Source of the DNA: Bacillota bacterium
Lineage (GTDB): Bacteria > Bacillota > Sulfobacillia > JACIYH01
Direction: 5' to 3'
NCBI GenBank assembly: GCA_030019365.1
Contig: JASEFA010000002.1
Span: 396,525-460,524 of the forward strand
Length of the DNA: 64,000 bases
Within the stretch, counting starts at the first letter, position 1. Every line of letters starts with the position of its first letter. This document shows, piece after piece, positions 1 through 64,000 of this stretch. The notes under the pieces were generated by a model. The model did no database searches, was not told where the DNA came from, and saw nothing but the letters and a program-made list of their open reading frames with translations. The translations under genes were made by a program, and so were the position numbers.

Positions 1-885
1 GACCTGGTTCAGGTGGCGGCGTATGGTGTCCACCGCCTCGGGCACGGCCGTGTCCACCTTGTTGATCACCACCGCGTCCGCCATGCGCAGGTTAGCTTCT
101 CCGGGATGGTACGTCACCTCGTGGCCAGCCCGGTGCGGGTCTGCCACCACGATGTGCAGATCCGGGCGGTAGAAGGGGAGGTCGTTGTTCCCCCCTTCCC
201 ACAGGATGACGTCGCCTTCCTTTTCCGCCTCGCGCAGGATCGCCGCGTAGTCCACCCCCGCGAAGACCACGTTCCCCCGCTCTATGTGGGCCTCGTACTC
301 TTCCCGCTCTTCGATGGTGCACCGGTGACGGTCCAGGTCCTCCCGGGTGGCGAAACGCTGCACGACCTGCTGGTCGAGTTGCCCATAGGGCATGGGGTGG
401 CGGACAACGACCGCCTTCTTGCCCATGGACCGCAAGATGTCGGCCACCCGCCGGGAGGTCTGAGACTTGCCCGCCCCTGTGCGCACCGCGCAAACCGAGA
501 TCACCGGGCGCGAGGACCTGATCATGGTGGTATCCGGGCCCATGATCCAGAAGTCGGTACCCAGGGCCAGCGCTTCCGAAGCCCGGTGCATCACGTACTC
601 GTGGGACACGTCACTGTAAGCAAACACCACCCGTTCCGCCTGGCGCAACTTGATGAGATGGCCCAGTTCCTCCTCGGGATAGATGGGGATGCCGTCGGGG
701 TAACCGGGTCCGGCCAGCTCCGGTGGGTAGCGCCGGCCGGCGATATCCGGGATCTGGGTGGCCGTGAAGGCCACCACCCGGAAGCGGGGGTTTTCCCGGA
801 AAAAGACGTTGAAGTTATGGAAATCCCGTCCCGCCGCCCCCATGATGAGAACCCGCACCGGGCGCTCTTCTCCCTGATTGACCAA
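1..885 (-). CDS. Cyclic 2,3-diphosphoglycerate synthetase-like GTPase, C-terminus cut by window edge
   Basis: The reading frame is open for 295 codons and runs off the left edge. The TTG start at 885 follows a GGGGAGGGA ribosome site five bases upstream. The N-terminus (about residues 10-20, VRVLIMGAAGR) looks like a Rossmann nucleotide-binding strand-loop. A P-loop-like stretch, CAVRTGAGKSQTSR, lies at about 132-145, and the last visible residues include VINKVDT, a G4-like NKxD motif. This pattern fits the family annotated as cyclic 2,3-diphosphoglycerate synthetase or uncharacterised GTPase (archaeal CpgS homologues). In bacteria such genes can accompany carbamoyltransferase or carbamate kinase genes, and argF is two genes upstream here. 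The substrate is unknown, and the CpgS reaction should not be assumed. Confidence 0.75.
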   Translation of the reverse strand, partial: MVNQGEERPVRVLIMGAAGRDFHNFNVFFRENPRFRVVAFTATQIPDIAGRRYPPELAGPGYPDGIPIYPEEELGHLIKLRQAERVVFAYSDVSHEYVMHRASEALALGTDFWIMGPDTTMIRSSRPVISVCAVRTGAGKSQTSRRVADILRSMGKKAVVVRHPMPYGQLDQQVVQRFATREDLDRHRCTIEEREEYEAHIERGNVVFAGVDYAAILREAEKEGDVILWEGGNNDLPFYRPDLHIVVADPHRAGHEVTYHPGEANLRMADAVVINKVDTAVPEAVDTIRRHLNQV

Positions 886-939
886 GGTAATCCCTCCCCG
901 AAGCTGTCTCCCGGCTACCGACCCCCTGCCCCGCGCCGC

Positions 940-2895
940 TCACTCCCGGGTGCGCGGCGTCTTGGTCCAGGTGCGGGGGTGCTTCCCCAGCTTCTTGAGC
1001 ACGAGGGCCGTAGCATACGGGGTGGGGAACAGGAAGGCCGCCAGGGGTAGGATGAGCAACTGCAACCACACCCATACCTGCCCCAGCCAGTGGCCGGGGC
1101 GACACCAGGTGTCCAGGTACGGCGAGTAGCGGCGGTACGTGTAGAACGTGAATCCCACATACACCAGGCTCATGACGTTGAGCACGTGACGTACCGCCGC
1201 CGGAACCACGTTCACGTCCAGGTACCCGGTGAGGAAAAGCATCAGGAAAAGAGGGGGCACGAAGGTGGCTGCCTGGTAAAGGGTCCACTCCACCTGCCCC
1301 TTGAGGAAGAGGGTACGCAGCAGCCTTTCCTTCTTTTCGCGGTCGTAATGCTGCTCCGACCTCACCTTGTCCATCACCAGCAGGTGGCCGGTGCCCCAGC
1401 GCAGGCGCTGGCGGAAGAAGGCCCGCACCGTGGGCGGGGTCTGCTCGCTGGAGGCGTATGGCAGGTACTCCGGCCATACGTCCGCCTCGAGGTAAGCACG
1501 CACCCCCAGCTCCAGGTCCTCCGTCAGGCAGGCGGGGTCGAAGCCCCCGATGGAACGCAACAGGGCATGATTCACCACCAGGTTGGTCCCGCCCACGAAG
1601 GGAAGGCGCCTGAAGAGCACGGGCAGGTACCAGTCGTGAGCCACGGCCTGGTACAGGGCAGCGACCTTGCACACGGGGCCCATCTGGTAGAAGTTCCGCA
1701 CCTGAAACACGGGGCCCTGGAATATGGCAGGCGGGTGCGCGTCGGTGAGCCAACGATATGCCACGTACATCAGCACCCGGTGATCGGGGCGGCTCTCGGC
1801 GTCGTAAAACGCACACAGAGTGGTGGACGGGTCCAGTTGAGAAAGGGCGTAGTTGAGGGCCCTTCCTTTGGTGGAAGGTACCAGGTGTCCCGTGCAGCTG
1901 CCTCCCAGGGCGCCGTCGAAGTCGTAGGGGACCTCCACCTGCCTCACCCGGGGACCCCCGCGACAGTCCAGGGCGGCCACGCAGGCGCGCACCACGTCCC
2001 CGGTGGTGGGGAAACACTCGGGAACGAGTTCTTCCAGCATCGCCGGCAAAGCTCCCCCATGCCGGCGCTTCGCCATCTGCCTCACCAGTCCCCGGGCCAC
2101 ACCCCCGGCCAGGGACAGAACCACGTCGCGGGAGACGGGACCCTCAAGAGGAAGCAGGGTGTGAGAAATCCGCAGCCAGACGGGACGGACGGCGCGCCCG
2201 GTCAGATGAAGGTAGGCCAGGACCACCGGCAGGGCCGCCGCCAGGTAGAGAGGGTATGCCCGCCGCGCCACCTCGGGACCGGCACCGTTGAATGCCCGGC
2301 GCACCAGGAACATCAACTGCCCGGGGCGAGCGGCACCCCCGTGCTGGAGGATACCCCACGCGATCTCCCGTACCAGGCCGCGTTCCTCCCGGGGGCCCAG
2401 GCGCAGGGAAGGGTGCCAGCCCAGAGCCCGGCCCAGGCGCGTCCCCGGCTGCCAGTACTCCTGGCCCAGACGCACCAGCAGTCCCAGCACCAGCAAGCAT
2501 CCCTGACCGCCCCCGCGCGCGGGCTCGGGTTCCCGCTTCAGGCTGGCCAGGGCGGCCGCCACGGCGGGGGTCCGCATGGCATCCCGAGCCGTCCTTTCCT
2601 TTTGGTCGGTGATGACCACCACTTCGTACCGGGAAGGAGGGTAGACGAGGCGCCCCATGTGCTCTATGGTGCGGCCGATGACATCTGCCTCGTTGCGGGC
2701 GGGAATGAGCACGCTGACAAAGGGCAACTCCTTCCCGAGGCGGGATGCCTCCCGTGATAGCATCTCCAGGCTGAGCGCGGGCCGGCGGTGCCAGTACGTG
2801 CGATCGGCGTGTCTTTTCCAGATAAAGAACCTAACAAAAAGACCAAAGAACACCAGGTACATGGCGACAGCCACCAGGTACAACCACCCGGGCAA
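940..2895 (-). CDS. Membrane glycosyltransferase family 2 with large internal insert
   Basis: 651 residues with a TTG start behind AGAGGGGGT. Membrane segments: one at the N-terminus (about 4-26) and several at the C-terminus (about 525-600). GT2 landmarks are PARNEAD at 65-71, a DxD-type DAES at 365-368, TEDLELG at 459-465 and QRLRW at 496-500. This is the order seen in processive inverting synthases that transfer sugars from nucleotide donors at the membrane. Between ITDQKER (about 95-101) and VEVPYDFDG (about 320) there is a region of roughly 200 residues with no GT2 motif. It is rich in Arg, Ala and Leu and includes a hydrophobic stretch near 213-233. Acceptor and product cannot be inferred. 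It sits between argF and the CpgS-like gene in the same direction. Confidence 0.8.
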   Translation of the reverse strand: MPGWLYLVAVAMYLVFFGLFVRFFIWKRHADRTYWHRRPALSLEMLSREASRLGKELPFVSVLIPARNEADVIGRTIEHMGRLVYPPSRYEVVVITDQKERTARDAMRTPAVAAALASLKREPEPARGGGQGCLLVLGLLVRLGQEYWQPGTRLGRALGWHPSLRLGPREERGLVREIAWGILQHGGAARPGQLMFLVRRAFNGAGPEVARRAYPLYLAAALPVVLAYLHLTGRAVRPVWLRISHTLLPLEGPVSRDVVLSLAGGVARGLVRQMAKRRHGGALPAMLEELVPECFPTTGDVVRACVAALDCRGGPRVRQVEVPYDFDGALGGSCTGHLVPSTKGRALNYALSQLDPSTTLCAFYDAESRPDHRVLMYVAYRWLTDAHPPAIFQGPVFQVRNFYQMGPVCKVAALYQAVAHDWYLPVLFRRLPFVGGTNLVVNHALLRSIGGFDPACLTEDLELGVRAYLEADVWPEYLPYASSEQTPPTVRAFFRQRLRWGTGHLLVMDKVRSEQHYDREKKERLLRTLFLKGQVEWTLYQAATFVPPLFLMLFLTGYLDVNVVPAAVRHVLNVMSLVYVGFTFYTYRRYSPYLDTWCRPGHWLGQVWVWLQLLILPLAAFLFPTPYATALVLKKLGKHPRTWTKTPRTRE

Positions 2896-2986
2896 CTCTG
2901 TTGACCCCCTCTGTTTCTAGCGCCCCTGGTTAATCTTTCGTATGAGCTTCTCGTTTTATGCCTTTGCCTCGGGGAAGGCGCGCAGC

Positions 2987-3931
2987 CTACCCCTCGATGA
3001 CCAGAGCCAGGATGGCCTTCTGGATGTGGAGACGGTTTTCGGCCTGATCCCAAACCACCGACTGCGGGCCGTCGATGACCTCGTCGGTCACCTCCTGCCC
3101 CCGGTGGGCGGGGAGACAGTGCATGAAGACGGCTCCTGAGCCGGCGCGGGCCATCAGATCTGCGTTCACCTGGTAGGGGCCGAACACCCGCCGCCGCTGT
3201 TCTTCCTCAGCTTCCTGACCCATACTGGCCCAGACGTCCGTATACACGACATCGGCACCCGTCACGGCCTGCAGCGGGTCAGACACCACCTCCACCCGCC
3301 CGCCTGACTCCCGGGCGAACTGGCGGGCACGATCTACCACCCCGGGGTCAGGCTCATAGCCCTGAGGGGTAGCCACCACCACGTGCATCCCCACCCTGGA
3401 GCCGCCGAAGAGCAGGGAATGAGCCACGTTGTTCCCATCTCCGACGTAGGCCAGCTTGACGCCTTCCAGTCGGCCCTTCTTCTCCTTGACGGTGAGCAGG
3501 TCGCCCAGTATCTGGCAGGGGTGAGAGTAGTCGGTGAGCCCGTTGATCACCGGGATAGAGGCTGCGGCGGCCAGTTCCACCACGTCCGCATGGGAGTATG
3601 TACGGATCATGATGGCATCCAGGTACCGGGACAGCACTCTCCCGGTATCGGCGACGGTTTCTCCCCTGCGCAGCTGCAGCTCCGCTGCGGTCAGGTTCAG
3701 GGCGTGGCCGCCCAGCTGCACCATAGCCACCTCGAAGGAGACGCGGGTCCGGGTGGAAGGCTTGTGGAATATCATCCCCAACGTCTTCCCCACCAGTGGA
3801 CGGGCATCCATGCCGGCTTCAGCCATCATCTTGAAGTGCTCGGCGGTGGCCACCACCTGCATTATTTCCTCGCGGCTCAGGTCAGCGAGGGATACCACGT
3901 CACGACCCTTCATGGAAACGGCCAACTTCAT
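2987..3931 (-). CDS. argF: Ornithine carbamoyltransferase
   Basis: Cytosolic enzyme that makes citrulline from ornithine and carbamoyl phosphate (arginine synthesis, or the reverse step in arginine deiminase catabolism). Family signatures are all present: carbamoyl-phosphate loop STRTR (about 60), HPCQILGD, ornithine-loop region DVWASMG, and HCLPAHRG. The 314-residue length is normal. The start is ATG 3931 or the adjoining GTG 3934, just after GAGAGG; an internal ATG at 3913 (MKGRDVV) also matches the usual N-terminus. No other arginine gene is visible, so the context does not tell anabolic from catabolic use. The CpgS-like GTPase downstream hints at a carbamoyl-phosphate or carbamate kinase cluster continuing beyond the window. 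Confidence 0.95.
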   Translation of the reverse strand: MKLAVSMKGRDVVSLADLSREEIMQVVATAEHFKMMAEAGMDARPLVGKTLGMIFHKPSTRTRVSFEVAMVQLGGHALNLTAAELQLRRGETVADTGRVLSRYLDAIMIRTYSHADVVELAAAASIPVINGLTDYSHPCQILGDLLTVKEKKGRLEGVKLAYVGDGNNVAHSLLFGGSRVGMHVVVATPQGYEPDPGVVDRARQFARESGGRVEVVSDPLQAVTGADVVYTDVWASMGQEAEEEQRRRVFGPYQVNADLMARAGSGAVFMHCLPAHRGQEVTDEVIDGPQSVVWDQAENRLHIQKAILALVIEG

Positions 3932-4060
3932 CACCTCTCAAGCCAGCAGTCTACCACAACACTGACCCGGCTGCCAGGGCGCAGCGCGACAGACCGCAGC
4001 GCGACACTTCACACAAGCGGTGGACCAGCTGGCAGAACGGGCCTCCGCCCTCGAGGAAAA

Positions 4061-5137
4061 CTACCGCTCTGAAGGCGGGCGCGGTGCAGCGGGCACGAAA
4101 ACCTCACCGCGGAGGGCTAACCGGTAACCGCAGCGGGGGCAGTGCTGGTCACGCAGGGATGCCCTGGTGAGTTCCAGGCCCCGCCGCTCCAGCACCATAT
4201 GGCCGCACTGGGGGCAGGCGGTGTCGTTCCCCCGGCCCCACACGTTCCCCATGTAGACGTAGGAGAGCTTGCGCCGGGCTATCCCGGCGGCCCTGTCCAG
4301 CGTGGGGAACGGGGTGGGCGGCTCGGCGAAGCGGTAGTTGGGAAAGTACCGGGAGAAGTGGAGGGGGATGTCGGGAGACAACCCCGCCAGCCAGTCCACC
4401 AGCTGGCCGATCTCGGCGTCGGAATCGTTGTACCCCGGGATCAGCAGGTTCGTCACTTCCACATGGCAACCGGCCCGGTGGGCCGCCTCAACCGTGCGCA
4501 GCACGGGATCGCGCCCGCCCTTGCACACTTTGCGATAGAACTCGGGCCGGAAAGCCTTCACGTCCACGTTCATGGCGTCCACCAGGGGCAGCAGCCCCCG
4601 CAGGGGTGCTTCCTCAATGAATCCGTTGGTCACCAGGCAGTTCAGCAGTCCCTCCCGTTTCGCCAACTCGGCCGTCTCGGCCACATACTCGTACCAGATG
4701 GAGGGCTCGTTGTAGGTATAGGCCAGCCCAATCACGCGGGGCTCCTGCCGGCGGGCCGACAACGTCAGCTCCACCGCCCGGCCCGGCAACACCTCCACCG
4801 TGGGCGACTCCTCCTGGGAAATCGTCCAGTTCTGGCAGAAGCCGCAGGACAGGTTGCAGCCCACCGAGCCCAGCGAAAACAGGTAGGAACCCGGGAAGAA
4901 ATGGTAGAGGGGTTTCTTCTCGGTGGGATCGAGGGCGTACGAAGAAACCTGCGCGTAGTTCAGGCTGTACAGGACGCCGTCCACGTTCTTGCGCACGCGG
5001 CAGATGCCCCGCTGACCCGGGCGCAAGAAGCAGCGGTGCGGGCACAGGTGGCACCTGACCCGCCCTCCGTCTGCCCTCTCCCAGAACCGTGCCTCCTTCA
5101 CCGCATCACCGCCCCGCCAAGCCGACCCACGTTCCAC
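4061..5137 (-). CDS. amrS: AmmeMemoRadiSam system radical SAM enzyme
   Basis: Radical SAM protein with the cluster motif CNLSCGFC (Cys 94, 98, 101 from the GTG at 5137). It also has an N-terminal Cys group, CHLCPHRC plus a further Cys (29, 32, 36, 46), and a C-terminal pair of CxxC knuckles (CPQC, CPRC) likely to bind zinc. This layout is that of AmrS, the PflA-like member of the AmmeMemoRadiSam set. It overlaps nothing but follows the stop of the upstream fusion gene directly (TAG then GTG), so the two are co-translated. A second GTG at 5101 gives the family-typical N-terminus VKEARFWE. The substrate of this system is not established. Confidence 0.88.
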   Translation of the reverse strand: MERGSAWRGGDAVKEARFWERADGGRVRCHLCPHRCFLRPGQRGICRVRKNVDGVLYSLNYAQVSSYALDPTEKKPLYHFFPGSYLFSLGSVGCNLSCGFCQNWTISQEESPTVEVLPGRAVELTLSARRQEPRVIGLAYTYNEPSIWYEYVAETAELAKREGLLNCLVTNGFIEEAPLRGLLPLVDAMNVDVKAFRPEFYRKVCKGGRDPVLRTVEAAHRAGCHVEVTNLLIPGYNDSDAEIGQLVDWLAGLSPDIPLHFSRYFPNYRFAEPPTPFPTLDRAAGIARRKLSYVYMGNVWGRGNDTACPQCGHMVLERRGLELTRASLRDQHCPRCGYRLALRGEVFVPAAPRPPSER

Positions 5138-6469
5138 CTAGTGGTAGCGGGTGACCCGGAAGCGGAGCAACTCCACGTCCCGCTCGTCCGGGTGGATGCC
5201 GGCCTTCTGCTTCGCTATGGCCACCTGCTGCTCCGCCGTGTCCACACCCTCCAGATCGGGCAGCAACAACCCGGTCCGCCGTCCCTTGCGGACGATCACG
5301 CCGTAGCGGGAAGGATCAAGCTGGCCGAACCCTTCCACCGGCTCAGGTTCCTCCAGGATGTCCACCGAGCAGTCCAGGTAGGGCAACTCATCCAGGGTGA
5401 CGGGCGGAAAGCGGGGGTCCCTGGTCCCCGCGGATATGGCATTGTACATGATCTCTTCGGCCAGGGTGACCCGCACGGGTTCGATGGTGCCTATGCACCC
5501 GCGCAGGTCGCCTGCTTTCTTGAGGGAAACGAAAGCTCCCGCCCGGCGCCCGAACTCCTCGGGGACCTGGGCGGGAGGCTCTATCACCGAGCCATGGCGC
5601 AGGTAGTGCTCCAGAGAGCGGAAGGCCAGTTCCACGGGCCAGGAAGGGGGCGAGGTCCAGGTGGCCACCGCGTAGCCCACCCCGAACGGTCCCTCGTAGG
5701 AAACCACCCGCGGGCGCAGTCCCGTATCCCGCAGGGCGCCCATGAGCATGAAGAGGGGGCGCAGGCCGCACTCCCCCGCTCGCTCTACCAGATCTTCGTC
5801 CAGAGCCAGCAGGGCCCCCAGGTCGCCCTCCCGCAGGGCCGCGACCACCCGGTCGTCGAACTCCCGGCCGGCGGGGTCGAAGCCGGCCGGCGCTCCCGGG
5901 GTCAGACGGTGGGATAGGTCCCCGCTGGCGATCACCACCGCCCGGCGACCGGTGGACGCGATGGCCCGGGCCACCGCCTCGCCGAAACGGACCAGTTGTT
6001 CCCGCGGGAGGGGAGAGATACCGGTGGCGACCAGCGGGCAGTTCATCCCTGCTGCGCGTAAGTAGTAAAGGGGAACCGCCAGCCCGTGGTCGAGGAGCGT
6101 ACCGGAATAGCGCAGCATCCTGTCCCGGGCGAGCCGCACGGTGGGCACTTCCCGGGCTTCTGCCTCCTCTGCGATGGCGGCCAGCAGATCGCCGTCCACC
6201 CTCCACTCCATGCTCACCTGGGGAGCACCGAACATGCCGAGATCGCCGTGCAGCAAGGGGGCTTCCAGCAGGGGAACCCCCTCCCGGCCGGGAGGAGCAT
6301 GGGGACTGAACATAACCAGTACCCCGGGTTCGGCCTCCGCCACCGTGCGCCCCAGAACCCGTAGGGCTTCCCGGGTAGCCACCACCCTCCTGATCTCCCG
6401 TCCCCCCACCTCGGGAACGACGATGGGGGGGTGAGGAGCCAGAGCCCCCACCAGGATTTGCCCCTCCAT
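5138..6469 (-). CDS. Memo/LigB-like dioxygenase domain fused to AMMECR1 domain (AmmeMemoRadiSam proteins B and A)
   Basis: 443 residues; ATG 6469 is preceded by GGGGGAGGGA at five bases. Residues about 5-270 form a LigB/Memo-type domain of the class III extradiol dioxygenase fold, with candidate metal-site or active-site histidines in APHPP (13), FSPHAPP (57) and GDLSH (187). Residues about 278-443 form an AMMECR1 domain with its hallmark LRGCIGT (322-328). Both partners of the AmmeMemoRadiSam set are therefore in one chain, with the radical SAM partner immediately downstream. The conserved set is widespread in bacteria and archaea, but its reaction is unknown to me. Co-translation of the fusion with AmrS suggests a single functional complex. 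Confidence 0.87.
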   Translation of the reverse strand: MEGQILVGALAPHPPIVVPEVGGREIRRVVATREALRVLGRTVAEAEPGVLVMFSPHAPPGREGVPLLEAPLLHGDLGMFGAPQVSMEWRVDGDLLAAIAEEAEAREVPTVRLARDRMLRYSGTLLDHGLAVPLYYLRAAGMNCPLVATGISPLPREQLVRFGEAVARAIASTGRRAVVIASGDLSHRLTPGAPAGFDPAGREFDDRVVAALREGDLGALLALDEDLVERAGECGLRPLFMLMGALRDTGLRPRVVSYEGPFGVGYAVATWTSPPSWPVELAFRSLEHYLRHGSVIEPPAQVPEEFGRRAGAFVSLKKAGDLRGCIGTIEPVRVTLAEEIMYNAISAGTRDPRFPPVTLDELPYLDCSVDILEEPEPVEGFGQLDPSRYGVIVRKGRRTGLLLPDLEGVDTAEQQVAIAKQKAGIHPDERDVELLRFRVTRYH

Positions 6470-6606
6470 GTGCGTCCCTCCCCCGTCCCGCACCCTCGTC
6501 TCATGGTAAAGTTCTCCTACGGCCGGCGGTCTCCTGCCGGCTCCGGGCCTAGTGTTTCCCGGCGAGGCAGGTCGGTCCCAGACCGGCGCGTGCCGGGGGA
6601 CGCCGA

Positions 6607-7455
6607 TCAGGGGCGCTCTCCCTCGGCGAAGTAACGGGCGGTGCCCAGGAATATGGCCCAGGCTACCAGCTTCTGGTAGTCAGGGTCGGTGAGCAGGCGG
6701 GCCTCGTCAGGGTTGGACATGAATCCCACCTCGACGGTTACGGCGGGCATGGTCACGTTATCCAGCACGTATTGCTTGGGACCGGGCAGGGCCAGCCGGT
6801 CGGTGCGCCTGGTGACCCGCACCAGCTCCCGCTGAATGCAGCGAGCGAGGCGGGCACTGTCGGGGTGGTTGGGGCGATAGAACGTCTGCGCCCCCCGCCA
6901 GTGAGGGGACGGCGTGGCATTGGCATGGATGCACAGGAACAGGTCAGCCCGGGCTCCCCGGGCGATCTCCGCCCGGCGCCTGAGGTCTATGGCCTTGACG
7001 TCGGGCACCTCAGGGGGGAGGCCGGACAGGTCCTCGTCCCGGTCCCTGGTCAGGAGGGCGCGGACCCCCGCAGCGGTGAGATACCGGGCCAGGTGGCGCG
7101 AGATCTCGAGCACCACGTCCTTCTCAAGCTCCCCCCGCGGACCGACCGCCCCCGGGTCCGGCCCTCCGTGGCCGGGGTCGATCACCACCACCCGGTTCAG
7201 CAACACTCCTCCCAGGGAAGGAGTTCCCCCCAGCACCCAGGCGGCGGCCACCAGCCAGCACAACCCGGCTGCCGCCACTCCCGCCGCCCACAGGAGCTTG
7301 GTGCCCCGGGGGAGCCACCACACCACCCCGGGCAGCAGGCGGCGCCCCCGTCCGGCCACCCCCCGGCGGCGGCCCGCCCGAGTGTGCTCCCCAGAACCCC
7401 GAGATGCGGAGACGTCGCGCAGACGAAGAAAACGTCCCGCGATGTCGCCGGGCAC
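6607..7455 (-). CDS. cwlD: Germination-specific N-acetylmuramoyl-L-alanine amidase CwlD
   Basis: Amidase_3 family zinc hydrolase. In Bacillus, CwlD removes peptide side chains from spore cortex peptidoglycan so that muramic-delta-lactam can form. The arginine-rich N-terminus (about 1-45) is followed by one membrane segment (about 52-72), an export or anchor signal. The catalytic domain shows DPGHGGPDPGAVG (zinc His), EKDVVLEIS (zinc Glu), HANA (zinc His) and EVGFMSNP (catalytic Glu). Length is 282 residues; GTG start after GGGGGGCGGAG. It lies downstream of rplM-rpsI as in Bacillus subtilis, where cwlD also follows that pair. Expression in sporulation is expected, but no clear sigma-E or sigma-G promoter was found upstream. 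Confidence 0.9.
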   Translation of the reverse strand: MPGDIAGRFLRLRDVSASRGSGEHTRAGRRRGVAGRGRRLLPGVVWWLPRGTKLLWAAGVAAAGLCWLVAAAWVLGGTPSLGGVLLNRVVVIDPGHGGPDPGAVGPRGELEKDVVLEISRHLARYLTAAGVRALLTRDRDEDLSGLPPEVPDVKAIDLRRRAEIARGARADLFLCIHANATPSPHWRGAQTFYRPNHPDSARLARCIQRELVRVTRRTDRLALPGPKQYVLDNVTMPAVTVEVGFMSNPDEARLLTDPDYQKLVAWAIFLGTARYFAEGERP

Positions 7456-7541
7456 GCTCCGCCCCCCGCATCACTGATATTCAGCCCCCCGGTCCGGTAT
7501 GGCGGGCCCGGGGAGCCCGGGAGCATCACAAGAAGATGGCT

Positions 7542-7574
7542 GCGCCGCCCGGCCCATCCCGGCGCGGGCGGCGC
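7542..7574 (-). terminator. Strong hairpin after rpsI, likely terminator
   Basis: Arms 7542-7551 and 7565-7574 form a perfect 10-bp GC stem. On the minus strand a short pyrimidine-rich tail (CATCTTCTTG) follows. It lies between rpsI and cwlD, so it could end the rplM-rpsI transcript and isolate cwlD. The U-tract is imperfect, so efficiency is uncertain. Confidence 0.5.
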
Positions 7575-7599
7575 CATACCCCATGTCGAGCGACCGGGC

Positions 7600-8004
7600 C
7601 TACCGCTTGGAGAACTGGGGCGCCTTCCGGGCTTTCTTCAAACCGTACTTGCGACGTTCCTTGATGCGAGGATCGCGCGTAAGCAACCCGGCCTTCTTCA
7701 GAGCCGGACGCAGGGAGGGATCCAGCTCGCACAGAGCCCGGGCAATGCCCAGGCTCACCGCACCCGCCTGGCCGGAAATGCCGCCCCCGTGCACCCTCAC
7801 CACCACGTCCACCTGGTTCAGGGTCCCGCTCACGTTGAGGGGCCTGAGCACGATCACCCGATGCCGATACACGGGGAAGTGCTCGTCCAGGGCGCGACCG
7901 TTCACCAGGATCTTCCCCGCTCCCGGCGTCAATCGCACCCGCGCCACCGACTCCTTGCGGCGGCCGGTACCGTAGAAGTATACGGGTCTGACCTCGACTG
8001 CCAT
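7600..8004 (-). CDS. rpsI: Ribosomal protein S9 (uS9)
   Basis: 134 residues. The N-terminal part carries [15 protein letters not shown]. The C-terminus ends in the conserved basic tail with [12 protein letters not shown], which reaches toward the P-site tRNA in the small subunit. It is 18 bases after rplM, the universal rplM-rpsI pairing. The start is ATG 8004. Confidence 0.97.
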
Positions 8005-8022
8005 GTTTCTTCTATCAACTCC

Positions 8023-8454
8023 CTACACAGACAGGGGTTCCGGTCGCTGGGCGGCATGGGGATGCTCCGGCCCCCGGTAAACCTTGAGCTTGCGGATGAT
8101 CTGCCTGCCCAACCGGTGGTGGGGTAGCATCCCCCATACCGCCAGCTTCATCATCCGCTCGGGGTTGCCGGCCCGCATGTCCCGGGCACTCACCAGGCGC
8201 ACCCCCCCAGGATACCCGGAGTGGCGGAAGTATGTCTTCTGCTGCAGCTTTTTCCCGGTGAGGGCGACCTTCTCCGCATTCACTATGATCACGTGATCCC
8301 CCGTGTCCAGGTACGGTGTGAAGTCCGGCCGGTGCTTTCCCCTCAGCACCTGCGCCGCCAGCACGGCCACCCTGCCGAGGGGCTTTCCAGCTGCGTCGAT
8401 CACGTACCAGCGGCGTTTGACGTCTTCTTTATGGGGCAGGTAGGACTTCTGCAC
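8023..8454 (-). CDS. rplM: Ribosomal protein L13 (uL13)
   Basis: 143 residues from GTG 8454, which has GAGGAGG nine bases upstream. Longer frames reaching 8523 are ruled out because they would start upstream of the promoter at 8483-8511. Typical L13 segments are [27 protein letters not shown], and [13 protein letters not shown]. An early assembly protein of the large subunit. First gene of the rplM-rpsI operon. Confidence 0.96.
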
Positions 8455-8482
8455 GGATCTTTGCCTCCTCGACCACACGGCA

Positions 8483-8511
8483 ATTGTAATATCGACCCCC
8501 CCGCCTGTCAA
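8483..8511 (-). promoter_or_regulatory. Sigma-A promoter of rplM-rpsI
   Basis: Minus-strand TTGACA (8511-8506), 17-base spacer with a run of seven G, TACAAT (8488-8483). The start would fall about 25 bases before the rplM ribosome site. This separates rplM-rpsI from the germination operon upstream. Confidence 0.85.
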
Positions 8512-8559
8512 GCAGTGGCACACGGCAAAAGTGGCACTCGGGCAGCGGCACGATCAGGG

Positions 8560-9930
8560 CTAGCGCGACGGGCCCAGGGGCGACCGCCACGTGAAGAAGC
8601 TGGTGACGATGCGGACCTTCACCTGAAGGTCCACGGGGAGATCGGGGAAGATCCGCTCCCACCTCTTGCCCAGATCCTCCCGCCACAGGCGCGGGTAGCG
8701 GCGGTAAAATGCCCAACCGAAGCCATACACATCCGAATGGAATTCCTTCTGCAGCCGGCGCATGGTGGCCGTGATCTCGTCGGCGATGGTGCGGGACGCC
8801 GCCCCCTCCAGGCGATCGATCTCCTCGGGGGTCATGTCGTAGGTGGGCGAGAGCATCTCCAGCACCCCCGCCCGGACCCGGACCCTCACCTTCACGGAAG
8901 GAGAACCGCCGGTGAGCTGGGGCTCGACGCGAGCCTGCGCGCCTGCCACGTGCAGCACCGCGGGACCGGGGCCGGCCAGAGGAGCGGGTACCACCACCAG
9001 CCCCTGCTGCACCTTTCCCATGAGCCAGGCCAGCCCGCGGGCCTCCAGCTCGTTCAGAGTACCCACCATGCGGTCGCCCTTGAACACCGCCACCCCCGCC
9101 ACCCGCACGGCGACCGGGTCTTCGCCTTCGCCGCCCGAGGTAGCCTGCCCCCCGTGTCCCCCCTCCTGCGACCGGCCCGGTGCCTGGCGCGGTCCCTCGC
9201 CACCGGGACCGGGGCGGCTTTCCGCTTCCTCGGGGGCACCGGGCGGTCGTTCGCTAATCTTTCCCTCCGCGCTGGTCCGGTGGACCACGGGGAGTATGGG
9301 ATCCCGCCCCTCGGTGTGCACGGCCCTCAGGAAGCGGATAATAGTGCTCTCCGGCAAACCCAACGTCTCTGGCAGGCGGCGCAGCACTTCCGCCAGGGAG
9401 ACACCCGGAAGGATCTCCAGCCGGGTGCGCACTTCCAGGACGTCCCGGGGGGGACACGATGACACGGCCAGCTGGATCACCCGCCGGGTCTCCCGGTCCG
9501 AAGTGAGGTAGTCCAGCAGGGGAGCCAGCCCCGCCCGCGCTTCCTCTTCAGAAACCACCACCACCTGCAGGTGGCCCAGGTGCACAACGCGGGGAGAATA
9601 CTCCCCCAGCATGCGCACGGCCTCCGAGACCCCCCGGGCCTCCACCACCTGGTTGAGGAAAGGTGGTTGGGGAGCACCTCCACCTCCACCCCCCCCGCCG
9701 CCTCCCCCACCCACGCCGCCCGCCAGGAAACGGGGGATGGCAATCTGGGCGGTAAGCCGGAACGGTTGCTCTTTCCCCCGGTCCAGGCCCAGGGCGATTA
9801 TGGCGGCCGCCCGATCGGGTTCTACGCGGTCCCAGCATCCCGTCGTGAGGAGGACGAACAGCAGCAACCAGGGCAAGACCCCCCGGCTCTGTCGCCCCCC
9901 GGACAGGCGAGGGGATGCGCGCGAGCTCAT
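8560..9930 (-). CDS. gerC: Ger(x)C family spore germination lipoprotein
   Basis: 456 residues, starting at ATG 9930, which overlaps the gerB stop in ATGA. A signal peptide with lipobox LLTTGC followed by WDRVEPD is the GerC-family hallmark; the lipidated Cys anchors the protein to the inner spore membrane. The C-terminal half (about 240-456) carries the Ger(x)C domain. Two unusual low-complexity regions: a glycine run encoded near 9680-9722 (about 14 Gly), and a Pro/Gly/Glu-rich linker encoded near 9120-9245. Together with GerA and GerB it would form a germinant receptor. The germinant cannot be told from sequence. Confidence 0.9.
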   Translation of the reverse strand: MSSRASPRLSGGRQSRGVLPWLLLFVLLTTGCWDRVEPDRAAAIIALGLDRGKEQPFRLTAQIAIPRFLAGGVGGGGGGGGGGGGAPQPPFLNQVVEARGVSEAVRMLGEYSPRVVHLGHLQVVVVSEEEARAGLAPLLDYLTSDRETRRVIQLAVSSCPPRDVLEVRTRLEILPGVSLAEVLRRLPETLGLPESTIIRFLRAVHTEGRDPILPVVHRTSAEGKISERPPGAPEEAESRPGPGGEGPRQAPGRSQEGGHGGQATSGGEGEDPVAVRVAGVAVFKGDRMVGTLNELEARGLAWLMGKVQQGLVVVPAPLAGPGPAVLHVAGAQARVEPQLTGGSPSVKVRVRVRAGVLEMLSPTYDMTPEEIDRLEGAASRTIADEITATMRRLQKEFHSDVYGFGWAFYRRYPRLWREDLGKRWERIFPDLPVDLQVKVRIVTSFFTWRSPLGPSR

Positions 9931-11039
9931 GTTCCACCCCGGCCCCTCTCCGGTCTGAGCCCGCGCAGGGCAGCCACCAGCCACAAGAGTAGCACCACCG
10001 CAATCAGCCCTGCTACGGTCACGGGCACGAACACCCGGGTCCAGACCTGAATGAGGACCGCCAGATCCTCGGGAAGAGACACCGCGCCGGCGTAGATCGC
10101 CGCCGTCCACAGGGGAAGCAGGGGGCGGGCGTCCACCAGGCCCGCCACGCGGGCGCTGCCCCAGGCGCACGCCCAGAGCAGCCAGGCCACCTGGGCGAAA
10201 CCCATGGCCGTCCACCCGATCACCACCAGCACGTCGACCCGCTCGAGCAGGGGGAGGAACATGCGCACCGAGCGCACCAGCTCGATGGTGGGCAGGGTGA
10301 GGCGGGACATCCCGTACCAGCCTGCCGTGCCCTGACCCAGGGTGAAGAGGAGCCAGCCCGCCAGAACGGAAGCGGCAGCCGCACCGAGGACGGCCGCGCG
10401 CAACTCGCGGGCGCCGCGAAAGGCATGCGCCCCCATGGCCCCGAGCACCTGCTGCCCCCAGAACCCGGCTGCGATGGCAGCGCTCACCAGCGGGGGACCA
10501 GGCCCCCGGCTCAGCACGGGGAGGAGGTAACGGGCGTCGAACAGAGGCAGGAACCCCGCGATCAGGATCACCGATACCGCCGCCACGGCCAGGAAGGCGA
10601 TCACCGCCGCCCGCGCCACCACCTCCAGGCCGTAATACGCCCCCACCGCGGCCTGCCCCACTATGACCGCGGCCACCACCCAGGGAGGGGTGCGGGGCAG
10701 CATGAGCAACCCCACCATGTCCGTCCCGGCCCGCACCGCATACGCAGCCAGGAACGCAGTCCCCAGCACGAAGATACCGGCCGGTATCTTGCCCAACCAG
10801 CGGCCCAGGACCACCTGGGCCTGATCTGGCAGGCCCATATGAGGCAGCCGGCCCGCCAGGGCGGCCACGACCAGGGCTACGGGTATCACCACCAGAGCCC
10901 CGGCCAGCAGGCCCAGCCAGCCGTCCTCCCTGCCGGCAGTGGCGATCACCGAAGGCAGGTAGAGCTCGGAGGTGGGCCAGACCACGCAGGTGCCCAGGGC
11001 GATGCCCTCGGTGACGGAGATCTGGGGACGGGGCCTCAT
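9927..11039 (-). CDS. gerB: GerB-type germinant receptor permease
   Basis: 370 residues, ATG 11039 overlapping the gerA stop (ATGA). About ten hydrophobic segments are visible, starting with ISVTEGIALGTCVVWPTSE at the N-terminus. This fits the GerAB/ArcD/ProY amino-acid-transporter-like family, the subunit thought to bind the germinant. It acts in the inner spore membrane with GerA and GerC. Upstream in-frame codons to 11171 are a shadow of gerA and lack a better ribosome site. Confidence 0.9.
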   Translation of the reverse strand: MRPRPQISVTEGIALGTCVVWPTSELYLPSVIATAGREDGWLGLLAGALVVIPVALVVAALAGRLPHMGLPDQAQVVLGRWLGKIPAGIFVLGTAFLAAYAVRAGTDMVGLLMLPRTPPWVVAAVIVGQAAVGAYYGLEVVARAAVIAFLAVAAVSVILIAGFLPLFDARYLLPVLSRGPGPPLVSAAIAAGFWGQQVLGAMGAHAFRGARELRAAVLGAAAASVLAGWLLFTLGQGTAGWYGMSRLTLPTIELVRSVRMFLPLLERVDVLVVIGWTAMGFAQVAWLLWACAWGSARVAGLVDARPLLPLWTAAIYAGAVSLPEDLAVLIQVWTRVFVPVTVAGLIAVVLLLWLVAALRGLRPERGRGGT

Positions 11040-12712
11040 CGCTCTCCGCCCCCCCGCCGCTTCCCCTTCGCGGGACGACCGGGGGGAGGCGGCGGACCGG
11101 GGGGCTGGGGGTAGGGCATGCGCATGGGTTCGCCCCGACCCAGCTGGGAGGGACGCCTGACCATGGCCCACCAGGGAACCCGCAAGATCACATCCTTGAA
11201 GTCCGCCAGGGTGGTGGGGATGTATGGGAAGGCGAAAGGAACGCCGAAGGAACGCAGAGAGAGCACGTAATACAGGGCGACCATGAGGGCGGCGGCCAGA
11301 CCGAATATTCCCAGGGACCCGGCCGCCAGGGTGAAGAGAAGCCGGGGGAACCAGAGGGCCAGTAAAGCCACGTAGCCGGGGATGGCAAAGGAGGTGATGG
11401 CGGTAATCCCCAGCACCACCAGCATGATGGGACTGATGAGGGCCGCCCGCACGGCGGCATCGCCGATCACCAGTGCCCCCACCACGCTGACGGCCTGGCC
11501 CACCTGGCGCGGCATGCGCAGGCCTGCTTCCCGCAACAGTTCGAAAGTGGCCCCCATGATGACGGCTTCCGCCAGCGAGGGCAGAGGCACCCCTTCCCGG
11601 GCCGCCTGCAGGCGCAGGAAGAAGGCGGTGGGGAGCATCTCCGCATGGTAGGTGGTGAGCGCCACGTAGGCCCCCGGGGCAAGCACGGTGATCGCGAGGC
11701 CGAGCAAACGCAGCGTGCGGTTGAGGAAGGCGAAGTAGGGGTTGACGTAGTAGTCCTCCGAGGAAGTGAGGAGGCTACCCAGGTCGCAGGGGACGATGAG
11801 GGCAAAGGGGGTGTTATCCACCAGGACGATCGCCCGCCCCTGCACCAGGGCGGCAGCAGCCCGGTCGGGCCGCTCCGTGGCCAGCACCAGCGGGAGGGGA
11901 GAGGCGGGAGCATCGGAGATGAACTCACTCACCGCGTTGGACCCCATGGGATCTTCGATCTTGATGCGCTCGAGGCGCGACAGCAGCTCGGACACCAGCT
12001 CCCGGCCCGCCACTCCCTCTATGTAAGCCACTTCCACCGCCAGGTTGGCCAGGTCGCCCAGGATGAGCCTGCGCAGGCGCAGCCTGGGCGTCTTCACCCA
12101 CCTGCGCAGCAGGGTGGCGTTGACGGAGATGCTCTCCACGAATCCTTCCCGGGGACCCTTCATGGTAGACTCCAGCGTGGGCTCTTCCAGCTTGCGGGTC
12201 TCAAACCCGCGCGTCCCGCAGAGGAGTGCTCGCTCCTCCCCTTCCAGGAAGAGAACGGTATCGCCGGAGAGGAGGCCGTACAGCACCTCCCTCCACTCCC
12301 CGACCCGCCTCAGTTCACCCGCGTGCACCAGCACAGGGCGGCCCGGGAAGGCCCGGTCAGGCGTCCCCAGGACACCGGCCTCGTAGGTGACCGCCCGGAT
12401 GATCACGTCGGACACGGCCCCCGGGTCCGCCATGGCCTGCAGGTAGCATACCAGCGCCTCCTGGGTCTCACCCCTTCCCTTTCGCACTTCACACCGCCTG
12501 ACGACCAGGTCGGCAGGATCCCCCAACGCCATCCGGAGCCACTTTTCGTTGTCGTCCAACCGGCGGTAGATACGGGAGGGCAGGCACTCGCCCTCGGCCT
12601 CCACCCGCAGGTGGTCGACCGGGGGAGGCCCCTCCCCCGCGTCGGGCGGGCTGGGGGCCGCCAGCTGCCGCCTCACCAGCCGCCGCAAACCCTCCATGGC
12701 GCCGAAGGGCAT
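11036..12712 (-). CDS. gerA: GerA family spore germination protein
   Basis: 558 residues from ATG 12712, with an AGGGGGTGGG ribosome site. The N-terminal cytosolic domain has the family features KWLRMALGDPADLVVRR and TKxxEPxxE-like RKLEEPTLESTMKGPREGFVESI (split across residues about 160-190). About five membrane segments follow in the second half (for example GPYVALTTYHAEMLPTAFFL region and the IPGYVALLALWFPRLLF region). The tail is proline-rich. First gene of gerA-gerB-gerC with 4-base overlaps, preceded by a forespore-type promoter candidate. Confidence 0.92.
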   Translation of the reverse strand: MPFGAMEGLRRLVRRQLAAPSPPDAGEGPPPVDHLRVEAEGECLPSRIYRRLDDNEKWLRMALGDPADLVVRRCEVRKGRGETQEALVCYLQAMADPGAVSDVIIRAVTYEAGVLGTPDRAFPGRPVLVHAGELRRVGEWREVLYGLLSGDTVLFLEGEERALLCGTRGFETRKLEEPTLESTMKGPREGFVESISVNATLLRRWVKTPRLRLRRLILGDLANLAVEVAYIEGVAGRELVSELLSRLERIKIEDPMGSNAVSEFISDAPASPLPLVLATERPDRAAAALVQGRAIVLVDNTPFALIVPCDLGSLLTSSEDYYVNPYFAFLNRTLRLLGLAITVLAPGAYVALTTYHAEMLPTAFFLRLQAAREGVPLPSLAEAVIMGATFELLREAGLRMPRQVGQAVSVVGALVIGDAAVRAALISPIMLVVLGITAITSFAIPGYVALLALWFPRLLFTLAAGSLGIFGLAAALMVALYYVLSLRSFGVPFAFPYIPTTLADFKDVILRVPWWAMVRRPSQLGRGEPMRMPYPQPPGPPPPPGRPAKGKRRGGGER

Positions 12713-12736
12713 AACCCACCCCCTGAGATCACCTGC

Positions 12737-12767
12737 TATTATGCCGCCGGGTCGCCCCTCCCCATAC
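12737..12767 (-). promoter_or_regulatory. Candidate sigma-G/sigma-F type promoter of gerABC
   Basis: On the minus strand CATAATA (12743-12737) matches the sigma-G/F -10 pattern CATNHTA. GTATG (12767-12763) matches the -35 core GNATR, with a 19-base spacer, one more than usual. The implied start is about 17 bases before gerA, just ahead of its ribosome site. gerA-type operons are forespore genes, so the match is plausible but unproven. Confidence 0.45.
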
Positions 12768-12911
12768 AAATCCCCTTCGGCCAGCCTGGATCCCACCGTG
12801 GCCCTGTTGCGGCTGTTCCTGTCCGCCCTGGCCGGAGGCATCATCGGCCTGAACATCCGCGGGCTGGCGCCGCCCCACCCGGTGCCGGCGCGCCAGCGCC
12901 CCAAGCGCTAG
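12741..12911 (+). CDS. Possible small membrane protein, opposite strand
   Basis: A 56-codon frame fills the gap between truA and gerA on the opposite strand; its stop TAG overlaps the truA stop. From codon 15 on, nearly all third positions are G or C, like a real gene here. One hydrophobic segment (about 19-40) reads VALLRLFLSALAGGIIGLN, which resembles the first helix of MgtC/SapB proteins, followed by a Pro/Arg tail. Against it: no clear ribosome site, and the start codon lies in the gerA promoter candidate. It could be a gene remnant or chance. Confidence 0.25.
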   Translation: MPPGRPSPYKSPSASLDPTVALLRLFLSALAGGIIGLNIRGLAPPHPVPARQRPKR

Positions 12912-13657
12912 TAGAGGACCTGTTCCAGGCAGAGCCCGTGGGCAGGCAGGGTGGGGCCGGCCAGGGTACGGTCCCGGGCGCGCAATGCCCGCTCCACCTG
13001 CTCGGGCGGGATGCGGCCCCGGCCCACCTCCAGCAGGGTGCCGGCCAGGGTGCGCACCATGTGATACAGGAAGCCATCCGCCTCCGCCACCAGGCGCAGG
13101 AGCGGGCTGCCGGGCACGTCCTCCATCGCCAGGCACCGGAGGGTGCGTACCGGCGAGCGCACCGCTGACCCCTCGCCCCGGAAAGCGCGGAAGTCATGCC
13201 GGCCCAGGAGGATGCGGGCCGCTTCCTCCATGGCCGGGCGGTCGAGGGGGCCCCGCACGTGCAAAGCGTAGCGGCGCCAGAACGGGGAGGGAAAAGGGGC
13301 CACCAAGAAGCTGTAGCTGTATACCTTGCCCCGGGCGGAAAAACGGGCGTGAAAGGAGGGGTCGACCTCCTGGGCCCCGGTGACCACGATATCAGGGGGA
13401 AGCATGGCGGCCAGGGCCGGGGGAATGCGGTCGGTGGGGATGGTTCCCCGGGTGAAGAAGTTCACCACCATGCCGCGGGCATGGGCCCCGGCATCAGTGC
13501 GCCCCGCTCCTATCACCCGCACGGGCTCCTGGCAACAGACGGTGAGCGCCTTCTCCAGCTCCTCCTGAATGGTGGGCAGATCCTTCTGGCGCTGGAAACC
13601 GGCGTAGGCGGTGCCGTCATACTGGACCACCAGCTTCACGTTGCGAGCCTGCAACAT
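12908..13657 (-). CDS. truA: tRNA pseudouridine(38-40) synthase TruA
   Basis: Isomerises uridines 38-40 in the anticodon arm of tRNAs. Typical segments are VKLVVQYDGTAYAGFQRQ near the N-terminus, the catalytic-Asp motif GAGRTDAGAHA, and FLYHMVRTLAGTLLEVGRG near the C-terminus. With ATG 13657 it has 249 residues, the usual size; GTG 13669 and GTG 13708 are alternatives with comparable ribosome sites. It follows ecfT in the conserved rplQ-ecfA1-ecfA2-ecfT-truA order. Confidence 0.95.
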   Translation of the reverse strand: MLQARNVKLVVQYDGTAYAGFQRQKDLPTIQEELEKALTVCCQEPVRVIGAGRTDAGAHARGMVVNFFTRGTIPTDRIPPALAAMLPPDIVVTGAQEVDPSFHARFSARGKVYSYSFLVAPFPSPFWRRYALHVRGPLDRPAMEEAARILLGRHDFRAFRGEGSAVRSPVRTLRCLAMEDVPGSPLLRLVAEADGFLYHMVRTLAGTLLEVGRGRIPPEQVERALRARDRTLAGPTLPAHGLCLEQVLY

Positions 13658-13715
13658 GTCCCTGGGCACCACCTTTCCAAGCCGAGCTGCCCCTCCCTGC
13701 ACGGACACCCCCGTT

Positions 13716-14510
13716 TCACCGCCAGACCAGGGCCAGGCCCATGAGGAGGGCGGCTCCCGCCAGGGTGGCGAAATCCGCTGCCTCCATGCGCAGGACCCGC
13801 AGGCGGGTGCGCCCCTCGCCGCCCCGATAGCAGCGGGCCTCCATGGCCATAGCCAGATCGTCGGCCCGCCGGAAGGAACCCACGAACAGGGGCACCAGAA
13901 TGGGCACCATGCTCCGGGCCCGGCGCAACACGTTGCCGCTATGGAAGTCGGCGCCCCGGGCCATCTGGGCCTTCATTATCTTGTCCGCTTCCTCGAGCAG
14001 GGTGGGGATGAAGCGCAGGGCAATGGACATCATCATGGCGATCTCGTGGGCAGGTACCCTCACCCGACGCAGGGGTCGGAGCAGGTACTCCAGCCCGTCG
14101 GTGAGGGCGATGGGGGAGGTGGTGAAGGTGAGCAGAGACGTGGAGAGGATGAGCAGGATCAGGCGACTGGCGGTGACCAGCCCCATGCCCAGTCCCGCAT
14201 AGGTGGCGGTCAGAGGACCGAGGCGGAACCAAACCTGTCCCGGGGTCATGAAAAGCTGCAGGATGAAGGTGAAGACGATGATGGCCAGGATGGACCTCAT
14301 GCTGCGCCAGAGCAGGCGCGGGGGGATGCCGGCCACCACCTGGGCTGCCAGGAGGACGGTCCCCAGGATGAGGAAAGCCGGCCACCGGTGGAGGAAAAAC
14401 AGCACCACCACCAGGGTTCCCGTCACCGCGATCTTGGTGCGGGGATCCAGCCGGTGCAGGAGCGATTCGCCCGGATAGTACTGGCCGATGGGAGCCCCGC
14501 TGAACATCAT
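13716..14510 (-). CDS. ecfT: Energy-coupling factor transporter transmembrane protein EcfT
   Basis: 264 residues with about five or six membrane helices. Cytosolic coupling segments typical of EcfT are present (KAQMARGADFHSG, and later MAMEARCYRGG with the Ala-Arg-Gly type motif that contacts the ATPases). It couples EcfA1/A2 ATP hydrolysis to interchangeable vitamin- or metal-binding S components, none of which is in the window. ATG overlaps the ecfA2 stop (ATGA). Confidence 0.95.
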   Translation of the reverse strand: MMFSGAPIGQYYPGESLLHRLDPRTKIAVTGTLVVVLFFLHRWPAFLILGTVLLAAQVVAGIPPRLLWRSMRSILAIIVFTFILQLFMTPGQVWFRLGPLTATYAGLGMGLVTASRLILLILSTSLLTFTTSPIALTDGLEYLLRPLRRVRVPAHEIAMMMSIALRFIPTLLEEADKIMKAQMARGADFHSGNVLRRARSMVPILVPLFVGSFRRADDLAMAMEARCYRGGEGRTRLRVLRMEAADFATLAGAALLMGLALVWR

Positions 14511-15391
14511 GGCTCCCCGGCCCCCTTTCCGTCGCGGGCGGAGGCCGCACCCAGGACCCGCAGGACCTCACCTTCGGCCTCTTCGGCGCTCAGAACGTCG
14601 GTGCGCACGGGCCACCCGCGCTCTCGCAGGAGGCGCATCACCCGGGTCACGGCCGGGACACCCAGGCCCACTTCCTCCAGCATTTCCGCCTGGGCAAACA
14701 CCTGCCGGGGCGACCCCGCGGTGAGCAGGCGGCCCCGGTGCAGCACCACCACCCGGGTGGCCAGGCGGGCCACGTCCTCCATCTGGTGGGAGACCAGGAC
14801 CACGGTCAGACCGTAGTCCCCGTGCAGGCGGCGTACCCGGGCCAGGATCTCTTCCCTGCCCCGGGGGTCGAGCCCCGCAGTGGGCTCGTCCAGCACCAGG
14901 ACCCGGGGACCCATGGCCAGGACGCCGGCGATGGCCACCCGCCGCATCTGTCCCCCCGACAGCTCGAAAGGGGACCGATCCAGGATGTCGGTGTCCAGCC
15001 CCACCATCTCCAGGGCCTGCTCCACCCGCCGCTCCACCTCGTCCGGGGGAAAACCCAGGTTGCGGGGACCGAAGGCCACATCTGCCCGCACGGTCTCTTC
15101 GAAAAGCTGCTGCTCCGGATACTGGAACACCAGGCCCACCTGCCGGCGCACCCGGCGCAGATCCACCCGGCGGTCGCCCAGGTCGACCCCTTCCACCACC
15201 ACCCGGCCCCGGGTGGCACGCAGGAGACCGTTGAAGTGCTGAATGAGGGTGGACTTGCCGGAGCCCGTGGGGCCGATGATGGCCAGGAACTCCCCGTCCT
15301 GCACCTCCAGGTCCACGTCCTCCAGCGCCACCACTTCCACGGAGGTGCCAGGCAGGTATATGTGGGTCAGTCTCTCCACAACTATGGGCAC
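14507..15391 (-). CDS. ecfA2: Energy-coupling factor ATPase EcfA2
   Basis: ABC-type ATPase of 294 residues: Walker A GPTGSGKST, Q-loop FQYPEQQLFEETV, signature LSGGQMRR, Walker B VLVLDEPTAGLDP and H-loop VSHQMED. It pairs with EcfA1 to power the EcfT module. The position between ecfA1 and ecfT and the 4-base overlap with ecfT match the standard operon. GTG start. Confidence 0.95.
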   Translation of the reverse strand: MPIVVERLTHIYLPGTSVEVVALEDVDLEVQDGEFLAIIGPTGSGKSTLIQHFNGLLRATRGRVVVEGVDLGDRRVDLRRVRRQVGLVFQYPEQQLFEETVRADVAFGPRNLGFPPDEVERRVEQALEMVGLDTDILDRSPFELSGGQMRRVAIAGVLAMGPRVLVLDEPTAGLDPRGREEILARVRRLHGDYGLTVVLVSHQMEDVARLATRVVVLHRGRLLTAGSPRQVFAQAEMLEEVGLGVPAVTRVMRLLRERGWPVRTDVLSAEEAEGEVLRVLGAASARDGKGAGEP

Positions 15392-15395
15392 CCGC

Positions 15396-16241
15396 CTACC
15401 CCCGTGCGGACCCCAGGGCGGTCGCCAGATCTTCGGGTGTGAGCACGGACCCGTCCAGGCTCCAGCCCCGGCGCCTCAGCCGCCAGGCCAGCTCTGCCAC
15501 CGCGGGGATATCCAGACCCCACCGGCGCAGGTCGGGAACCCGGGAAAACAGGGTTGCCGGCTCCTCCAGGGCCACCAACTCCCCCCGGAAGAGGACGGCC
15601 ACCCGACCGGCGCGGGCGGCCTCTTCCATGAAGTGGGTCACGTAGACGACGGTGATTCCCTCTTCCCGGTTCAGGCGCAGGACGGTGGCCATCACGTCCC
15701 GCCGTCCGGCGGGATCCAGCATGGCGGTAGGCTCGTCCAGCACCAGGCAGGCGGGGCGCATGGCCAGCACCCCGGCGATGGCCACCCGTTGCTTCTGACC
15801 CCCCGAAAGCAGGTGGGGAGCATGGCGGGCGAACCCCCTCATGCCCACCAGGGCCAGGGCCTCATCCACCCGCGCCCTGATCTCCGCCGGGGGCAGCCCC
15901 AGGTTCTCCGGACCGAAGGCCACGTCCTCTTCCACGGTGGTGGCCACCAGCTGGTTGTCGGGGTTCTGAAATACCATACCTACCCGCCGCCTGATCTCCC
16001 ACAGGCAGCCGGGATCTCGCGTGTCCATGCCGTCTACCCGGACTTCCCCCTCGCCGGGCAGGAGCAGGGCGTTGAAATGCTTGGCCAGGGTGGACTTACC
16101 GCTGCCGTTTTCCCCGATGATGGCCAGGAACTCCCCCCGACCCACCTCCAGGTTGATGCCGTGCAGGGCCACCACTTCCCGGCTTCCCCCGGGGTTGTAA
16201 CGGTGAGTCAGCCCCACCACCCGGATCAGAGCTTCCTTCAC
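15396..16241 (-). CDS. ecfA1: Energy-coupling factor ATPase EcfA1
   Basis: ABC-type ATPase of 281 residues: Walker A GENGSGKST, Q-loop FQNPDNQLVATTV, signature LSGGQKQR, Walker B CLVLDEPTAMLDP, H-loop VTHFMEE. The FQNPDNQ form of the Q-loop is usual for EcfA1. It is directly downstream of rplQ, in the location used by many Bacillota. GTG start with GGAGATGG upstream. Confidence 0.95.
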   Translation of the reverse strand: MKEALIRVVGLTHRYNPGGSREVVALHGINLEVGRGEFLAIIGENGSGKSTLAKHFNALLLPGEGEVRVDGMDTRDPGCLWEIRRRVGMVFQNPDNQLVATTVEEDVAFGPENLGLPPAEIRARVDEALALVGMRGFARHAPHLLSGGQKQRVAIAGVLAMRPACLVLDEPTAMLDPAGRRDVMATVLRLNREEGITVVYVTHFMEEAARAGRVAVLFRGELVALEEPATLFSRVPDLRRWGLDIPAVAELAWRLRRRGWSLDGSVLTPEDLATALGSARG

Positions 16242-16263
16242 CGGCCATCCATCTCCGGACCCT

Positions 16264-16605
16264 CTAGACCAGCTCCAGAATGACCATGGGGGCCCCGTCC
16301 CCCTGGCGGGGACCGATCTTCACCATACGGGTGTAGCCGCCCTCCTGGTGGGCATACCGGGCCGATATGGTGTCGAAAACCTTCCGGGCCACGTCCCGGT
16401 CCAGCAGGTATGCATACACGTCCCGCCGGGCGGCCAGGCCCCCTCCCCGGGCGCGGGTGATGAGCTTCTCCGCGACGGAGCTCACTTCGCGGGCGCGCGC
16501 TTCCGTAGTCCGGATCTTCTCTTCCCGGAACAGGGCGGTCACCAGGGACCGCAGCAGAGCCCGGCGCTGGGCCGAGGAACGGCCCAGTTTGGCATAACGG
16601 GCCAC
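16264..16605 (-). CDS. rplQ: Ribosomal protein L17 (bL17)
   Basis: 113 residues. GTG 16605 is preferred because AAAGGAG lies eight bases upstream; the earlier GTG at 16614 overlaps that site. Conserved opening [22 protein letters not shown] and closing [18 protein letters not shown]. Located at the polypeptide exit-tunnel side of the large subunit. Follows rpoA as usual. Confidence 0.96.
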
Positions 16606-16618
16606 CTCCGACACTCCT

Positions 16619-17569
16619 TTACTCTTCGTCGGGCGAGGGGCGGAAGGAGAGGCCCAGGGAGGCCAGCTTCTCCCGCACCTCGTCCAGGGATTTCCTGCCC
16701 AGGTTGCGGACCTTGATCATCTCTTCGCCGGTCTTATCCACCAGCTCTGCCACCGTGTTGATGCCGGCCCGCTTCAGACAGTTATATGACCGCACCGACA
16801 GCTCGAGCTCCTCGATGGGCAAGGTGAGCAGGCGGTCGCGATCTCCCGCCACGGGGGGGACAGGCGTCTCCTCCCGCACCGGCCGCTGCACCGAAGCGAA
16901 GAGGGCCAGGTGGTCGGTGAGGATCTTCGCCGCCGCCGCCACTGCCTCATCGGGAGCGATGCCCCCGTTGGTCCACACCTCCAGGATGAGCCGGTCCAGG
17001 TTGGTGATGTGACCGACGCGGGTGTCCTCTACCGTGAAGTTCACCCGCCGCACGGGGCTGAAGATGGCATCCACGGCGACGACCCCGATGGGGTCGTCCG
17101 GCCGCTTGTTGCGCTCCGCCGGCACGAACCCCACGCCCCGCTCCACCCGCATTTCCATCGCCAGCCGGCCACCCTGTTCCACGGTGGCAATGCGCAGGTC
17201 GGGATTGAGGATCTCCACTTCAGGGTCGGCCTGGATGTCTCCCGCCCTCACCTCTGCTTCTCCCTGCACCTCCAGACGAAGGGTGCGCGAGCCATCCCCG
17301 TGCATCTTCAGGTTGAGGCTCTTCACGTTGAGGATGATCTCCGTCACATCCTCGAGCACCTGGGGTACGGTGGAGAACTCGTGCAGCACCCCGTCGATGC
17401 GTACCTGGGTCACGGCCGCTCCCTGCAGGGATGACAGCAGCACCCGGCGCAGGGAGTTGCCCAGGGTGACCCCGAAACCCCGCTGCAGCGGCTCCACCAC
17501 GAACTTGCCATACGTCTCGTCCGGGGCGAGCTCCACGCACTGGATCTTGGGCTCAACGCCATCCCACAT
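16619..17569 (-). CDS. rpoA: RNA polymerase alpha subunit
   Basis: 316 residues; ATG 17569 with AAGGAGG eight bases upstream. The N-terminal dimerisation domain has [21 protein letters not shown] linker rich in Pro/Val separates it from the C-terminal domain with [16 protein letters not shown] and the [13 protein letters not shown] helix-hairpin-helix, which binds UP elements and activators. It lies between rpsD and rplQ in the alpha operon. Confidence 0.98.
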
Positions 17570-17587
17570 CAGGCTAGCCTCCTTGGG

Positions 17588-18223
17588 CTACTTGGAATAC
17601 AGTTCCACGATCAGGTGCTCCTGGACGGGAGTGTCGATCTCGTCCCGCCGCGGGTAGCGAAGCACCCGCGCCTCCATCCTGTCCACGTCCACATCCAGCC
17701 AGGCCACCGGCGTACGGGCACGGGCCCGCTCCTGCATCTCCTGGAAGCGGACCCTGTCCCGGGAACGCGGGTGAACCGACACCACGTCCCCCTCGCGCAC
17801 CAGGTAAGACGGGATGGACACCCGCCTGCCGTTGACGGTGAAGTGCCCGTGGCGCACCATCAGGCGGGCCTCGGAGCGAGAAGCCGCCAGCCCCATCCGG
17901 TACACCACGTTGTCCAGCCGGCGCTCCAGGATCTGGAGCAGGGCCTCACCGGTGACACCCCGGGCCCGGGAGGCCATCTCGAAGTAACGCCGGAACTGCC
18001 GTTCCAGGATGCCGTAAATGCGGCGCGCCTTCTGCTTCTCCCGCAGTTGCAGGGAATACTCGGTGGGCTTGGTCCGCCCTCTGCCCCGCTCTCCGGGCGG
18101 GCTGGCGCGCACCTTACGCCCTTCCAGAGGGCAGTGGGGGGTGTAGCAGCGCTCTCCCTTCAGGAAGAGCTTAACCCCCTCGCGACGACACAGGCGACAC
18201 ACAGGTCCGGTGTAACGGGCCAA
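17588..18223 (-). CDS. rpsD: Ribosomal protein S4 (uS4), zinc-finger form
   Basis: 211 residues. The start is TTG 18223 ([16 protein letters not shown]), seven bases after GGAGGT; the GTG at 18232 lies inside that ribosome site. Four N-terminal cysteines (CRLC and CYTPHC) mark the zinc-binding form. The S4 RNA-binding domain is [20 protein letters not shown]. Primary 16S binder and, in many bacteria, the repressor of its own operon. Confidence 0.97.
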
Positions 18224-18235
18224 CCGGATCACCTC

Positions 18236-18625
18236 CTACACACGCCGGCGCTTGGGCGGCCGGCAGCCGTTGTGAGGGATAGGGGTAACGTCCTTGATGA
18301 GGCTCACCTCCAGACCGGTAGCCTGCAGGGCCCGGATGGCCGCCTCCCGGCCGGAACCGGGTCCCTTGACGTACACCTCCACCTCCCGCATCCCCAGGTC
18401 CAGGGCGGTGCGCGCCGCCGCCTCCGCCGCCATCTGGGCGGCATACGGCGTGCCCTTGCGAGACCCCTTGAACCCCTGGGTCCCTGCCGACGCCCAGGTC
18501 AGCACCTTGCCGGCAGGATCCGCGATGGTGACAACGGTGTTGTTGAAGGTGGACTTGATGTGAGCCACACCCTTGGGAACAATGATCCGCTCTTTCTTTC
18601 TGGCACGGGGACCTCTGCGCGGCAA
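18236..18625 (-). CDS. rpsK: Ribosomal protein S11 (uS11)
   Basis: 129 residues; TTG 18625 seven bases after GGAGGT. Conserved stretches: [33 protein letters not shown] and the C-terminal [20 protein letters not shown]. Lines the mRNA exit platform. Sits between rpsM and rpsD in the alpha operon. Confidence 0.97.
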
Positions 18626-18637
18626 ACCGCCACCTCC

Positions 18638-19009
18638 TCACTTCTTGCGCCGCACGCCCACGGTCTTCCGGGGACCCTTGCGCGTACGGGCGTTGGTGCG
18701 GGTGCGCTGACCCCGCACGGGCAGGCCCCGGCGGTGCCTGATCCCGCGGTAGCACCCGATGTCTATGAGTCGCTTGACGTTGAGCTGGACCTCCCGCTGC
18801 AGGTCGCCTTCCACCTTGAAGTTGCTGTCGATGTACTCGCGGATGCGGGAGATCTCCTCTTCGGTGAGATCCTTCACCCGGGTGTCCGGGTTGACCCCCG
18901 TGGCCTGCAGGATCTGCCGGGCCCGAGAGAAGCCGATGCCGTAGATTACCGGAAGGGCGGCTTCGATCCGCCGCTCCCGGGGCAGGTCAACACCTGCTAT
19001 TCTTGCCAT
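18638..19009 (-). CDS. rpsM: Ribosomal protein S13 (uS13)
   Basis: 123 residues, ATG 19009 after TTAAGGAGGG. Starts [14 protein letters not shown] and ends with the basic tail [17 protein letters not shown] that contacts P-site tRNA; the [11 protein letters not shown] and [19 protein letters not shown] segments are standard. First protein of the alpha block after rpmJ. Confidence 0.97.
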
Positions 19010-19104
19010 TACTTTCCCTCCTTAACATGGGGGCCGCGGCGGTCCGACTGCGTGGCCGGAGGAGCACCGGCCGCAACCGTTGCGCGGGCCGCGACGCCCC
19101 GGCC

Positions 19105-19221
19105 TCAGCTGCCCTGACGTTGCTTGTGCTTGGGGTTGGGACAGATGATCATCACCCGTCCCTTCCGCCTGATCACCTTACACTTCTCACACATTTTCTT
19201 CACAGAGGGCCTTACCTTCAC
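19105..19221 (-). CDS. rpmJ: Ribosomal protein L36 (bL36), zinc form
   Basis: A 38-residue frame that is easily missed. GTG 19221 follows GGGGAGGTG at a six-base spacing. The sequence begins [19 protein letters not shown], and the Cys-x2-Cys, Cys, His zinc ribbon (CEKC, then ICPNPKH) is intact. Position between infA and rpsM is the conserved one. Confidence 0.95.
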
Positions 19222-19237
19222 GGCCCCCACCTCCCCT

Positions 19238-19456
19238 TCAACGGTGGCGGTACACGATTCTTCCCCGGGTCAGGTCGTAAGGGGAGAGCTGGATCACCAC
19301 CCGGTCACCCGGGATGATGCGGATGAAGTTCAGCCGGATCTTGCCCGACACGTGGGCCAGGATGCGATGCCCGTTTTCCAGCTCCACCCGGAACATGGCG
19401 TTGGGCAGGTTCTCGATCACCCGCCCCTCCACCTCGATCACGTCATCCCGGGCCAT
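19238..19456 (-). CDS. infA: Translation initiation factor IF-1
   Basis: 72 residues, a single S1/OB-fold domain: [50 protein letters not shown]. Binds the ribosomal A site during initiation. Lies between the KOW-domain gene and rpmJ, as in most Bacillota. Confidence 0.98.
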
Positions 19457-19479
19457 GCCTCAACCTCCCCAGCCACCGG

Positions 19480-19782
19480 TCAACCTCCCTTTTCTTCGGG
19501 TTCCCCGGCTTCCTGCTGCACGCGGCGCAGGAATCCACGGACCTCGCCGTCGCTGACGATCCCTCCGCCCGCCAGTCGCCGGGCCAGCTCTTCCATCGCG
19601 ATTCCCTGGGGACGCAGGTGGCGCGCATTCTTCTTCTTAGGGCTCGCCACCTTGCGGCGATACCCGTCGGCCACCTGCACGAAGCGGTCGTCGATGATTC
19701 CGACTACCACATAATACTGCCCGCGGTCCCGCCCGGCCAGGGAGCAAACCACCTCTCCCAGGCGCAAGTCCCGCTCAGGCAT
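19480..19782 (-). CDS. KOW domain RNA-binding protein (L14e-like)
   Basis: 100 residues, ATG after GGGAGGTTAAG. The first 45 residues form a KOW motif (LRLGEVVCSLAGRDRGQYYVV) resembling archaeal/eukaryotic L14e. A small linker KVASPKKKNARHL follows, and the C-terminal half is acidic. Clostridial genomes often have such a gene between map and infA; its role in the ribosome or translation is not defined. Here it abuts map (one-base gap). Confidence 0.8.
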   Translation of the reverse strand: MPERDLRLGEVVCSLAGRDRGQYYVVVGIIDDRFVQVADGYRRKVASPKKKNARHLRPQGIAMEELARRLAGGGIVSDGEVRGFLRRVQQEAGEPEEKGG

Positions 19783-19783
19783 C

Positions 19784-20563
19784 TTAACCTCCCTCCCGGG
19801 GGTCGGTCAAGATCAGGGGCCCGTTCGCCGTTATGGCCACGGTGTGCTCGAAGTGGGCCGACAGCTTCCCGTCTGCCGTCACCGCCGTCCAACCGTCGGA
19901 AAGCACCACCACTTCCGGCCCGCCCGCGTTCACCATGGGTTCGATGGCCAGGGTCATCCCGGGCCGAAGCACCGGCCCCAGGCCGGGGGGGCCGAAGTTG
20001 GGGACCTGGGGATCTTCGTGCATGTGGCGGCCGATGCCGTGCCCCACGAACTCGCGCACCACAGAAAAGCCCCGCGCCTCCGCGTACGACTGCACGCTGT
20101 GGGAGATATCGGAGAGGTGATTGCCCGCCCGCGCCCGGGCGATACCCTCCAGCAATGCCCCCCTGGTGACCTCCAGCAGGTGGGAGGCCTCTTCCGACAC
20201 CTCCCCTACCGGAAAGGTGGCGGCGGCATCTCCATAGTATCCCTCCAGGAGCAACCCCACGTCTACGCTGACGATGTCACCCTCCCGCAGGCGACGGCTG
20301 CCCGGCACCCCGTGCACGACCTGGTCGTTCACGGAAGCGCAGATGGTGGCCGGGAAGGGGGGACGCTGTCCGGGGATCTCACCATAGCCCTTGAAGGCAG
20401 GCACCGCCCCGTGCCGGAGGATGAAATCCTCGGCGAAACGGTCCAGTTCCCGCAGTCTCACCCCGGGGGCCACCCTCTCACCCAGCGCCTCCAGCAATCT
20501 CGCCACCAGCCTGCCCGCCCCGCGCATGACCTCCAGTTCTCTCTCCGACTTGAGGACGATCAA
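19784..20563 (-). CDS. map: Methionine aminopeptidase, type I
   Basis: Removes the initiator Met from nascent proteins. 259 residues from TTG 20563, which overlaps the adk stop (TTGA), with GGAAGGA upstream. Metal ligands and active-site residues are visible: DQVVHG (His), SVDVGLLLEGYYGDAAAT (two Asp), GHGIGRHMHEDP (His), IEPMV (Glu) and HFEHTVAIT (Glu). No zinc-finger extension. The long in-frame extension to 21160 is a shadow of adk. Confidence 0.97.
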   Translation of the reverse strand: MIVLKSERELEVMRGAGRLVARLLEALGERVAPGVRLRELDRFAEDFILRHGAVPAFKGYGEIPGQRPPFPATICASVNDQVVHGVPGSRRLREGDIVSVDVGLLLEGYYGDAAATFPVGEVSEEASHLLEVTRGALLEGIARARAGNHLSDISHSVQSYAEARGFSVVREFVGHGIGRHMHEDPQVPNFGPPGLGPVLRPGMTLAIEPMVNAGGPEVVVLSDGWTAVTADGKLSAHFEHTVAITANGPLILTDPREGG

Positions 20564-21228
20564 GAGCCGTCCTTCCTTCCCACGCGCCCGTCCACCGCCT
20601 CCAGGATGGCCCGGGTCACCTCCTCCACCGTCCCCACGCCGTCCACCTCTACCAGAAGTCCCCGATCCCGGTAGAACTCCACCAGCGGGGCGGTCTGCCG
20701 CCGGTACACGGCCAGCCGGCGGGCCACCGTCTGGGGGCGGTCGTCCTCCCGCTGGATCAGCTCGCCGCCGCAGGTGTCGCAACGTCCGGCCTGCCGGGGG
20801 GCACGAAACTCCAGGTGGTAGCTGGCTCCGCACTGCGAGCACACCCGCCGCCCCGACGCCCGGCGCACCAGCTCCTCTTCGCTCACCACCAGGTCCACCA
20901 CCGCATCCAGACCGGGGCCCCGCTCGCGCAGCATCTCCTCCAGCGCTTCCGCCTGCGGCAGAGTTCGGGGATATCCGTCCAGCACGAACCCGCGGGCGCA
21001 ATCGTCCCGACCCAGCCGGGCCGCCACCGCCCCGTTCACCACCTGATCGGGGACCAGTTCCCCCCGCTGCATGTACTCCTGGGCCAGCTTCCCCAGGGGG
21101 GTCCCCTCGGCCACCGCCTGGCGGAAGGCATCCCCCGTAGAAACATGGGGCACGCCCCAACTCACGCCCAGGCGGGCCGCCTGGGTGCCCTTGCCCGACC
21201 CCGGGGGGCCCAGCAGGACCACGCGCAT
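20560..21228 (-). CDS. adk: Adenylate kinase, zinc-binding long form
   Basis: 222 residues. P-loop GPPGSGKGTQ at the N-terminus; LID domain with four cysteines (CSQC and CDTC) that binds zinc, typical of Gram-positive enzymes; DGYPRTLPQA and RLAVYRRQTAPL are standard. Interconverts ATP + AMP and 2 ADP. Between secY and map, the conserved spc-operon position. Confidence 0.98.
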   Translation of the reverse strand: MRVVLLGPPGSGKGTQAARLGVSWGVPHVSTGDAFRQAVAEGTPLGKLAQEYMQRGELVPDQVVNGAVAARLGRDDCARGFVLDGYPRTLPQAEALEEMLRERGPGLDAVVDLVVSEEELVRRASGRRVCSQCGASYHLEFRAPRQAGRCDTCGGELIQREDDRPQTVARRLAVYRRQTAPLVEFYRDRGLLVEVDGVGTVEEVTRAILEAVDGRVGRKDGS

Positions 21229-21238
21229 GCCCTTCCTC

Positions 21239-22495
21239 CTAGCGCAGGAAGCCCTGATACTGGCGCATGACCAGGTGGGCTTCGATCTGCTTCATGGTTT
21301 CCAGGGCCACACCCACCACGATCAGGAGGGCCGTGCCCCCGAAGTAAAGACCCGGGATGTTGGTAAACGCACCCATCATGTAAGGCATGACGGCTATCAC
21401 GGCCAGGAACAGGGAACCGGCCAGGGTCACCCGGTTCATCACCCGGGTCAGGTAATCGGCGGTGGGCTTCCCCGGCCGCAGGCCGGGGATGAAGCCGCCG
21501 TACTTCTTGATGTTATTGGCCACGTCGTTGGGATTGAACACGATGGCGGTGTAGAAGTAAGTGAAGAACACCACCAGGATGGCGTAGGTGCTGAGGTACA
21601 GGGGCCGGTCCATGCGGAACCAGTTGGCGAAGTTGACCGCCCAGGGCCGGTTGATGAAGGTGGACAGGGTGAGGGGGAAAGTGAGGAGCGAGGAGGCGAA
21701 GATGATGGGGATGACCCCGGCATGGTTGACCCGCAGGGGGATGTGAGCGGACTGGCCGCCGTACATGCGCCGGCCCACCACCCGCTTGGGATACTGCACC
21801 GGCAGGCGGCGCTGACCCTCGTTCACCCAGACCACGGCAGCGATGGCCAGGGCCCCCACCGCCGCCAGAAGGGCCAGGTTGAACCAGTTGATGCGCCCGC
21901 CCCTCAGATAGGTGCCGATGGAGCCGGCGCCCGCGGGCAGGCGGGCCACGATGCCGGCGAAGATGAGCAGGGAAATGCCGTTGCCGATTCCCTTCTCGGT
22001 GATCTGTTCACCCAGCCACATCAGGAAGGCCGTACCGGCGGTGAGGGAGAGGGCGATGACGGTGAAGGAACCCCAGGTGGGGTTGATGACCGCGCTGCGC
22101 AACCCCACGGTCATGCCATAGGCCTGGATGAGGGCCAGCACCACGGTCAGATACCGGGTATACTGGGTGATCTTCTTGCGCCCTTCCTCTCCCTCTTTGG
22201 CCAGCTCCTCCAGCCGGGGGATGACCAGGGTGAGCAGTTGGAAGATGATGGAGGCGTTGATATAGGGGGTGACGCTCATGGCGAACACGGAGAAGGTGCG
22301 CAGAGCGCCACCGGAGAAGAGATCCAGCAACCCGAACAGGGTGCCCTCCTTGAACAGCTTCTGGATCACGCTGGCGTCGATCCCCGGGACCGGCACGTGG
22401 GTACCCACTCGCAATACGAAGAACATGGCCAGGGTGAACAGGATGCGCCGCCTCAGGTCGGGCAGGCGCCAGGCCCGGCGCAGGCTCTCCAGCAT
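21239..22495 (-). CDS. secY: Protein translocase subunit SecY
   Basis: 418 residues with about ten membrane helices, the pore of the Sec translocon. Family signatures: GGALRTFSVFAMSVTPYINA (plug/TM2 region), QRRLPVQYPKRVVGR and FNPNDVANNIKKYGGFIPG. Its ATG overlaps the rplO stop by one base (TGATG). SecE is encoded at about 53 kb; SecG is not in the window. Confidence 0.98.
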   Translation of the reverse strand: MLESLRRAWRLPDLRRRILFTLAMFFVLRVGTHVPVPGIDASVIQKLFKEGTLFGLLDLFSGGALRTFSVFAMSVTPYINASIIFQLLTLVIPRLEELAKEGEEGRKKITQYTRYLTVVLALIQAYGMTVGLRSAVINPTWGSFTVIALSLTAGTAFLMWLGEQITEKGIGNGISLLIFAGIVARLPAGAGSIGTYLRGGRINWFNLALLAAVGALAIAAVVWVNEGQRRLPVQYPKRVVGRRMYGGQSAHIPLRVNHAGVIPIIFASSLLTFPLTLSTFINRPWAVNFANWFRMDRPLYLSTYAILVVFFTYFYTAIVFNPNDVANNIKKYGGFIPGLRPGKPTADYLTRVMNRVTLAGSLFLAVIAVMPYMMGAFTNIPGLYFGGTALLIVVGVALETMKQIEAHLVMRQYQGFLR

Positions 22496-22935
22496 CAGCT
22501 TACCACCTCAACCCTGCCGCCCCGGGCTGCGATCACTTCTCCGGCCTTTTCGGAGACGGCATGTACTCGCACTTCCAGTTGCCGTTCCAGGCTCCCCCGT
22601 GCCAGCACCTTGACGGGGAGGTTCTTCTTCACCAATCCTTCTTTTCTGAGCAGGTCCTCAGTCACCACGGTACCGTCGGGGAAACGGTTGAGCTGGTCCA
22701 GATTCACGACGGCGTACTCCCGCCGGAAGGGATTGGTGAAGCCGCGCTTGGGCATGCGCCTCTGCAGGGGCATCTGCCCGCCTTCGAAGCCGGGGCGGAC
22801 ACCGCCGCCGGCCCGCGCTTTCTGCCCCTTGTGCCCGCGGCCGGCTGTCTTGCCGTGACCGGAACCGATGCCGCGGCCCACCCTCTTTGGGGACTTGCGG
22901 CTCCCCGGTGCCGGACGCAGGTCACCTACCCGCAC
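22495..22935 (-). CDS. rplO: Ribosomal protein L15 (uL15)
   Basis: 146 residues from GTG 22935, with GGGAGGTGG five bases upstream. Gly-rich N-terminus: [18 protein letters not shown], then [18 protein letters not shown]. It begins 14 bases inside the 3' end of rpsE, so there is no room for rpmD, which normally separates the two. Confidence 0.97.
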
Positions 22936-23458
22936 CGCGACCACCTCCCGCCATCTCGTCCACCCGCTTGCCCCGCAGGCCCGCCACCTGCTCGGGCGAC
23001 CTGAGCTGCCGCAGAGCATCCATGGTGGCGTAGACCACATTGATAGCGTTGGCAGAACCCAGGGACTTGGAAAGCACGTCCCTGATGCCGGCCGCCTCCA
23101 TGACCGCCCGCACCGGACCGCCTGCGATCACGCCGGTACCGGGAGCGGCCGGACGGAGCAGCACCAGACCTGCCCCGAAGTGCCCCCGCACCTCGTGCGT
23201 GATGGTGGTGCCCCGGCGCGGCACCTCGACCATACTCTTCTTGGCGTCCTCGATGCCCTTGCGGATGGCTTCGGGGATCTCGGCCGCCTTGCCCAGGCCG
23301 GCTCCCACCCGTCCCTCCCCGTCGCCCACCACCACCAGGGCACTGAAGGAGAACCGCCGACCCCCCTTCACCACCTTGGCCACCCGGTTGAGGGAGACCA
23401 CCTTCTCTTTGAACTCCGGGGACTGCGTCCCCTCCTGCATCTGCTGCTGACGCGGCAA
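22922..23458 (-). CDS. rpsE: Ribosomal protein S5 (uS5)
   Basis: 178 residues from TTG 23458, with GGGAGG seven bases upstream. Conserved: [19 protein letters not shown], the RNA-binding [15 protein letters not shown], and the fidelity-related C-terminal half with [19 protein letters not shown]. The glycine/arginine tail [10 protein letters not shown] overlaps rplO. Confidence 0.97.
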
Positions 23459-23471
23459 AGCCTTCCCTCCC

Positions 23472-23837
23472 TTAGAACTGGAGCCCGGCGGAGCGAGCTC
23501 CCTCCGCCAGGGCGGCCACCCGACCGTGATAACGGTATCCTCCCCGGTCGAAGGCGACCCTGCTGATGCCCTTCTCCAGGGTGCGCTTCCCGACGAGTTC
23601 GCCCACCCGGCGAGCAGCCGCCACATTGCCCCCGTGGGACAATTCCTTCCGCAACTCGGGATCCAGGGAGGAGGCAGCCGCCAGGGTTCGCCCGGAGGTG
23701 TCGTCGATCACCTGGGCGTAAATGTGCCTGCCGGAGCGAAACACGGAGAGCCGGGGCCGCCCGGCGGTGCCTCTCACGTCCCGGCGCACCCGCAGGTGTC
23801 TCCTCTCTCTCCTCCACGCGCGTTCTTCCGCCCGCAC
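23472..23837 (-). CDS. rplR: Ribosomal protein L18 (uL18)
   Basis: 121 residues from GTG 23837, seven bases after GGAGGT. An earlier in-frame GTG at 23852 would include that site. Conserved: [20 protein letters not shown] and the C-terminal [20 protein letters not shown]. Binds 5S rRNA. Between rplF and rpsE as expected. Confidence 0.97.
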
Positions 23838-23852
23838 TGCGGCCACCTCCAC

Positions 23853-24392
23853 CTACTTCTTCCCGGCCTTGCCGGCCTTGCGGCGGATGCGCTCGCCTGC
23901 ATACATGATCCCCTTGCCCTTGTATGGCTCGGGCGGGCGCACCTCCCGCACCCGGGCCGCCACCTGGCCCACCAGCTCTTTGTCGGCGCCCCGCACCACG
24001 ACGCGGTTGGGGGCGGGCACATCGAACTCGATGCCCGCGGGGGGTTCCATCTCCACGGGATGGGAGTACCCGACCGTCAGCACCAACTTCTTCCCCGACC
24101 TGGCGGCCCGGTAGCCCACACCCTCCAGCTGGAGGGACTTCTCGAATCCCTGTGTCACCCCGGTTACCATGTTGGCCAGGAGCACCCGGGTCAGACCGTG
24201 CAGGGCCCGGTGAAACGGTTCATCGGAAGGCCGCTCCACCTTGAGGGAGCGATCCCCCAGGCTGATGCGCATGTCGGGGTGGAACTCCCGTTCCAGGGTG
24301 CCCTTGGGCCCCTTCACCCTGACCAGCGGTCCTTCCAGGGTTACCTCCACCCCTGCGGGGATGGGGACCGGTTTTCTGCCTACCCGAGACAA
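23853..24392 (-). CDS. rplF: Ribosomal protein L6 (uL6)
   Basis: 179 residues. N-terminal [16 protein letters not shown] and C-terminal [21 protein letters not shown] are the family signatures. It lies near the sarcin-ricin loop and factor-binding site of the large subunit. Confidence 0.98.
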
Positions 24393-24423
24393 GCTGCATC
24401 CCTCTTTCCCTTGGCGGTGCTGC

Positions 24424-24822
24424 CTACCAGATGTAGCACAGCACCTCGCCCCCCAGGCCCAACTGGCGCGCCTTGCTATCCGTCATCAACCCCTTGGGCG
24501 TGGATATGATGGCGACGCCCAATCCTCCCAGCACCCGGGGGAGCTCATCCTTGCCGGCGTACACCCGCAGGCCGGGGCGGCTGATACGCCTGGAACCGGT
24601 GATCACCCGCGTCTTCTGGGGCCCGTACTTCAGGTGGATGCGCAGGAGACCCTGGGGCCCCTGCTCGATCCACTCGTAGTCGCGGATGTAGCCTTCCTGC
24701 TTGAGGATTTCCGCGATCCCGCGCAGGACCCTGGACCCGGGGACATCCACCCGATCGTGCCGGGCCTTCACCGCGTTACGGATGCGGGTGAGCATGTCTG
24801 CTATGGGGTCACTTGGGGGCAT
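24424..24822 (-). CDS. rpsH: Ribosomal protein S8 (uS8)
   Basis: 132 residues from ATG 24822, seven bases after AAGGAGGT. Conserved [13 protein letters not shown] opening and the [20 protein letters not shown] signature near the end. Central-domain 16S binder and, in other bacteria, repressor of the spc operon. Confidence 0.98.
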
Positions 24823-24838
24823 GGGCCCGACCTCCTTA

Positions 24839-25024
24839 CTACCAGCTCGCCTTCCGGATGCCGGGGATCTCCCCCCGGTGAGCAGCCTCCCGGAAGCACA
24901 TCCGGCACATGTCAAACAGCCGCATATATCCCCGGGCCCGCCCGCAGATGCGGCAGCGGCGCACCGCCCTCACCCGGTACCTGGGGGTCTTCTTCGCCTT
25001 CTCGATCTTGGCCCTGGTTGCCAG
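24839..25024 (-). CDS. rpsZ: Ribosomal protein S14 type Z (uS14)
   Basis: Starting at CTG 25024 the protein is 61 residues ([20 protein letters not shown]), the normal length of zinc-type S14. GGAGGT lies eight bases upstream. The only upstream in-frame GTG (25033) is part of that ribosome site. Zinc ligands are CRIC and CRMC; the closing [13 protein letters not shown] is canonical. A CTG start is rare, so the choice is inferred, but the gene itself is certain. Confidence 0.95.
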
Positions 25025-25057
25025 GATCTTCACCTCCTCACCGGAAAGGGACGCCCC

Positions 25058-25603
25058 TCACTCCGGCCGAAACGGCATGCCCAGCAGGCCCAGCAACTCG
25101 CGGGCCTCTTCGTCGCTGCGGGCCGTGGTGGCGATGGTGACGTCCATCCCCCGCACTTTCTCCACCTTGTCGTAGTCGATCTCCGGGAACACCAGCTGCT
25201 CCCGGATACCCAGGGAGTAATTACCCCGCCCGTCGAAGCTGTGGGGCGATATCCCCCGGAAGTCCCGCACCCGGGGCAGGGCGATGTGAAAGAGCCGTTC
25301 CAGGAAAGACCACATGCGATCCCCGCGCAGGGTAACCTTGCACCCGATCTTCATCCCCTTGCGCACCTTGAAGGCGGCCACCGATTTGCGCGCCTGGGTG
25401 ACGACGGGGTGCTGCCCCGTGATGGCGGCCAGATCCGCCACCGCCGCGTCCAGCAGCTTGGGGTTCCCGATGGCGTCCCCCACCCCCATGTTGACGACCA
25501 CCTTTTCCACCCGGGGGACCTCCAGGGGGCTGCGGTATCCGAACTTTTCCATCATGGCGGGAACCACGTGTTCCCGGTACCTTTTCTTCATTGCCGCTTC
25601 CAC
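25058..25603 (-). CDS. rplE: Ribosomal protein L5 (uL5)
   Basis: 181 residues, GTG 25603 after GGAGGG. Signature [10 protein letters not shown] near the start, [16 protein letters not shown] and the closing [20 protein letters not shown]. Binds 5S rRNA and P-site tRNA. Between rplX and rpsZ. Confidence 0.98.
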
Positions 25604-25614
25604 CGCTTGCCCTC

Positions 25615-25935
25615 CTAGCGGTCGATGACCTCACCGCACCGTTTGCACACCCTGACCTTGCGCCCGTCTTCCAGGAAGGTGTGTCCCACCCGGGTGGGCT
25701 TGTGGCAACGGGTACACACCAGCATCACATTGCTGGCGTGGAGGGGGGCTTCCTTCTGGATGATGCCCCCCTGCATCACCTTTGCGGTGGGACGCTGGTG
25801 GCGCTTGACCAGGTTCACCTGCTCCACCACCACGCGCCCCTTGTCCGGGTCGGTGCGGAGGATCTTTCCCCGCGCGTCCTTGTGTTTGCCGGAGATGACC
25901 ACCACGGTATCACCGGTGCGCACGTGCAACTTCAT
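25615..25935 (-). CDS. rplX: Ribosomal protein L24 (uL24) with zinc ribbon
   Basis: 106 residues from ATG 25935 ([14 protein letters not shown]) behind AGGTGG. KOW motif [20 protein letters not shown] region, then a C-terminal CTRC/CKRC pair that should bind zinc, as in several Gram-positive L24 proteins. Early large-subunit assembly protein. Confidence 0.97.
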
Positions 25936-25948
25936 CTCTTCCACCTGC

Positions 25949-26317
25949 CTACAACACCTCGGGGGCCAGGGAGATGATCTTGGTGAATTCCTTCTCCCGC
26001 AGCTCCCGGGCCACGGGCCCGAAGATGCGGGTGCCGCGCGGCTCCCGGCCGTCCTTCAGGATCACCGCCGCATTGTTATCGAACCTGATCCAGGAACCGT
26101 CTTCCCGGTGCACGCCGTGGCGGCTGCGCACTATCACCGCGCGCACCACGTCACCCCTCTTCACCGCCCCGCCCGGGGTGGCTTCTTTGACGGCAGCCAC
26201 TATCACGTCGCCCACATTGCCGTAGCGGCGATTGGGGCCGCCCAGCACCCGGATGCACATGATCTCCCGGGCACCCGTATTGTCCGCTACCTGTAACCTG
26301 GTCTGGGGCTGGATCAT
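25949..26317 (-). CDS. rplN: Ribosomal protein L14 (uL14)
   Basis: 122 residues, ATG 26317 after [31 protein letters not shown] opening and VFGPVAREL-type ending ([25 protein letters not shown] split) are canonical. Intersubunit bridge protein. Confidence 0.98.
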
Positions 26318-26330
26318 GGCCCCTCCCTCC

Positions 26331-26585
26331 CTACCTGGCTCGTTCGAGGACGCGCACGACCCGCCATCTCTTCTCCTTGCTCAGGGGTCTGGTCTCCATG
26401 ATCAGCACCCGATCCCCCACGTGGCACCCTATCTCGTCGTGCGCCTTGAATCGGGAAGTCCGCCGCATGCGCCGCCCATAGAGGGGGTGGGCCACCACCC
26501 GCTCCACCGCCACCACCACCGTCTTCTGCATCTTGTCGGAGACCACGGTCCCTACCACTTCCTGGCGCCGGCCGCGCTCGGTCAT
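26331..26585 (-). CDS. rpsQ: Ribosomal protein S17 (uS17)
   Basis: 84 residues. [18 protein letters not shown], the central [16 protein letters not shown] and the [18 protein letters not shown] ending are typical. ATG overlaps the rpmC stop (ATGA). Confidence 0.97.
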
Positions 26586-26788
26586 ACCCGTCCCTCCCTG
26601 GCCAGCTCCATCTCCCGCATCACCGTCTTCACGCGGGCGATGTCCTTGCGTACCTGGCGGATGCGCATGATGTTATCCAGTTGCCCGGTGGCCATCTGAA
26701 AGCGCAGGTTGAACAGCTCACCCTTCAGGTCCTTCAGCCTGGCCTCCAGTTCCTCGGCCGTCATTTCTCGGATATCCCTGGCCTTCAT
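26582..26788 (-). CDS. rpmC: Ribosomal protein L29 (uL29)
   Basis: 68 residues, two helices: [19 protein letters not shown] then [14 protein letters not shown] and [16 protein letters not shown]. Overlaps rplP and rpsQ by four bases each (ATGA). At the exit tunnel, a contact site for signal recognition particle and trigger factor. Confidence 0.97.
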
Positions 26789-27225
26789 TGAGCCTCACCG
26801 CCCGATGCGGGCACCACTTCCTCCCGCTTCACGAAGCGGGTTCTGATGGGCAGCTTGTGGCCGGCCAGGCGCATGGCCTCTCGGGCGACGGCCTCATCCA
26901 CCCCCGCCACCTCGAAGAGGATGCGTCCCGGCTTCACCACTGCCACCCAGTATTCCGGGTTCCCCTTGCCGCTCCCCATGCGGGTCTCCGCCGGCTTGGC
27001 CGTCACCGGCTTGTCGGGGAAGATCTTGATCCACACCTTGCCGCCGCGCCGCATGAACCTGGTGATGGCCACGCGCGCCGCCTCGATCTGGCGGTCGGTG
27101 ATCCAGGCCGGCTCCAGGGCCTGCAGCCCGAACTCACCGTAGAGCACCTCGTTCCCGGAGTACGCGGCACCCTTCCTGCGGCCCCGGTGCTGCCTGCGCC
27201 ACTTCACGCGCTTGGGGCTAAGCAC
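26785..27225 (-). CDS. rplP: Ribosomal protein L16 (uL16)
   Basis: 146 residues. [19 protein letters not shown] opening; [20 protein letters not shown]-like region and [19 protein letters not shown] are standard. Contacts the A-site tRNA and is needed for peptidyl-transferase centre maturation. Confidence 0.98.
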
Positions 27226-27228
27226 GGG

Positions 27229-27888
27229 TCAGGCCCCCCTCTCCACGGTCCGCCGGCGGTCGGGCAGGATCTCGCCCTTGTAGATCCACACCTTGACCCC
27301 GATCTGGCCGTACGTGGTGCGGGCCTCCGCGAACCCGTAGTCGACGTCCGCCCGCAGTGTCCCCAGCGGGACCTTGCCCTCGCTGGCCCGCTCCCGCCGG
27401 GCGATTTCAGCGCCGGCGATGCGACCGGAGACGATGATCCTGACCCCTTTGGCTCCCGCCCGCATGGCCCGGCCGACGGCGGACTTCATGGCCCGCCGGT
27501 GGGAGATGCGCTTCTCCAGCTGGGAGGCAATGCTCTCCGCCACCAGCTGGGCGTCCAGGTCCCCCACCTTCACTTCCGCGATGTTGATGGAGACGTGCTT
27601 CCCTGTCAGGGCTTCCAGTTGCTTGCGCAACTCCTCCACCCGGGTGCCGCCCTGGCCGATCACCAGGCCGGGCTTACCTGTGTGAATGGTGATGCGCAGC
27701 CGGTTGGCGGCCCGTTCGATCTCCACCCGGGAGATGCCGGCCGCGTACAGCCTTTCCTTGATGAACCGGCGGATCCTGTGATCCTCGTGCAGGACGTCCG
27801 CGAACTGCTTCTTGGGGACGATCCAGCGGGAGTCCCAGTCCTTGTTGATCCCTATGCGGAACACCTTGGGATGCACCTTCTGGCCCAT
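27229..27888 (-). CDS. rpsC: Ribosomal protein S3 (uS3)
   Basis: 219 residues. [22 protein letters not shown] domain with [17 protein letters not shown], and C-terminal [22 protein letters not shown] overlaps the rplV stop by one base (TGATG). Part of the mRNA entry channel. Confidence 0.98.
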
Positions 27889-28253
27889 CAGTCGCCCTCC
27901 CGTTCCCGCACCACCATGGTGATGTGACAGGTGCGCCGCAGGATGGGGAACGCCTGCCCCCGCATGCGGGGATGCCAGCGTTTGAGGACGGGACCGGGCC
28001 CCACCAGAGCCTCCGCCACGTACAGGCTCTTGCGTTCCATGTCGAAGTTGTTCTCTGCGTTGGCCGCGGCCGAGCGCAGGACCTTCGCCACGGCGCGCGC
28101 CGCCCGGCGCGGGGAGAAGCGCAGGATGGAGAGCGCCTCGTCCACCGGCTTGCCCCGCACCAGCCTGAGCACCAGGTTCACCTTGGTAGGAGAGAGCCGC
28201 ACGAAGCGCGCCGCAGCCCGCGCCGATTCCGCCCTGGCTGTCTTCTTCGCCAT
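27888..28253 (-). CDS. rplV: Ribosomal protein L22 (uL22)
   Basis: 121 residues. [20 protein letters not shown] at the start and the tunnel-lining hairpin with [20 protein letters not shown]. Its loop forms part of the exit-tunnel constriction where macrolides bind. Confidence 0.97.
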
Positions 28254-28266
28254 CCCTCTTCCTCCC

Positions 28267-28551
28267 TCACTTCAGGGCCGTGGAGCGCTCGGTATGGGCG
28301 CCATGGCCGCGGAACATGCGGGTGGGAGCAAACTCGCCCAGCTTGTGTCCCACCATTTCCTCGGTAACGTACACGGGGACGTGCTTGCGCCCGTCGTACA
28401 CGGCAACGGTGTGGCCCACCATCTCGGGGACGATGGTGCAGGCGCGGGCCCAGGTCTTGATCACCCGCTTCTCCGCCCTCCTGTTCAGCGCCACTATCTT
28501 TTCCAGGAGCTTCCCGTCCACGTAGGGACCCTTCTTGCTGGAACGGCCCAT
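28267..28551 (-). CDS. rpsS: Ribosomal protein S19 (uS19)
   Basis: 94 residues. [19 protein letters not shown] and the closing [19 protein letters not shown] are canonical. Small-subunit head, next to the decoding site. Confidence 0.98.
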
Positions 28552-28561
28552 CTTCTTCCTC

Positions 28562-29392
28562 CTAACCGCGGCGCCGCTTCACGATCAACCGGTCGGACGG
28601 CTTGTTCTTCTTCCGGGTCTTGTGCCCCAAGGTGGGCTTGCCCCAGGGGGTCAGGGGACCGGGGTGCCCGACGGGCGCCTTGCCCTCCCCGCCGCCGTGG
28701 GGGTGATCCACCGGGTTCATCACCGCGCCGCGCGTGGTGGGGCGAATGCCCAGCCAGCGCTTCCGGCCGGCCTTACCCAGGGATACGTTCTCGTGGTCCA
28801 GGTTGCCCACCTGGCCCACGGTGGCCCGGCACCCCAGGGGGAAGAGGCGCTGCTCCCCCGAGGGGAGGCGGAGGAGGGCAAATCCCCCTTCCTTGGCCAT
28901 CACCTGGGCAGCGGCCCCCGCCGCCCGCGCCACCTGGCCGCCCTTACCGGGGGTGAGCTCGATGTTGTGCACCACCGTGCCCACCGGGATGTTGGCCAGG
29001 GGCAGGGTATTACCGGGCCTGATGTCGGCAGCCGGCCCTGCCTCCACTCGATCGCCCGCCCTGAGCCCCAGGGGCGCCAGCACGTACCGCTTTTCACCGT
29101 CGGCGTAGTGGAGCAGGGCGATGTGAGCGGACCGGTTGGGATCGTATTGGATGGCAGCCACCCGGGCCGGGACACCTTCCTTGTCGCGGCGGAAGTCAAC
29201 CAGCCGGTAGAAGCGCCGGCGGCCTCCTCCCCGGTGGCGCACGGTAACGCGTCCCTGGAAGTTGCGACCCGCATGCCGGTGCAGCCGCACGAGCAGCGAC
29301 TTCTCGGGTTCCTTGCCGGTGATCTCGTCGAACGCCAGCACTGTCATCTGCCGGCGCCCGGGCGTGGTCGGCTTAAAGCCCCTCACGGGCAT
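28562..29392 (-). CDS. rplB: Ribosomal protein L2 (uL2)
   Basis: 276 residues. [18 protein letters not shown] opening, [20 protein letters not shown], and the peptidyl-transferase-centre loop [16 protein letters not shown] with its conserved His. Essential for subunit joining. Confidence 0.99.
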
Positions 29393-29410
29393 AGACCCAG
29401 ACCTCCATTC

Positions 29411-29698
29411 CTACATGCCCTCGAAGAGCTGGATCTTCTCTCCGGGAGCCAGAGTCACCACAGCCTTCTTCCAGGCGGGAGTCCGTCCCCGATGCACCCC
29501 CAAGCGCCGGGGCTTTCCCCGGTAGCGGGAGGTGTTCACGGACCGCACCTTCACCCGGAACAGCTCCTCCACCGCCTGGCGGACCTGTACCTTGGTGGCG
29601 CGGGGATGCACCACGAAGGTGTACTTCCCCTGACCCATGAGGGCGTTGGATTTCTCCGATACTATGGGACGGATGATGACGTCGTGGATGTCCTTCAC
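29411..29698 (-). CDS. rplW: Ribosomal protein L23 (uL23)
   Basis: 95 residues from GTG 29698, which overlaps the rplD stop (GTGA) and has GGAGGT six bases upstream. HDVIIRPIVSEKSNALM and VRQAVEELFRVKVRSVNT are standard. Main docking site for trigger factor and SRP at the tunnel exit. The long in-frame extension to 30871 is a shadow of rplD/rplC. Confidence 0.97.
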   Translation of the reverse strand: MKDIHDVIIRPIVSEKSNALMGQGKYTFVVHPRATKVQVRQAVEELFRVKVRSVNTSRYRGKPRRLGVHRGRTPAWKKAVVTLAPGEKIQLFEGM

Positions 29699-30318
29699 GA
29701 CAGGACCTCCTCCACCCGCGCCACCGCCTCCGGGCTGAAGAGCAAGAGGTCGTGGTCCAGCACCTGATAGGTGTGGAGCTGGTGGGCCACAGCCGTATCC
29801 ACGCCCGGGATGTTGCGCGCGGAAAGCTCCAGGTTGCGGTCCCGGGCGGCGGTCACGATCAGGGTGGAGCCGGTGGCCCCCAGCCTCTTCAGCATCCCGG
29901 CCAGGGTGCGCGTCTTCGGTTCTTCCAGCGACAGATCCTGCACCACCCTGACAGCCCCCTCCCGTACCCGCGCGGAAAGGGCGCTGCGCAGGGCCTGTCG
30001 CCGCGCCTTCACGGGGATGGAGAACCCGTAGTCGCGGGGCTTGGGCCCGAACGCCACCCCGCCCTTTCGCCACAGGGGAGACCGGATGCTGCCGTGGCGG
30101 GCCCGTCCGGTGCCCTTCTGGCGCCAGGGCTTGCGCCCGCCCCCGGAGACCTCGGCCCGGGTGAGGGTGGACGCCGTCCCCACCCGCCTGCGGGCCAGGT
30201 GGGCCACCACCGCGGCGTGCATGAGGTGCTCGTTGGGCTCCTGACCGAAGACCCGCCCGGCCACCTCGATTTCTCCTACCTGTACGCCATCTCGATTGAC
30301 AACCGGTACCTGTAACAT
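29695..30318 (-). CDS. rplD: Ribosomal protein L4 (uL4)
   Basis: 207 residues. ATG 30318 has AAGGGG nine bases upstream; TTG 30324 is possible but too close. Signature PWRQKGTGRARHGSIRSPLW with the long tunnel-lining loop. In other bacteria L4 represses the S10 operon. Confidence 0.97.
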   Translation of the reverse strand: MLQVPVVNRDGVQVGEIEVAGRVFGQEPNEHLMHAAVVAHLARRRVGTASTLTRAEVSGGGRKPWRQKGTGRARHGSIRSPLWRKGGVAFGPKPRDYGFSIPVKARRQALRSALSARVREGAVRVVQDLSLEEPKTRTLAGMLKRLGATGSTLIVTAARDRNLELSARNIPGVDTAVAHQLHTYQVLDHDLLLFSPEAVARVEEVLS

Positions 30319-30324
30319 GGCCAA

Positions 30325-30969
30325 CTACCCCTTGACGGCACTTCTTACGAACACCAGACCTCCGCGGGGCCCCGGCACCGCTCCCCGCACGAGGAGCAGG
30401 CCGTGCTCGGGATCGACGCGTTCCACGCGCAGGTTCTGTACCGTCACTTTCTCGGCACCCAGGTGGCCGGGCATCTTCCGCCCCGGGAACACCCGCCCGC
30501 CACCGCCCGACATGCGCCCGCCGGTGGCCAGGCTGCCCGTGCCGCGGTGGTACTTGGAACCGTGGGCCATGGGACCGCGGCCGAAGCCCCAGCGCCGGAC
30601 ACCGCCGGCGAACCCCTTGCCCTTGCTGATCCCCGTTACATCCACCCGTTCGCCAGGCTTGAACAGGTCCGCCTTGATCTCCTGACCCACCTGATACGCC
30701 TCGGGCTCTTCCACCCGCATCTCCCGGAGCACCCGCAGCGGCCGCACACCTGCCCGGGCCAGGTGCCCCCGCAGAGGCCGGTTCAGGCGGCTCTCCTTCA
30801 CCTCTTCGAACCCCAACTGGACGGCCTTGTAGCCGTCCCGGGCTGCGGTGCGCTTCTGCACCACCACGCACGGCCCGGCCCTGACCACGGTCACCGGTAT
30901 TGCCCGGCCGGCATCGTCGAACACCTGGGTCATACCCAGCTTTCTACCCAGGATCCCCTTCACCGTCAT
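30325..30969 (-). CDS. rplC: Ribosomal protein L3 (uL3)
   Basis: 214 residues from ATG 30969 ([17 protein letters not shown]); GTG 30972 and GTG 30963 are close alternatives around a GGGGGTG site. The segment [20 protein letters not shown] is the conserved loop reaching the peptidyl-transferase centre. Confidence 0.98.
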
Positions 30970-30978
30970 CACCCCCGG

Positions 30979-31287
30979 CTACTGCCTGATCTCGATGTCT
31001 ACGCCGGCGGGGAGATCCAGGCGCATGAGGGCGTCCACCGTACGCTGGTTGGGCTCCAGGATGTCGATGAGACGCCTGTGGGTACGCATCTCGAACTGCT
31101 CCCGGTGGTCCTTTTCCCCGTTGGGAGCCACCAGCACGGTGAAAACCTTGCGTTCGGTGGGCAGGGGGATGGGGCCAGACACCCTGGCCCCCGTCCGCCG
31201 CGCCGTGTCCACGATGCGTTCCGCCGACTGGTCCAGTATCTTATGGTCGAAGGCCCGTAGCTTGATGCGTATCTTCTGACCGGGCAT
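30979..31287 (-). CDS. rpsJ: Ribosomal protein S10 (uS10)
   Basis: 102 residues from ATG 31287 ([19 protein letters not shown]), preceded by [29 protein letters not shown] is standard. S10 is also NusE in transcription antitermination. The ribosome site overlaps the end of tuf. Confidence 0.98.
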
Positions 31288-31298
31288 GCCGCCCCTCC

Positions 31299-32501
31299 TC
31301 ACTCGTGGACGCCCGTCACTACCCCGGCCCCCACCGTGCGTCCACCCTCGCGGATGGCGAAGCGCAACCCGCCCTCAATGGCGATGGGGGTGATTAGCTC
31401 CACTTCCATGTTGATGTTGTCGCCGGGCATGACCATCTCCACGCCCTCGGGGAGCTTGATGGTGCCGGTGACGTCGGTGGTACGAAAGTAGAACTGGGGC
31501 CGATATCCGGGGAAGAAGGGGGTGTGACGGCCGCCTTCCTCCTTGGTGAGCACGTACACCTCCGCCGCGAAGCGGGTGTGCGGCTTGATGGAACCGGGCT
31601 TGGCCAGGACGTGACCCCGCTCCACCTCATCCTTATCGATGCCCCGCAGCAGCACCCCGATGTTGTCGCCCGCCACGGCTTCGTCCAGGGTCTTGCGGAA
31701 CATCTCCACACCGGTGGCCACCGTCTTGCGCGGCCGGTCGGCAAACCCCACGATCTCTACCTCGTCGCCCACCTTCACCCGGCCCCGCTCCACCCGGCCG
31801 GTGGCCACGGTACCGCGGCCGGTGATGGAGAAGACGTCTTCCACCGGCATCAGGAAGGGCTTGTCGACCTCGCGTACGGGGGTGGGGATGAAGTCGTCAA
31901 CGGCGTCCAGGAGCTCCCAGATCTTCCCGCACCACTGGCACTCCCGCTTGCCACACCCACACTCGAGGGCCTTCAGGGCCGAGCCCTTGATGACGGGAGT
32001 GTCGTCGCCCGGGAAGTTGTACTTGGTCAGCACCTCCCGGACTTCCAGCTCCGACAGCTCCAGGATCTCGGCGTCGTCGACCATGTCCACCTTGTTGAGG
32101 AACACCACCATGGAGGGAACCTCCACCTGGCGGGCCAGCAGCACGTGCTCCCGGGTCTGGGGCATGGGCCCGTCGGGGGCGGAAACCACCAGGATGGCCC
32201 CGTCCATCTGCGCCGCGCCGGTGATCATGTTCTTGATGTAGTCAGCGTGGCCCGGGCAGTCCACGTGGGCATAGTGCCGCTTGGGTGTCTCGTATTCCAC
32301 GTGGGCGGTGTTGATGGTGATGCCGCGCGCCTTCTCCTCCGGTGCCTTGTCGATCTGCTCGAAGGGCACGTACTCCGCCATGCCGTGCTGGGCCAGCGCC
32401 TTGGTGATCGCTGCCGTCAGCGTGGTCTTGCCGTGGTCGATGTGCCCGATGGTGCCCACGTTCACGTGGGGCTTGGTGCGCTCGAACTTCTTCTTACCCA
32501 A
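31299..32501 (-). CDS. tuf: Elongation factor Tu with four-cysteine insert
   Basis: 400 residues, TTG 32501 after GGGGGAAGGA. GTPase motifs: GHIDHGKTT (P-loop), DCPGH (G3), NKVDM (G4), GSALKAL (G5). Delivers aminoacyl-tRNA to the ribosome. Just after G5, where most EF-Tu proteins have a short acidic stretch, this one reads [15 protein letters not shown], with Cys at 181, 183, 188 and 191. That could bind a metal ion. Second-to-last gene of the str group before rpsJ. Only this tuf copy is seen in the window. Confidence 0.98.
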
Positions 32502-32516
32502 GATTCCTTCCCCCTT

Positions 32517-34604
32517 CTAGACTCGGCTGCGGTATCCCGACCGCGCCAGTATACCCTCCAGTACCTGGGGTGGGACGGGCTGGTAGGAATCGAACTGCAT
32601 GGTGTACGTCCCCCTCCCCTGGGTGAGGGATCTCAGGTCCGTAGCGTAACCGAACATCTCCGCCAGCGGGACCGTCCCCCGGATCACCTGGGCGTTACCG
32701 CGGGCTTCCAGGCCCTCAATGTGGCCCCTGCGGGCCGACACGTCTCCCATCACATCCCCCATGTACGCCTCCGGGACCACCACCTCCACCCTCATCACCG
32801 GCTCCAGCAGCACGGGGGCGCCCCTTTCCGCCGCCGAGCGGAAGGCCTGCGCCGCCGCGAGCTTGAACGCCACTTCCGATGAATCCACCTCGTGGTAAGA
32901 CCCGTCGAACAGGGTCACCCGCACGTCGATAACCGGGTAGCCGGCCAGCACCCCGCCGGCCAGGGCTTCCCGTACACCCGCCTCCACCGCCGGGATGAAT
33001 TCCCTGGGTACCGCACCGCCCACGATGCGGTCCTCGAACACGAACCCCGCCCCGCGAGGCAAAGGTTCCGCCCGCAGCCAGACGTGACCGTACTGCCCGC
33101 GGCCGCCGGTCTGCTTGATCCACTTCCCCTCCGCCTCCGCGGAAGCGGTGATGGTTTCCTTGTATGCGACCTGGGGGCGGCCCACATTGGCCTCCACCCT
33201 GAACTCCCGCAGCAGGCGATCCGCTATGATCTCCAGGTGCAACTCTCCCATACCTGAGATCAGGGTCTGCCCCGTCTCGGGATCCACCCGCACCCGGAAG
33301 GTGGGGTCCTCTTCCGACAGCCGGGCCAGCGAAACGCCCAGGCGGTCCTGGTCGGCCCGGGTGCGTGGCTCGATGGCCACCGAGATGACCGGCTCGGGGA
33401 AAGTCATGGGCTCCAGCACCAGGGGATACTCCTCCGGGCCCAGGGTATCTCCGGTGCTGGTATCCTTCAGTCCCACCGCGGCGGCGATGTCGCCCGCGTA
33501 GGCCTGGCGGGTGTCCTCCCGGTGGTTGGCGTGCATGTAGAGCACCCTGCCCACCCGCTCCTTGATGCCGCGGGTGGCGTTGTACACATAGGAGCCGGCG
33601 CTCAGCGTGCCGGAATACACCCGCAGGAAGGTAAGCTTGCCCACGTGGGGATCAGCCATCACCTTGAAGGCGAGGGCGCACAGAGGAGCATCGTCGCTCA
33701 CCGCCCGCTCCTCCTCTTCGCCGGTGCGCGGGTTGACGCCCCACACCGCGGGGACGTCGAAGGGGGAAGGCAGGTAGTACACGACGGCATCCAGCAGGGG
33801 TTGCACGCCCTTGTTGCGGTAAGACGCCCCGCAGAGCACGGGCACGACCCGGTTGGCCAGTGTCCCCCGCCGCAGTGCCTGCCTGATGCGGTCGGGTTCC
33901 ACGGGCTCCCCTTCCAGATAACGCGCCATGATCTCCTCATCGAAATCGCAGCAAGCCTCAACCAGTTTATCCCGCCAGGTATTGACGTGGTCGGCCAGCT
34001 CGGCCGGGATGGCGGTGACTTCGCTCCGGGTACCCAGCTCGTCTACGTAGATGATGGCTTCCTGGGAGACGAGGTCGACCACACCCTGGAAGCAGTCTTC
34101 CACCCCGATGGGCACCTGCACCGGCACGGGGCGAGCTCCCAGGCGGGTCCGCATCTCCTCCACCACCCGGAAGAAGTCGGCCCCCACGGTGTCCATCTTG
34201 TTTACGTAAGCAATACGCGGGACCGCGTAGCGGTCCGCCTGCCGCCAGACGGTCTCCGATTGGGGTTCCACGCCACCCTTGGCGCAGAAAATGGCGATCA
34301 CACCGTCCAGGACCCGGAGGGAGCGCTCGACCTCCACCGTGAAATCCACGTGGCCGGGCGTGTCTATGATGTTGACCCGGTGGCCCTTCCAGTAGCAGGT
34401 AGTGGCCGCGGAGGTGATGGTGATGCCCCTCTCTTGCTCCTGCACCATCCAGTCCATGGTAGCGGAGCCTTCGTCCACCTCACCCATGCGGTGCACCCTG
34501 CCGGTGTAGAACAGGATGCGCTCGGTGGTGGTGGTTTTGCCGGCGTCGATGTGAGCTGCTATTCCAATGTTGCGCGTCTTCTCCAGCGGGTATTCCCTGG
34601 GCAT
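32517..34604 (-). CDS. fusA: Elongation factor G
   Basis: 695 residues. ATG 34604 ([20 protein letters not shown]) is seven bases after AAAGGAGG; ATG 34610 is too close to it. GTPase motifs [20 protein letters not shown] and NKMD are intact; domain IV contains the [12 protein letters not shown] region. Catalyses translocation and ribosome recycling. str operon position after rpsG. Confidence 0.98.
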
Positions 34605-34720
34605 CTCCATCCCTCCTTTCTAGCGCTTCCTGCTGTGGGTACTCGATACGTCCTCTGCCCTTCAGGTCCGGCCGCCTCAGGCGCCGCCGCCGGTGGAGCC
34701 CCGCCCCCGTCGGACTGTGG

Positions 34721-35191
34721 TCACCAGCGGTAGTGGGCAAACGCCCGGTTGGCTTCCGCCATGCGGTGGGTGTCTTCCTTCTTCTTGACGGTGCCTCCCT
34801 GGCCGGCGGAAGCATCCAGGATTTCCCCCGCCAGGCGCTCTATCATGGTGCGCTCGTTCCGCCCGCGGGCAAACTGCACCAGCCAGCGCATGCCCAGCGA
34901 CACCCGGCGCTCGGGCCTGACCTCGATGGGGACCTGGTAAGTGGCACCCCCGACCCGGCGCGGCCGTACCTCCAGGGACGGCATGGCGTTCTTGAGCGCC
35001 TGCTCGAACACCTCCAGAGGATCACGGCCCGATTTCTTGCCCACGATGTCGAAGGCCCGGTACACGATGTTCTCCGCCACGGACTTCTTGCCGTCCCACA
35101 TCATGTTGTTGATCAGGCGGGCAACCATCTCGCTGCCGTACATGGGATCACCAGCCATGCTCCGCCGGGGGACCCTTCCTCGCCTCGGCAT
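34721..35191 (-). CDS. rpsG: Ribosomal protein S7 (uS7)
   Basis: 156 residues. [20 protein letters not shown] opening, [15 protein letters not shown], and the C-terminal [18 protein letters not shown]. Nucleates the head of the small subunit. About 116 bases of non-coding DNA separate it from fusA. Confidence 0.98.
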
Positions 35192-35201
35192 CCGCCTTCA
35201 C

Positions 35202-35576
35202 CTACTTCTTGGGCCGCTTGGCCCCGTACTTGGAGCGACCGCGCATGCGCTTCTGCACCCCGCCGGCATCCAGGGTACCGCGGATGATGTGGTAGCGCAC
35301 GCCCGGCAGGTCCTTGACGCGGCCGCCCCGCACCAGCACCACGGAGTGCTCCTGCAGGTTGTGACCGATGCCGGGGATATAGGCGGTTACCTCCACCCCG
35401 TTGGATAGCCGCACCCGGGCGATCTTACGCAGGGCGGAGTTGGGCTTCTTGGGAGTAACCGTACCCACACGCGTGCACACGCCCCGCTTCTGGGGGTTCC
35501 CCTGCAGGGCGGGCGACTTGGACTTGCGCCGGGGAGTCTCCCTCCCCAGCCTCACCAGCTGATTGAAGGTGGGCAC
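35202..35576 (-). CDS. rpsL: Ribosomal protein S12 (uS12)
   Basis: 124 residues from GTG 35576 after [19 protein letters not shown] opening; the streptomycin-site loops [15 protein letters not shown] and [14 protein letters not shown] carry the wild-type Lys residues. Decoding-centre protein. Confidence 0.98.
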
Positions 35577-35592
35577 TCCATCACCTCACTTC

Positions 35593-35841
35593 CTACTTCA
35601 GGATGGCGGCCGACGCCGCCCCCACCTGTATTCCGCATGCCTTCCCCAGGAGGGCCATGAAATCGACCCATTCCACGGGGGTTCCTTTCTCCTGGCACAT
35701 CCTGACCAGATCCGATACCACGCGCTCTTCCGCGTCCCTGGCCAAGAATACGCACAGGACGTTCCCTTTTTCTACGGCCCGCAAGGTCTGCTTGGTACCC
35801 ACCGTGCGCCTCCGGGCCGCCTTGAGATCGTCCAGGGTCAA
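35593..35841 (-). CDS. rplGB: L7Ae-like K-turn binding ribosomal protein
   Basis: 82 residues from TTG 35841 (seven bases after GGGAGGG), the usual length of the YbxF/YlxQ family. The frame continues up to 35880 but that part lies in the promoter. Sequence features: RRTVGTKQTLRAVEKGNV and VFLARDAEERVVSDLVRMC, typical of L7Ae/L30e folds that bind kink-turn RNA. First gene of the str operon, as in Bacillus. Confidence 0.88.
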   Translation of the reverse strand: MTLDDLKAARRRTVGTKQTLRAVEKGNVLCVFLARDAEERVVSDLVRMCQEKGTPVEWVDFMALLGKACGIQVGAASAAILK

Positions 35842-35870
35842 GCCATAACCCTCCCGGAGCACACTTTGTG

Positions 35871-35899
35871 ATTGTAGCATCCGCCGGCATCGCTGTCAA
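35871..35899 (-). promoter_or_regulatory. Sigma-A promoter of the str-S10-spc-alpha superoperon
   Basis: Minus-strand TTGACA (35899-35894), 17-base spacer, TACAAT (35876-35871). One of the best matches in the window. An imperfect hairpin (GAGAaCCGG and CCGGcTCTC arms) lies just upstream after rpoC and may weakly end the rpoBC transcript. Confidence 0.88.
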
Positions 35900-35949
35900 T
35901 GTGAGAGCCGGCGCACCGGTTCTCCGGCACCACCCTACCTGCGCCCGTC

Positions 35950-38900
35950 TCAGTCCGAACCTGCTTCGCCCTCCGCTTCCAGCTCTTGCGTCCAGTCCGC
36001 CTCCATTTCCTCCGGCGCCCAGGCCTCGGTAGCTTCTTCCTGAGGCAGAACGGGAGGCTGCGCCAGCTTTACCACCTCCAGGCGACGGTAGCGGCTCATC
36101 CCCGTACCCGCCGGGATCAGCTTGCCTATGATCACATTCTCCTTCAGCCCGATGAGAGCGTCCTGCTTCCCCTTGATGGCGGCCTCGGTGAGCACCCTGG
36201 TGGTCTCCTGGAAGGACGCCGCCGCCAGGAAGGAGTCCGTCGCCAGGGAAGCCTTGGTGATCCCCATCAGCATCGGCCGCGCCACGGCGGGCTGACCGCC
36301 CTCTTCCAGCACGCGGGCATTCTCCGCTTCGAACTCCCACATGTCGGCGAACTGGCCGTTCAGAAGGTCGGTGTCACCCGGGTCGTCCACCCGCACCCGC
36401 CGCAGCATCTGGCGGATAATGATCTCGATGTGTTTGTCGTTGATGTCCACACCCTGCATGCGGTACACCCGCTGCACTTCCGACAGGAGGTACTGCTCCA
36501 CCGCCCGCAGGCCCTTCACCCGGAGCAGGTCGTGAGGGTTGATGGAGCCCTCGGTGAGCTCGTCGCCCGGCTCCACCTGGTCGCCCTCCTGCACCTTGAG
36601 GCGGCTACCGTACGGGACGCCGTAGGTCGCCAGCCCCTCGCCGTCGTCGCCGACTATTTCCAGCTCCCGCCTGTTCTTGCCTTCGCTGATGCGCACGGTG
36701 CCGCCCACCTCGGCGATGAGGGCCTGGCCCTTGGGGCGACGGGCCTCGAACAGCTCCTCCACCCTGGGCAGACCCTGGGTGATATCCTCGGCCGCCACAC
36801 CTCCGATGTGGAAGGTGCGCATGGTCAACTGGGTACCGGGTTCGCCGATGGACTGGGCCGCTATGATCCCCACCGATTCACCCGGTTCCACCAGGTAGCC
36901 GGTGGCCAGGTTGCGCCCGTAACAGCGCACGCATACCCCGTGGCGGGTCTTGCAGGTGAACACCGACCGGATCTTGACGGATGGGACACCGGCCTCCATC
37001 AGGCGGGCGAAGTCCGGTTCCCGGATCTCCTGATTGGCCCCCACCAGCACCTCCCCGGTTTCGGGGTGGGCGATGTCCTCGAGGGCGCAGCGGCCGACGA
37101 TGCGGGAACGCACGCTCTCCAGGGTCTCCCCGGCCGGGGCCTGGATCACTATACCTTCCTCGGTGCCGCAATCCTCTTCGCGCACGATGACGTCCTGAGC
37201 GACGTCCACCAGGCGTCGGGTGAGGTACCCGGAGTCCGCCGTGCGCAGGGCGGTGTCGGCCAGCCCCTTGCGGGCGCCGTGGGTGGAGGTGAAGTACTCC
37301 AGCACGCTGAGACCCTCGCGGAAGGACGACCGTACGGGGACCTCGATGACCCGCCCGGTGGGGTCCACCATGACCCCGCGCATACCCCCGAGCTGGGACA
37401 TCTGCTGCACATTGCCCCGCGCACCCGAGTGCGCCATCATGAAGACCGGGTTGAACTTATCCATGTGGGCCAGCTGTGACTGGGTGACATCCTCCTTGGT
37501 CCGCTCCCAGATGTCGATGACCTTGCGGTACCGTTCCTCGTCCGAGATGAGACCGCGGCGATACTGCTCCTCCACCATGTCCACATCGCGCTGGCCCCTG
37601 TCCAGCAACTCCGCCTTATCCGGGGGCATGGTGACATCGCCCACGGCGATGGTTATGCCCGCCCGGGTGGCAGCGGAGAAAGCCAGCTCCTTGATCCCGT
37701 CCAGCACCTCGGCGGTGCGCGTGTTCCCGAACTGGTGATAGCACCGGGTCACAATCTCGCCCAGCGCCTTGCGGTCGACCACCCGCTCGTAATACCGGGG
37801 TCGCATCTCCTCGGGCAGCCTCTCGCAGAAAAGCAGGCGCCCCAGAGTGGTGGAAACCCGCCGACCGCCCATGCGCACCTGGATGCGCGCGTGCAGCCCC
37901 AGGTATCCGTGCTCGTGGGCCATGATGGCCTCCTCCACAGAGGCGAACACTCCACCCTCGCCCCTGTCCCCCTCCCGGTCCACGGTGAGCCAGTAAGACC
38001 CCAGCACCATGTCCTGGGTGGGGGTGACCACGGGCGACCCGTCCTTGGGGTTGAGCAGGTTGTTCACAGAAAGCATGAGGATGCGCGCCTCGGACTGGCC
38101 TTCCGCGGAAAGGGGCACGTGCACCGCCATCTGGTCGCCGTCGAAGTCGGCATTATAAGCCGTACACACCAGGGGGTGGATCTGGATGGCCCGCCCTTCC
38201 ACCAGCACCGGCTCGAAAGCCTGGATGCCCAGCCGGTGCAGAGTGGGGGCCCGGTTGAGGAGCACCGGGTGTTCCTTGATGATGTCCTCCAGGACGTCCC
38301 ACACTTCCGGTCGGGCCCGCTCCACCATGCGCTTGGCGCTCTTGATGTTGTGAGCCTGGCCGTCCTTCACCAGCCTCTTCATCACGAAGGGCTTGAACAG
38401 CTCCAGAGCCATCTCCTTGGGTAGACCGCACTGGTAGAGCCTCAGGCGCGGCCCTACCACGATCACGGAGCGGCCCGAGTAGTCCACCCGCTTGCCCAGG
38501 AGGTTCTGCCGGAACCGCCCCTGCTTGCCCTTGAGCATGTCCGAGAGGGACTTGAGGGCACGGTTACCCGGCCCCGTCACCGGCCGACCCCGGCGGCCGT
38601 TGTCGATCAGGGCGTCCACCGCCTCCTGCAACATGCGCTTCTCGTTGCGCACGATGATGTCCGGGGCTCCCAGGTCGAGAAGTCTCTTGAGGCGATTGTT
38701 GCGGTTGATGACCCTCCGGTAGAGATCGTTGAGATCCGAGGTGGCGAAACGCCCGCCGTCCAGCTGCACCATGGGGCGCAACTCGGGCGGGATGACGGGG
38801 ATGGCCTCGAGGACCATCCACTCGGGACGGTTCCCTGACTTGCGGAACGCCTCCACCACCTCCAGGCGGCGGATGGCGCGCACCTTGCGCTGGCCGGTGG

Positions 38901-39492
38901 CGGTAGTCGCCTCGTGACGCAGCTCCGTCGCCAGCTCGTCCAGGTCAATCTGCTCCAGCAGCTTCTTGATGGCCTCCGCTCCCATGCGGGCCTCGAAGTT
39001 GTGGCCGTACTTCTCCCTTGACTCCCGGTACTCGGCTTCGGTGAGGAGCTGCCTCTCCAGAAGCGGCGTGGTACCAGGGTCGGTCACGATATAGGCGGCG
39101 AAGTAAAGCACCTTCTCCAGTGCCCGCGGGGAGATGTCCAGCAGGAGTCCCATCCGGCTGGGGATACCCTTGAAGTACCAGATGTGCGAGACCGGGGCCG
39201 CCAGTTCGATGTGGCCCATGCGTTCCCGCCGCACCTTGGCCCGGGTCACTTCCACGCCGCAGCGGTCGCAGATGACTCCCTTGTACCGGACCCGCTTGTA
39301 CTTGCCGCAGTGGCACTCCCAGTCCCGGGTGGGTCCGAAGATGCGCTCGCAGAACAGGCCATCACGCTCCGGCTTAAGGGTGCGGTAGTTGATGGTCTCC
39401 GGTTTCTTCACCTCGCCCCGGGACCAGGCGCGGATCTGGTCGGGAGAGGCCAGCCCGATGCGGATGGAATCGAAGAAGTTCACGTCCAGCAA
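35950..39492 (-). CDS. rpoC: RNA polymerase beta-prime subunit
   Basis: 1180 residues from TTG 39492, eight bases after AAGGGAG. The N-terminal zinc-binding motif has [19 protein letters not shown]. The catalytic loop [13 protein letters not shown] holds the three Mg-binding Asp. The trigger-loop/bridge region and a second zinc site ([13 protein letters not shown]) are intact. The acidic tail (about the last 30 residues) is longer than usual. In-frame codons up to 39684 belong to the end of rpoB in another frame. Confidence 0.98.
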
Positions 39493-39511
39493 CGCGCTCG
39501 CTCCCTTCGCC

Positions 39512-42500
39512 TTACTCCTCGTCCTCTTCGTCGCGGGCCTCGGCCTCCCGCAGCTCCTCCAGGCTCTCGGAAAGGTCGTCGTCACCGTCCGAGGCCCCCA
39601 TGCGCCCGCCGGAGGCGAGGGCGGCCGGCGCCGCTTCGTAGGTCTCCACTTCTTCCAGGCTTTCGGCTTCTTCCAGCTCCTCATCTGCGTCGGCGTATAT
39701 CGTTTCTTCGCCTATCTCGCCCGCATCTTCAACCGGTCCCGCCACCTCGCGCTCCAGGCGGCGCGCGCTCGGGCGGGCCTCCATCTCATCCTCGACTTCC
39801 TTGAGCTCGATGTCACGCCCCTCCTCGTCCAGGACACGCACGTCCAGGGCCAGGCTCTGCAGTTCTTTGATGAGGACCTTGAAGGACTCGGGCACGCCGG
39901 GCTCGGGTACGTTCTCGCCCTTGACGATGGCCTCGTACGTGCGCACCCGCCCCAGAACATCGTCCGACTTGACGGTGAGCAGCTCCTGCAAGGTGTAGGC
40001 GGCACCGTACGCCTCCAGCGCCCATACCTCCATTTCCCCGAACCGCTGGCCCCCGAACTGCGCCTTCCCGCCCAGGGGCTGCTGGGTAACCAGGGAGTAG
40101 GGACCCGTGGAGCGGGCATGGATCTTGTCGTCCACCAGGTGGGCCAGCTTCATCATGTAGAGGTATCCCACGCATACATCCTGGTCGAAGGACTGGCCGG
40201 TGCGACCGTCACGCAGGGTGATCTTCCCCGAGCGGGGTAGCCCCGCCTGCTCAAGCAGATCCAGGATCTCATCCTGGCGGGCGCCATCGAACACCGGGGA
40301 GGCCACATCAAGCCCCAGCACCCGGGCCGCCCAGCCCAGGTGGGCCTCCAGAATCTGCCCCAGATTCATGCGCGACGGCACCCCCAGGGGGTTCAGCACA
40401 ACCTGCACCGGAGTACCGTCAGGTAAAAACGGCATGTCCTCCTGGGGGAGGATGCGGGCGATGACACCCTTGTTGCCGTGGCGCCCTGCCATCTTGTCGC
40501 CCACGGAGATCTTACGCTTCTGCGCCACATACACCCGCACCAGCTGGTTCACGCCGGGCGGCAGCTCGTCTCCCCGCTCCCGGGAGAACACCTTCACGTC
40601 CACCACCACACCGGACTCCCCGTGGGGGACACGCAGTGAGGTGTCCCGCACTTCCCGGGCCTTTTCGCCGAATATGGCCCGCAGCAGGCGCTCTTCGGCG
40701 GTGAGCTCGGTCTCGCCTTTGGGCGTCACCTTGCCCACCAGGATATCGCCCGGCCGCACCTCCGCCCCGATGCGGATGACACCCCTCTCGTCCAGGTCCT
40801 TCAGTACATCCTCACCCACGTTGGGGATTTCCCTGGTGATCTCCTCCGGTCCCAGCTTGGTGTCGCGGGCGTCGCACTCGTACTCCTCGATGTGAATGGA
40901 GGTGAACACGTCCTCCTGCACCAGATCATCGGAGATGAGGATGGCGTCCTCGTAGTTGTAACCCTCCCAGGGCATGAACGCCACCAGCACGTTCCGGCCC
41001 AGGGCCAGTTCGCCCGCATCGGTGGAGGCCCCGTCGGCCAGGACGTCCCCTTTGTTCACCCGCTCACCCTTGCCCACCACCGGGCGCTGGTTCATGCAGG
41101 TACCCTGGTTGGAGCGGGCAAACTTCAAGAGCCGGTGCGTGACCGTCCTGCCGGAGTCGTACCTGACCCTGATCTCGGTGGCGGCAACCGATTCCACCAC
41201 CCCATCCTCGGGGGCCAGCAGCACCACGCCCGAGTCGTACGCCGCCCGAAACTCCAGGCCGGTCCCCACCAGGGCGGCTTCCGTGCGCAGAAGGGGAACC
41301 GCCTGCCGCTGCATGTTGGATCCCATGAGGGCACGGTTGGCGTCGTCGTGCTCCAGGAAGGGGATGAGCGCGGTGGCCACGGAGACGATCTGCTTCGGGG
41401 AGACGTCCATGTAATCCACGTCGGTGGGCGGTACGTACACGATGTCCCCCCGGTAACGGGCGATCACCCGGGGCCCCACCAGGCAGCCGTCGGCATTCAC
41501 GGCGGCGTTGGCCTGGGCGATGACGCATTCGTCCTCCTCATCGGCGCTCAGGTACACCACCTCGTCCGTAACCCGTCCCAGGTCCTTGTCTACCCTGCGG
41601 TAAGGCGCCTCGATGAACCCGTAAGGGTTCACCCGGGCATAGGTGGCCAGGGAGCTGATCAGGCCGATGTTGGGACCCTCGGGGGTCTCGATGGGGCACA
41701 TGCGCCCGTAGTGGGAGTGGTGCACGTCCCGCACCTCGAACCCGGCCCGCTCGCGGGAGAGGCCACCGGGGCCGAGGGCGGACAGCCGCCGCTTGTGGGT
41801 GAGCTCCGCCAGCGGGTTGGTCTGGTCCATGAACTGGGAGAGCTGGCTGGACCCGAAGAACTCCCGCACCGCCGCAGTAACCGGGCGGATGTTGATGAGC
41901 ACCTGGGGGGTGACCGACTCCACGTCCTGGATGGTCATGCGCTCCTTGACCACGCGCTCCATGCGCGCCAGCCCGATGCGGAACTGGTTCTGCAGAAGCT
42001 CGCCCACGCACCTGAGCCGGCGGTTGCCCAGGTGGTCGATGTCGTCCACCGAGCCCAGCCCCCGGAACAGGTTGAGCAAGTACGATATCACCGCCACGAT
42101 GTCCTCTTTGGTGACCGTTTTGACGGCAAGGGCGGGAGCACCGTTGGCCAGCACCGGTATGACTTCCCCGTCGGGAAGCCGCACCTTCAGCCGGGCGATG
42201 CCTGCCGCGTCGATCCTCTCCGCCAGACGGCGGTCGATGACGCTGCCCGGGTCGGCGAGCACCTCGCCGGTGCGGGGGTCAATCACCCGGCCGGCGGCCA
42301 GGGTGCCCACCAGACGGCGCCGCAGGGACAGCTTCTTGTTGAGCTTATACCGGCCCACGGAGGCCAGGTCGTACCGGCGCGACTCGAAGAACAGGGAGTC
42401 GAGCAGCGTCCGGGCCGACTCCACCGTGGGCGGTTCCCCCGGCCGCAGGCGCTTGTAGATCTCGATCAGGGCTTCATCGGTCGACCTGGTGCTGTCCCGC

Positions 42501-43162
42501 TCCAGGGTGTTCTTGACCCGGGGGTCGTCGCCGAAAAGCTCCAGGATGTCGTTGTCGCTCGAATAGCCCAGCGCCCGCAGGAGCACGGTGGCCGGCAACT
42601 TGCGAGTGCGATCCACCCGCACCCATGCCACCTCAGAGGAGTCGGTCTCGAACTCCAGCCAGGCTCCCCGATTGGGAATGATGGTGGCGTAGTACAGAGT
42701 GACTCCCGAGACCGGGTCCGGTTGAGAGGAAAAGTAGGCTCCGGGGGACCGGACGAGCTGGCTCACCACAACCCGTTCCGCCCCGTTGATGACGAACGTA
42801 CCCTGGTCGGTCATGAGGGGAAAATCCCCCATGAACACCTGCTGCTCCTTGACCTCGCCCGTCTCCTTGTTGATGAGCCTGACTTTCACCTTGAGGGGCG
42901 CCGCATAGGTGACGTCCCTCTCCTTGCACTCCTCCACGTTGTACTTGGGTTTGCCCAGCTCGGGATCCAGGAACTCCAGCACCAGGTTGCCGGTGAAATC
43001 CTGGATGGGGGAGATGTCACGCAGGAGTTCCCGCAACCCTTCGCGAACAAACCAATCGTAGGAGTTCTGCTGGATCTCGATGAGGTTGGGGATCTCCAGC
43101 ACTTCGGAAATGCGCCCGAAGTTGCGCCTTTGCCGGCGACCGGCCTGCAGGGCCAGGGCCAT
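39512..43162 (-). CDS. rpoB: RNA polymerase beta subunit
   Basis: 1216 residues. The rifampicin region reads [20 protein letters not shown] then [20 protein letters not shown], a susceptible-type sequence. [13 protein letters not shown] and the C-terminal [20 protein letters not shown] are canonical. After the normal end there is an extra acidic tail of about 80 residues rich in Glu and Asp (from about residue 1130). The ribosome site before ATG 43162 is weak (GGGAG at 12 bases). Confidence 0.98.
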
Positions 43163-43211
43163 GCGCTTTCACGCTCCCGTCCTCGGTTTTTCCCACTCCA
43201 TCCCGACCAAA

Positions 43212-43254
43212 AACGCCAAAAGCAAAGCCCTCCCGGGCTTCGCCCCTGGGCGAA
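43212..43254 (-). terminator. Double hairpin with T-rich tail in the rpoB leader, possible attenuator
   Basis: On the minus strand TTCGCC/GGCGAA (43254-43239) and GCCC/GGGC (43238-43227) hairpins are followed by CTTTGCTTTT and later GTTTTT. It lies about 60 bases before rpoB and downstream of the rpoB promoter. The first stem is a neat 6-bp palindrome; the second is short. It could tune rplL-rpoB read-through, as the rplL-rpoB gap does in other bacteria. Confidence 0.4.
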
Positions 43255-43348
43255 CACTAGTTGCGCTCACAAGCGATAACCATCGCCAAGTTATTGTAGC
43301 TCCAAACCGTACGGATTATTCCGGCCCCCCCGTGGGCGGCACCCTGCT

Positions 43349-43377
43349 ACTTTATCACACCGCGCTGGCTCCGTCAA
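43349..43377 (-). promoter_or_regulatory. Sigma-A promoter of rpoBC
   Basis: Minus-strand TTGACG (43377-43372), 17-base spacer, TAAAGT (43354-43349). It sits in the 303-base non-coding gap between rplL and rpoB. The implied leader is about 180 bases and contains the hairpins at 43212-43254. Confidence 0.75.
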
Positions 43378-43465
43378 TAGGGAGAGCTCGTTCCCCTCGT
43401 TCCCGCAGCGCAGAAGCGATGGCCCGGGGGAACGCCTCCCGCCCGGCGTCCCCCCGGGGCCCCCC

Positions 43466-43852
43466 TCACTTGATCTCCACTTCGCCGCCCACGTCGGTGA
43501 TCTTCTTCTTGACCGACTCGGCTTCTTCCTTGCTGACCTTCTCCTTGATGGGCTTGGGGACGGCGTCCACCAGATCCTTGGCCTCCTTGAGGCCCAGACC
43601 GGTGAGTTCGCGCACCACCTTGATGACCTGGAGCTTGTTGTCGCCGTATGACTTCAGGATGACGTCGAACTCGGTCTTCTCTTCCTCCTCAGGGGCTGCC
43701 GCCGGCGCCGCCGGCCCGACCGCAGGGGCCGCCACCGCCACCGGCGCGGCTGCGCTCACCCCGAACTCCTTCTCGAACGCCTTCACCAGTTCCGCCAGCT
43801 CCAGAACCGTCATGCCCTTGACAATCTCGAGGACCTGCTCGATCTTAGACAT
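43466..43852 (-). CDS. rplL: Ribosomal protein L7/L12 (bL12)
   Basis: 128 residues from ATG 43852. N-terminal dimerisation helix ([19 protein letters not shown]), Ala/Pro-rich hinge (about 45-60), and the globular C-terminal domain with [21 protein letters not shown] split over the domain and [20 protein letters not shown]. Multicopy stalk protein that recruits translation factors. Confidence 0.98.
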
Positions 43853-43883
43853 CTCATTCCCTCCCCACATGGTCTTAGACCCA

Positions 43884-44411
43884 TCACGCGACCGCATCTT
43901 CCCTCTGCCGGCGCACCGCATCCAGCACGGTTACCATCCCGCGCAGCAGCCCGGCCAGGCATCCGGCCATGCCCGCCAGGGGTGCCTGCACGCCGCCCAG
44001 CACCCGGGCCAGGAGCACCTCGCGGGCGGGCAGCTCGGCCAGCCGGGCCACACCCTCCGCATCCACAACCTGCCCTTCCACCCAGGCGCCCTTGACAAGC
44101 GGCATCCTGAACTCGCGGATGAATCCCTGCAGCACGCGGGCGGCCACCACGGGATCCTGGTAAGAAAACGCCACTGCCGTGGGCCCTTCGAGATAAGGGT
44201 CCAGCCCCGTCGCCCCCACCTCGCGGGCCGCCAGGCGGAACAGGTTGTTCCGCACCACCCGGTATTCCACCCCCGCCTCCCGGAAGCGCCGGCGCAGTTC
44301 GGTCGTGCTCGCCACGTTCAGCCCCCGGTAGTCGGCCAGCACCACGCCCCGGCACCGGGCGAGCTTCTCCCTGAGGTTGACCACCGTCTCCACCTTCTCG
44401 GGTTTGGGCAA
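43884..44411 (-). CDS. rplJ: Ribosomal protein L10 (uL10)
   Basis: 175 residues from TTG 44411 after [32 protein letters not shown] opening, [17 protein letters not shown], and the C-terminal helix that binds L12 dimers. In many bacteria L10 (with L12) represses this operon by binding its leader. It is not preceded by rplA here, which is unusual. Confidence 0.97.
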
Positions 44412-44680
44412 TCATCTCCCCCCCCTTTCCGTTTCGCAGATTCTTCCGGCACCCGATGCGCACCCACAGGCCGCCGGGGGACGCACCCGCGAATCACGCG
44501 CCGTCAGATCGGCGACTCATGCACCGTCAAATCAGGCGGGCCCCCGCCGCCGCGCGAGGGCCCGCGAAAGATCCCGCTATCACCGATAGCGGACCCATCT
44601 CTCATGCACCCTCAGCCTCGGCAGGCGTCCTGCGGGGACCTTGAGGCCGTTCGCACCGGCCACCTGCTGTCTTAAGCTGA
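44412..44680 (-). ncRNA. Structured leader of rplJ-rplL, probable L10 leader
   Basis: About 270 bases of transcribed leader between the rplJ promoter and rplJ. On the minus strand there is a perfect 8-bp hairpin CCGCTATC-GGT-GATAGCGG (44593-44575), then a stem of CGGGCCC and GGGCCCG arms (about 44566-44539). L10-type leaders bind the L10-L12 complex to control these two genes; position and structure fit, but the exact kink-turn was not traced. Confidence 0.55.
44494..44618 (-). repeat. Three imperfect short repeats in the L10 leader
   Basis: Plus-strand copies of the unit TCATGCACCGTCA are at 44518-44530 (exact), 44494-44506 (TCACGCGCCGTCA) and 44603-44615 (TCATGCACCCTCA). The first two are 24 bases apart, the third 73 bases further. 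All lie inside the rplJ leader. Role unknown. Confidence 0.6.
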
Positions 44681-44688
44681 CATCCCCT

Positions 44689-44717
44689 ACCCTACCACAA
44701 CTCGCCCCGCCCGTCAA
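44689..44717 (-). promoter_or_regulatory. Sigma-A promoter of rplJ-rplL
   Basis: Minus-strand TTGACG (44717-44712), 17-base spacer, TAGGGT (44694-44689). Its -35 is about 36 bases from the -35 of the divergent cad operon promoter at 44754. Confidence 0.65.
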
Positions 44718-44753
44718 CTTCCTGCGCCCAGATCCTGCGCCCAGAACGAGCGG

Positions 44754-44782
44754 TTGACGGGGGCCCGGGCAGGGCCTATAAT
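44754..44782 (+). promoter_or_regulatory. Sigma-A promoter of the cadC-cadA operon
   Basis: TTGACG (44754-44759), 17-base spacer, TATAAT (44777-44782). Just downstream an AT-richer stretch (44783-44809, with GTTGAGTTAAACAGTTG) is a plausible ArsR/CadC operator, because such repressors bind over the start site. No perfect dyad was found. Confidence 0.85.
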
Positions 44783-44887
44783 CATAGCGGTTGAGTTAAA
44801 CAGTTGTGGAAGTATGGAGGCCGCCATCACTGCCGGTGCTACCAGGTAGCGTGAACCAGGGGGCCCATCGGAGGGAGCGGGATACCG

Positions 44888-45253
44888 GTGAAGAAGAGGG
44901 CACCCGCCGCGGAGAGGGATACGTGCGACGTATTCACTTACGACCTGGCGCGGGTGCGGCGGTTGCGCAAACAGCTGCGGCGCATGGACGAGCTGGCGGA
45001 GCTGTTTTCTGCCCTGGGTGATCCCACCCGGGTGAAGGTCGTCTACGCCCTGTCACAGGAGGAGATGTGCGTCTGCGACCTGGCCGCCCTGGTGGGGTTG
45101 AGCCTGCAGGCGGTCTCCTACCACCTGCGCCTGCTGCGGGCCCTGCGCCTGGTCAGGTACCGCCGCCAGGGCAGGAGGGTCTTCTACTCCCTGGATGACG
45201 AGCACGTGGCGGCCCTGGTCAGTCAGGGCATGGCCCATGTGGAGCACGACTGA
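44888..45253 (+). CDS. cadC: CadC/ArsR family metal-sensing repressor
   Basis: 121 residues, winged-helix ArsR/SmtB fold with ELFSALGDPTRVKVVYAL and the recognition helix SLQAVSYHLRLL. Metal ligands for a CadC-type alpha-3N site: DTCDVFTYD (Cys 13; the second N-terminal Cys of CadC is Thr here) and MCVCD (Cys 61, 63). The C-terminal helix DDEHVAALVSQGMAHVEH also has the Asp/His pattern of a zinc alpha-5 site. Known relatives leave DNA when Cd, Pb or Zn binds. Upstream of and likely controlling the metal ATPase. Confidence 0.88.
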   Translation: MKKRAPAAERDTCDVFTYDLARVRRLRKQLRRMDELAELFSALGDPTRVKVVYALSQEEMCVCDLAALVGLSLQAVSYHLRLLRALRLVRYRRQGRRVFYSLDDEHVAALVSQGMAHVEHD

Positions 45254-45266
45254 CGGAGGGACCACC

Positions 45267-47231
45267 GTGGAACACGCCCACTCCTGTCATCATTGCGCCT
45301 CAGACACGCCCTCCCGGGAAAGGGAGGGACCACCTGTCCCGGGCCGCATCGGCCTGGCCGCCGCCCTGCTCCTCGCCGGCTGGCTGCTGGAAGCGCGGGG
45401 ACTGGCGCTGCCCGGCCGCGTTACCCTGGTCGCCTCGCTCCTCCTGTCGGGGTGGCCCGTCATCGGGCGCGGGATACGGGGGATGGCGCGGGGGTCGTTC
45501 GACATCGATGGCCTCGTCACCGTGGCCGCGGCTGCCGCACCCTTCATCGGTGAGTGGGTGGAGGCCGCCCTGGTAATGCTGCTCTTCGCCGTGGGCGAGG
45601 GCCTGGAGGAACTGGTGTCCGAACGCAACCGGCGGTCCCTGGAGGCCCTGCTCGATTCCGCACCCCGTTTCGCGCGGGTACGGCGGGGCACCGACGAGGT
45701 GGAGGTGCCCGCCGAACACCTGGTGCCGGGCGACGTCTTCCTGTTGCGCCCCGGGGACCGGGCTCCCGCGGACGGCCGCGTGGTGGCGGGCAGTTCCGCC
45801 CTGGACGAGGCGGCCATTACGGGGGAAGCGTTCCCCGTGCCCAAGGCCGTGGGTGACGGCGTGTACGCAGGCAGCATCAACCGGGAGGGGTTCCTGGAGG
45901 TGGAGGTCACCCACCGGGCCGCGGAGAGCACTTTCTCCCGCATGATCCGGCTGGTAGAGGAGGCGCAGGAGGTCAGAGCCCCCTCCCAGCGCCTGGTGGA
46001 CAGGTTCGCCCGCTATTACACTCCCGCGGTGATCGCGGCTGCCGCCACCATGGCCCTGGTACCCCTCCTCACCGGGGCACCGTGGCACGCCTGGATGTAC
46101 CGGGCCCTGGCCCTGTTGCTGGTATCGTGCCCCTGTGCCCTGGTCATCTCCACCCCCACCGCCATCGTGGCCGCCATCTCCGCCGCCGCCCGACGCGGCA
46201 TCCTGATCAAGGGGGGCACCCACCTGGAAGCCATGGGACGGCTGCGGGTGCTGGCTTTCGACAAGACCGGTACCCTCACCCTGGGGTCGCCCCGCCTGGT
46301 GGAGGTCATCGCCGGCCCGGGTCACAGCGAGGGAGAAATCCTGGCCCTGGCAGCGGCGGTGGAGGCGGCGTCCGAGCACCCCATCGCCCGGGCGCTGGTG
46401 AGAGAGGCAGGAGAACGGGGCATCAGACCCTCCCCAGCGAAGGATTTCCGCGCCATCCCGGGGCTGGGAGCACGGGCCCGAGTTGATGGACGGGAATGCC
46501 TGGTCGGCAACGCCCGCCTCTTCGCAGGCTGGCAGGTCCCCGACGGGGTGGCACGCGGGGCGGCCGCCCTGCAGGCCTCGGGCCCCACGGCAGTGCTGGC
46601 GGGATGCGCGGGGGAGGTGTGGGGAGCCCTGGCCGTGGCCGACACCGTGCGCCCCGGGGCACGGGAAGCGGTGGCGCGCCTGAAGAAGATGGGCATCGGC
46701 CACCTGGCCATGCTCACCGGGGACCACCTGGCGCCTGCGCGGGCGGTGGCCCGAGACCTCGACCTGGACTCGGTCCGCCACGAGTTGCTTCCCGAGCAAA
46801 AGGTGCAGGCGGTGAGGGACCTGCGCACCCGGTACGGCGAAGTGGGGATGGTGGGGGACGGTGTGAACGACACCGCCGCCCTGGCGGCCGCCTCCCTCGG
46901 GGTGGCCATGGGGGCGGCGGGCACGGAAGCCGCCCTGGAGACGGCCGACGTCGCCCTCATGGGTGACGACCTGGGCACCCTCCCCGACGCCGTCGCCCTG
47001 GGCCGCCGCACCCTCCACGTCATCGGGCAGAACGTTGCCCTGGCGGTGGGCGTCAAGCTCCTGGCCCTGGTCCTGCTTGCCCTGGGCCGGCTGGACCTGT
47101 GGATGGCGGTGCTGAGCGACAGCGGCACCGCCGTGCTGGTCACCCTCAACAGCATGCGCCTGCTGCGCGGCCCCGCCCGCGCCGGGCGCGGGCTGCCTTC
47201 CCCGGGGCAGGAAACCCTTAGCCCGCCGTAG
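45267..47231 (+). CDS. cadA: P1B-type heavy-metal (Zn/Cd/Pb) exporting ATPase
   Basis: 654 residues from GTG 45267, 13 bases after the cadC stop. No HMA domain; instead a short N-terminal HAHSCHHC motif. Landmarks are TGE (185-187), membrane CPC (288-290), DKTGT (332-336), a His-Pro motif SEHPIA, and GDGVND. The last helices with a Lys in AVGVKLLALVLLALG and SDSGTAVLVTLNSMRLL fit the P1B-2 class (Zn, Cd, Pb). Exports metals across the cytoplasmic membrane. In an operon with the CadC-like sensor. Confidence 0.92.
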   Translation: MEHAHSCHHCASDTPSREREGPPVPGRIGLAAALLLAGWLLEARGLALPGRVTLVASLLLSGWPVIGRGIRGMARGSFDIDGLVTVAAAAAPFIGEWVEAALVMLLFAVGEGLEELVSERNRRSLEALLDSAPRFARVRRGTDEVEVPAEHLVPGDVFLLRPGDRAPADGRVVAGSSALDEAAITGEAFPVPKAVGDGVYAGSINREGFLEVEVTHRAAESTFSRMIRLVEEAQEVRAPSQRLVDRFARYYTPAVIAAAATMALVPLLTGAPWHAWMYRALALLLVSCPCALVISTPTAIVAAISAAARRGILIKGGTHLEAMGRLRVLAFDKTGTLTLGSPRLVEVIAGPGHSEGEILALAAAVEAASEHPIARALVREAGERGIRPSPAKDFRAIPGLGARARVDGRECLVGNARLFAGWQVPDGVARGAAALQASGPTAVLAGCAGEVWGALAVADTVRPGAREAVARLKKMGIGHLAMLTGDHLAPARAVARDLDLDSVRHELLPEQKVQAVRDLRTRYGEVGMVGDGVNDTAALAAASLGVAMGAAGTEAALETADVALMGDDLGTLPDAVALGRRTLHVIGQNVALAVGVKLLALVLLALGRLDLWMAVLSDSGTAVLVTLNSMRLLRGPARAGRGLPSPGQETLSPP

Positions 47232-47243
47232 AATCCCGGCCCC

Positions 47244-47918
47244 GTGAAGCGGAACGCGATCCTGTTCCTGGTCTCCGGGGCCATGTCCAGTGTGGCCATG
47301 GGCGCCTTCATGACCACCCAGGGACTTTACATCATGTGCCTGGGTTACGGAGAGGAGCTCCTGGGGCTCATCCTGTCCGGACGCATGGTAGCAGGCGCCG
47401 TGGGCGCCCTGCCCGCCGGCATGATCTCGGACCGCTACGGGAGAAAGAAGCTGGGGGCGTCACCCACCGTGGTGGGGTTGATCCTGTCTCTGAGCAACGG
47501 GGCCACCGCCGTGGCCGGGCTGCTCGCCCCCGCCCTGGTCCCCCGACTGGGCCGGGTGCGTACCGTGGTCTTCACCCAGGTGGCATCCATCCCGTTCCTG
47601 CTCATGATAGCGGTGCCGCCCTGGCTGTGGCTGGTGGGGACGGCCATGTTCTTCCGCAACGCCCTCATGAACATGTCCAGCCCGGTGGCGGCCAGCTTCT
47701 CCATGGAGATCATGGAACCCCAGCTGCGCGGCACCACGTCCAGCCTGATGCGCATCGCCGACAGCCTGGCCCGGGCCGCAAGCAGTCTGTGCGCGGGCTG
47801 GATCATGGCCCGCTGGGGGTACGATCTGCCCTACGTGTTTACGGCCGCCCTTTACCTGGCAGCCTCCCTGCTCTACTACCGGCGGTTTCGCGAATACGAT
47901 GCCCGGGATACGAGGTGA
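47244..47918 (+). CDS. MFS transporter, internally shortened
   Basis: 224 residues, about half the size of a normal major facilitator. Residues 1-70 look like helices 1-2 and the cytosolic motif A (GMISDRYGRKK). From about residue 72 the sequence resembles helices 8 to 12 of the second half, without helices 3 to 6 or so. The frame is open with no stop at the junction near 47450. It may be a remnant of an in-frame deletion or a non-transporting relic. Weak ribosome site, 12 bases after cadA. Confidence 0.6.
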   Translation: MKRNAILFLVSGAMSSVAMGAFMTTQGLYIMCLGYGEELLGLILSGRMVAGAVGALPAGMISDRYGRKKLGASPTVVGLILSLSNGATAVAGLLAPALVPRLGRVRTVVFTQVASIPFLLMIAVPPWLWLVGTAMFFRNALMNMSSPVAASFSMEIMEPQLRGTTSSLMRIADSLARAASSLCAGWIMARWGYDLPYVFTAALYLAASLLYYRRFREYDARDTR

Positions 47919-47920
47919 GG

Positions 47921-47950
47921 TTGACATGGCGGGCTCCACGTGCGTACAAT
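47921..47950 (+). promoter_or_regulatory. Sigma-A promoter of the T-box/cysE transcript
   Basis: TTGACA (47921-47926), 18-base spacer, TACAAT (47945-47950). It begins three bases after the MFS stop codon and precedes the T-box leader. Confidence 0.85.
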
Positions 47951-47959
47951 GGGCACAAA

Positions 47960-48230
47960 GCCATGAACGGGAAGAGTAGCCCGCTTCCCCGCCCCCAGAG
48001 AGGGCCGGCCAGGTGTGAGCGGCCCGGGAGGGAACGGGCAAAGTGCCCCCGCGAGCTGCGGCACCGAACCAGAGTAGGTGCTGCCGGCCACCCCCGTTAG
48101 AGGGATGGGTTCGGACGGGGCGTCCTTCGGCGGGATTACCCGGACGGACCCCTGAGCGGGATCGTGAGACGCGATCCAATCAGGGTGGGACCACGGAGAA
48201 ACCCTTCCGCCCCTGGGCGGAAGGGTTTCT
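47960..48230 (+). promoter_or_regulatory. T-box leader controlling cysE, probably sensing tRNA-Cys
   Basis: Stem I opens with the GA-motif GGGAAGAGTAG (47969-47979) and closes after GGAACGGGC (48031-48039). The loop opposite holds TGC at 48044-48046, a Cys codon and likely specifier. The AGAGAGGGCCGG-GGTGTGAGC elements of Stem I are present (47997-48020). The T-box AGGGTGGGACCACGG is at 48182-48196, followed by a 14-bp terminator stem with AAACCCTTCCGCCC and GGGCGGAAGGGTTT arms (48199-48228). Uncharged tRNA would stabilise the antiterminator and turn on cysE. Confidence 0.85.
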
Positions 48231-48314
48231 GCTTCATCCCCCGCCCCGCCCGCAGGCCGGGCCGGCAGGACGGGGGCTCATGCCAGCGCAAAGGAAGGGG
48301 GCAGAGAGTCGTCC

Positions 48315-48983
48315 ATGGGTGCGTGGGAAAGGCTGCGCGAAGACGTGAAGACCGTGTTCGAGCGCGACCCCGCTGCCAAGAACCTGCTGGAGGTGCTCCT
48401 GTGTTATCCCGGGCTCCACGCCATCTGGCTCCACCGCATCGCCCACTGGCTCTACCGCCGCCGCATGTACGTGGTGGCCCGGCTCATCTCCCACCTTGGC
48501 CGCTTCGCCACCGGCATCGAAATCCACCCCGGGGCCCGGTTTGGGCGGCGGGTCTTCATCGACCACGGCATGGGCACCGTAATCGGAGAGACGGCCGAGG
48601 TGGGGGACGACGTCACCCTGTACCAGGGGGTCACCCTGGGCGGCACCGGCAAGGAAAAGGGGAAGCGGCACCCCACGGTGGAGGACGGGGTCATGATTGC
48701 GGCGGGCGCAAAGGTGCTGGGCAATATCAGGGTGGGCACGGGCAGCAAGATCGGCGCCGGAGCGGTGGTGATCAGGCCGGTGCCGCCCGGGTGCACCGTA
48801 GTGGGGGTGCCCGGGCGGGTAGTCAGACGGGAGGGCCAGGCCGTCCCCCGTCCCGACCTGGAGCACGGCGACCTTCCCGATCCAGTGGCAGAGGCTCTGG
48901 CCGCCCTCCTCCACCGGCTGGAACACCTGGAGGCCCAGGTGGCGGAGTTGCAGGCTCAGTCCTCTTCGATCACAATGCGGTGA
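48315..48983 (+). CDS. cysE: Serine O-acetyltransferase
   Basis: 222 residues. First step of cysteine synthesis: acetylates serine with acetyl-CoA. Typical segments: [51 protein letters not shown] (catalytic His) and the hexapeptide-repeat beta helix to GVPGRVVRR. It has a coiled-coil-like C-terminus ([14 protein letters not shown]). Short EpsC/CysE type of Bacillota. Under a T-box; partner cysK lies at 55 kb. The last 28 bases overlap the convergent cooT. Confidence 0.95.
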
Positions 48984-49144
48984 TCCATCAACTGCAATTC
49001 TTTGATGCGGGCCCGGATCACCTTCTCCTGTCCGTACAGGTCCTGCAGCAAGAGACGGTCATCCTGCGGGCGGACCGTCACCACGTCGTCCATCACCACT
49101 TCTTCCCGTCCCTCACGAAGAGTGACCACGCGCGACTGGCACAT
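48956..49144 (-). CDS. CooT family small nickel-binding protein
   Basis: 62 residues starting MCQSRVVTL, with the second-position Cys that is the hallmark of the CooT family (nickel-binding dimers linked to carbon monoxide dehydrogenase in Rhodospirillum). The rest ([20 protein letters not shown] and [20 protein letters not shown]) matches the small beta-barrel fold expected. Good GGGGAGGG site. It is convergent with cysE. No CO dehydrogenase gene is in the window, so its role here is open. Confidence 0.72.
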
Positions 49145-49273
49145 CCCTGCTTCCCTCCCCGTTAGGTAACACGACTATTCATATGATAGCACACCGCAGG
49201 GCGTGACGACAGCCTGCCGAACCGGCGCCGCACGGCATCACAGCCCCGCGGTTGCCGGCCAGGGCGGGCGCTA

Positions 49274-50908
49274 TTACAGGGCGAGGGCCACGCCCTCGGC
49301 CCGGGGGTCGGAAACCCCGGTAAGGACCCCGGTGGTAGGGTCGCGCAAGACGAGTTGCACGGCGCCCCCACCTGCCCACGGCCCCACCAGGCGCACGGGG
49401 TGGCCCCGGCGCTCCAGCTCGGCCACCACATCCGCTGGCATGCGCGCCTCCACCCGCAACTCCTCGGGTTCGCCCCAGTGGGCCGGGTCGGTTGCCGGGT
49501 AAGAAGTCCACCGCGGGAACTCCACCGCCGTCGCCGGATCGAACCCCCGGTCCACGAGGCCGACCAGGATCTGGAGGTTCCACTGGGGCTGGCCGTCTCC
49601 TCCCGGAGTACCCCCGACCAGCCAGAGTTCCCCACCCCGGAAGACCATGTAGCAGTTGAGGGTATGTACGGTGCGCTTACCCGGTCCCAGACAGTTAGGG
49701 TGCCCCTCCATAAGGGTGAAGCCGCGCCCGGCCCGATTGTTGAGCAGGATGCCGGTCCCGGGCACCATCACCCCCGACCCAAAAGCAAGGGAGAGGCTCT
49801 GGATGAGCGATACCGCGTTGCCACGCCCGTCCGCCACAGCCAGGTAGGTGGTGTCACCGTCGCTTCGGTCCGCCCCGGGATACCAGCCCGGACGCGCCCG
49901 GTCGGGATCGATTTCCCGGCGTCTACGCGCCGCGTACTCCTTGCTCAGCAGCCGCCCCAGGGGAAAGGGAATGCGGCGGGGGTCGCCGGCGAAGCGCAGG
50001 CGGTCCTCGAAGGCCAGCTTCTGCGCCTCCACCATCAGGTGAACAGCAGTCGCCGTGTCGGGGACGCCCAGGTCGAAACCTTCCAGGATGTTCAGTCCCT
50101 CGAGCAGGATAAAACCCTGGGAAGGAAAGGTGGTCTGGAAAACCGTCATCCCGCGGTAGGTGGTGGCCAGGGGCTCCCCCACCTCGCTCGCGTAGGAGGC
50201 CAGGTCCTCCGGTGCGAAAAGGCCACCCCCCGCCTGCGAGCAGGCCAGCAGGCGCCGGGCCAGCTCTCCCCGGTAGAGGTCGGCGGGATCGCGGGCCAGT
50301 CGGCGGAGCGATTGGCCCAGGTCGGGCTGACGGAGGACTTCCCCCGCCCGGGGTGGTTCGCCCCCCGGCAGGAACACCTCGCGGGCGACGGGGTCCGCCT
50401 GCAGCTTGACTCGCTGGGACCAGATGTCCGCCGCCAGGGAAGGAGTAACCACAAAGCCCTCTTCGGCGTATGAAATGGCCGGCTCCAGCAACTCTGCGAG
50501 CGGTCGGGTTCCCGCCAGGGCCAGGGCGCGGACCCAGGCGTCCACCGCCCCGGGCACCGAAACCGACAGGATGCCTTCCCGGGGCATGGTGTGGTACCCC
50601 CGTTGCCGGTAGACCTCGGGGGAGGCAGCCCGCGGGGCGGGACCGGAACCAGAGATGGCGGTGACGCGCCCGCGCTCCGCCTCGTAGGTCAGGAGGAAGG
50701 CGTCGCCCCCGGGGCCGCACATCTGGGGTAGCACCACGCACGCCACGCCGGCGGCGGCGATGGCGGCATCGACCGCATTCCCTCCTGCCCGCAGCACCTC
50801 CACCCCCGCCAGGGTGGCCAGAGGGTGCGCCGTGGCCACCACCCCCCTGGAGCCCACCACAGGACGGCAGGGCCGCCCCGTCCAGGCGGCCTGCTCATGA
50901 TCGACCAT
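49274..50908 (-). CDS. ggt: Gamma-glutamyltranspeptidase family protein
   Basis: 544 residues from ATG 50908 (GGGGGT seven bases upstream). N-terminal GVVATAHPLATLAGVEVLRAGGNAVDAAIA; the autoprocessing and catalytic Thr begins DTTYLAVADGRGNAVSLIQS; the GTGILLNNRAGRGF loop is typical. Ntn-hydrolase that hydrolyses or transfers gamma-glutamyl groups. No obvious signal peptide, so a cytosolic acylase-like role is possible. It lies between rplA and cooT, where rplJ would be expected. Confidence 0.88.
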   Translation of the reverse strand: MVDHEQAAWTGRPCRPVVGSRGVVATAHPLATLAGVEVLRAGGNAVDAAIAAAGVACVVLPQMCGPGGDAFLLTYEAERGRVTAISGSGPAPRAASPEVYRQRGYHTMPREGILSVSVPGAVDAWVRALALAGTRPLAELLEPAISYAEEGFVVTPSLAADIWSQRVKLQADPVAREVFLPGGEPPRAGEVLRQPDLGQSLRRLARDPADLYRGELARRLLACSQAGGGLFAPEDLASYASEVGEPLATTYRGMTVFQTTFPSQGFILLEGLNILEGFDLGVPDTATAVHLMVEAQKLAFEDRLRFAGDPRRIPFPLGRLLSKEYAARRRREIDPDRARPGWYPGADRSDGDTTYLAVADGRGNAVSLIQSLSLAFGSGVMVPGTGILLNNRAGRGFTLMEGHPNCLGPGKRTVHTLNCYMVFRGGELWLVGGTPGGDGQPQWNLQILVGLVDRGFDPATAVEFPRWTSYPATDPAHWGEPEELRVEARMPADVVAELERRGHPVRLVGPWAGGGAVQLVLRDPTTGVLTGVSDPRAEGVALAL

Positions 50909-50955
50909 AGACTTGACCCCCACTGACAAATCCCGCCTCCCCACCGTCTGGCGAA

Positions 50956-51669
50956 TCAGGCGGGTCGCTCGGCGGCCCGCTGGGCCCGCAGCGGGTTGAT
51001 GCGGATGCCAGGGCCCATGGTGGAAGATACTGTCACGGTGCGCACGTAAGTCCCCTTCGCCGCGGCGGGGCGGGCGCGCAGGATGGCCTCCATGAGGGCG
51101 TGAAAGTTTTCCAGCAGCCGGTCGGACTCGAACGAGACCTTCCCGATGGGCACATGTACGATACCCGTCTTATCCACCCGGAACTCGACCTTGCCCTGCT
51201 TGATCTCCCGCACGGCAGCGGCCACGTCGAAGGTAACCGTCCCCGTCTTGGGGTTGGGCATGAGGCCTTTGGGCCCCAGGATGCGGCCCAGCCGGCCCAC
51301 CATGCCCATCATGTCCGGTGTGGCCACCGTGGCATCGAAGTCGAGCCAGCCACCCTGGATCTTCTGGACCAACTCTTCGGCGCCCACGTGGTCGGCCCCC
51401 GCCGCCTCGGCCTCCTTGGCCTTATCCCCCTTGGCGAAGACCAGCACCCGCCGGGTCTTCCCGGTACCGTGGGGCAGGACCACCGCCCCCCGCACCATCT
51501 GGTCGGCGTGGCGCGGGTCGACACCCAAACGCACGGCCACCTCCACGGTTTCGTCGAACCTGGCCGTCGCGGTCTTCTTGACCACATCCATGGCCTCGGC
51601 CGGGTCGTACAGGGTGGCGCGACTCACCTGTCTGTCGGCCTCGAGGAATCTCTTGCCGTGCTTTGCCAT
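50956..51669 (-). CDS. rplA: Ribosomal protein L1 (uL1)
   Basis: 237 residues from ATG 51669, with GGAGG upstream. [15 protein letters not shown] opening; [19 protein letters not shown] is the family signature. Forms the L1 stalk and often represses rplK-rplA. It ends 48 bases before ggt starts. Confidence 0.98.
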
Positions 51670-51787
51670 CTCCTGAACCTCCTGTGGTGATGATCGGTCG
51701 CCGCCGCGACCTCCCACTACCCGAATGCCGCATGCCGCCGGGCGCCCGCCACGGCGCTACCACACCTGTGCCCGACCGGGCCCCGGC

Positions 51788-52216
51788 TCATTCTCCCCCG
51801 ATCTCGATGCCCATGCTGCGCGCGGTACCGGCCAGGATGCGCTCCGCTGCCTCCACATCCTGGGTATTCAGCTCGGCCAGCTTGCGCTGGGCGATTTCCC
51901 GCAACTGCTGCCGGCTGATGCGCCCCACCTTGTTGCGGTTGGGCTCACCGGACCCCTTTTCCACCCGGGCCGCCTCCCGCAACAGCACCGAGGCCGGAGG
52001 AGCCTTGGTGACGAAGGTGAAACTGCGGTCCTGGTAGATGGTGATCTCCACCGGGACGATGGTGCCGGCCTGGGCGGCCGTGCGCTTGTTGTACTCGTCG
52101 CAGAAGGCCTTGATGTTGATGCCGTGCTGGGCCAGGGCCGGACCCACGGGGGGAGCCGGTGTCGCCCTGCCCGCCGGTAGCTGCAGCTTGACCACTGCCA
52201 CCACTTTCTTCGCCAT
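51788..52216 (-). CDS. rplK: Ribosomal protein L11 (uL11)
   Basis: 142 residues. [20 protein letters not shown] and [15 protein letters not shown] are canonical; the C-terminal RNA-binding domain ends with [10 protein letters not shown]. Factor-binding centre, thiostrepton site. 118 non-coding bases separate it from rplA. Confidence 0.98.
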
Positions 52217-52229
52217 CGACGCGAACCTC

Positions 52230-52757
52230 CTACAGCTCCTGTACCTGACCGTAATCCAGCTCCAGGGGGGTCTCCCGGCCGAATATGGACACCAGCACCC
52301 TGAGCTTGCCCTTCTCGGGGACCAGTTCCTGCACCGTACCCACGACGCCCGCAAAGGGCCCTGACTTGACCCGCACGCTCTGCCCCACCTCGTAGTGAAC
52401 CTTGGGCTTGGGTTCCTCGTCACCCATCTGGCGGAGCAGTTCGCGTACTTCGTCGGCCAAAAGGGGCAGCGGACGCGGGCCTGTGCCCACGAAACCCGTC
52501 ACTCCAGGGGTGTGGCGCACCACGTACCAGGATTCATCGCTCATGATCATTTCCACCAGGACGTAACCGGGATAGATCTTCTTCTTGGTGATCTTGCGCT
52601 TGCCGTCCTTGATCTCGATCTCGTCCTCGGTGGGGACCACCACCCGGAAGATGCGATCCTCCATCCCCATGGACCTGACCCGCTTCTCCAGGTTGGCCTT
52701 CACCTTGTTCTCGTATCCCGAGTACGTGTGCACGACGTACCAGCGCTTTTCGTTCAT
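52230..52757 (-). CDS. nusG: Transcription antitermination factor NusG
   Basis: 175 residues from ATG 52757. NGN domain opens [16 protein letters not shown] and the KOW domain has [18 protein letters not shown]. Couples RNA polymerase to ribosome or Rho. Between secE and rplK as usual. Confidence 0.98.
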
Positions 52758-52777
52758 GACTGGTACTTCGACCCCCG

Positions 52778-53218
52778 TCACCGGATGATCAGCCTCAGCA
52801 GGCCGCTCAGCCCGATATCGAACACCCAGATCACCAGGCCCACGATGGCGGTGGACGCCACCACCACCAGAGTATATACCATGGTCTCCCGCCGGGACGG
52901 CCACACCACCTTCCGCATCTCCAACCTGGTTTCGCGGAAATAGGCTACGGCGTTCCGGTAAGTGCGGCGGATTGCGGCGACCAGCCTCTGCTCGGGGGAA
53001 AGAAGGCGTACCCGGGCCACCCGCGGCCGGGCCCGCACCCGAGCCGGAGCACCGGGCTTGCCGCCTTCCCTACCGACCGGGGAGTGTACTGTCCGGGCAG
53101 GGGACGTCCGCCCGGGCCCGGGTGCGGCGGACCGCCGGGCAGCTGTCGGGACGGATGATGAGGCGTGTCTTCCTTTCCCGGTGCCCACCTTTTCCTTGAT
53201 CGCCGCCTTACCCCCCAC
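52778..53218 (-). CDS. secE: Protein translocase subunit SecE with long N-terminal extension
   Basis: 146 residues if it starts at GTG 53218 (AAGG-type site upstream). The normal SecE core is only the last 60 or so residues: AYFRETRLEMRKVVWPSRRE, then one membrane helix. The first 80 residues are basic and low in complexity (rich in Ala, Arg, Pro, Gly). A start nearer the core cannot be excluded. Third Sec component with SecY. Confidence 0.92.
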   Translation of the reverse strand: MGGKAAIKEKVGTGKGRHASSSVPTAARRSAAPGPGRTSPARTVHSPVGREGGKPGAPARVRARPRVARVRLLSPEQRLVAAIRRTYRNAVAYFRETRLEMRKVVWPSRRETMVYTLVVVASTAIVGLVIWVFDIGLSGLLRLIIR

Positions 53219-53271
53219 TCTACCTTCCCCCCAGGACAAAGTTAAAGCGGCAATCTGCCGCAATCATGAAC

Positions 53272-53348
53272 TGGCAGGCCCGGAGGGATTCGAACCCCCA
53301 ACCCGCGGATTTGGAGTCCGCTGCTCTGCCTGTTAGAGCTACGGGCCT
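53272..53348 (-). tRNA. trnW: tRNA-Trp (CCA)
   Basis: Full cloverleaf on the minus strand: acceptor AGGCCCG/CGGGCCT, D-arm GCTC/GAGC, anticodon loop CTCCAAA with CCA, T-arm GGGGG-TTCGAAT-CCCTC, encoded CCA end. Located between rpmG and secE, the common clostridial arrangement. Confidence 0.97.
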
Positions 53349-53370
53349 GCACTGCTAGACGGGAGCGGGA

Positions 53371-53520
53371 CTACCTGGTCTCGCGGTGGAGGGTGTGGCG
53401 CCTGCAGGTGCGACAGTACTTCTTGAACTCCAGCCGGTTGGGATCGTTCTTCTTGTTCTTGGTACTGGTGTAGTTGCGTTCCTTGCACTCCGTACAGGCC
53501 ATGGTAACGATAACCCGCAA
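53371..53520 (-). CDS. rpmG: Ribosomal protein L33 (bL33), zinc form
   Basis: 49 residues from TTG 53520, seven bases after GGAGGT. Zinc knuckles [10 protein letters not shown] and YCRTCRRHT flank the [14 protein letters not shown] core. First gene of rpmG-trnW-secE-nusG-rplK-rplA. Confidence 0.97.
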
Positions 53521-53546
53521 GCACTGCACCTCCGATCGCAAGCCTA

Positions 53547-53576
53547 ACTCTAGCACAGCCGTGAACACACTGTCAA
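53547..53576 (-). promoter_or_regulatory. Sigma-A promoter of the rpmG-trnW-secE-nusG-rplKA operon
   Basis: Minus-strand TTGACA (53576-53571), 18-base spacer, TAGAGT (53552-53547), about 25 bases before the rpmG start. Confidence 0.8.
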
Positions 53577-53713
53577 GCCAAGCTGCCAATCCACTGCCAA
53601 ACGCCAACTCCCGGCAGGCCACGGGGCAGCGGCAAAAAAGCACCGCCTCTGATCGCCAGTTCCCCGAAACGGGGTCCGGTCAACTGTTGCCCCTCTTGCT
53701 GACCAATGCTCTG

Positions 53714-54961
53714 CTATGTTGCGTGCTGGCGCTGGCGCCTCACCACGGGCAGGCGCCAGTTTACCCAGGCGATGATACCGCCGGCCAGATTGTAGACGTG
53801 CTCAAACCCCGCGTCGCGAAGTGCACGTACCGCTCTGCCGCTCCGCTCCCCGACCTCACACACCAGGATCGCCGGCCTCTCCGGGTCGATCTCTTCCGAG
53901 CGCCACGCCAGTTCACCCAGCGGGATCAGACGCGAACGGTCAATATGCTCGCGCTCGTATTCATGAGCTTCCCGTACGTCGATGAGCTGGGCACCTCGCC
54001 CCAGGAGCTCGACGGCCTGCAGGGGGGTAACGTCTGCTGTCTCTCCCCCGGCCCCGGTCGCGGGAGTCCGCGGAGCGGCAACGCCGGACGCGGCCTGCGG
54101 GAGGCCGCCGCCGGGGGCGGGTGGAGCAGGGATAGCGTGCGGTACGGGTACGCCGCAGAATTCCTTGTAGTCGACGAGGGCCGTGATGGTCGGGTTGTCA
54201 CCGCAGGCCGGACAGTCGGGCCGGCGCTCCCACCGGACGACGTGGTGCTCAACGGCGAGGGCGTCGTAAATGTACAGCCGGTTCGACAGCGTCCTGCCGA
54301 TCCCGAGGATGAGCTTGATGGTCTCCATGGCCTGCAGCGTCCCCATCTGGCCCGCCAGCGCACCGATGATCCCCACCTCGGCGCAACTGGGCACACTGCC
54401 GGGAGGAGGCGGCGTCGGGAACAGGCAGCGGTAGCATCCCTTACCAGGCTCATACACGGTGGCCTGCCCCTCAAAGCGCAGGATAGCAGCGTCAACCAGA
54501 GGCTTCCTCAAGAGCACGCAGGCATCGCTCAGCAGGTACCTGGTGGGGAAGTTGTCGCACCCGTTTACCACCACGTCGTAGTCGGCGAGGATTTCCAATG
54601 CGTTTTGCGAGTCGAGCACCGTTTGGTAGGCAATTACCCGGACGTCGGAGTTCAACGCTTCGATGTGTCGCCGGGCGGATTCGGTCTTGGGCATGCCCAC
54701 GCTGGCATCGTCGTGGATCACCTGCCGCTGGAGATTCGAGCGGTCCACCACATCCCCATCCACGATGCCGATGGTGCCCACACCCGCTGCGGCCAGGTAC
54801 AGGGCAGCAGGCGAACCCAGGCCCCCCGCACCTACGATCAGCACCCTGGCGTCCAGGAGACGCTTCTGGCCTTCCACACCTACTTCGGCCAGGCGGGTGT
54901 GGCGCGAGTAACGCTCCATCTGGTCGGGCGTGAGGAAGGGGACACCCCACGTACTCTGCAT
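53714..54961 (-). CDS. E1-like adenylyltransferase fused to a rhodanese domain (MoeZ/MoeB-R type)
   Basis: 415 residues, ATG after GGAAGGAGGAC. Residues 1-270: ThiF/MoeB/HesA E1 domain with nucleotide loop GAGGLGSPAALYLAAAGVG (45-63), DGDVVDRSNLQRQV, and zinc CxxC pairs CYRC and CPAC. A Pro/Ala-rich linker (about 280-305) joins a C-terminal rhodanese domain with active-site loop CEVGERSG. Such fusions adenylate and then thiolate the C-terminus of small sulfur carriers (MoaD, ThiS or CysO-type). Divergent from cysK, which suggests a link to cysteine or thiocarboxylate metabolism. Confidence 0.88.
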   Translation of the reverse strand: MQSTWGVPFLTPDQMERYSRHTRLAEVGVEGQKRLLDARVLIVGAGGLGSPAALYLAAAGVGTIGIVDGDVVDRSNLQRQVIHDDASVGMPKTESARRHIEALNSDVRVIAYQTVLDSQNALEILADYDVVVNGCDNFPTRYLLSDACVLLRKPLVDAAILRFEGQATVYEPGKGCYRCLFPTPPPPGSVPSCAEVGIIGALAGQMGTLQAMETIKLILGIGRTLSNRLYIYDALAVEHHVVRWERRPDCPACGDNPTITALVDYKEFCGVPVPHAIPAPPAPGGGLPQAASGVAAPRTPATGAGGETADVTPLQAVELLGRGAQLIDVREAHEYEREHIDRSRLIPLGELAWRSEEIDPERPAILVCEVGERSGRAVRALRDAGFEHVYNLAGGIIAWVNWRLPVVRRQRQHAT

Positions 54962-55083
54962 TGTATGTCCTCCTTCCCGGCAGAGACTCGCTCGCGATCA
55001 AACCAAGCTGGTGCGGTGCCCACGGGCGCTGAACCCCGGCAAGTCGCCCCGCGATGCGATGCCCCCGCGATGCAGCCGCCCCG

Positions 55084-55112
55084 TTGACAGCGCCACGATC
55101 ACATTATATAGT
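55084..55112 (+). promoter_or_regulatory. Sigma-A promoter of cysK
   Basis: TTGACA (55084-55089), 17-base spacer, TATAGT (55107-55112), about 47 bases before the start codon. The AT-rich area around the -10 and the following AACCAATTGGGT partial dyad (55128-55139) could bind a regulator. Confidence 0.85.
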
Positions 55113-55158
55113 TGAGCGAACCAATTGGGTAGCTCCACAAACTCAGGAGGCTACGGGG

Positions 55159-56097
55159 ATGGCGGACGGAACGCGGATTAACGAGGACGTCACCAGGCTC
55201 GTAGGAAACACACCCCTGGTGCGCCTGAACCGGGTGACCCGGGGATGCGTGGCCACGGTGCTGGCGAAGCTCGAGTTCTATAACCCATGTGGCAGCGTCA
55301 AAGACCGCATCGGAGTTAACATGATAGAAGCGGCAGAACGGGCAGGCCTGATCGGAGAGGATACCGTGATCGTGGAACCCACGAGCGGCAATACCGGGAT
55401 TGCCCTGGCTTTCGTGTGCGCGGCCAAAGGCTACCGTCTCATCCTGACCATGCCCGAGACCATGAGCCTCGAACGCCGGGCACTCCTCAAAGCTCTGGGG
55501 GCCGAACTGATCCTCACCCCCGGCCCGGAGGGGATGGCGGGGGCAGTGCGTAGGGCCGAGGAACTGGTTGCCGGGCGGCCCGGGTACTTCATGCCCAACC
55601 AGTTTGCCAACCCGGCCAATCCCGAGATCCACCGGCGCACCACGGCCGAAGAGATCTGGCGGGATACGGGGGGGCGGGTGGATACACTGGTGGCGGGCGT
55701 GGGCACGGGGGGTACCATCACCGGGGTGGCCGAAGTAATCAAGTCCCGCAAACCTTCCTTCAAGGCCATAGCCGTGGAACCGGCCGGCTCCCCGGTGCTC
55801 TCCGGGGGCAGCCCTGGCCCCCACAAGATCCAGGGGATTGGAGCGGGCTTCGTCCCGGCAGTGCTCAACCTGGCCATCGTCGACGAAATCGTCCAGGTGA
55901 CCAACGAGCAGGCCTTCGACATGGCCCGGCGTCTGGCCCGGGAGGAGGGATTGCTTGCCGGCATCTCCTCCGGTGCCGCGACCCACGCCGCCGTCGCGGT
56001 AGCCCGTCGTCCCGAGAACCAGGGGAAACTCGTCGTCGTGATACTGCCCGACACCGGCGAGCGTTACCTGTCCACACCCCTCTTCCAGGAGGGCTAG
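55159..56097 (+). CDS. cysK: Cysteine synthase (O-acetylserine sulfhydrylase)
   Basis: 312 residues from ATG 55159, eight bases after AGGAGG. Replaces the acetyl group of O-acetylserine with sulfide. PLP Lys in NPCGSVKDR (Lys 48), substrate loop TSGNTG (75-80), phosphate loop GTGGTITG, closing SSGAA. Works with cysE at 48 kb. The Rrf2 regulator gene is convergent at its 3' end. Confidence 0.96.
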
Positions 56098-56122
56098 CGA
56101 CGGCCAGGCCCCTCAGAACCTG

Positions 56123-56566
56123 CTAGATGTAGTACATGGGGGCTTCGCCTGACAGTTCCTCCTGCCGCCCGGCCAGGCCGGCCAGGGTGTACTGGCGTAG
56201 TGTGTTCTCTACAATATCGGTGAGCCGGACCCACACCTCTCGCATGGCACAGCGGGGGGCCCGTGGACACACATCAGGCCGGTCCACGCATTCCACCGGA
56301 GCCAGTGATCCCTCGGCTGCCCGCACCACATCGGCCAGGGTAACCTCTCGTGGCGGGCGGGCCAGCGCAATGCCCCCGCCTGTACCGCGGTGGGTCGTCA
56401 CCAGCCCCGCCGACCTCAGCATGCCTACCAGCTGGGCCAGGTAGTCGGCAGAGATCTCCTGTTCGGCCGCCACCCCTTTCAGTTGCACCTGGCGACCGCG
56501 GGCATGAGCCCGGGCGATACTGACCAGCGCCCGGCAGGCGTAGCGACTGCGGGTCGAGAGCCTCAA
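56123..56566 (-). CDS. Rrf2 family transcriptional regulator (IscR/CymR-like)
   Basis: 147 residues from TTG 56566 (MRLSTRSRYACRAL), with AGAGGTGG upstream. Winged helix with KGVAAEQEISADYLAQLV and the wing LVTTHRGTGGGIALARPP. Three cysteines in CVDRPDVC and PRC (spacing about 6 and 5) resemble the cluster ligands of IscR, so it may sense Fe-S or sulfur status. The neighbours (cysK, E1-rhodanese) suggest control of cysteine synthesis, as CymR does in Bacillus. The target site is not proven. Confidence 0.88.
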   Translation of the reverse strand: MRLSTRSRYACRALVSIARAHARGRQVQLKGVAAEQEISADYLAQLVGMLRSAGLVTTHRGTGGGIALARPPREVTLADVVRAAEGSLAPVECVDRPDVCPRAPRCAMREVWVRLTDIVENTLRQYTLAGLAGRQEELSGEAPMYYI

Positions 56567-56599
56567 TCTGCCACCTCTTCTATCGCACCGACTGTCCAC

Positions 56600-56628
56600 A
56601 TATTAAGTTAGTGTATCGATTAGGTCAA
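56600..56628 (-). promoter_or_regulatory. Sigma-A promoter of the Rrf2 gene
   Basis: Minus-strand TTGACC (56628-56623), 17-base spacer, TAATAT (56605-56600). A weak dyad covers the -10 (ACACTAA ... AATATGTGG), where autorepression could act. Confidence 0.8.
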
Positions 56629-56687
56629 CTAGCCAATAGGCAGCCCGGCAACGCTCAGCCACACGGGACAACGTGGGTCATTGAAGG

Positions 56688-56728
56688 GAAGCGGCCCTGC
56701 ACACGCCTGGCGTTCGCGGGGCCGCTTC
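56688..56728 (-). terminator. Terminator of the tRNA operon
   Basis: Perfect 10-bp stem GAAGCGGCCC (56688-56697) with GGGCCGCTTC (56719-56728), 12 bases after the last tRNA. On the minus strand it is followed by CCTTCAATG, so the U-tract is poor, but the position fits. Confidence 0.6.
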
Positions 56729-56739
56729 TCCGAAGTTTA

Positions 56740-56815
56740 TGGAGCTCACACCCGGGATCGAACCGGGGACCTCCGCCTTACCAAGGCGACGCTCTGCCGA
56801 CTGAGCTATGTGAGC
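56740..56815 (-). tRNA. tRNA-Thr (GGT)
   Basis: Minus-strand cloverleaf: acceptor GCTCACA/TGTGAGC, anticodon loop TTGGTAA with GGT, T-arm TTCGATC, encoded CCA. Last gene of a four-tRNA operon. Confidence 0.96.
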
Positions 56816-56828
56816 CCACTTATGTGCT

Positions 56829-56905
<77 letters not shown>

Positions 56906-56921
56906 ACGCGATTCAATTGGA

Positions 56922-57006
56922 TGGTGGAGAGGGCTGGATTCGAACCAGCGAAGGCTGCGCCAGCGGTTTTACAGACCGCCCCCTTTGGCCGCTTGGGTAC
57001 CTCTCC
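56922..57006 (-). tRNA. tRNA-Tyr (GTA)
   Basis: Minus-strand gene of 85 bases with the long variable arm of class II tRNAs; anticodon loop CTGTAAA with GTA; acceptor GGAGAGG/CCTCTCC; encoded CCA. Confidence 0.96.
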
Positions 57007-57012
57007 GCCCTC

Positions 57013-57087
57013 TGGAGCTGGCGGTCGGACTCGAACCGACAACCTGCTGATTACAAATCAGCCGCTCTTCCGTTGAGCCACGCCAGC
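57013..57087 (-). tRNA. tRNA-Thr (TGT)
   Basis: Minus-strand cloverleaf: acceptor GCTGGCG/CGCCAGC, anticodon loop TTTGTAA with TGT, T-arm TTCGAGT, encoded CCA. First gene of the tRNA operon. Confidence 0.96.
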
Positions 57088-57108
57088 CCGGCCCGACAGC
57101 CAACGCTC

Positions 57109-57137
57109 ATTATAGCTTCTTTGCCTGCTCGGGTCAA
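57109..57137 (-). promoter_or_regulatory. Sigma-A promoter of the tRNA operon
   Basis: Minus-strand TTGACC (57137-57132), 17-base spacer, TATAAT (57114-57109), about 20 bases before tRNA-Thr(TGT). Confidence 0.88.
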
Positions 57138-57208
57138 GTGCAACGGGCGGCGCCCCGCGGCGCCCGCCGGTGCCGCGCCTGCGTACATCGGGCCCCGCCA
57201 CCGCGCCC

Positions 57209-57235
57209 GGCGCGCCGGCGGGCTGCCGGCGCGCC
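57209..57235 (-). terminator. Very stable hairpin directly after sigH
   Basis: Perfect 11-bp GC-only stem, arms 57209-57219 and 57225-57235, two bases past the sigH stop. No U-tract follows, so it may act as a transcript-stabilising or factor-assisted end. A second GC hairpin lies at about 57146-57171. Confidence 0.5.
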
Positions 57236-57236
57236 G

Positions 57237-57902
57237 TCAGACCCGGACCTGCTCGGACTCCTCGGCGCGCCGGTCAAGGTACCGCTCCAGCTTGCGCTTG
57301 ACCCTCTGCAGGGCGTTGTCGATGGACTTCACGTGCCGGTTCAGATCCCCGGCTATCTCCTGATAAGACTTACCGTCCAGGTAGGACATCAAGACCTTCC
57401 ATTCCAGGTCGCTCAGGATCTCGCCGATCTTCTCCTCGATGTCGCCGAACTCCTCGCGGTTGATCACCAGCTCCTCGGGGTCACTCACCCGCGAACCGGA
57501 GATCACGTCGAGGAGCGTGCGGTCCGAGTCCTCATCGTAGATGGGTTTGTTGAGGGAAACATAGGAGTTGAGGGGCAGGTGTTTTTGCCGGGTGGCCGTC
57601 TTGATGGCCGTGATGATCTGCCGGGTCACACACAGCTCGGCGAACGCCCGGAAAGACGAAAGCTTGTCGGCCCGGAAGTCTCTGATGGCCTTGTAAAGGC
57701 CAATCATGCCTTCCTGGATGATGTCTTCCCGATCCGCACCGATCAAGAAATAAGAGCGCGCCTTACTGCGCACAAAATTCTTGTATTTGTTGATCAGGTA
57801 CTCGAGGGCGGCACTGCAGCCATCCCGTGCGTACTCCACAACTTCCTCGTCCAGCATCACCTCGTACTCTCTAAAGGTCCCCTTGTGGGCAGAAACGCTC
57901 AC
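57237..57902 (-). CDS. sigH: RNA polymerase sporulation sigma factor SigH
   Basis: 221 residues, GTG start seven bases after GGGGGG. Sigma-70 region 2 with YLIGADREDIIQEGMIGLYK, region 4 with LDGKSYQEIAGDLNRHVKSIDNAL split at its helix-turn-helix. Directs early stationary-phase and sporulation genes such as spo0A and spoIIA in Bacillus. The rlmB-sigH-(tRNA)-rpmG-secE order is the one found in Bacillota. Confidence 0.95.
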   Translation of the reverse strand: MSVSAHKGTFREYEVMLDEEVVEYARDGCSAALEYLINKYKNFVRSKARSYFLIGADREDIIQEGMIGLYKAIRDFRADKLSSFRAFAELCVTRQIITAIKTATRQKHLPLNSYVSLNKPIYDEDSDRTLLDVISGSRVSDPEELVINREEFGDIEEKIGEILSDLEWKVLMSYLDGKSYQEIAGDLNRHVKSIDNALQRVKRKLERYLDRRAEESEQVRV

Positions 57903-57982
57903 CTTATCGCCCCCCAGGTATTACACCCTTTCGGACACGAAGCGACGCCGACGGTAGAAAATTGGACAAACCGCCGTTACCC

Positions 57983-58011
57983 ATTATATATGTGGCCCTG
58001 CAGCATAGCAA
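57983..58011 (-). promoter_or_regulatory. Sigma-A promoter of sigH inside the end of rlmB
   Basis: Minus-strand TTGCTA (58011-58006), 17-base spacer, TATAAT (57988-57983). The -10 overlaps the rlmB stop codon. It would allow sigH to be expressed apart from the upstream housekeeping operon; the leader would be about 75 bases. Confidence 0.75.
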
Positions 58012-58841
58012 GTACTCCTGCCACCCACCTCCGGGCTGCCCCTGGGAGTCTCGCACATCCGCTGTCTGCGGACCTCATAAAGGAGGATGGCCGCAGCGGC
58101 GGCCACGTTCAGAGATGGCACATGCCCCGCGATGGGGATGCGCACCACCAGGTCGCACGCCTGGCGCACCGCATGCCCCAGCCCCTTTTCCTCACCTCCC
58201 AGCACCACCACCAGGGGGACGGTGAAATCCGCCTCCCAGGGTAAAGTGTCGCCATCGGCCTCCGCCCCCACCACCCAGAAACCCCGCCCCTTCACGTCGC
58301 TCAGGGTCCGTGCCAGGTTAGTCACCCTGGCTACCGGGAGCCACTCCAGGGCACCCGCTGCCGCCCTTGCCGCTCCGCCCGTCAGGCCGGCGCTGCGACG
58401 GACCGGGATCACCACACCGTGGGCTCCCAGACATTCGGCCGAGCGGCAGACGGCCCCCAGGTTACCGGGATCCTGCACCCCAGCCACGGCTACCAGCAAA
58501 GGAGGGCACCCGGCCGGGATCCCCGCCAGCACTTCCTCGAGGGTGCGGTACTGCTCCACGGCCGCCACCGCCAGCACGCCCTGATGGGGCAATCCCCCGG
58601 CACGCACGTCCAGCACCTCGCGGCCCACCACCTGCACCGGCACACCCCTCTGCCGGGCCAGGACCAGGATACGGGTCACCGGCGGGCCCGCCACCCCCTC
58701 CCCTACCATGATACGGTGGATGGACCTCCCTGCTTCCAGAGCTGCCAGCACGGCCTGCCGCCCCGGGATGATCTGCCCCCCGTCCCCGCCCGTCCCCGCC
58801 GCGGTATCGCCCCGGGCATCCCCCGGCAAACGCCCGGTCAT
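57984..58841 (-). CDS. rlmB: 23S rRNA (guanosine-2'-O-)-methyltransferase RlmB family (SpoU)
   Basis: 285 residues; ATG 58841 overlaps the thyX stop (ATGA). N-terminal substrate-binding domain with GRQAVLAALEAG; SPOUT domain with QDPGNLGAVCRSAECLGAHG, VVVLGGEEKGLG and PSLNVAAAAAILLYE. Methylates the ribose of a guanosine in 23S rRNA domain V in E. coli. Known YacO locus next to mrnC and sigH. Confidence 0.95.
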   Translation of the reverse strand: MTGRLPGDARGDTAAGTGGDGGQIIPGRQAVLAALEAGRSIHRIMVGEGVAGPPVTRILVLARQRGVPVQVVGREVLDVRAGGLPHQGVLAVAAVEQYRTLEEVLAGIPAGCPPLLVAVAGVQDPGNLGAVCRSAECLGAHGVVIPVRRSAGLTGGAARAAAGALEWLPVARVTNLARTLSDVKGRGFWVVGAEADGDTLPWEADFTVPLVVVLGGEEKGLGHAVRQACDLVVRIPIAGHVPSLNVAAAAAILLYEVRRQRMCETPRGSPEVGGRSTCYAAGPHI

Positions 58842-59512
58842 GACCGCCTCCGGTCCGGGTAGCGCGGGCACTCCGTCCATTCCTCCGGACAGGTACCGTC
58901 CACCTGGCAGGGCGCTCCCGCCTTCTCGAACAGCAGGGGAGCCACCTTGCGGCACTCCCTGAGCATGAGGTATGCCACCGCCCGGATCTCCCACTGGGCC
59001 CGCTGGCAGCACCGCAGGCGGAAGACGTGGAAGAGTTCCCTGGCGTTCATGGTTACCACCAGGCGGGTGGCAACGGCATTGGGAAGCACGTACCGGGCAT
59101 CTTCCCTGGGGATGCCCATGGCGGTCAGGGCCCGGTACACCTGGCCCGCCCGGTCCAGGAATTCCTCGAAGAGGCGGGCCGCCTCGGGTACCCGGGCCAC
59201 GGAAGGAGGCACCACGTGCCAGGCGGCATCGCTCCTCACCCACCTCTGGGATTGCTGGCTGTATGAGGCCAGCCGGTGACGCACCAGCTGATGGCTGCAG
59301 GCGCGGGAAATGCCCTCCACGGCGAAGGTGAAGGAGGCGTGCTCGAAGGGAGACTCGTGTCCCCGTTCCCGCAGGAGGTCGATGAGTCGACGGACTTCGC
59401 CGGTCTCCATGTCCAGGAGGGTCTCCACCCCGGAAGCCGAGTAGCAGAGACGGGCGGCAGCCGCCACCGTCCTCTCGGGATCGGGGGTGTGGCGCAGCAG
59501 CTTGACAATCAC
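58838..59512 (-). CDS. thyX: FAD-dependent thymidylate synthase ThyX
   Basis: 224 residues. The ThyX motif RHRLASYSQQSQRW is intact, with FEHASFTFAVEGISRA before it and the substrate-binding NARELFHVFRLRCC. Makes dTMP from dUMP using methylenetetrahydrofolate and NADPH. The GTG start overlaps the mrnC stop (GTGA). It is embedded between mrnC and rlmB, which are adjacent in Bacillus subtilis. Confidence 0.97.
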   Translation of the reverse strand: MIVKLLRHTPDPERTVAAAARLCYSASGVETLLDMETGEVRRLIDLLRERGHESPFEHASFTFAVEGISRACSHQLVRHRLASYSQQSQRWVRSDAAWHVVPPSVARVPEAARLFEEFLDRAGQVYRALTAMGIPREDARYVLPNAVATRLVVTMNARELFHVFRLRCCQRAQWEIRAVAYLMLRECRKVAPLLFEKAGAPCQVDGTCPEEWTECPRYPDRRRS

Positions 59513-59973
59513 GGTGCATCTGTCCTTTCCAGCACCATAGCCAGGATTCCCTGCAGGCGCCCGCTCTCTCCCCTCAGGTACAGGTAGCCCAGGAGGGCCT
59601 CGAAGGCAGTGCTAGCCCGGTACTCAGCGGGAGTGGACCCGCGGGGCACGGCTGCACCCTTGAAGTTGCGCGCCCGCCGCACCAGGTCCTCCTCAGCGGG
59701 GGCGAGATAGGGTTCGATGCCGCGGAGGAAGGCGGCCTGGGCCCCCGCCCGTACGCGACGCACGGCATCGCGGTGCCGCTCTCCCGGGGAAGAGCAACGC
59801 CCCACCAGGTGCTGCCTGACCGCCAGCTCGAAGACGGCGTCCCCCACATATGCCAGGTCCCGGGGGGAGAGTTCCGACACCCCGGCGCTCAGGTCCGCAC
59901 TGCCAGACCCCACCGGACGGAACCGGGGGGCCAGGAGGGATTGGGAATCCTGCTCTCCCGACCGCTGCTTCAC
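59509..59973 (-). CDS. mrnC: Mini-ribonuclease III
   Basis: 154 residues from GTG 59973, overlapping the cysS stop, with AAGGGGG upstream. RNase III catalytic domain without a dsRNA-binding domain: LSPRDLAYVGDAVFEL (catalytic acid residues) and STAFEALLGYLYL. Matures 23S rRNA ends in Bacillus. The first 30 or so residues are a divergent basic/Pro-rich lead. Confidence 0.93.
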   Translation of the reverse strand: MKQRSGEQDSQSLLAPRFRPVGSGSADLSAGVSELSPRDLAYVGDAVFELAVRQHLVGRCSSPGERHRDAVRRVRAGAQAAFLRGIEPYLAPAEEDLVRRARNFKGAAVPRGSTPAEYRASTAFEALLGYLYLRGESGRLQGILAMVLERTDAP

Positions 59974-61517
59974 ACGGGACCCCCTTCCCTGCTGCGCAGG
60001 CGCCACCTGGTACCCAGGGGGGTGTCCTCGAGGGCAATCCCCATCGCGCCCAGCCTTTCCCGGATCAGATCGGCCAGGGCCCAGCTCTTCTCTTGCCGCG
60101 CCCGCGTTCTGACCTCCACCAGGATGTCCAGGAGCTCCTCAAACCACACTCCCTGCTCACCCGCGACCCGCTCACCCGGAACCTGGTCGCCGGGACGCAC
60201 CGCTGCCGGCCTGGGGCCCACCTCCGCCGGCGCCGGCGCTACCACCGGTGCCACCACCCCCAGTACCCCGCCCAGTTGCTCGAAAGTCCTGTGGGCGCGG
60301 GTCAACCCTTCTCGGGCCTCTCCGCTCAGCCCGAGAGGCCCTCCCCGCAGTAGCAGGGATACCGCCGAGTTACCGGCCCGGGCCAGGTCGAACAGGGCCG
60401 CCAGCGCCTGCGGGGTGTTGAAGTCGTCGTCCATGGCGGCGTGGAAACGGTCCCGGACCCGGTCGGACCCGGCACCCATGCCGGCGGCTACTTCCAGGCC
60501 TTCCTGATCGGTGGCGACGTCGTGGGTGAGCACCTCATCCAGGGACCGCACCGCGTTCTGGAGACGCTCCCATGCCCGCCGGGCCTCCTGCAGGCGGGCG
60601 GGGTCAAACTCCAGGGGTGCCCGGTAGTGGGCCGAGAGGAGGTAGACTCTGATCGCCCCGGCCGGGAACTCCCGCAGCAGGTCGCGGATGGTGACAAAGT
60701 TCTTGAGGGACTTGGACATCTTCTCTTCCCGCATGGTCACCAGGCCGTTGTGCAGCCAGTAACGTACGAAGGGAGCCTCCCCGGTGAACGCCTCGCTCTG
60801 GGCGATCTCGTTCTCGTGGTGGGGGAAGATGAGCTCGTTGCCTCCACCGTGCATGTCGAACCCGTTGCCCAGATAGCGCAGGGCCATGGCCGAGCACTCG
60901 ATGTGCCAGCCGGGGCGACCCGGCCCCCAGGGGCTGGGCCATGCCGGCTCCCCCGGCCGGGCTGCTTTCCAGAGGGCGAAATCCTCGGGGCTTTCCTTTG
61001 CTTCCCCCGGCTCCACCCGGGCGCCCGCCCGCAACTCCTCCACGCTCCGGCCGGAGAGCTTGCCGTAGCCGGGGAAGCTGATCACCCGGAAGTACACGTC
61101 GCCCGCCGACTCGTAGGCATACCCCTTTTCCACCAGTGCCTTCACCATCTCCAGGATCTCGGACATGTGCTGCGATACCCGGGGGTAGTGGTCCGCCGGC
61201 TTCACACCCAGGGCGGCCATGTCTTCCAGGTAGCGGCCCACATAGTGGCCGGAAAGCTCCAGCGGGTCCCTGCCCAGCTCGCGGGCACGGGCGATCACCT
61301 TGTCATCTATGTCGGTGAAGTTCTGCACCAGATGCACGCGGTACCCGCGGTACTCCAGATAGCGGCGGATGGCGTCCCAGACCACGCTGGGGCGGGCGTG
61401 ACCGATGTGGGCCTCGTCGTATGGGGTCACCCCGCACACGTAGATGCTCACCGTGCCGGGTTCCCGCACCTGCAGCTCCCGCTTGCTGCGGCTCATGGTA
61501 TCGTAGACGGCGATCAA
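59970..61517 (-). CDS. cysS: Cysteinyl-tRNA synthetase
   Basis: 515 residues from TTG 61517, overlapping the ispDF stop (TTGA). Class I motifs: HIGH in DEAHIGHARP and KMSKS in REEKMSKSLKN. Zinc ligands appear in VCGVTPYD, WHIECSAM and HGGGNELIFPHHENE. A linker rich in Pro/Val/Ala (about 425-460) is unusual but lies in the variable C-terminal part. Uses the cysteine made by CysE and CysK. Confidence 0.97.
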   Translation of the reverse strand: MIAVYDTMSRSKRELQVREPGTVSIYVCGVTPYDEAHIGHARPSVVWDAIRRYLEYRGYRVHLVQNFTDIDDKVIARARELGRDPLELSGHYVGRYLEDMAALGVKPADHYPRVSQHMSEILEMVKALVEKGYAYESAGDVYFRVISFPGYGKLSGRSVEELRAGARVEPGEAKESPEDFALWKAARPGEPAWPSPWGPGRPGWHIECSAMALRYLGNGFDMHGGGNELIFPHHENEIAQSEAFTGEAPFVRYWLHNGLVTMREEKMSKSLKNFVTIRDLLREFPAGAIRVYLLSAHYRAPLEFDPARLQEARRAWERLQNAVRSLDEVLTHDVATDQEGLEVAAGMGAGSDRVRDRFHAAMDDDFNTPQALAALFDLARAGNSAVSLLLRGGPLGLSGEAREGLTRAHRTFEQLGGVLGVVAPVVAPAPAEVGPRPAAVRPGDQVPGERVAGEQGVWFEELLDILVEVRTRARQEKSWALADLIRERLGAMGIALEDTPLGTRWRLRSREGGPV

Positions 61518-62692
61518 GTCCCCCGCCTCCCCGCGGCCACCATCGCGCACACGGCCCAGGCCGCCATCCCTTCCCTGCGCCCCAGGGCACCCAGGCCCTC
61601 GGCCGTGGTTGCCTTCACTGCCACCATTCCTTCGTCCACTCCCAGGGCCGCCGCCAGGCTGGCTTTCATGGCGGGAATGAAGGGAGCCAGCCGAGGCTCC
61701 TCCGCCACCACGGTGACGTCCGCGTTCACAGGCACCAGGCCCCGCCCGGCCAGCCCGGCCACCACCTGCCCGAGCAAATCGCGGCTGTGGGCCCCCCGAA
61801 AGCGGGGGTCGGAAGGGGGAAACCAGAAGCCGATGTCCCGTTCTCCTGCGGCCCCCAGAAGGGCATCCATGAGGGCGTGGCAAATCACGTCTCCGTCCGA
61901 GTGTCCCGCCAGTCCCACCGGCGAAGGGACCTCCACCCCGGCCAGCACCAGGGGCCTGCCCGGCGCCAGAGGATGAATGTCAAATCCCATCCCTACCCGC
62001 ATTCCCCATCTTCCCCGCACCACGCTTTCCGCGAGTTCCAGGTCCTCGGCTACCGTGACCTTCAGGTTGTCGCGGGAGGAGGACACCAGCCGCACCGGGT
62101 GCCCCAGCCTCTCCACCAGCACGCTGTCGTCCGTCCCCAGGTAACCCTCGACCCGGGCCCGGCGGTGGGCTTCCTCGAGCAGGTCTCTCCGGAATGCCTG
62201 CGGGGTCTGAGCCTGCCACATCCCCTCCCGGGGCACGGTGCGCCTCACCGTGGCACCGCCCTCCTTGAGGGTGTCCACCACCGGCACGGCCGCCAGGGCC
62301 GCGCCCGCTTCCCGCGCTGCCTCCACCACCCGCACCACCAGGTCGGCGGTGGCAAGGGGCCTGGCCACGTCGTGGACCACCACCCATCTCACCGCCGGGC
62401 TGAGGGCGGCCAGCCCCCGGGACACGGACTCCTGGCGGTGGGCACCTCCCGGTACCACCGTGCACACGGCCCCGGCCTCCCCGGGCAAATCGCGCACCCG
62501 GTGCCCGACTTCCTCCTCGGCCCCGGGAGGGACCACCACCGCCACCTCTTCCACCAGGCCGCTGCCCCGGAGGGATTGCAGGGCCCACGCCAGCAAAGGC
62601 AGCCCGGCCAGGGGTACGAGGGCTTTGGGACCCAGGCCCAGCCTCTCCCCCTGGCCGGCCGCAGCCAGGATCGCTCCCACCCGCTCGCTCAT
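61514..62692 (-). CDS. ispDF: Bifunctional IspD/IspF enzyme of the MEP isoprenoid pathway
   Basis: 392 residues. Residues 1-230: IspD cytidylyltransferase (AILAAAGQGERLG, VVVHDVARPL, TDDSVLVERLG). Residues 232-392: IspF cyclodiphosphate synthase with metal site GMGFDIHPL, GHSDGDVICHALMDALLG and VNADVTVVAEEPRL. The chain performs the third and fifth steps of the pathway. ATG overlaps the upstream stop (ATGA). In many Bacillota these are separate genes at the same locus. Confidence 0.97.
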   Translation of the reverse strand: MSERVGAILAAAGQGERLGLGPKALVPLAGLPLLAWALQSLRGSGLVEEVAVVVPPGAEEEVGHRVRDLPGEAGAVCTVVPGGAHRQESVSRGLAALSPAVRWVVVHDVARPLATADLVVRVVEAAREAGAALAAVPVVDTLKEGGATVRRTVPREGMWQAQTPQAFRRDLLEEAHRRARVEGYLGTDDSVLVERLGHPVRLVSSSRDNLKVTVAEDLELAESVVRGRWGMRVGMGFDIHPLAPGRPLVLAGVEVPSPVGLAGHSDGDVICHALMDALLGAAGERDIGFWFPPSDPRFRGAHSRDLLGQVVAGLAGRGLVPVNADVTVVAEEPRLAPFIPAMKASLAAALGVDEGMVAVKATTAEGLGALGRREGMAAWAVCAMVAAGRRGT

Positions 62693-63768
62693 CCCGCCCT
62701 GTCCAGCTTGGGCCGGGCGAAGATCATGCGCCCGGCCGCGGTCTGCAGCACGCTGGTGACCGCCACCTCGATGGTCTCGCCGATGTGTCTCTTGCCACCT
62801 TCGACCACGATCATGGTGCCGTCGTCCAGGTAACCGACTCCCTGCCCCGCTTCCTTGCCATCCCGCAGGATGTGGACGGACATCTCCTCACCGGGCAGCA
62901 CTCTGGGCTTGAGGGCATTGGCGAGCTCGTTGAGGTTCAGCACGGGTATCCCCTGAACGGTACATACCCGGTTCAGATTGAAGTCGTTGGTAACCACCTT
63001 GCCCCGCATCTGTTTGGCCAGTCGCAGCAGCTTGGTGTCCACGTCGCGGCCGGGCACGTCCTTCTCCCACACCTGCACGGGTACCCCGGCCGTCTGCTGC
63101 AGCTGGGCGAGGACCTCCAGCCCCCGCCGGCCCCGGGTCCTGCGCGCCCCGTCGCTGGAGTCGGCGATGTGACGCAACTCCTCCAGCACGAAGGACGGGA
63201 TCACCACCGGCCCCTCCAGGAAACCGCTCTGGCACACGTCCACGATGCGCCCGTCGATGATGGCGCTGGTGTCCAGGATCTTGGCCGCACCATCCCGCGG
63301 GGCGCGCTCCCTGCCCCCCCACCGGCCCAGGAAGGGGATCAGTGCCGCCAGCTCGTCCCGCCGGTGGACAGCCAGGCTGGCCCCCAGATACCCCACGATG
63401 ACACTGGCCACCGGGGGCAGGAAGGGACCGATGCTCGGCAGCCGGGAAAACGGGTAGGTCAGCAGGTTGGCGATGAGCAGGCCGCATATCAACCCCAGAG
63501 TCCCCGCCAGCATGTCCGGGATGGGAACCCGGGACAGGCGCCCCTCCAGCCTTCCGGTACCGCTGAGGATCGCCCTCACCACCTGGGGGAGTAAGATGAA
63601 TCCGATAAGGCCGCCCAGCGCCGCTCCCAACACCAGCGCGCTGATGCGCTGGATGGGCGGCAGGGAACTCCCCAGGTACGCGAGCAGGGAATCCGCACCC
63701 CACCCACCGCCCGCCAGGCCCGATGCCAGGCCCGCATACGCCACCACTCTTCTCAGCCTGCTATTCAG
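62689..63768 (-). CDS. Membrane PIN-TRAM domain protein (YacL family)
   Basis: About 359 residues if CTG 63768 is the start (GGAGAGGGGGTG nearby); GTG 63747 is the next choice. Any start upstream of 63800 is excluded by the promoter at 63815-63844. Four membrane helices (about 10-115), then a PIN nuclease domain opening KILDTSAIIDGRIVDV with conserved acidic residues, and a C-terminal TRAM domain (GVGYLDDGTMIVVEGGKRHI). Likely a membrane-tethered RNase; its target is not known. First gene of the ispDF-cysS-mrnC-thyX-rlmB operon. Confidence 0.9.
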   Translation of the reverse strand: MNSRLRRVVAYAGLASGLAGGGWGADSLLAYLGSSLPPIQRISALVLGAALGGLIGFILLPQVVRAILSGTGRLEGRLSRVPIPDMLAGTLGLICGLLIANLLTYPFSRLPSIGPFLPPVASVIVGYLGASLAVHRRDELAALIPFLGRWGGRERAPRDGAAKILDTSAIIDGRIVDVCQSGFLEGPVVIPSFVLEELRHIADSSDGARRTRGRRGLEVLAQLQQTAGVPVQVWEKDVPGRDVDTKLLRLAKQMRGKVVTNDFNLNRVCTVQGIPVLNLNELANALKPRVLPGEEMSVHILRDGKEAGQGVGYLDDGTMIVVEGGKRHIGETIEVAVTSVLQTAAGRMIFARPKLDRAG

Positions 63769-63814
63769 CGTACTACACCCCCTCTCCGCCCCGCACCTCT
63801 TGTCTCTGGAAGCA

Positions 63815-63844
63815 ATTATAGGCGAGAGAAGCACGCAGGGGCAA
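63815..63844 (-). promoter_or_regulatory. Sigma-A promoter of the PIN-TRAM-ispDF-cysS operon
   Basis: Minus-strand TTGCCC (63844-63839), 18-base spacer, TATAAT (63820-63815). Confidence 0.75.
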
Positions 63845-63886
63845 GGAAACATTCCCGCCCCCGCTCCTCACGCCGCCGAGCCCCTG

Positions 63887-64000
63887 TCAGGCCAGAGCTC
63901 GATCCAGAAGAGAAGAAGCTTCGTGCAGGGGAAGCCCCTTGGAGAGCACCAGCTCAGAGACCAGGATCTGCCGGGCTATCTCCAGCATGCGACGCTCCCC
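63887..64000 (-). CDS. CarD family transcriptional regulator, C-terminal 37 residues only
   Basis: Cut by the right edge. The visible end reads GERRMLEIARQILVSELVLS then KGLPLHEASSLLDRALA, which matches the C-terminal helices of CarD/CdnL proteins that bind RNA polymerase and stabilise open promoters. Clostridial genomes often have a CarD-family gene next to the PIN-TRAM gene, which supports the call. Confidence 0.75.
   Translation of the reverse strand, partial: GERRMLEIARQILVSELVLSKGLPLHEASSLLDRALA

Follow-up and report, generated by a model that had tools for sequence, protein, structure and literature searches.

AmmeMemoRadiSam is a three-part set, represented by the models TIGR04335 (protein A), TIGR04336 (protein B), and TIGR04337 (radical SAM enzyme), and at the system level it has received a passing mention (PMC7159879). 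Human MEMO1, a cancer-linked protein whose molecular function is not known, binds Fe via H49, H81, and C244, has D189 and H192 close to this site, and had no activity on the catechols tested (PMC11081632). Bacterial relatives of MEMO1 belong to a conserved, widespread enzyme set without a known reaction. An initial annotation of the locus studied here described the reaction as unresolved, in agreement with both of these sources, and our literature search found neither the fused form nor the bacterial reaction described in any paper.

Here, we analyzed a 64,000-nucleotide stretch of a Bacillota genome (the window), in which two adjoining genes are, with a probability of roughly 0.97, an AmmeMemoRadiSam unit. 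The pair is a standard unit of the fused type typical of the phylum, with AmrBA followed directly by AmrS. The genes of the locus lie on the minus strand throughout, in the transcriptional order rplM, rpsI, CwlD-like amidase gene, AmrBA fusion, amrS, argF, glycosyltransferase gene, and part of X1, with the following features:

5138 to 6469, minus strand: AmrBA fusion gene, 443 aa, ATG start at 6469, TAG stop at 5140-5138
5666 to 6445, minus strand: LigB/extradiol-dioxygenase-fold domain of AmrBA, aa 9-268, PF02900, putative site residues H13, H57, D184, H187, and C234
5147 to 5635, minus strand: AMMECR1 domain of AmrBA, aa 279-441, PF01871 and TIGR04335, invariant L322-R323-G324-C325, D351, R353, and F354
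4061 to 5101, minus strand: amrS, the radical SAM partner, TIGR04337, conserved start GTG 5101, alternative upstream GTG 5137
2987 to 3934, minus strand: argF, ornithine carbamoyltransferase, TIGR00658 at 444.7 bits, above cut-off
943 to 2895, minus strand: family-2 glycosyltransferase, 651 aa, downstream of argF
1 to 939, minus strand: X1, cyclic-2,3-diphosphoglycerate-synthetase-like gene, partial, cut by the window edge, the remainder being masked N in the genome

All three parts of AmmeMemoRadiSam are encoded together at this locus. In the fusion protein, Pfam places LigB (PF02900) at aa 9-268 with 135.7 bits and AMMECR1 (PF01871) at aa 279-441 with 162.2 bits. Of the NCBIfam models, protein A (TIGR04335) matches the fusion at 131.9 bits against a cut-off of 99, protein B (TIGR04336) passes marginally (29.2 bits; cut-off, 26), and the radical SAM model (TIGR04337) matches AmrS at 321.1 bits (cut-off, 220). 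With every part present and all three models above cut-off, the name AmmeMemoRadiSam in the initial annotation was right, as were its coordinates and strand for the fusion and AmrS. It had placed argF upstream; argF lies transcriptionally downstream of amrS, and the upstream neighbor is the CwlD-like amidase gene. Elsewhere in the window, at 8560-12904 on the minus strand, three adjoining genes resemble a spore-germination gerA-type operon, as judged by eye from their translations.

The arrangement had been regarded as unusually compact, but the fused two-gene form is the norm in both class and phylum. Among 154 genomes of the class, AmrS was above cut-off in 66, AMMECR1 in 58, and both in 56, with Pfam Memo above cut-off in only 14. 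AmrS directly follows the fusion in 34 of the 35 class loci that have one, and in the window as well. In a phylum sample of 289 genomes, AMMECR1 was found in 221 and AmrS above cut-off in 212, and AmrS adjoins the AMMECR1 gene in 30/30 phylum loci examined, these being the best-scoring AMMECR1 matches rather than a random draw. Twenty-eight of these loci hold complete fusions, one is cut by a contig end (L139), and one consists of two adjoining genes (L125). Treponema, Coriobacteriia, and other assemblies likewise contain the fused form. LigB-AMMECR1 with an adjoining AmrS is the usual form across class and phylum, and the adjacency, for which the initial annotation had proposed a survey of other genomes, is strongly conserved and far beyond chance. 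AmrS is not always required by the fusion, because one genome (G125) has the fusion without any AmrS; the same holds for G126, a genome only 77% complete.

An upstream rplM-rpsI-cwlD block is vertically conserved in part of the class, as might be expected if the adjacency were mere inherited gene order with no functional coupling. However, the pair stays intact where the upstream flank changes (L057, L063, L067, L069, and L071) and in distant phyla (Treponema L038; Coriobacteriia L041, L042, and L045), and we regard inherited order as a highly improbable explanation.

Two further arrangements were seen in the class. In two genomes without an AMMECR1 match, a Pfam Memo gene is divergent from an amrS-like gene (G007:C56, L115; G153:C100, L116), and several genomes of family f34 (G078-G081) have multiple AmrS-like matches, up to nine, besides the fusion-linked copy.

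The stop of the fusion and the start of amrS had been described as touching (TAG then GTG), which is true only with the most upstream possible start, GTG 5137. The gap is likely about 36 bp, because homology of AmrS starts at VKEARFWE (GTG 5101) and because the reading frame of a sister species (L050) is interrupted in the interval from the fusion's stop to the VKEARFWE start codon. In relatives, the gaps are mostly -40 to +150 bp with a median of about 24, approximate values estimated from the first conserved Cys. Coupled expression of the fusion and amrS stays plausible; literal stop-start contact does not. The amrS gene of L050, from a species of the same genus, has an in-frame TAG (7199-7201, minus strand) at residue 270, an Arg in the window, and its frame beyond that point stays conserved; sequencing error, a pseudogene, or readthrough may account for it.

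An AlphaFold2 model of the fusion (mean pLDDT, 94.5; pTM, 0.89) is a confident single chain with both known folds. The closest fold to the first domain is that of TK2203 (5hee; VIA Z 34.4, rmsd 2.1, 255 aligned residues), with aminophenol 1,6-dioxygenase at Z 30.5 and MEMO1 farther off (VIA Z 20.0, rmsd 3.1, 230 aligned, 14% identity). Pfam reported only LigB and AMMECR1 for the window protein, with no match to PF01875 (Memo) there or elsewhere in its own genome; fusions of two relatives pass PF01875 narrowly (G036, 27.9 bits; G125, 32 bits; cut-off, 27). The metal-site residues, on which the initial annotation had made its reading depend, are intact: H13, H57, D184, H187, and C234 are invariant in an alignment of 42/42 relatives and likewise in another set of 32, comprising 28 phylum fusions and four class fusions, of which two were already in the first set. 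Glu233, beside Cys234, is present in 35/42 and 26/32 relatives, and pairwise and profile alignments set it, not Cys234, opposite the dioxygenase Glu. Because Glu233 varies and Cys234 does not, we favor Cys234 as the predicted metal ligand. Stand-alone LigB relatives have Asp in the column of Cys234, and a Pfam Memo protein of the same class has a Cys that aligns with MEMO1 Cys244. An unfused, divergent LigB, AMMECR1, and AmrS locus (L088:7928-9323, plus strand) has Asp in place of Cys at the third metal position. Judged from sequence and predicted fold, the first domain is LigB-type by family and Memo-like in its putative His-His-Cys site, its Cys234 corresponding to the iron-binding Cys244 of MEMO1. 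The label "Memo-like domain" given initially therefore holds for the site residues but not for the family, which by HMM and fold is LigB, closest to TK2203, and not Pfam Memo.

With such folds, the first domain could be a genuine extradiol dioxygenase that uses O2 on an aromatic substrate prepared by AmrS. Dioxygenases stand beside TK2203 among its closest structures, H13, H57, and H187 are conserved, and Glu233 aligns with the dioxygenase Glu; the invariant residue, however, is Cys and no carboxylate, and MEMO1, which has the Cys site, lacked dioxygenase activity on tested catechols (PMC11081632). Furthermore, neither haem-copper oxidase nor cytochrome bd had a match in the window's own genome (97.8% complete), which is in line with an anaerobic host. 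Because neither terminal oxidase was found, an O2-dependent step is less likely, and we consider a dioxygenase role improbable overall.

The AMMECR1 domain resembles PH0010 (1vaj; VIA Z 22.9), and its columns L322-R323-G324-C325, D351, R353, and F354 are invariant in the alignment of relatives. Among the AmrS cysteines, N-terminal C17/C20/C24/C34 and radical-SAM C82/C86/C89 are invariant in 58/58 aligned relatives, as are C-terminal C296/C299/C321/C324 in 45/45. After its own family, AmrS matched best to glycyl-radical activases (PFLA, 56.9 bits) and, in the PDB, to PFL-AE, and related radical-SAM domains are found in peptide-processing systems (PMC7159879). AmrS might accordingly be an activase-like modifier of a protein or peptide, with AMMECR1-Memo as target or delivery factor and no second enzyme involved. 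Yet we noticed neither a glycyl-radical enzyme nor a precursor peptide next to the conserved pair, and conservation of the metal-site and AMMECR1 residues is of the kind seen in active sites; we think this role, too, is unlikely.

We tentatively prefer, at somewhat less than even odds, a two-step modification of one substrate by a radical-SAM and a non-heme-iron enzyme. The parts, residues, adjacency, and folds described above would suit such a scheme, as would the joint presence of AMMECR1 and AmrS in 56 of the 58 AMMECR1 genomes of the class; the metal, the order of steps, and the substrate are what we infer. AmrS would cleave SAM at a [4Fe-4S] cluster held by its CX3CX2C motif, and the 5'-deoxyadenosyl radical would act on the substrate. 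The same or the next intermediate would then pass to the AmrBA fusion, where the first domain may bind Fe(II) via His13, His57, and Cys234, with Asp184/His187 as presumed second-sphere acid/base, and carry out another step, redox or hydrolytic, for which O2 is not necessarily required. Through the invariant R323, C325, D351, and R353, the AMMECR1 domain may hold or covalently tether the substrate, and having both domains on one chain would keep an unstable intermediate local. The class neighbors argF, carbamate kinase, and ornithine-fermentation genes hint weakly at an amino-acid-fermentation metabolite as the substrate.

In the class, argF lies downstream of amrS in 27/35 loci, plus the window, and about eleven loci have carbamate kinase (arcC) between the two. 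About sixteen carry ornithine-fermentation genes upstream, identified by the Pfam matches of representative members: racemase, D-ornithine aminomutase, MutL-like, thiolase subunit, and diaminopentanoate dehydrogenase. Several loci (L063, L064, L082, L083, and others) form a long same-strand cluster of ornithine-fermentation genes, AmrBA-AmrS, carbamate kinase (not in all), argF, and X1. At the window locus, argF is the sole adjoining gene connected with ornithine fermentation. Conserved "neighbors" on opposite frames proved to be shadow ORFs and were removed.

X1 itself is a highly conserved P-loop protein (about 65-70% identical; full copy at L067:11415-12809, plus strand) without an NCBIfam match, its only remote match being to cyclic 2,3-diphosphoglycerate synthetase. 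In many genomes of the class it lies next to arcC-argF, at times as two copies, and about ten class loci have the gene of the window's family-2 glycosyltransferase near X1/argF. X1 co-occurs with AMMECR1 in 56/58 in the class, and a tight functional link was at first considered. We downgraded it, as the association is weak across the phylum sample of 289, where by our own tally AMMECR1 is present in 75/87 genomes with X1 versus 146/202 without.

From these neighbors, the system could serve ornithine/citrulline fermentation in the class by modifying an intermediate or an enzyme from the adjoining genes. The recurrence of argF, arcC, and the aminomutase, racemase, and thiolase genes and the tracking of AMMECR1 by X1 within the class speak for such a role. 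However, the ornithine-arcC-argF-X1 cluster also exists without AmrBA-AmrS (L109), as does arcC-argF-X1 alone (L107 and L110), the window locus has no adjoining ornithine-fermentation gene apart from argF, and most phylum hosts lack X1 (87/289, versus 221/289 for AMMECR1), so that we hold a fermentation role to be doubtful. We read the argF/ornithine context as lineage-level clustering with a possible metabolic link that is not phylum-wide. It would be similarly speculative to propose jointly that, in a LigB-family domain, a His-His-Cys site is a marker of pairing with AMMECR1 irrespective of the Memo family and that the class pair functions within a module for arginine/ornithine fermentation, together with ornithine aminomutase, carbamate kinase, ArgF, and the cyclic-phosphoglycerate-synthetase-like P-loop protein. 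If membership in that module were true, the Memo/AMMECR1/radical-SAM reaction would gain a concrete metabolic context.

Because the fused form is common in the phylum, it provides an uncomplicated two-gene pair for expression and assay, with the invariant Cys and the ornithine gene context as concrete points to examine. The window pair is real but not special, an ordinary member of a known set.

As in AmmeMemoRadiSam elsewhere (TIGR04335/TIGR04336/TIGR04337), three models pass and the genes adjoin; here, the A and B parts share one chain, and the B part is barely above cut-off. With MEMO1 and PF01875, the first domain shares the superfamily fold and the pattern of His-His-Cys plus Asp/His, but it has no PF01875 match and is much nearer to LigB-type structures. 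To TK2203 (5hee) and the LigB-family dioxygenases it is closest in fold and alike in PF02900, whereas TK2203 has Asp near the position aligned with Cys234 and no AMMECR1 domain. PH0010 (1vaj) and MM0484 (1zq7) share the PF01871 domain and its LRGCIG motif; they are stand-alone proteins, whereas AMMECR1 in the window is fused to a LigB domain.
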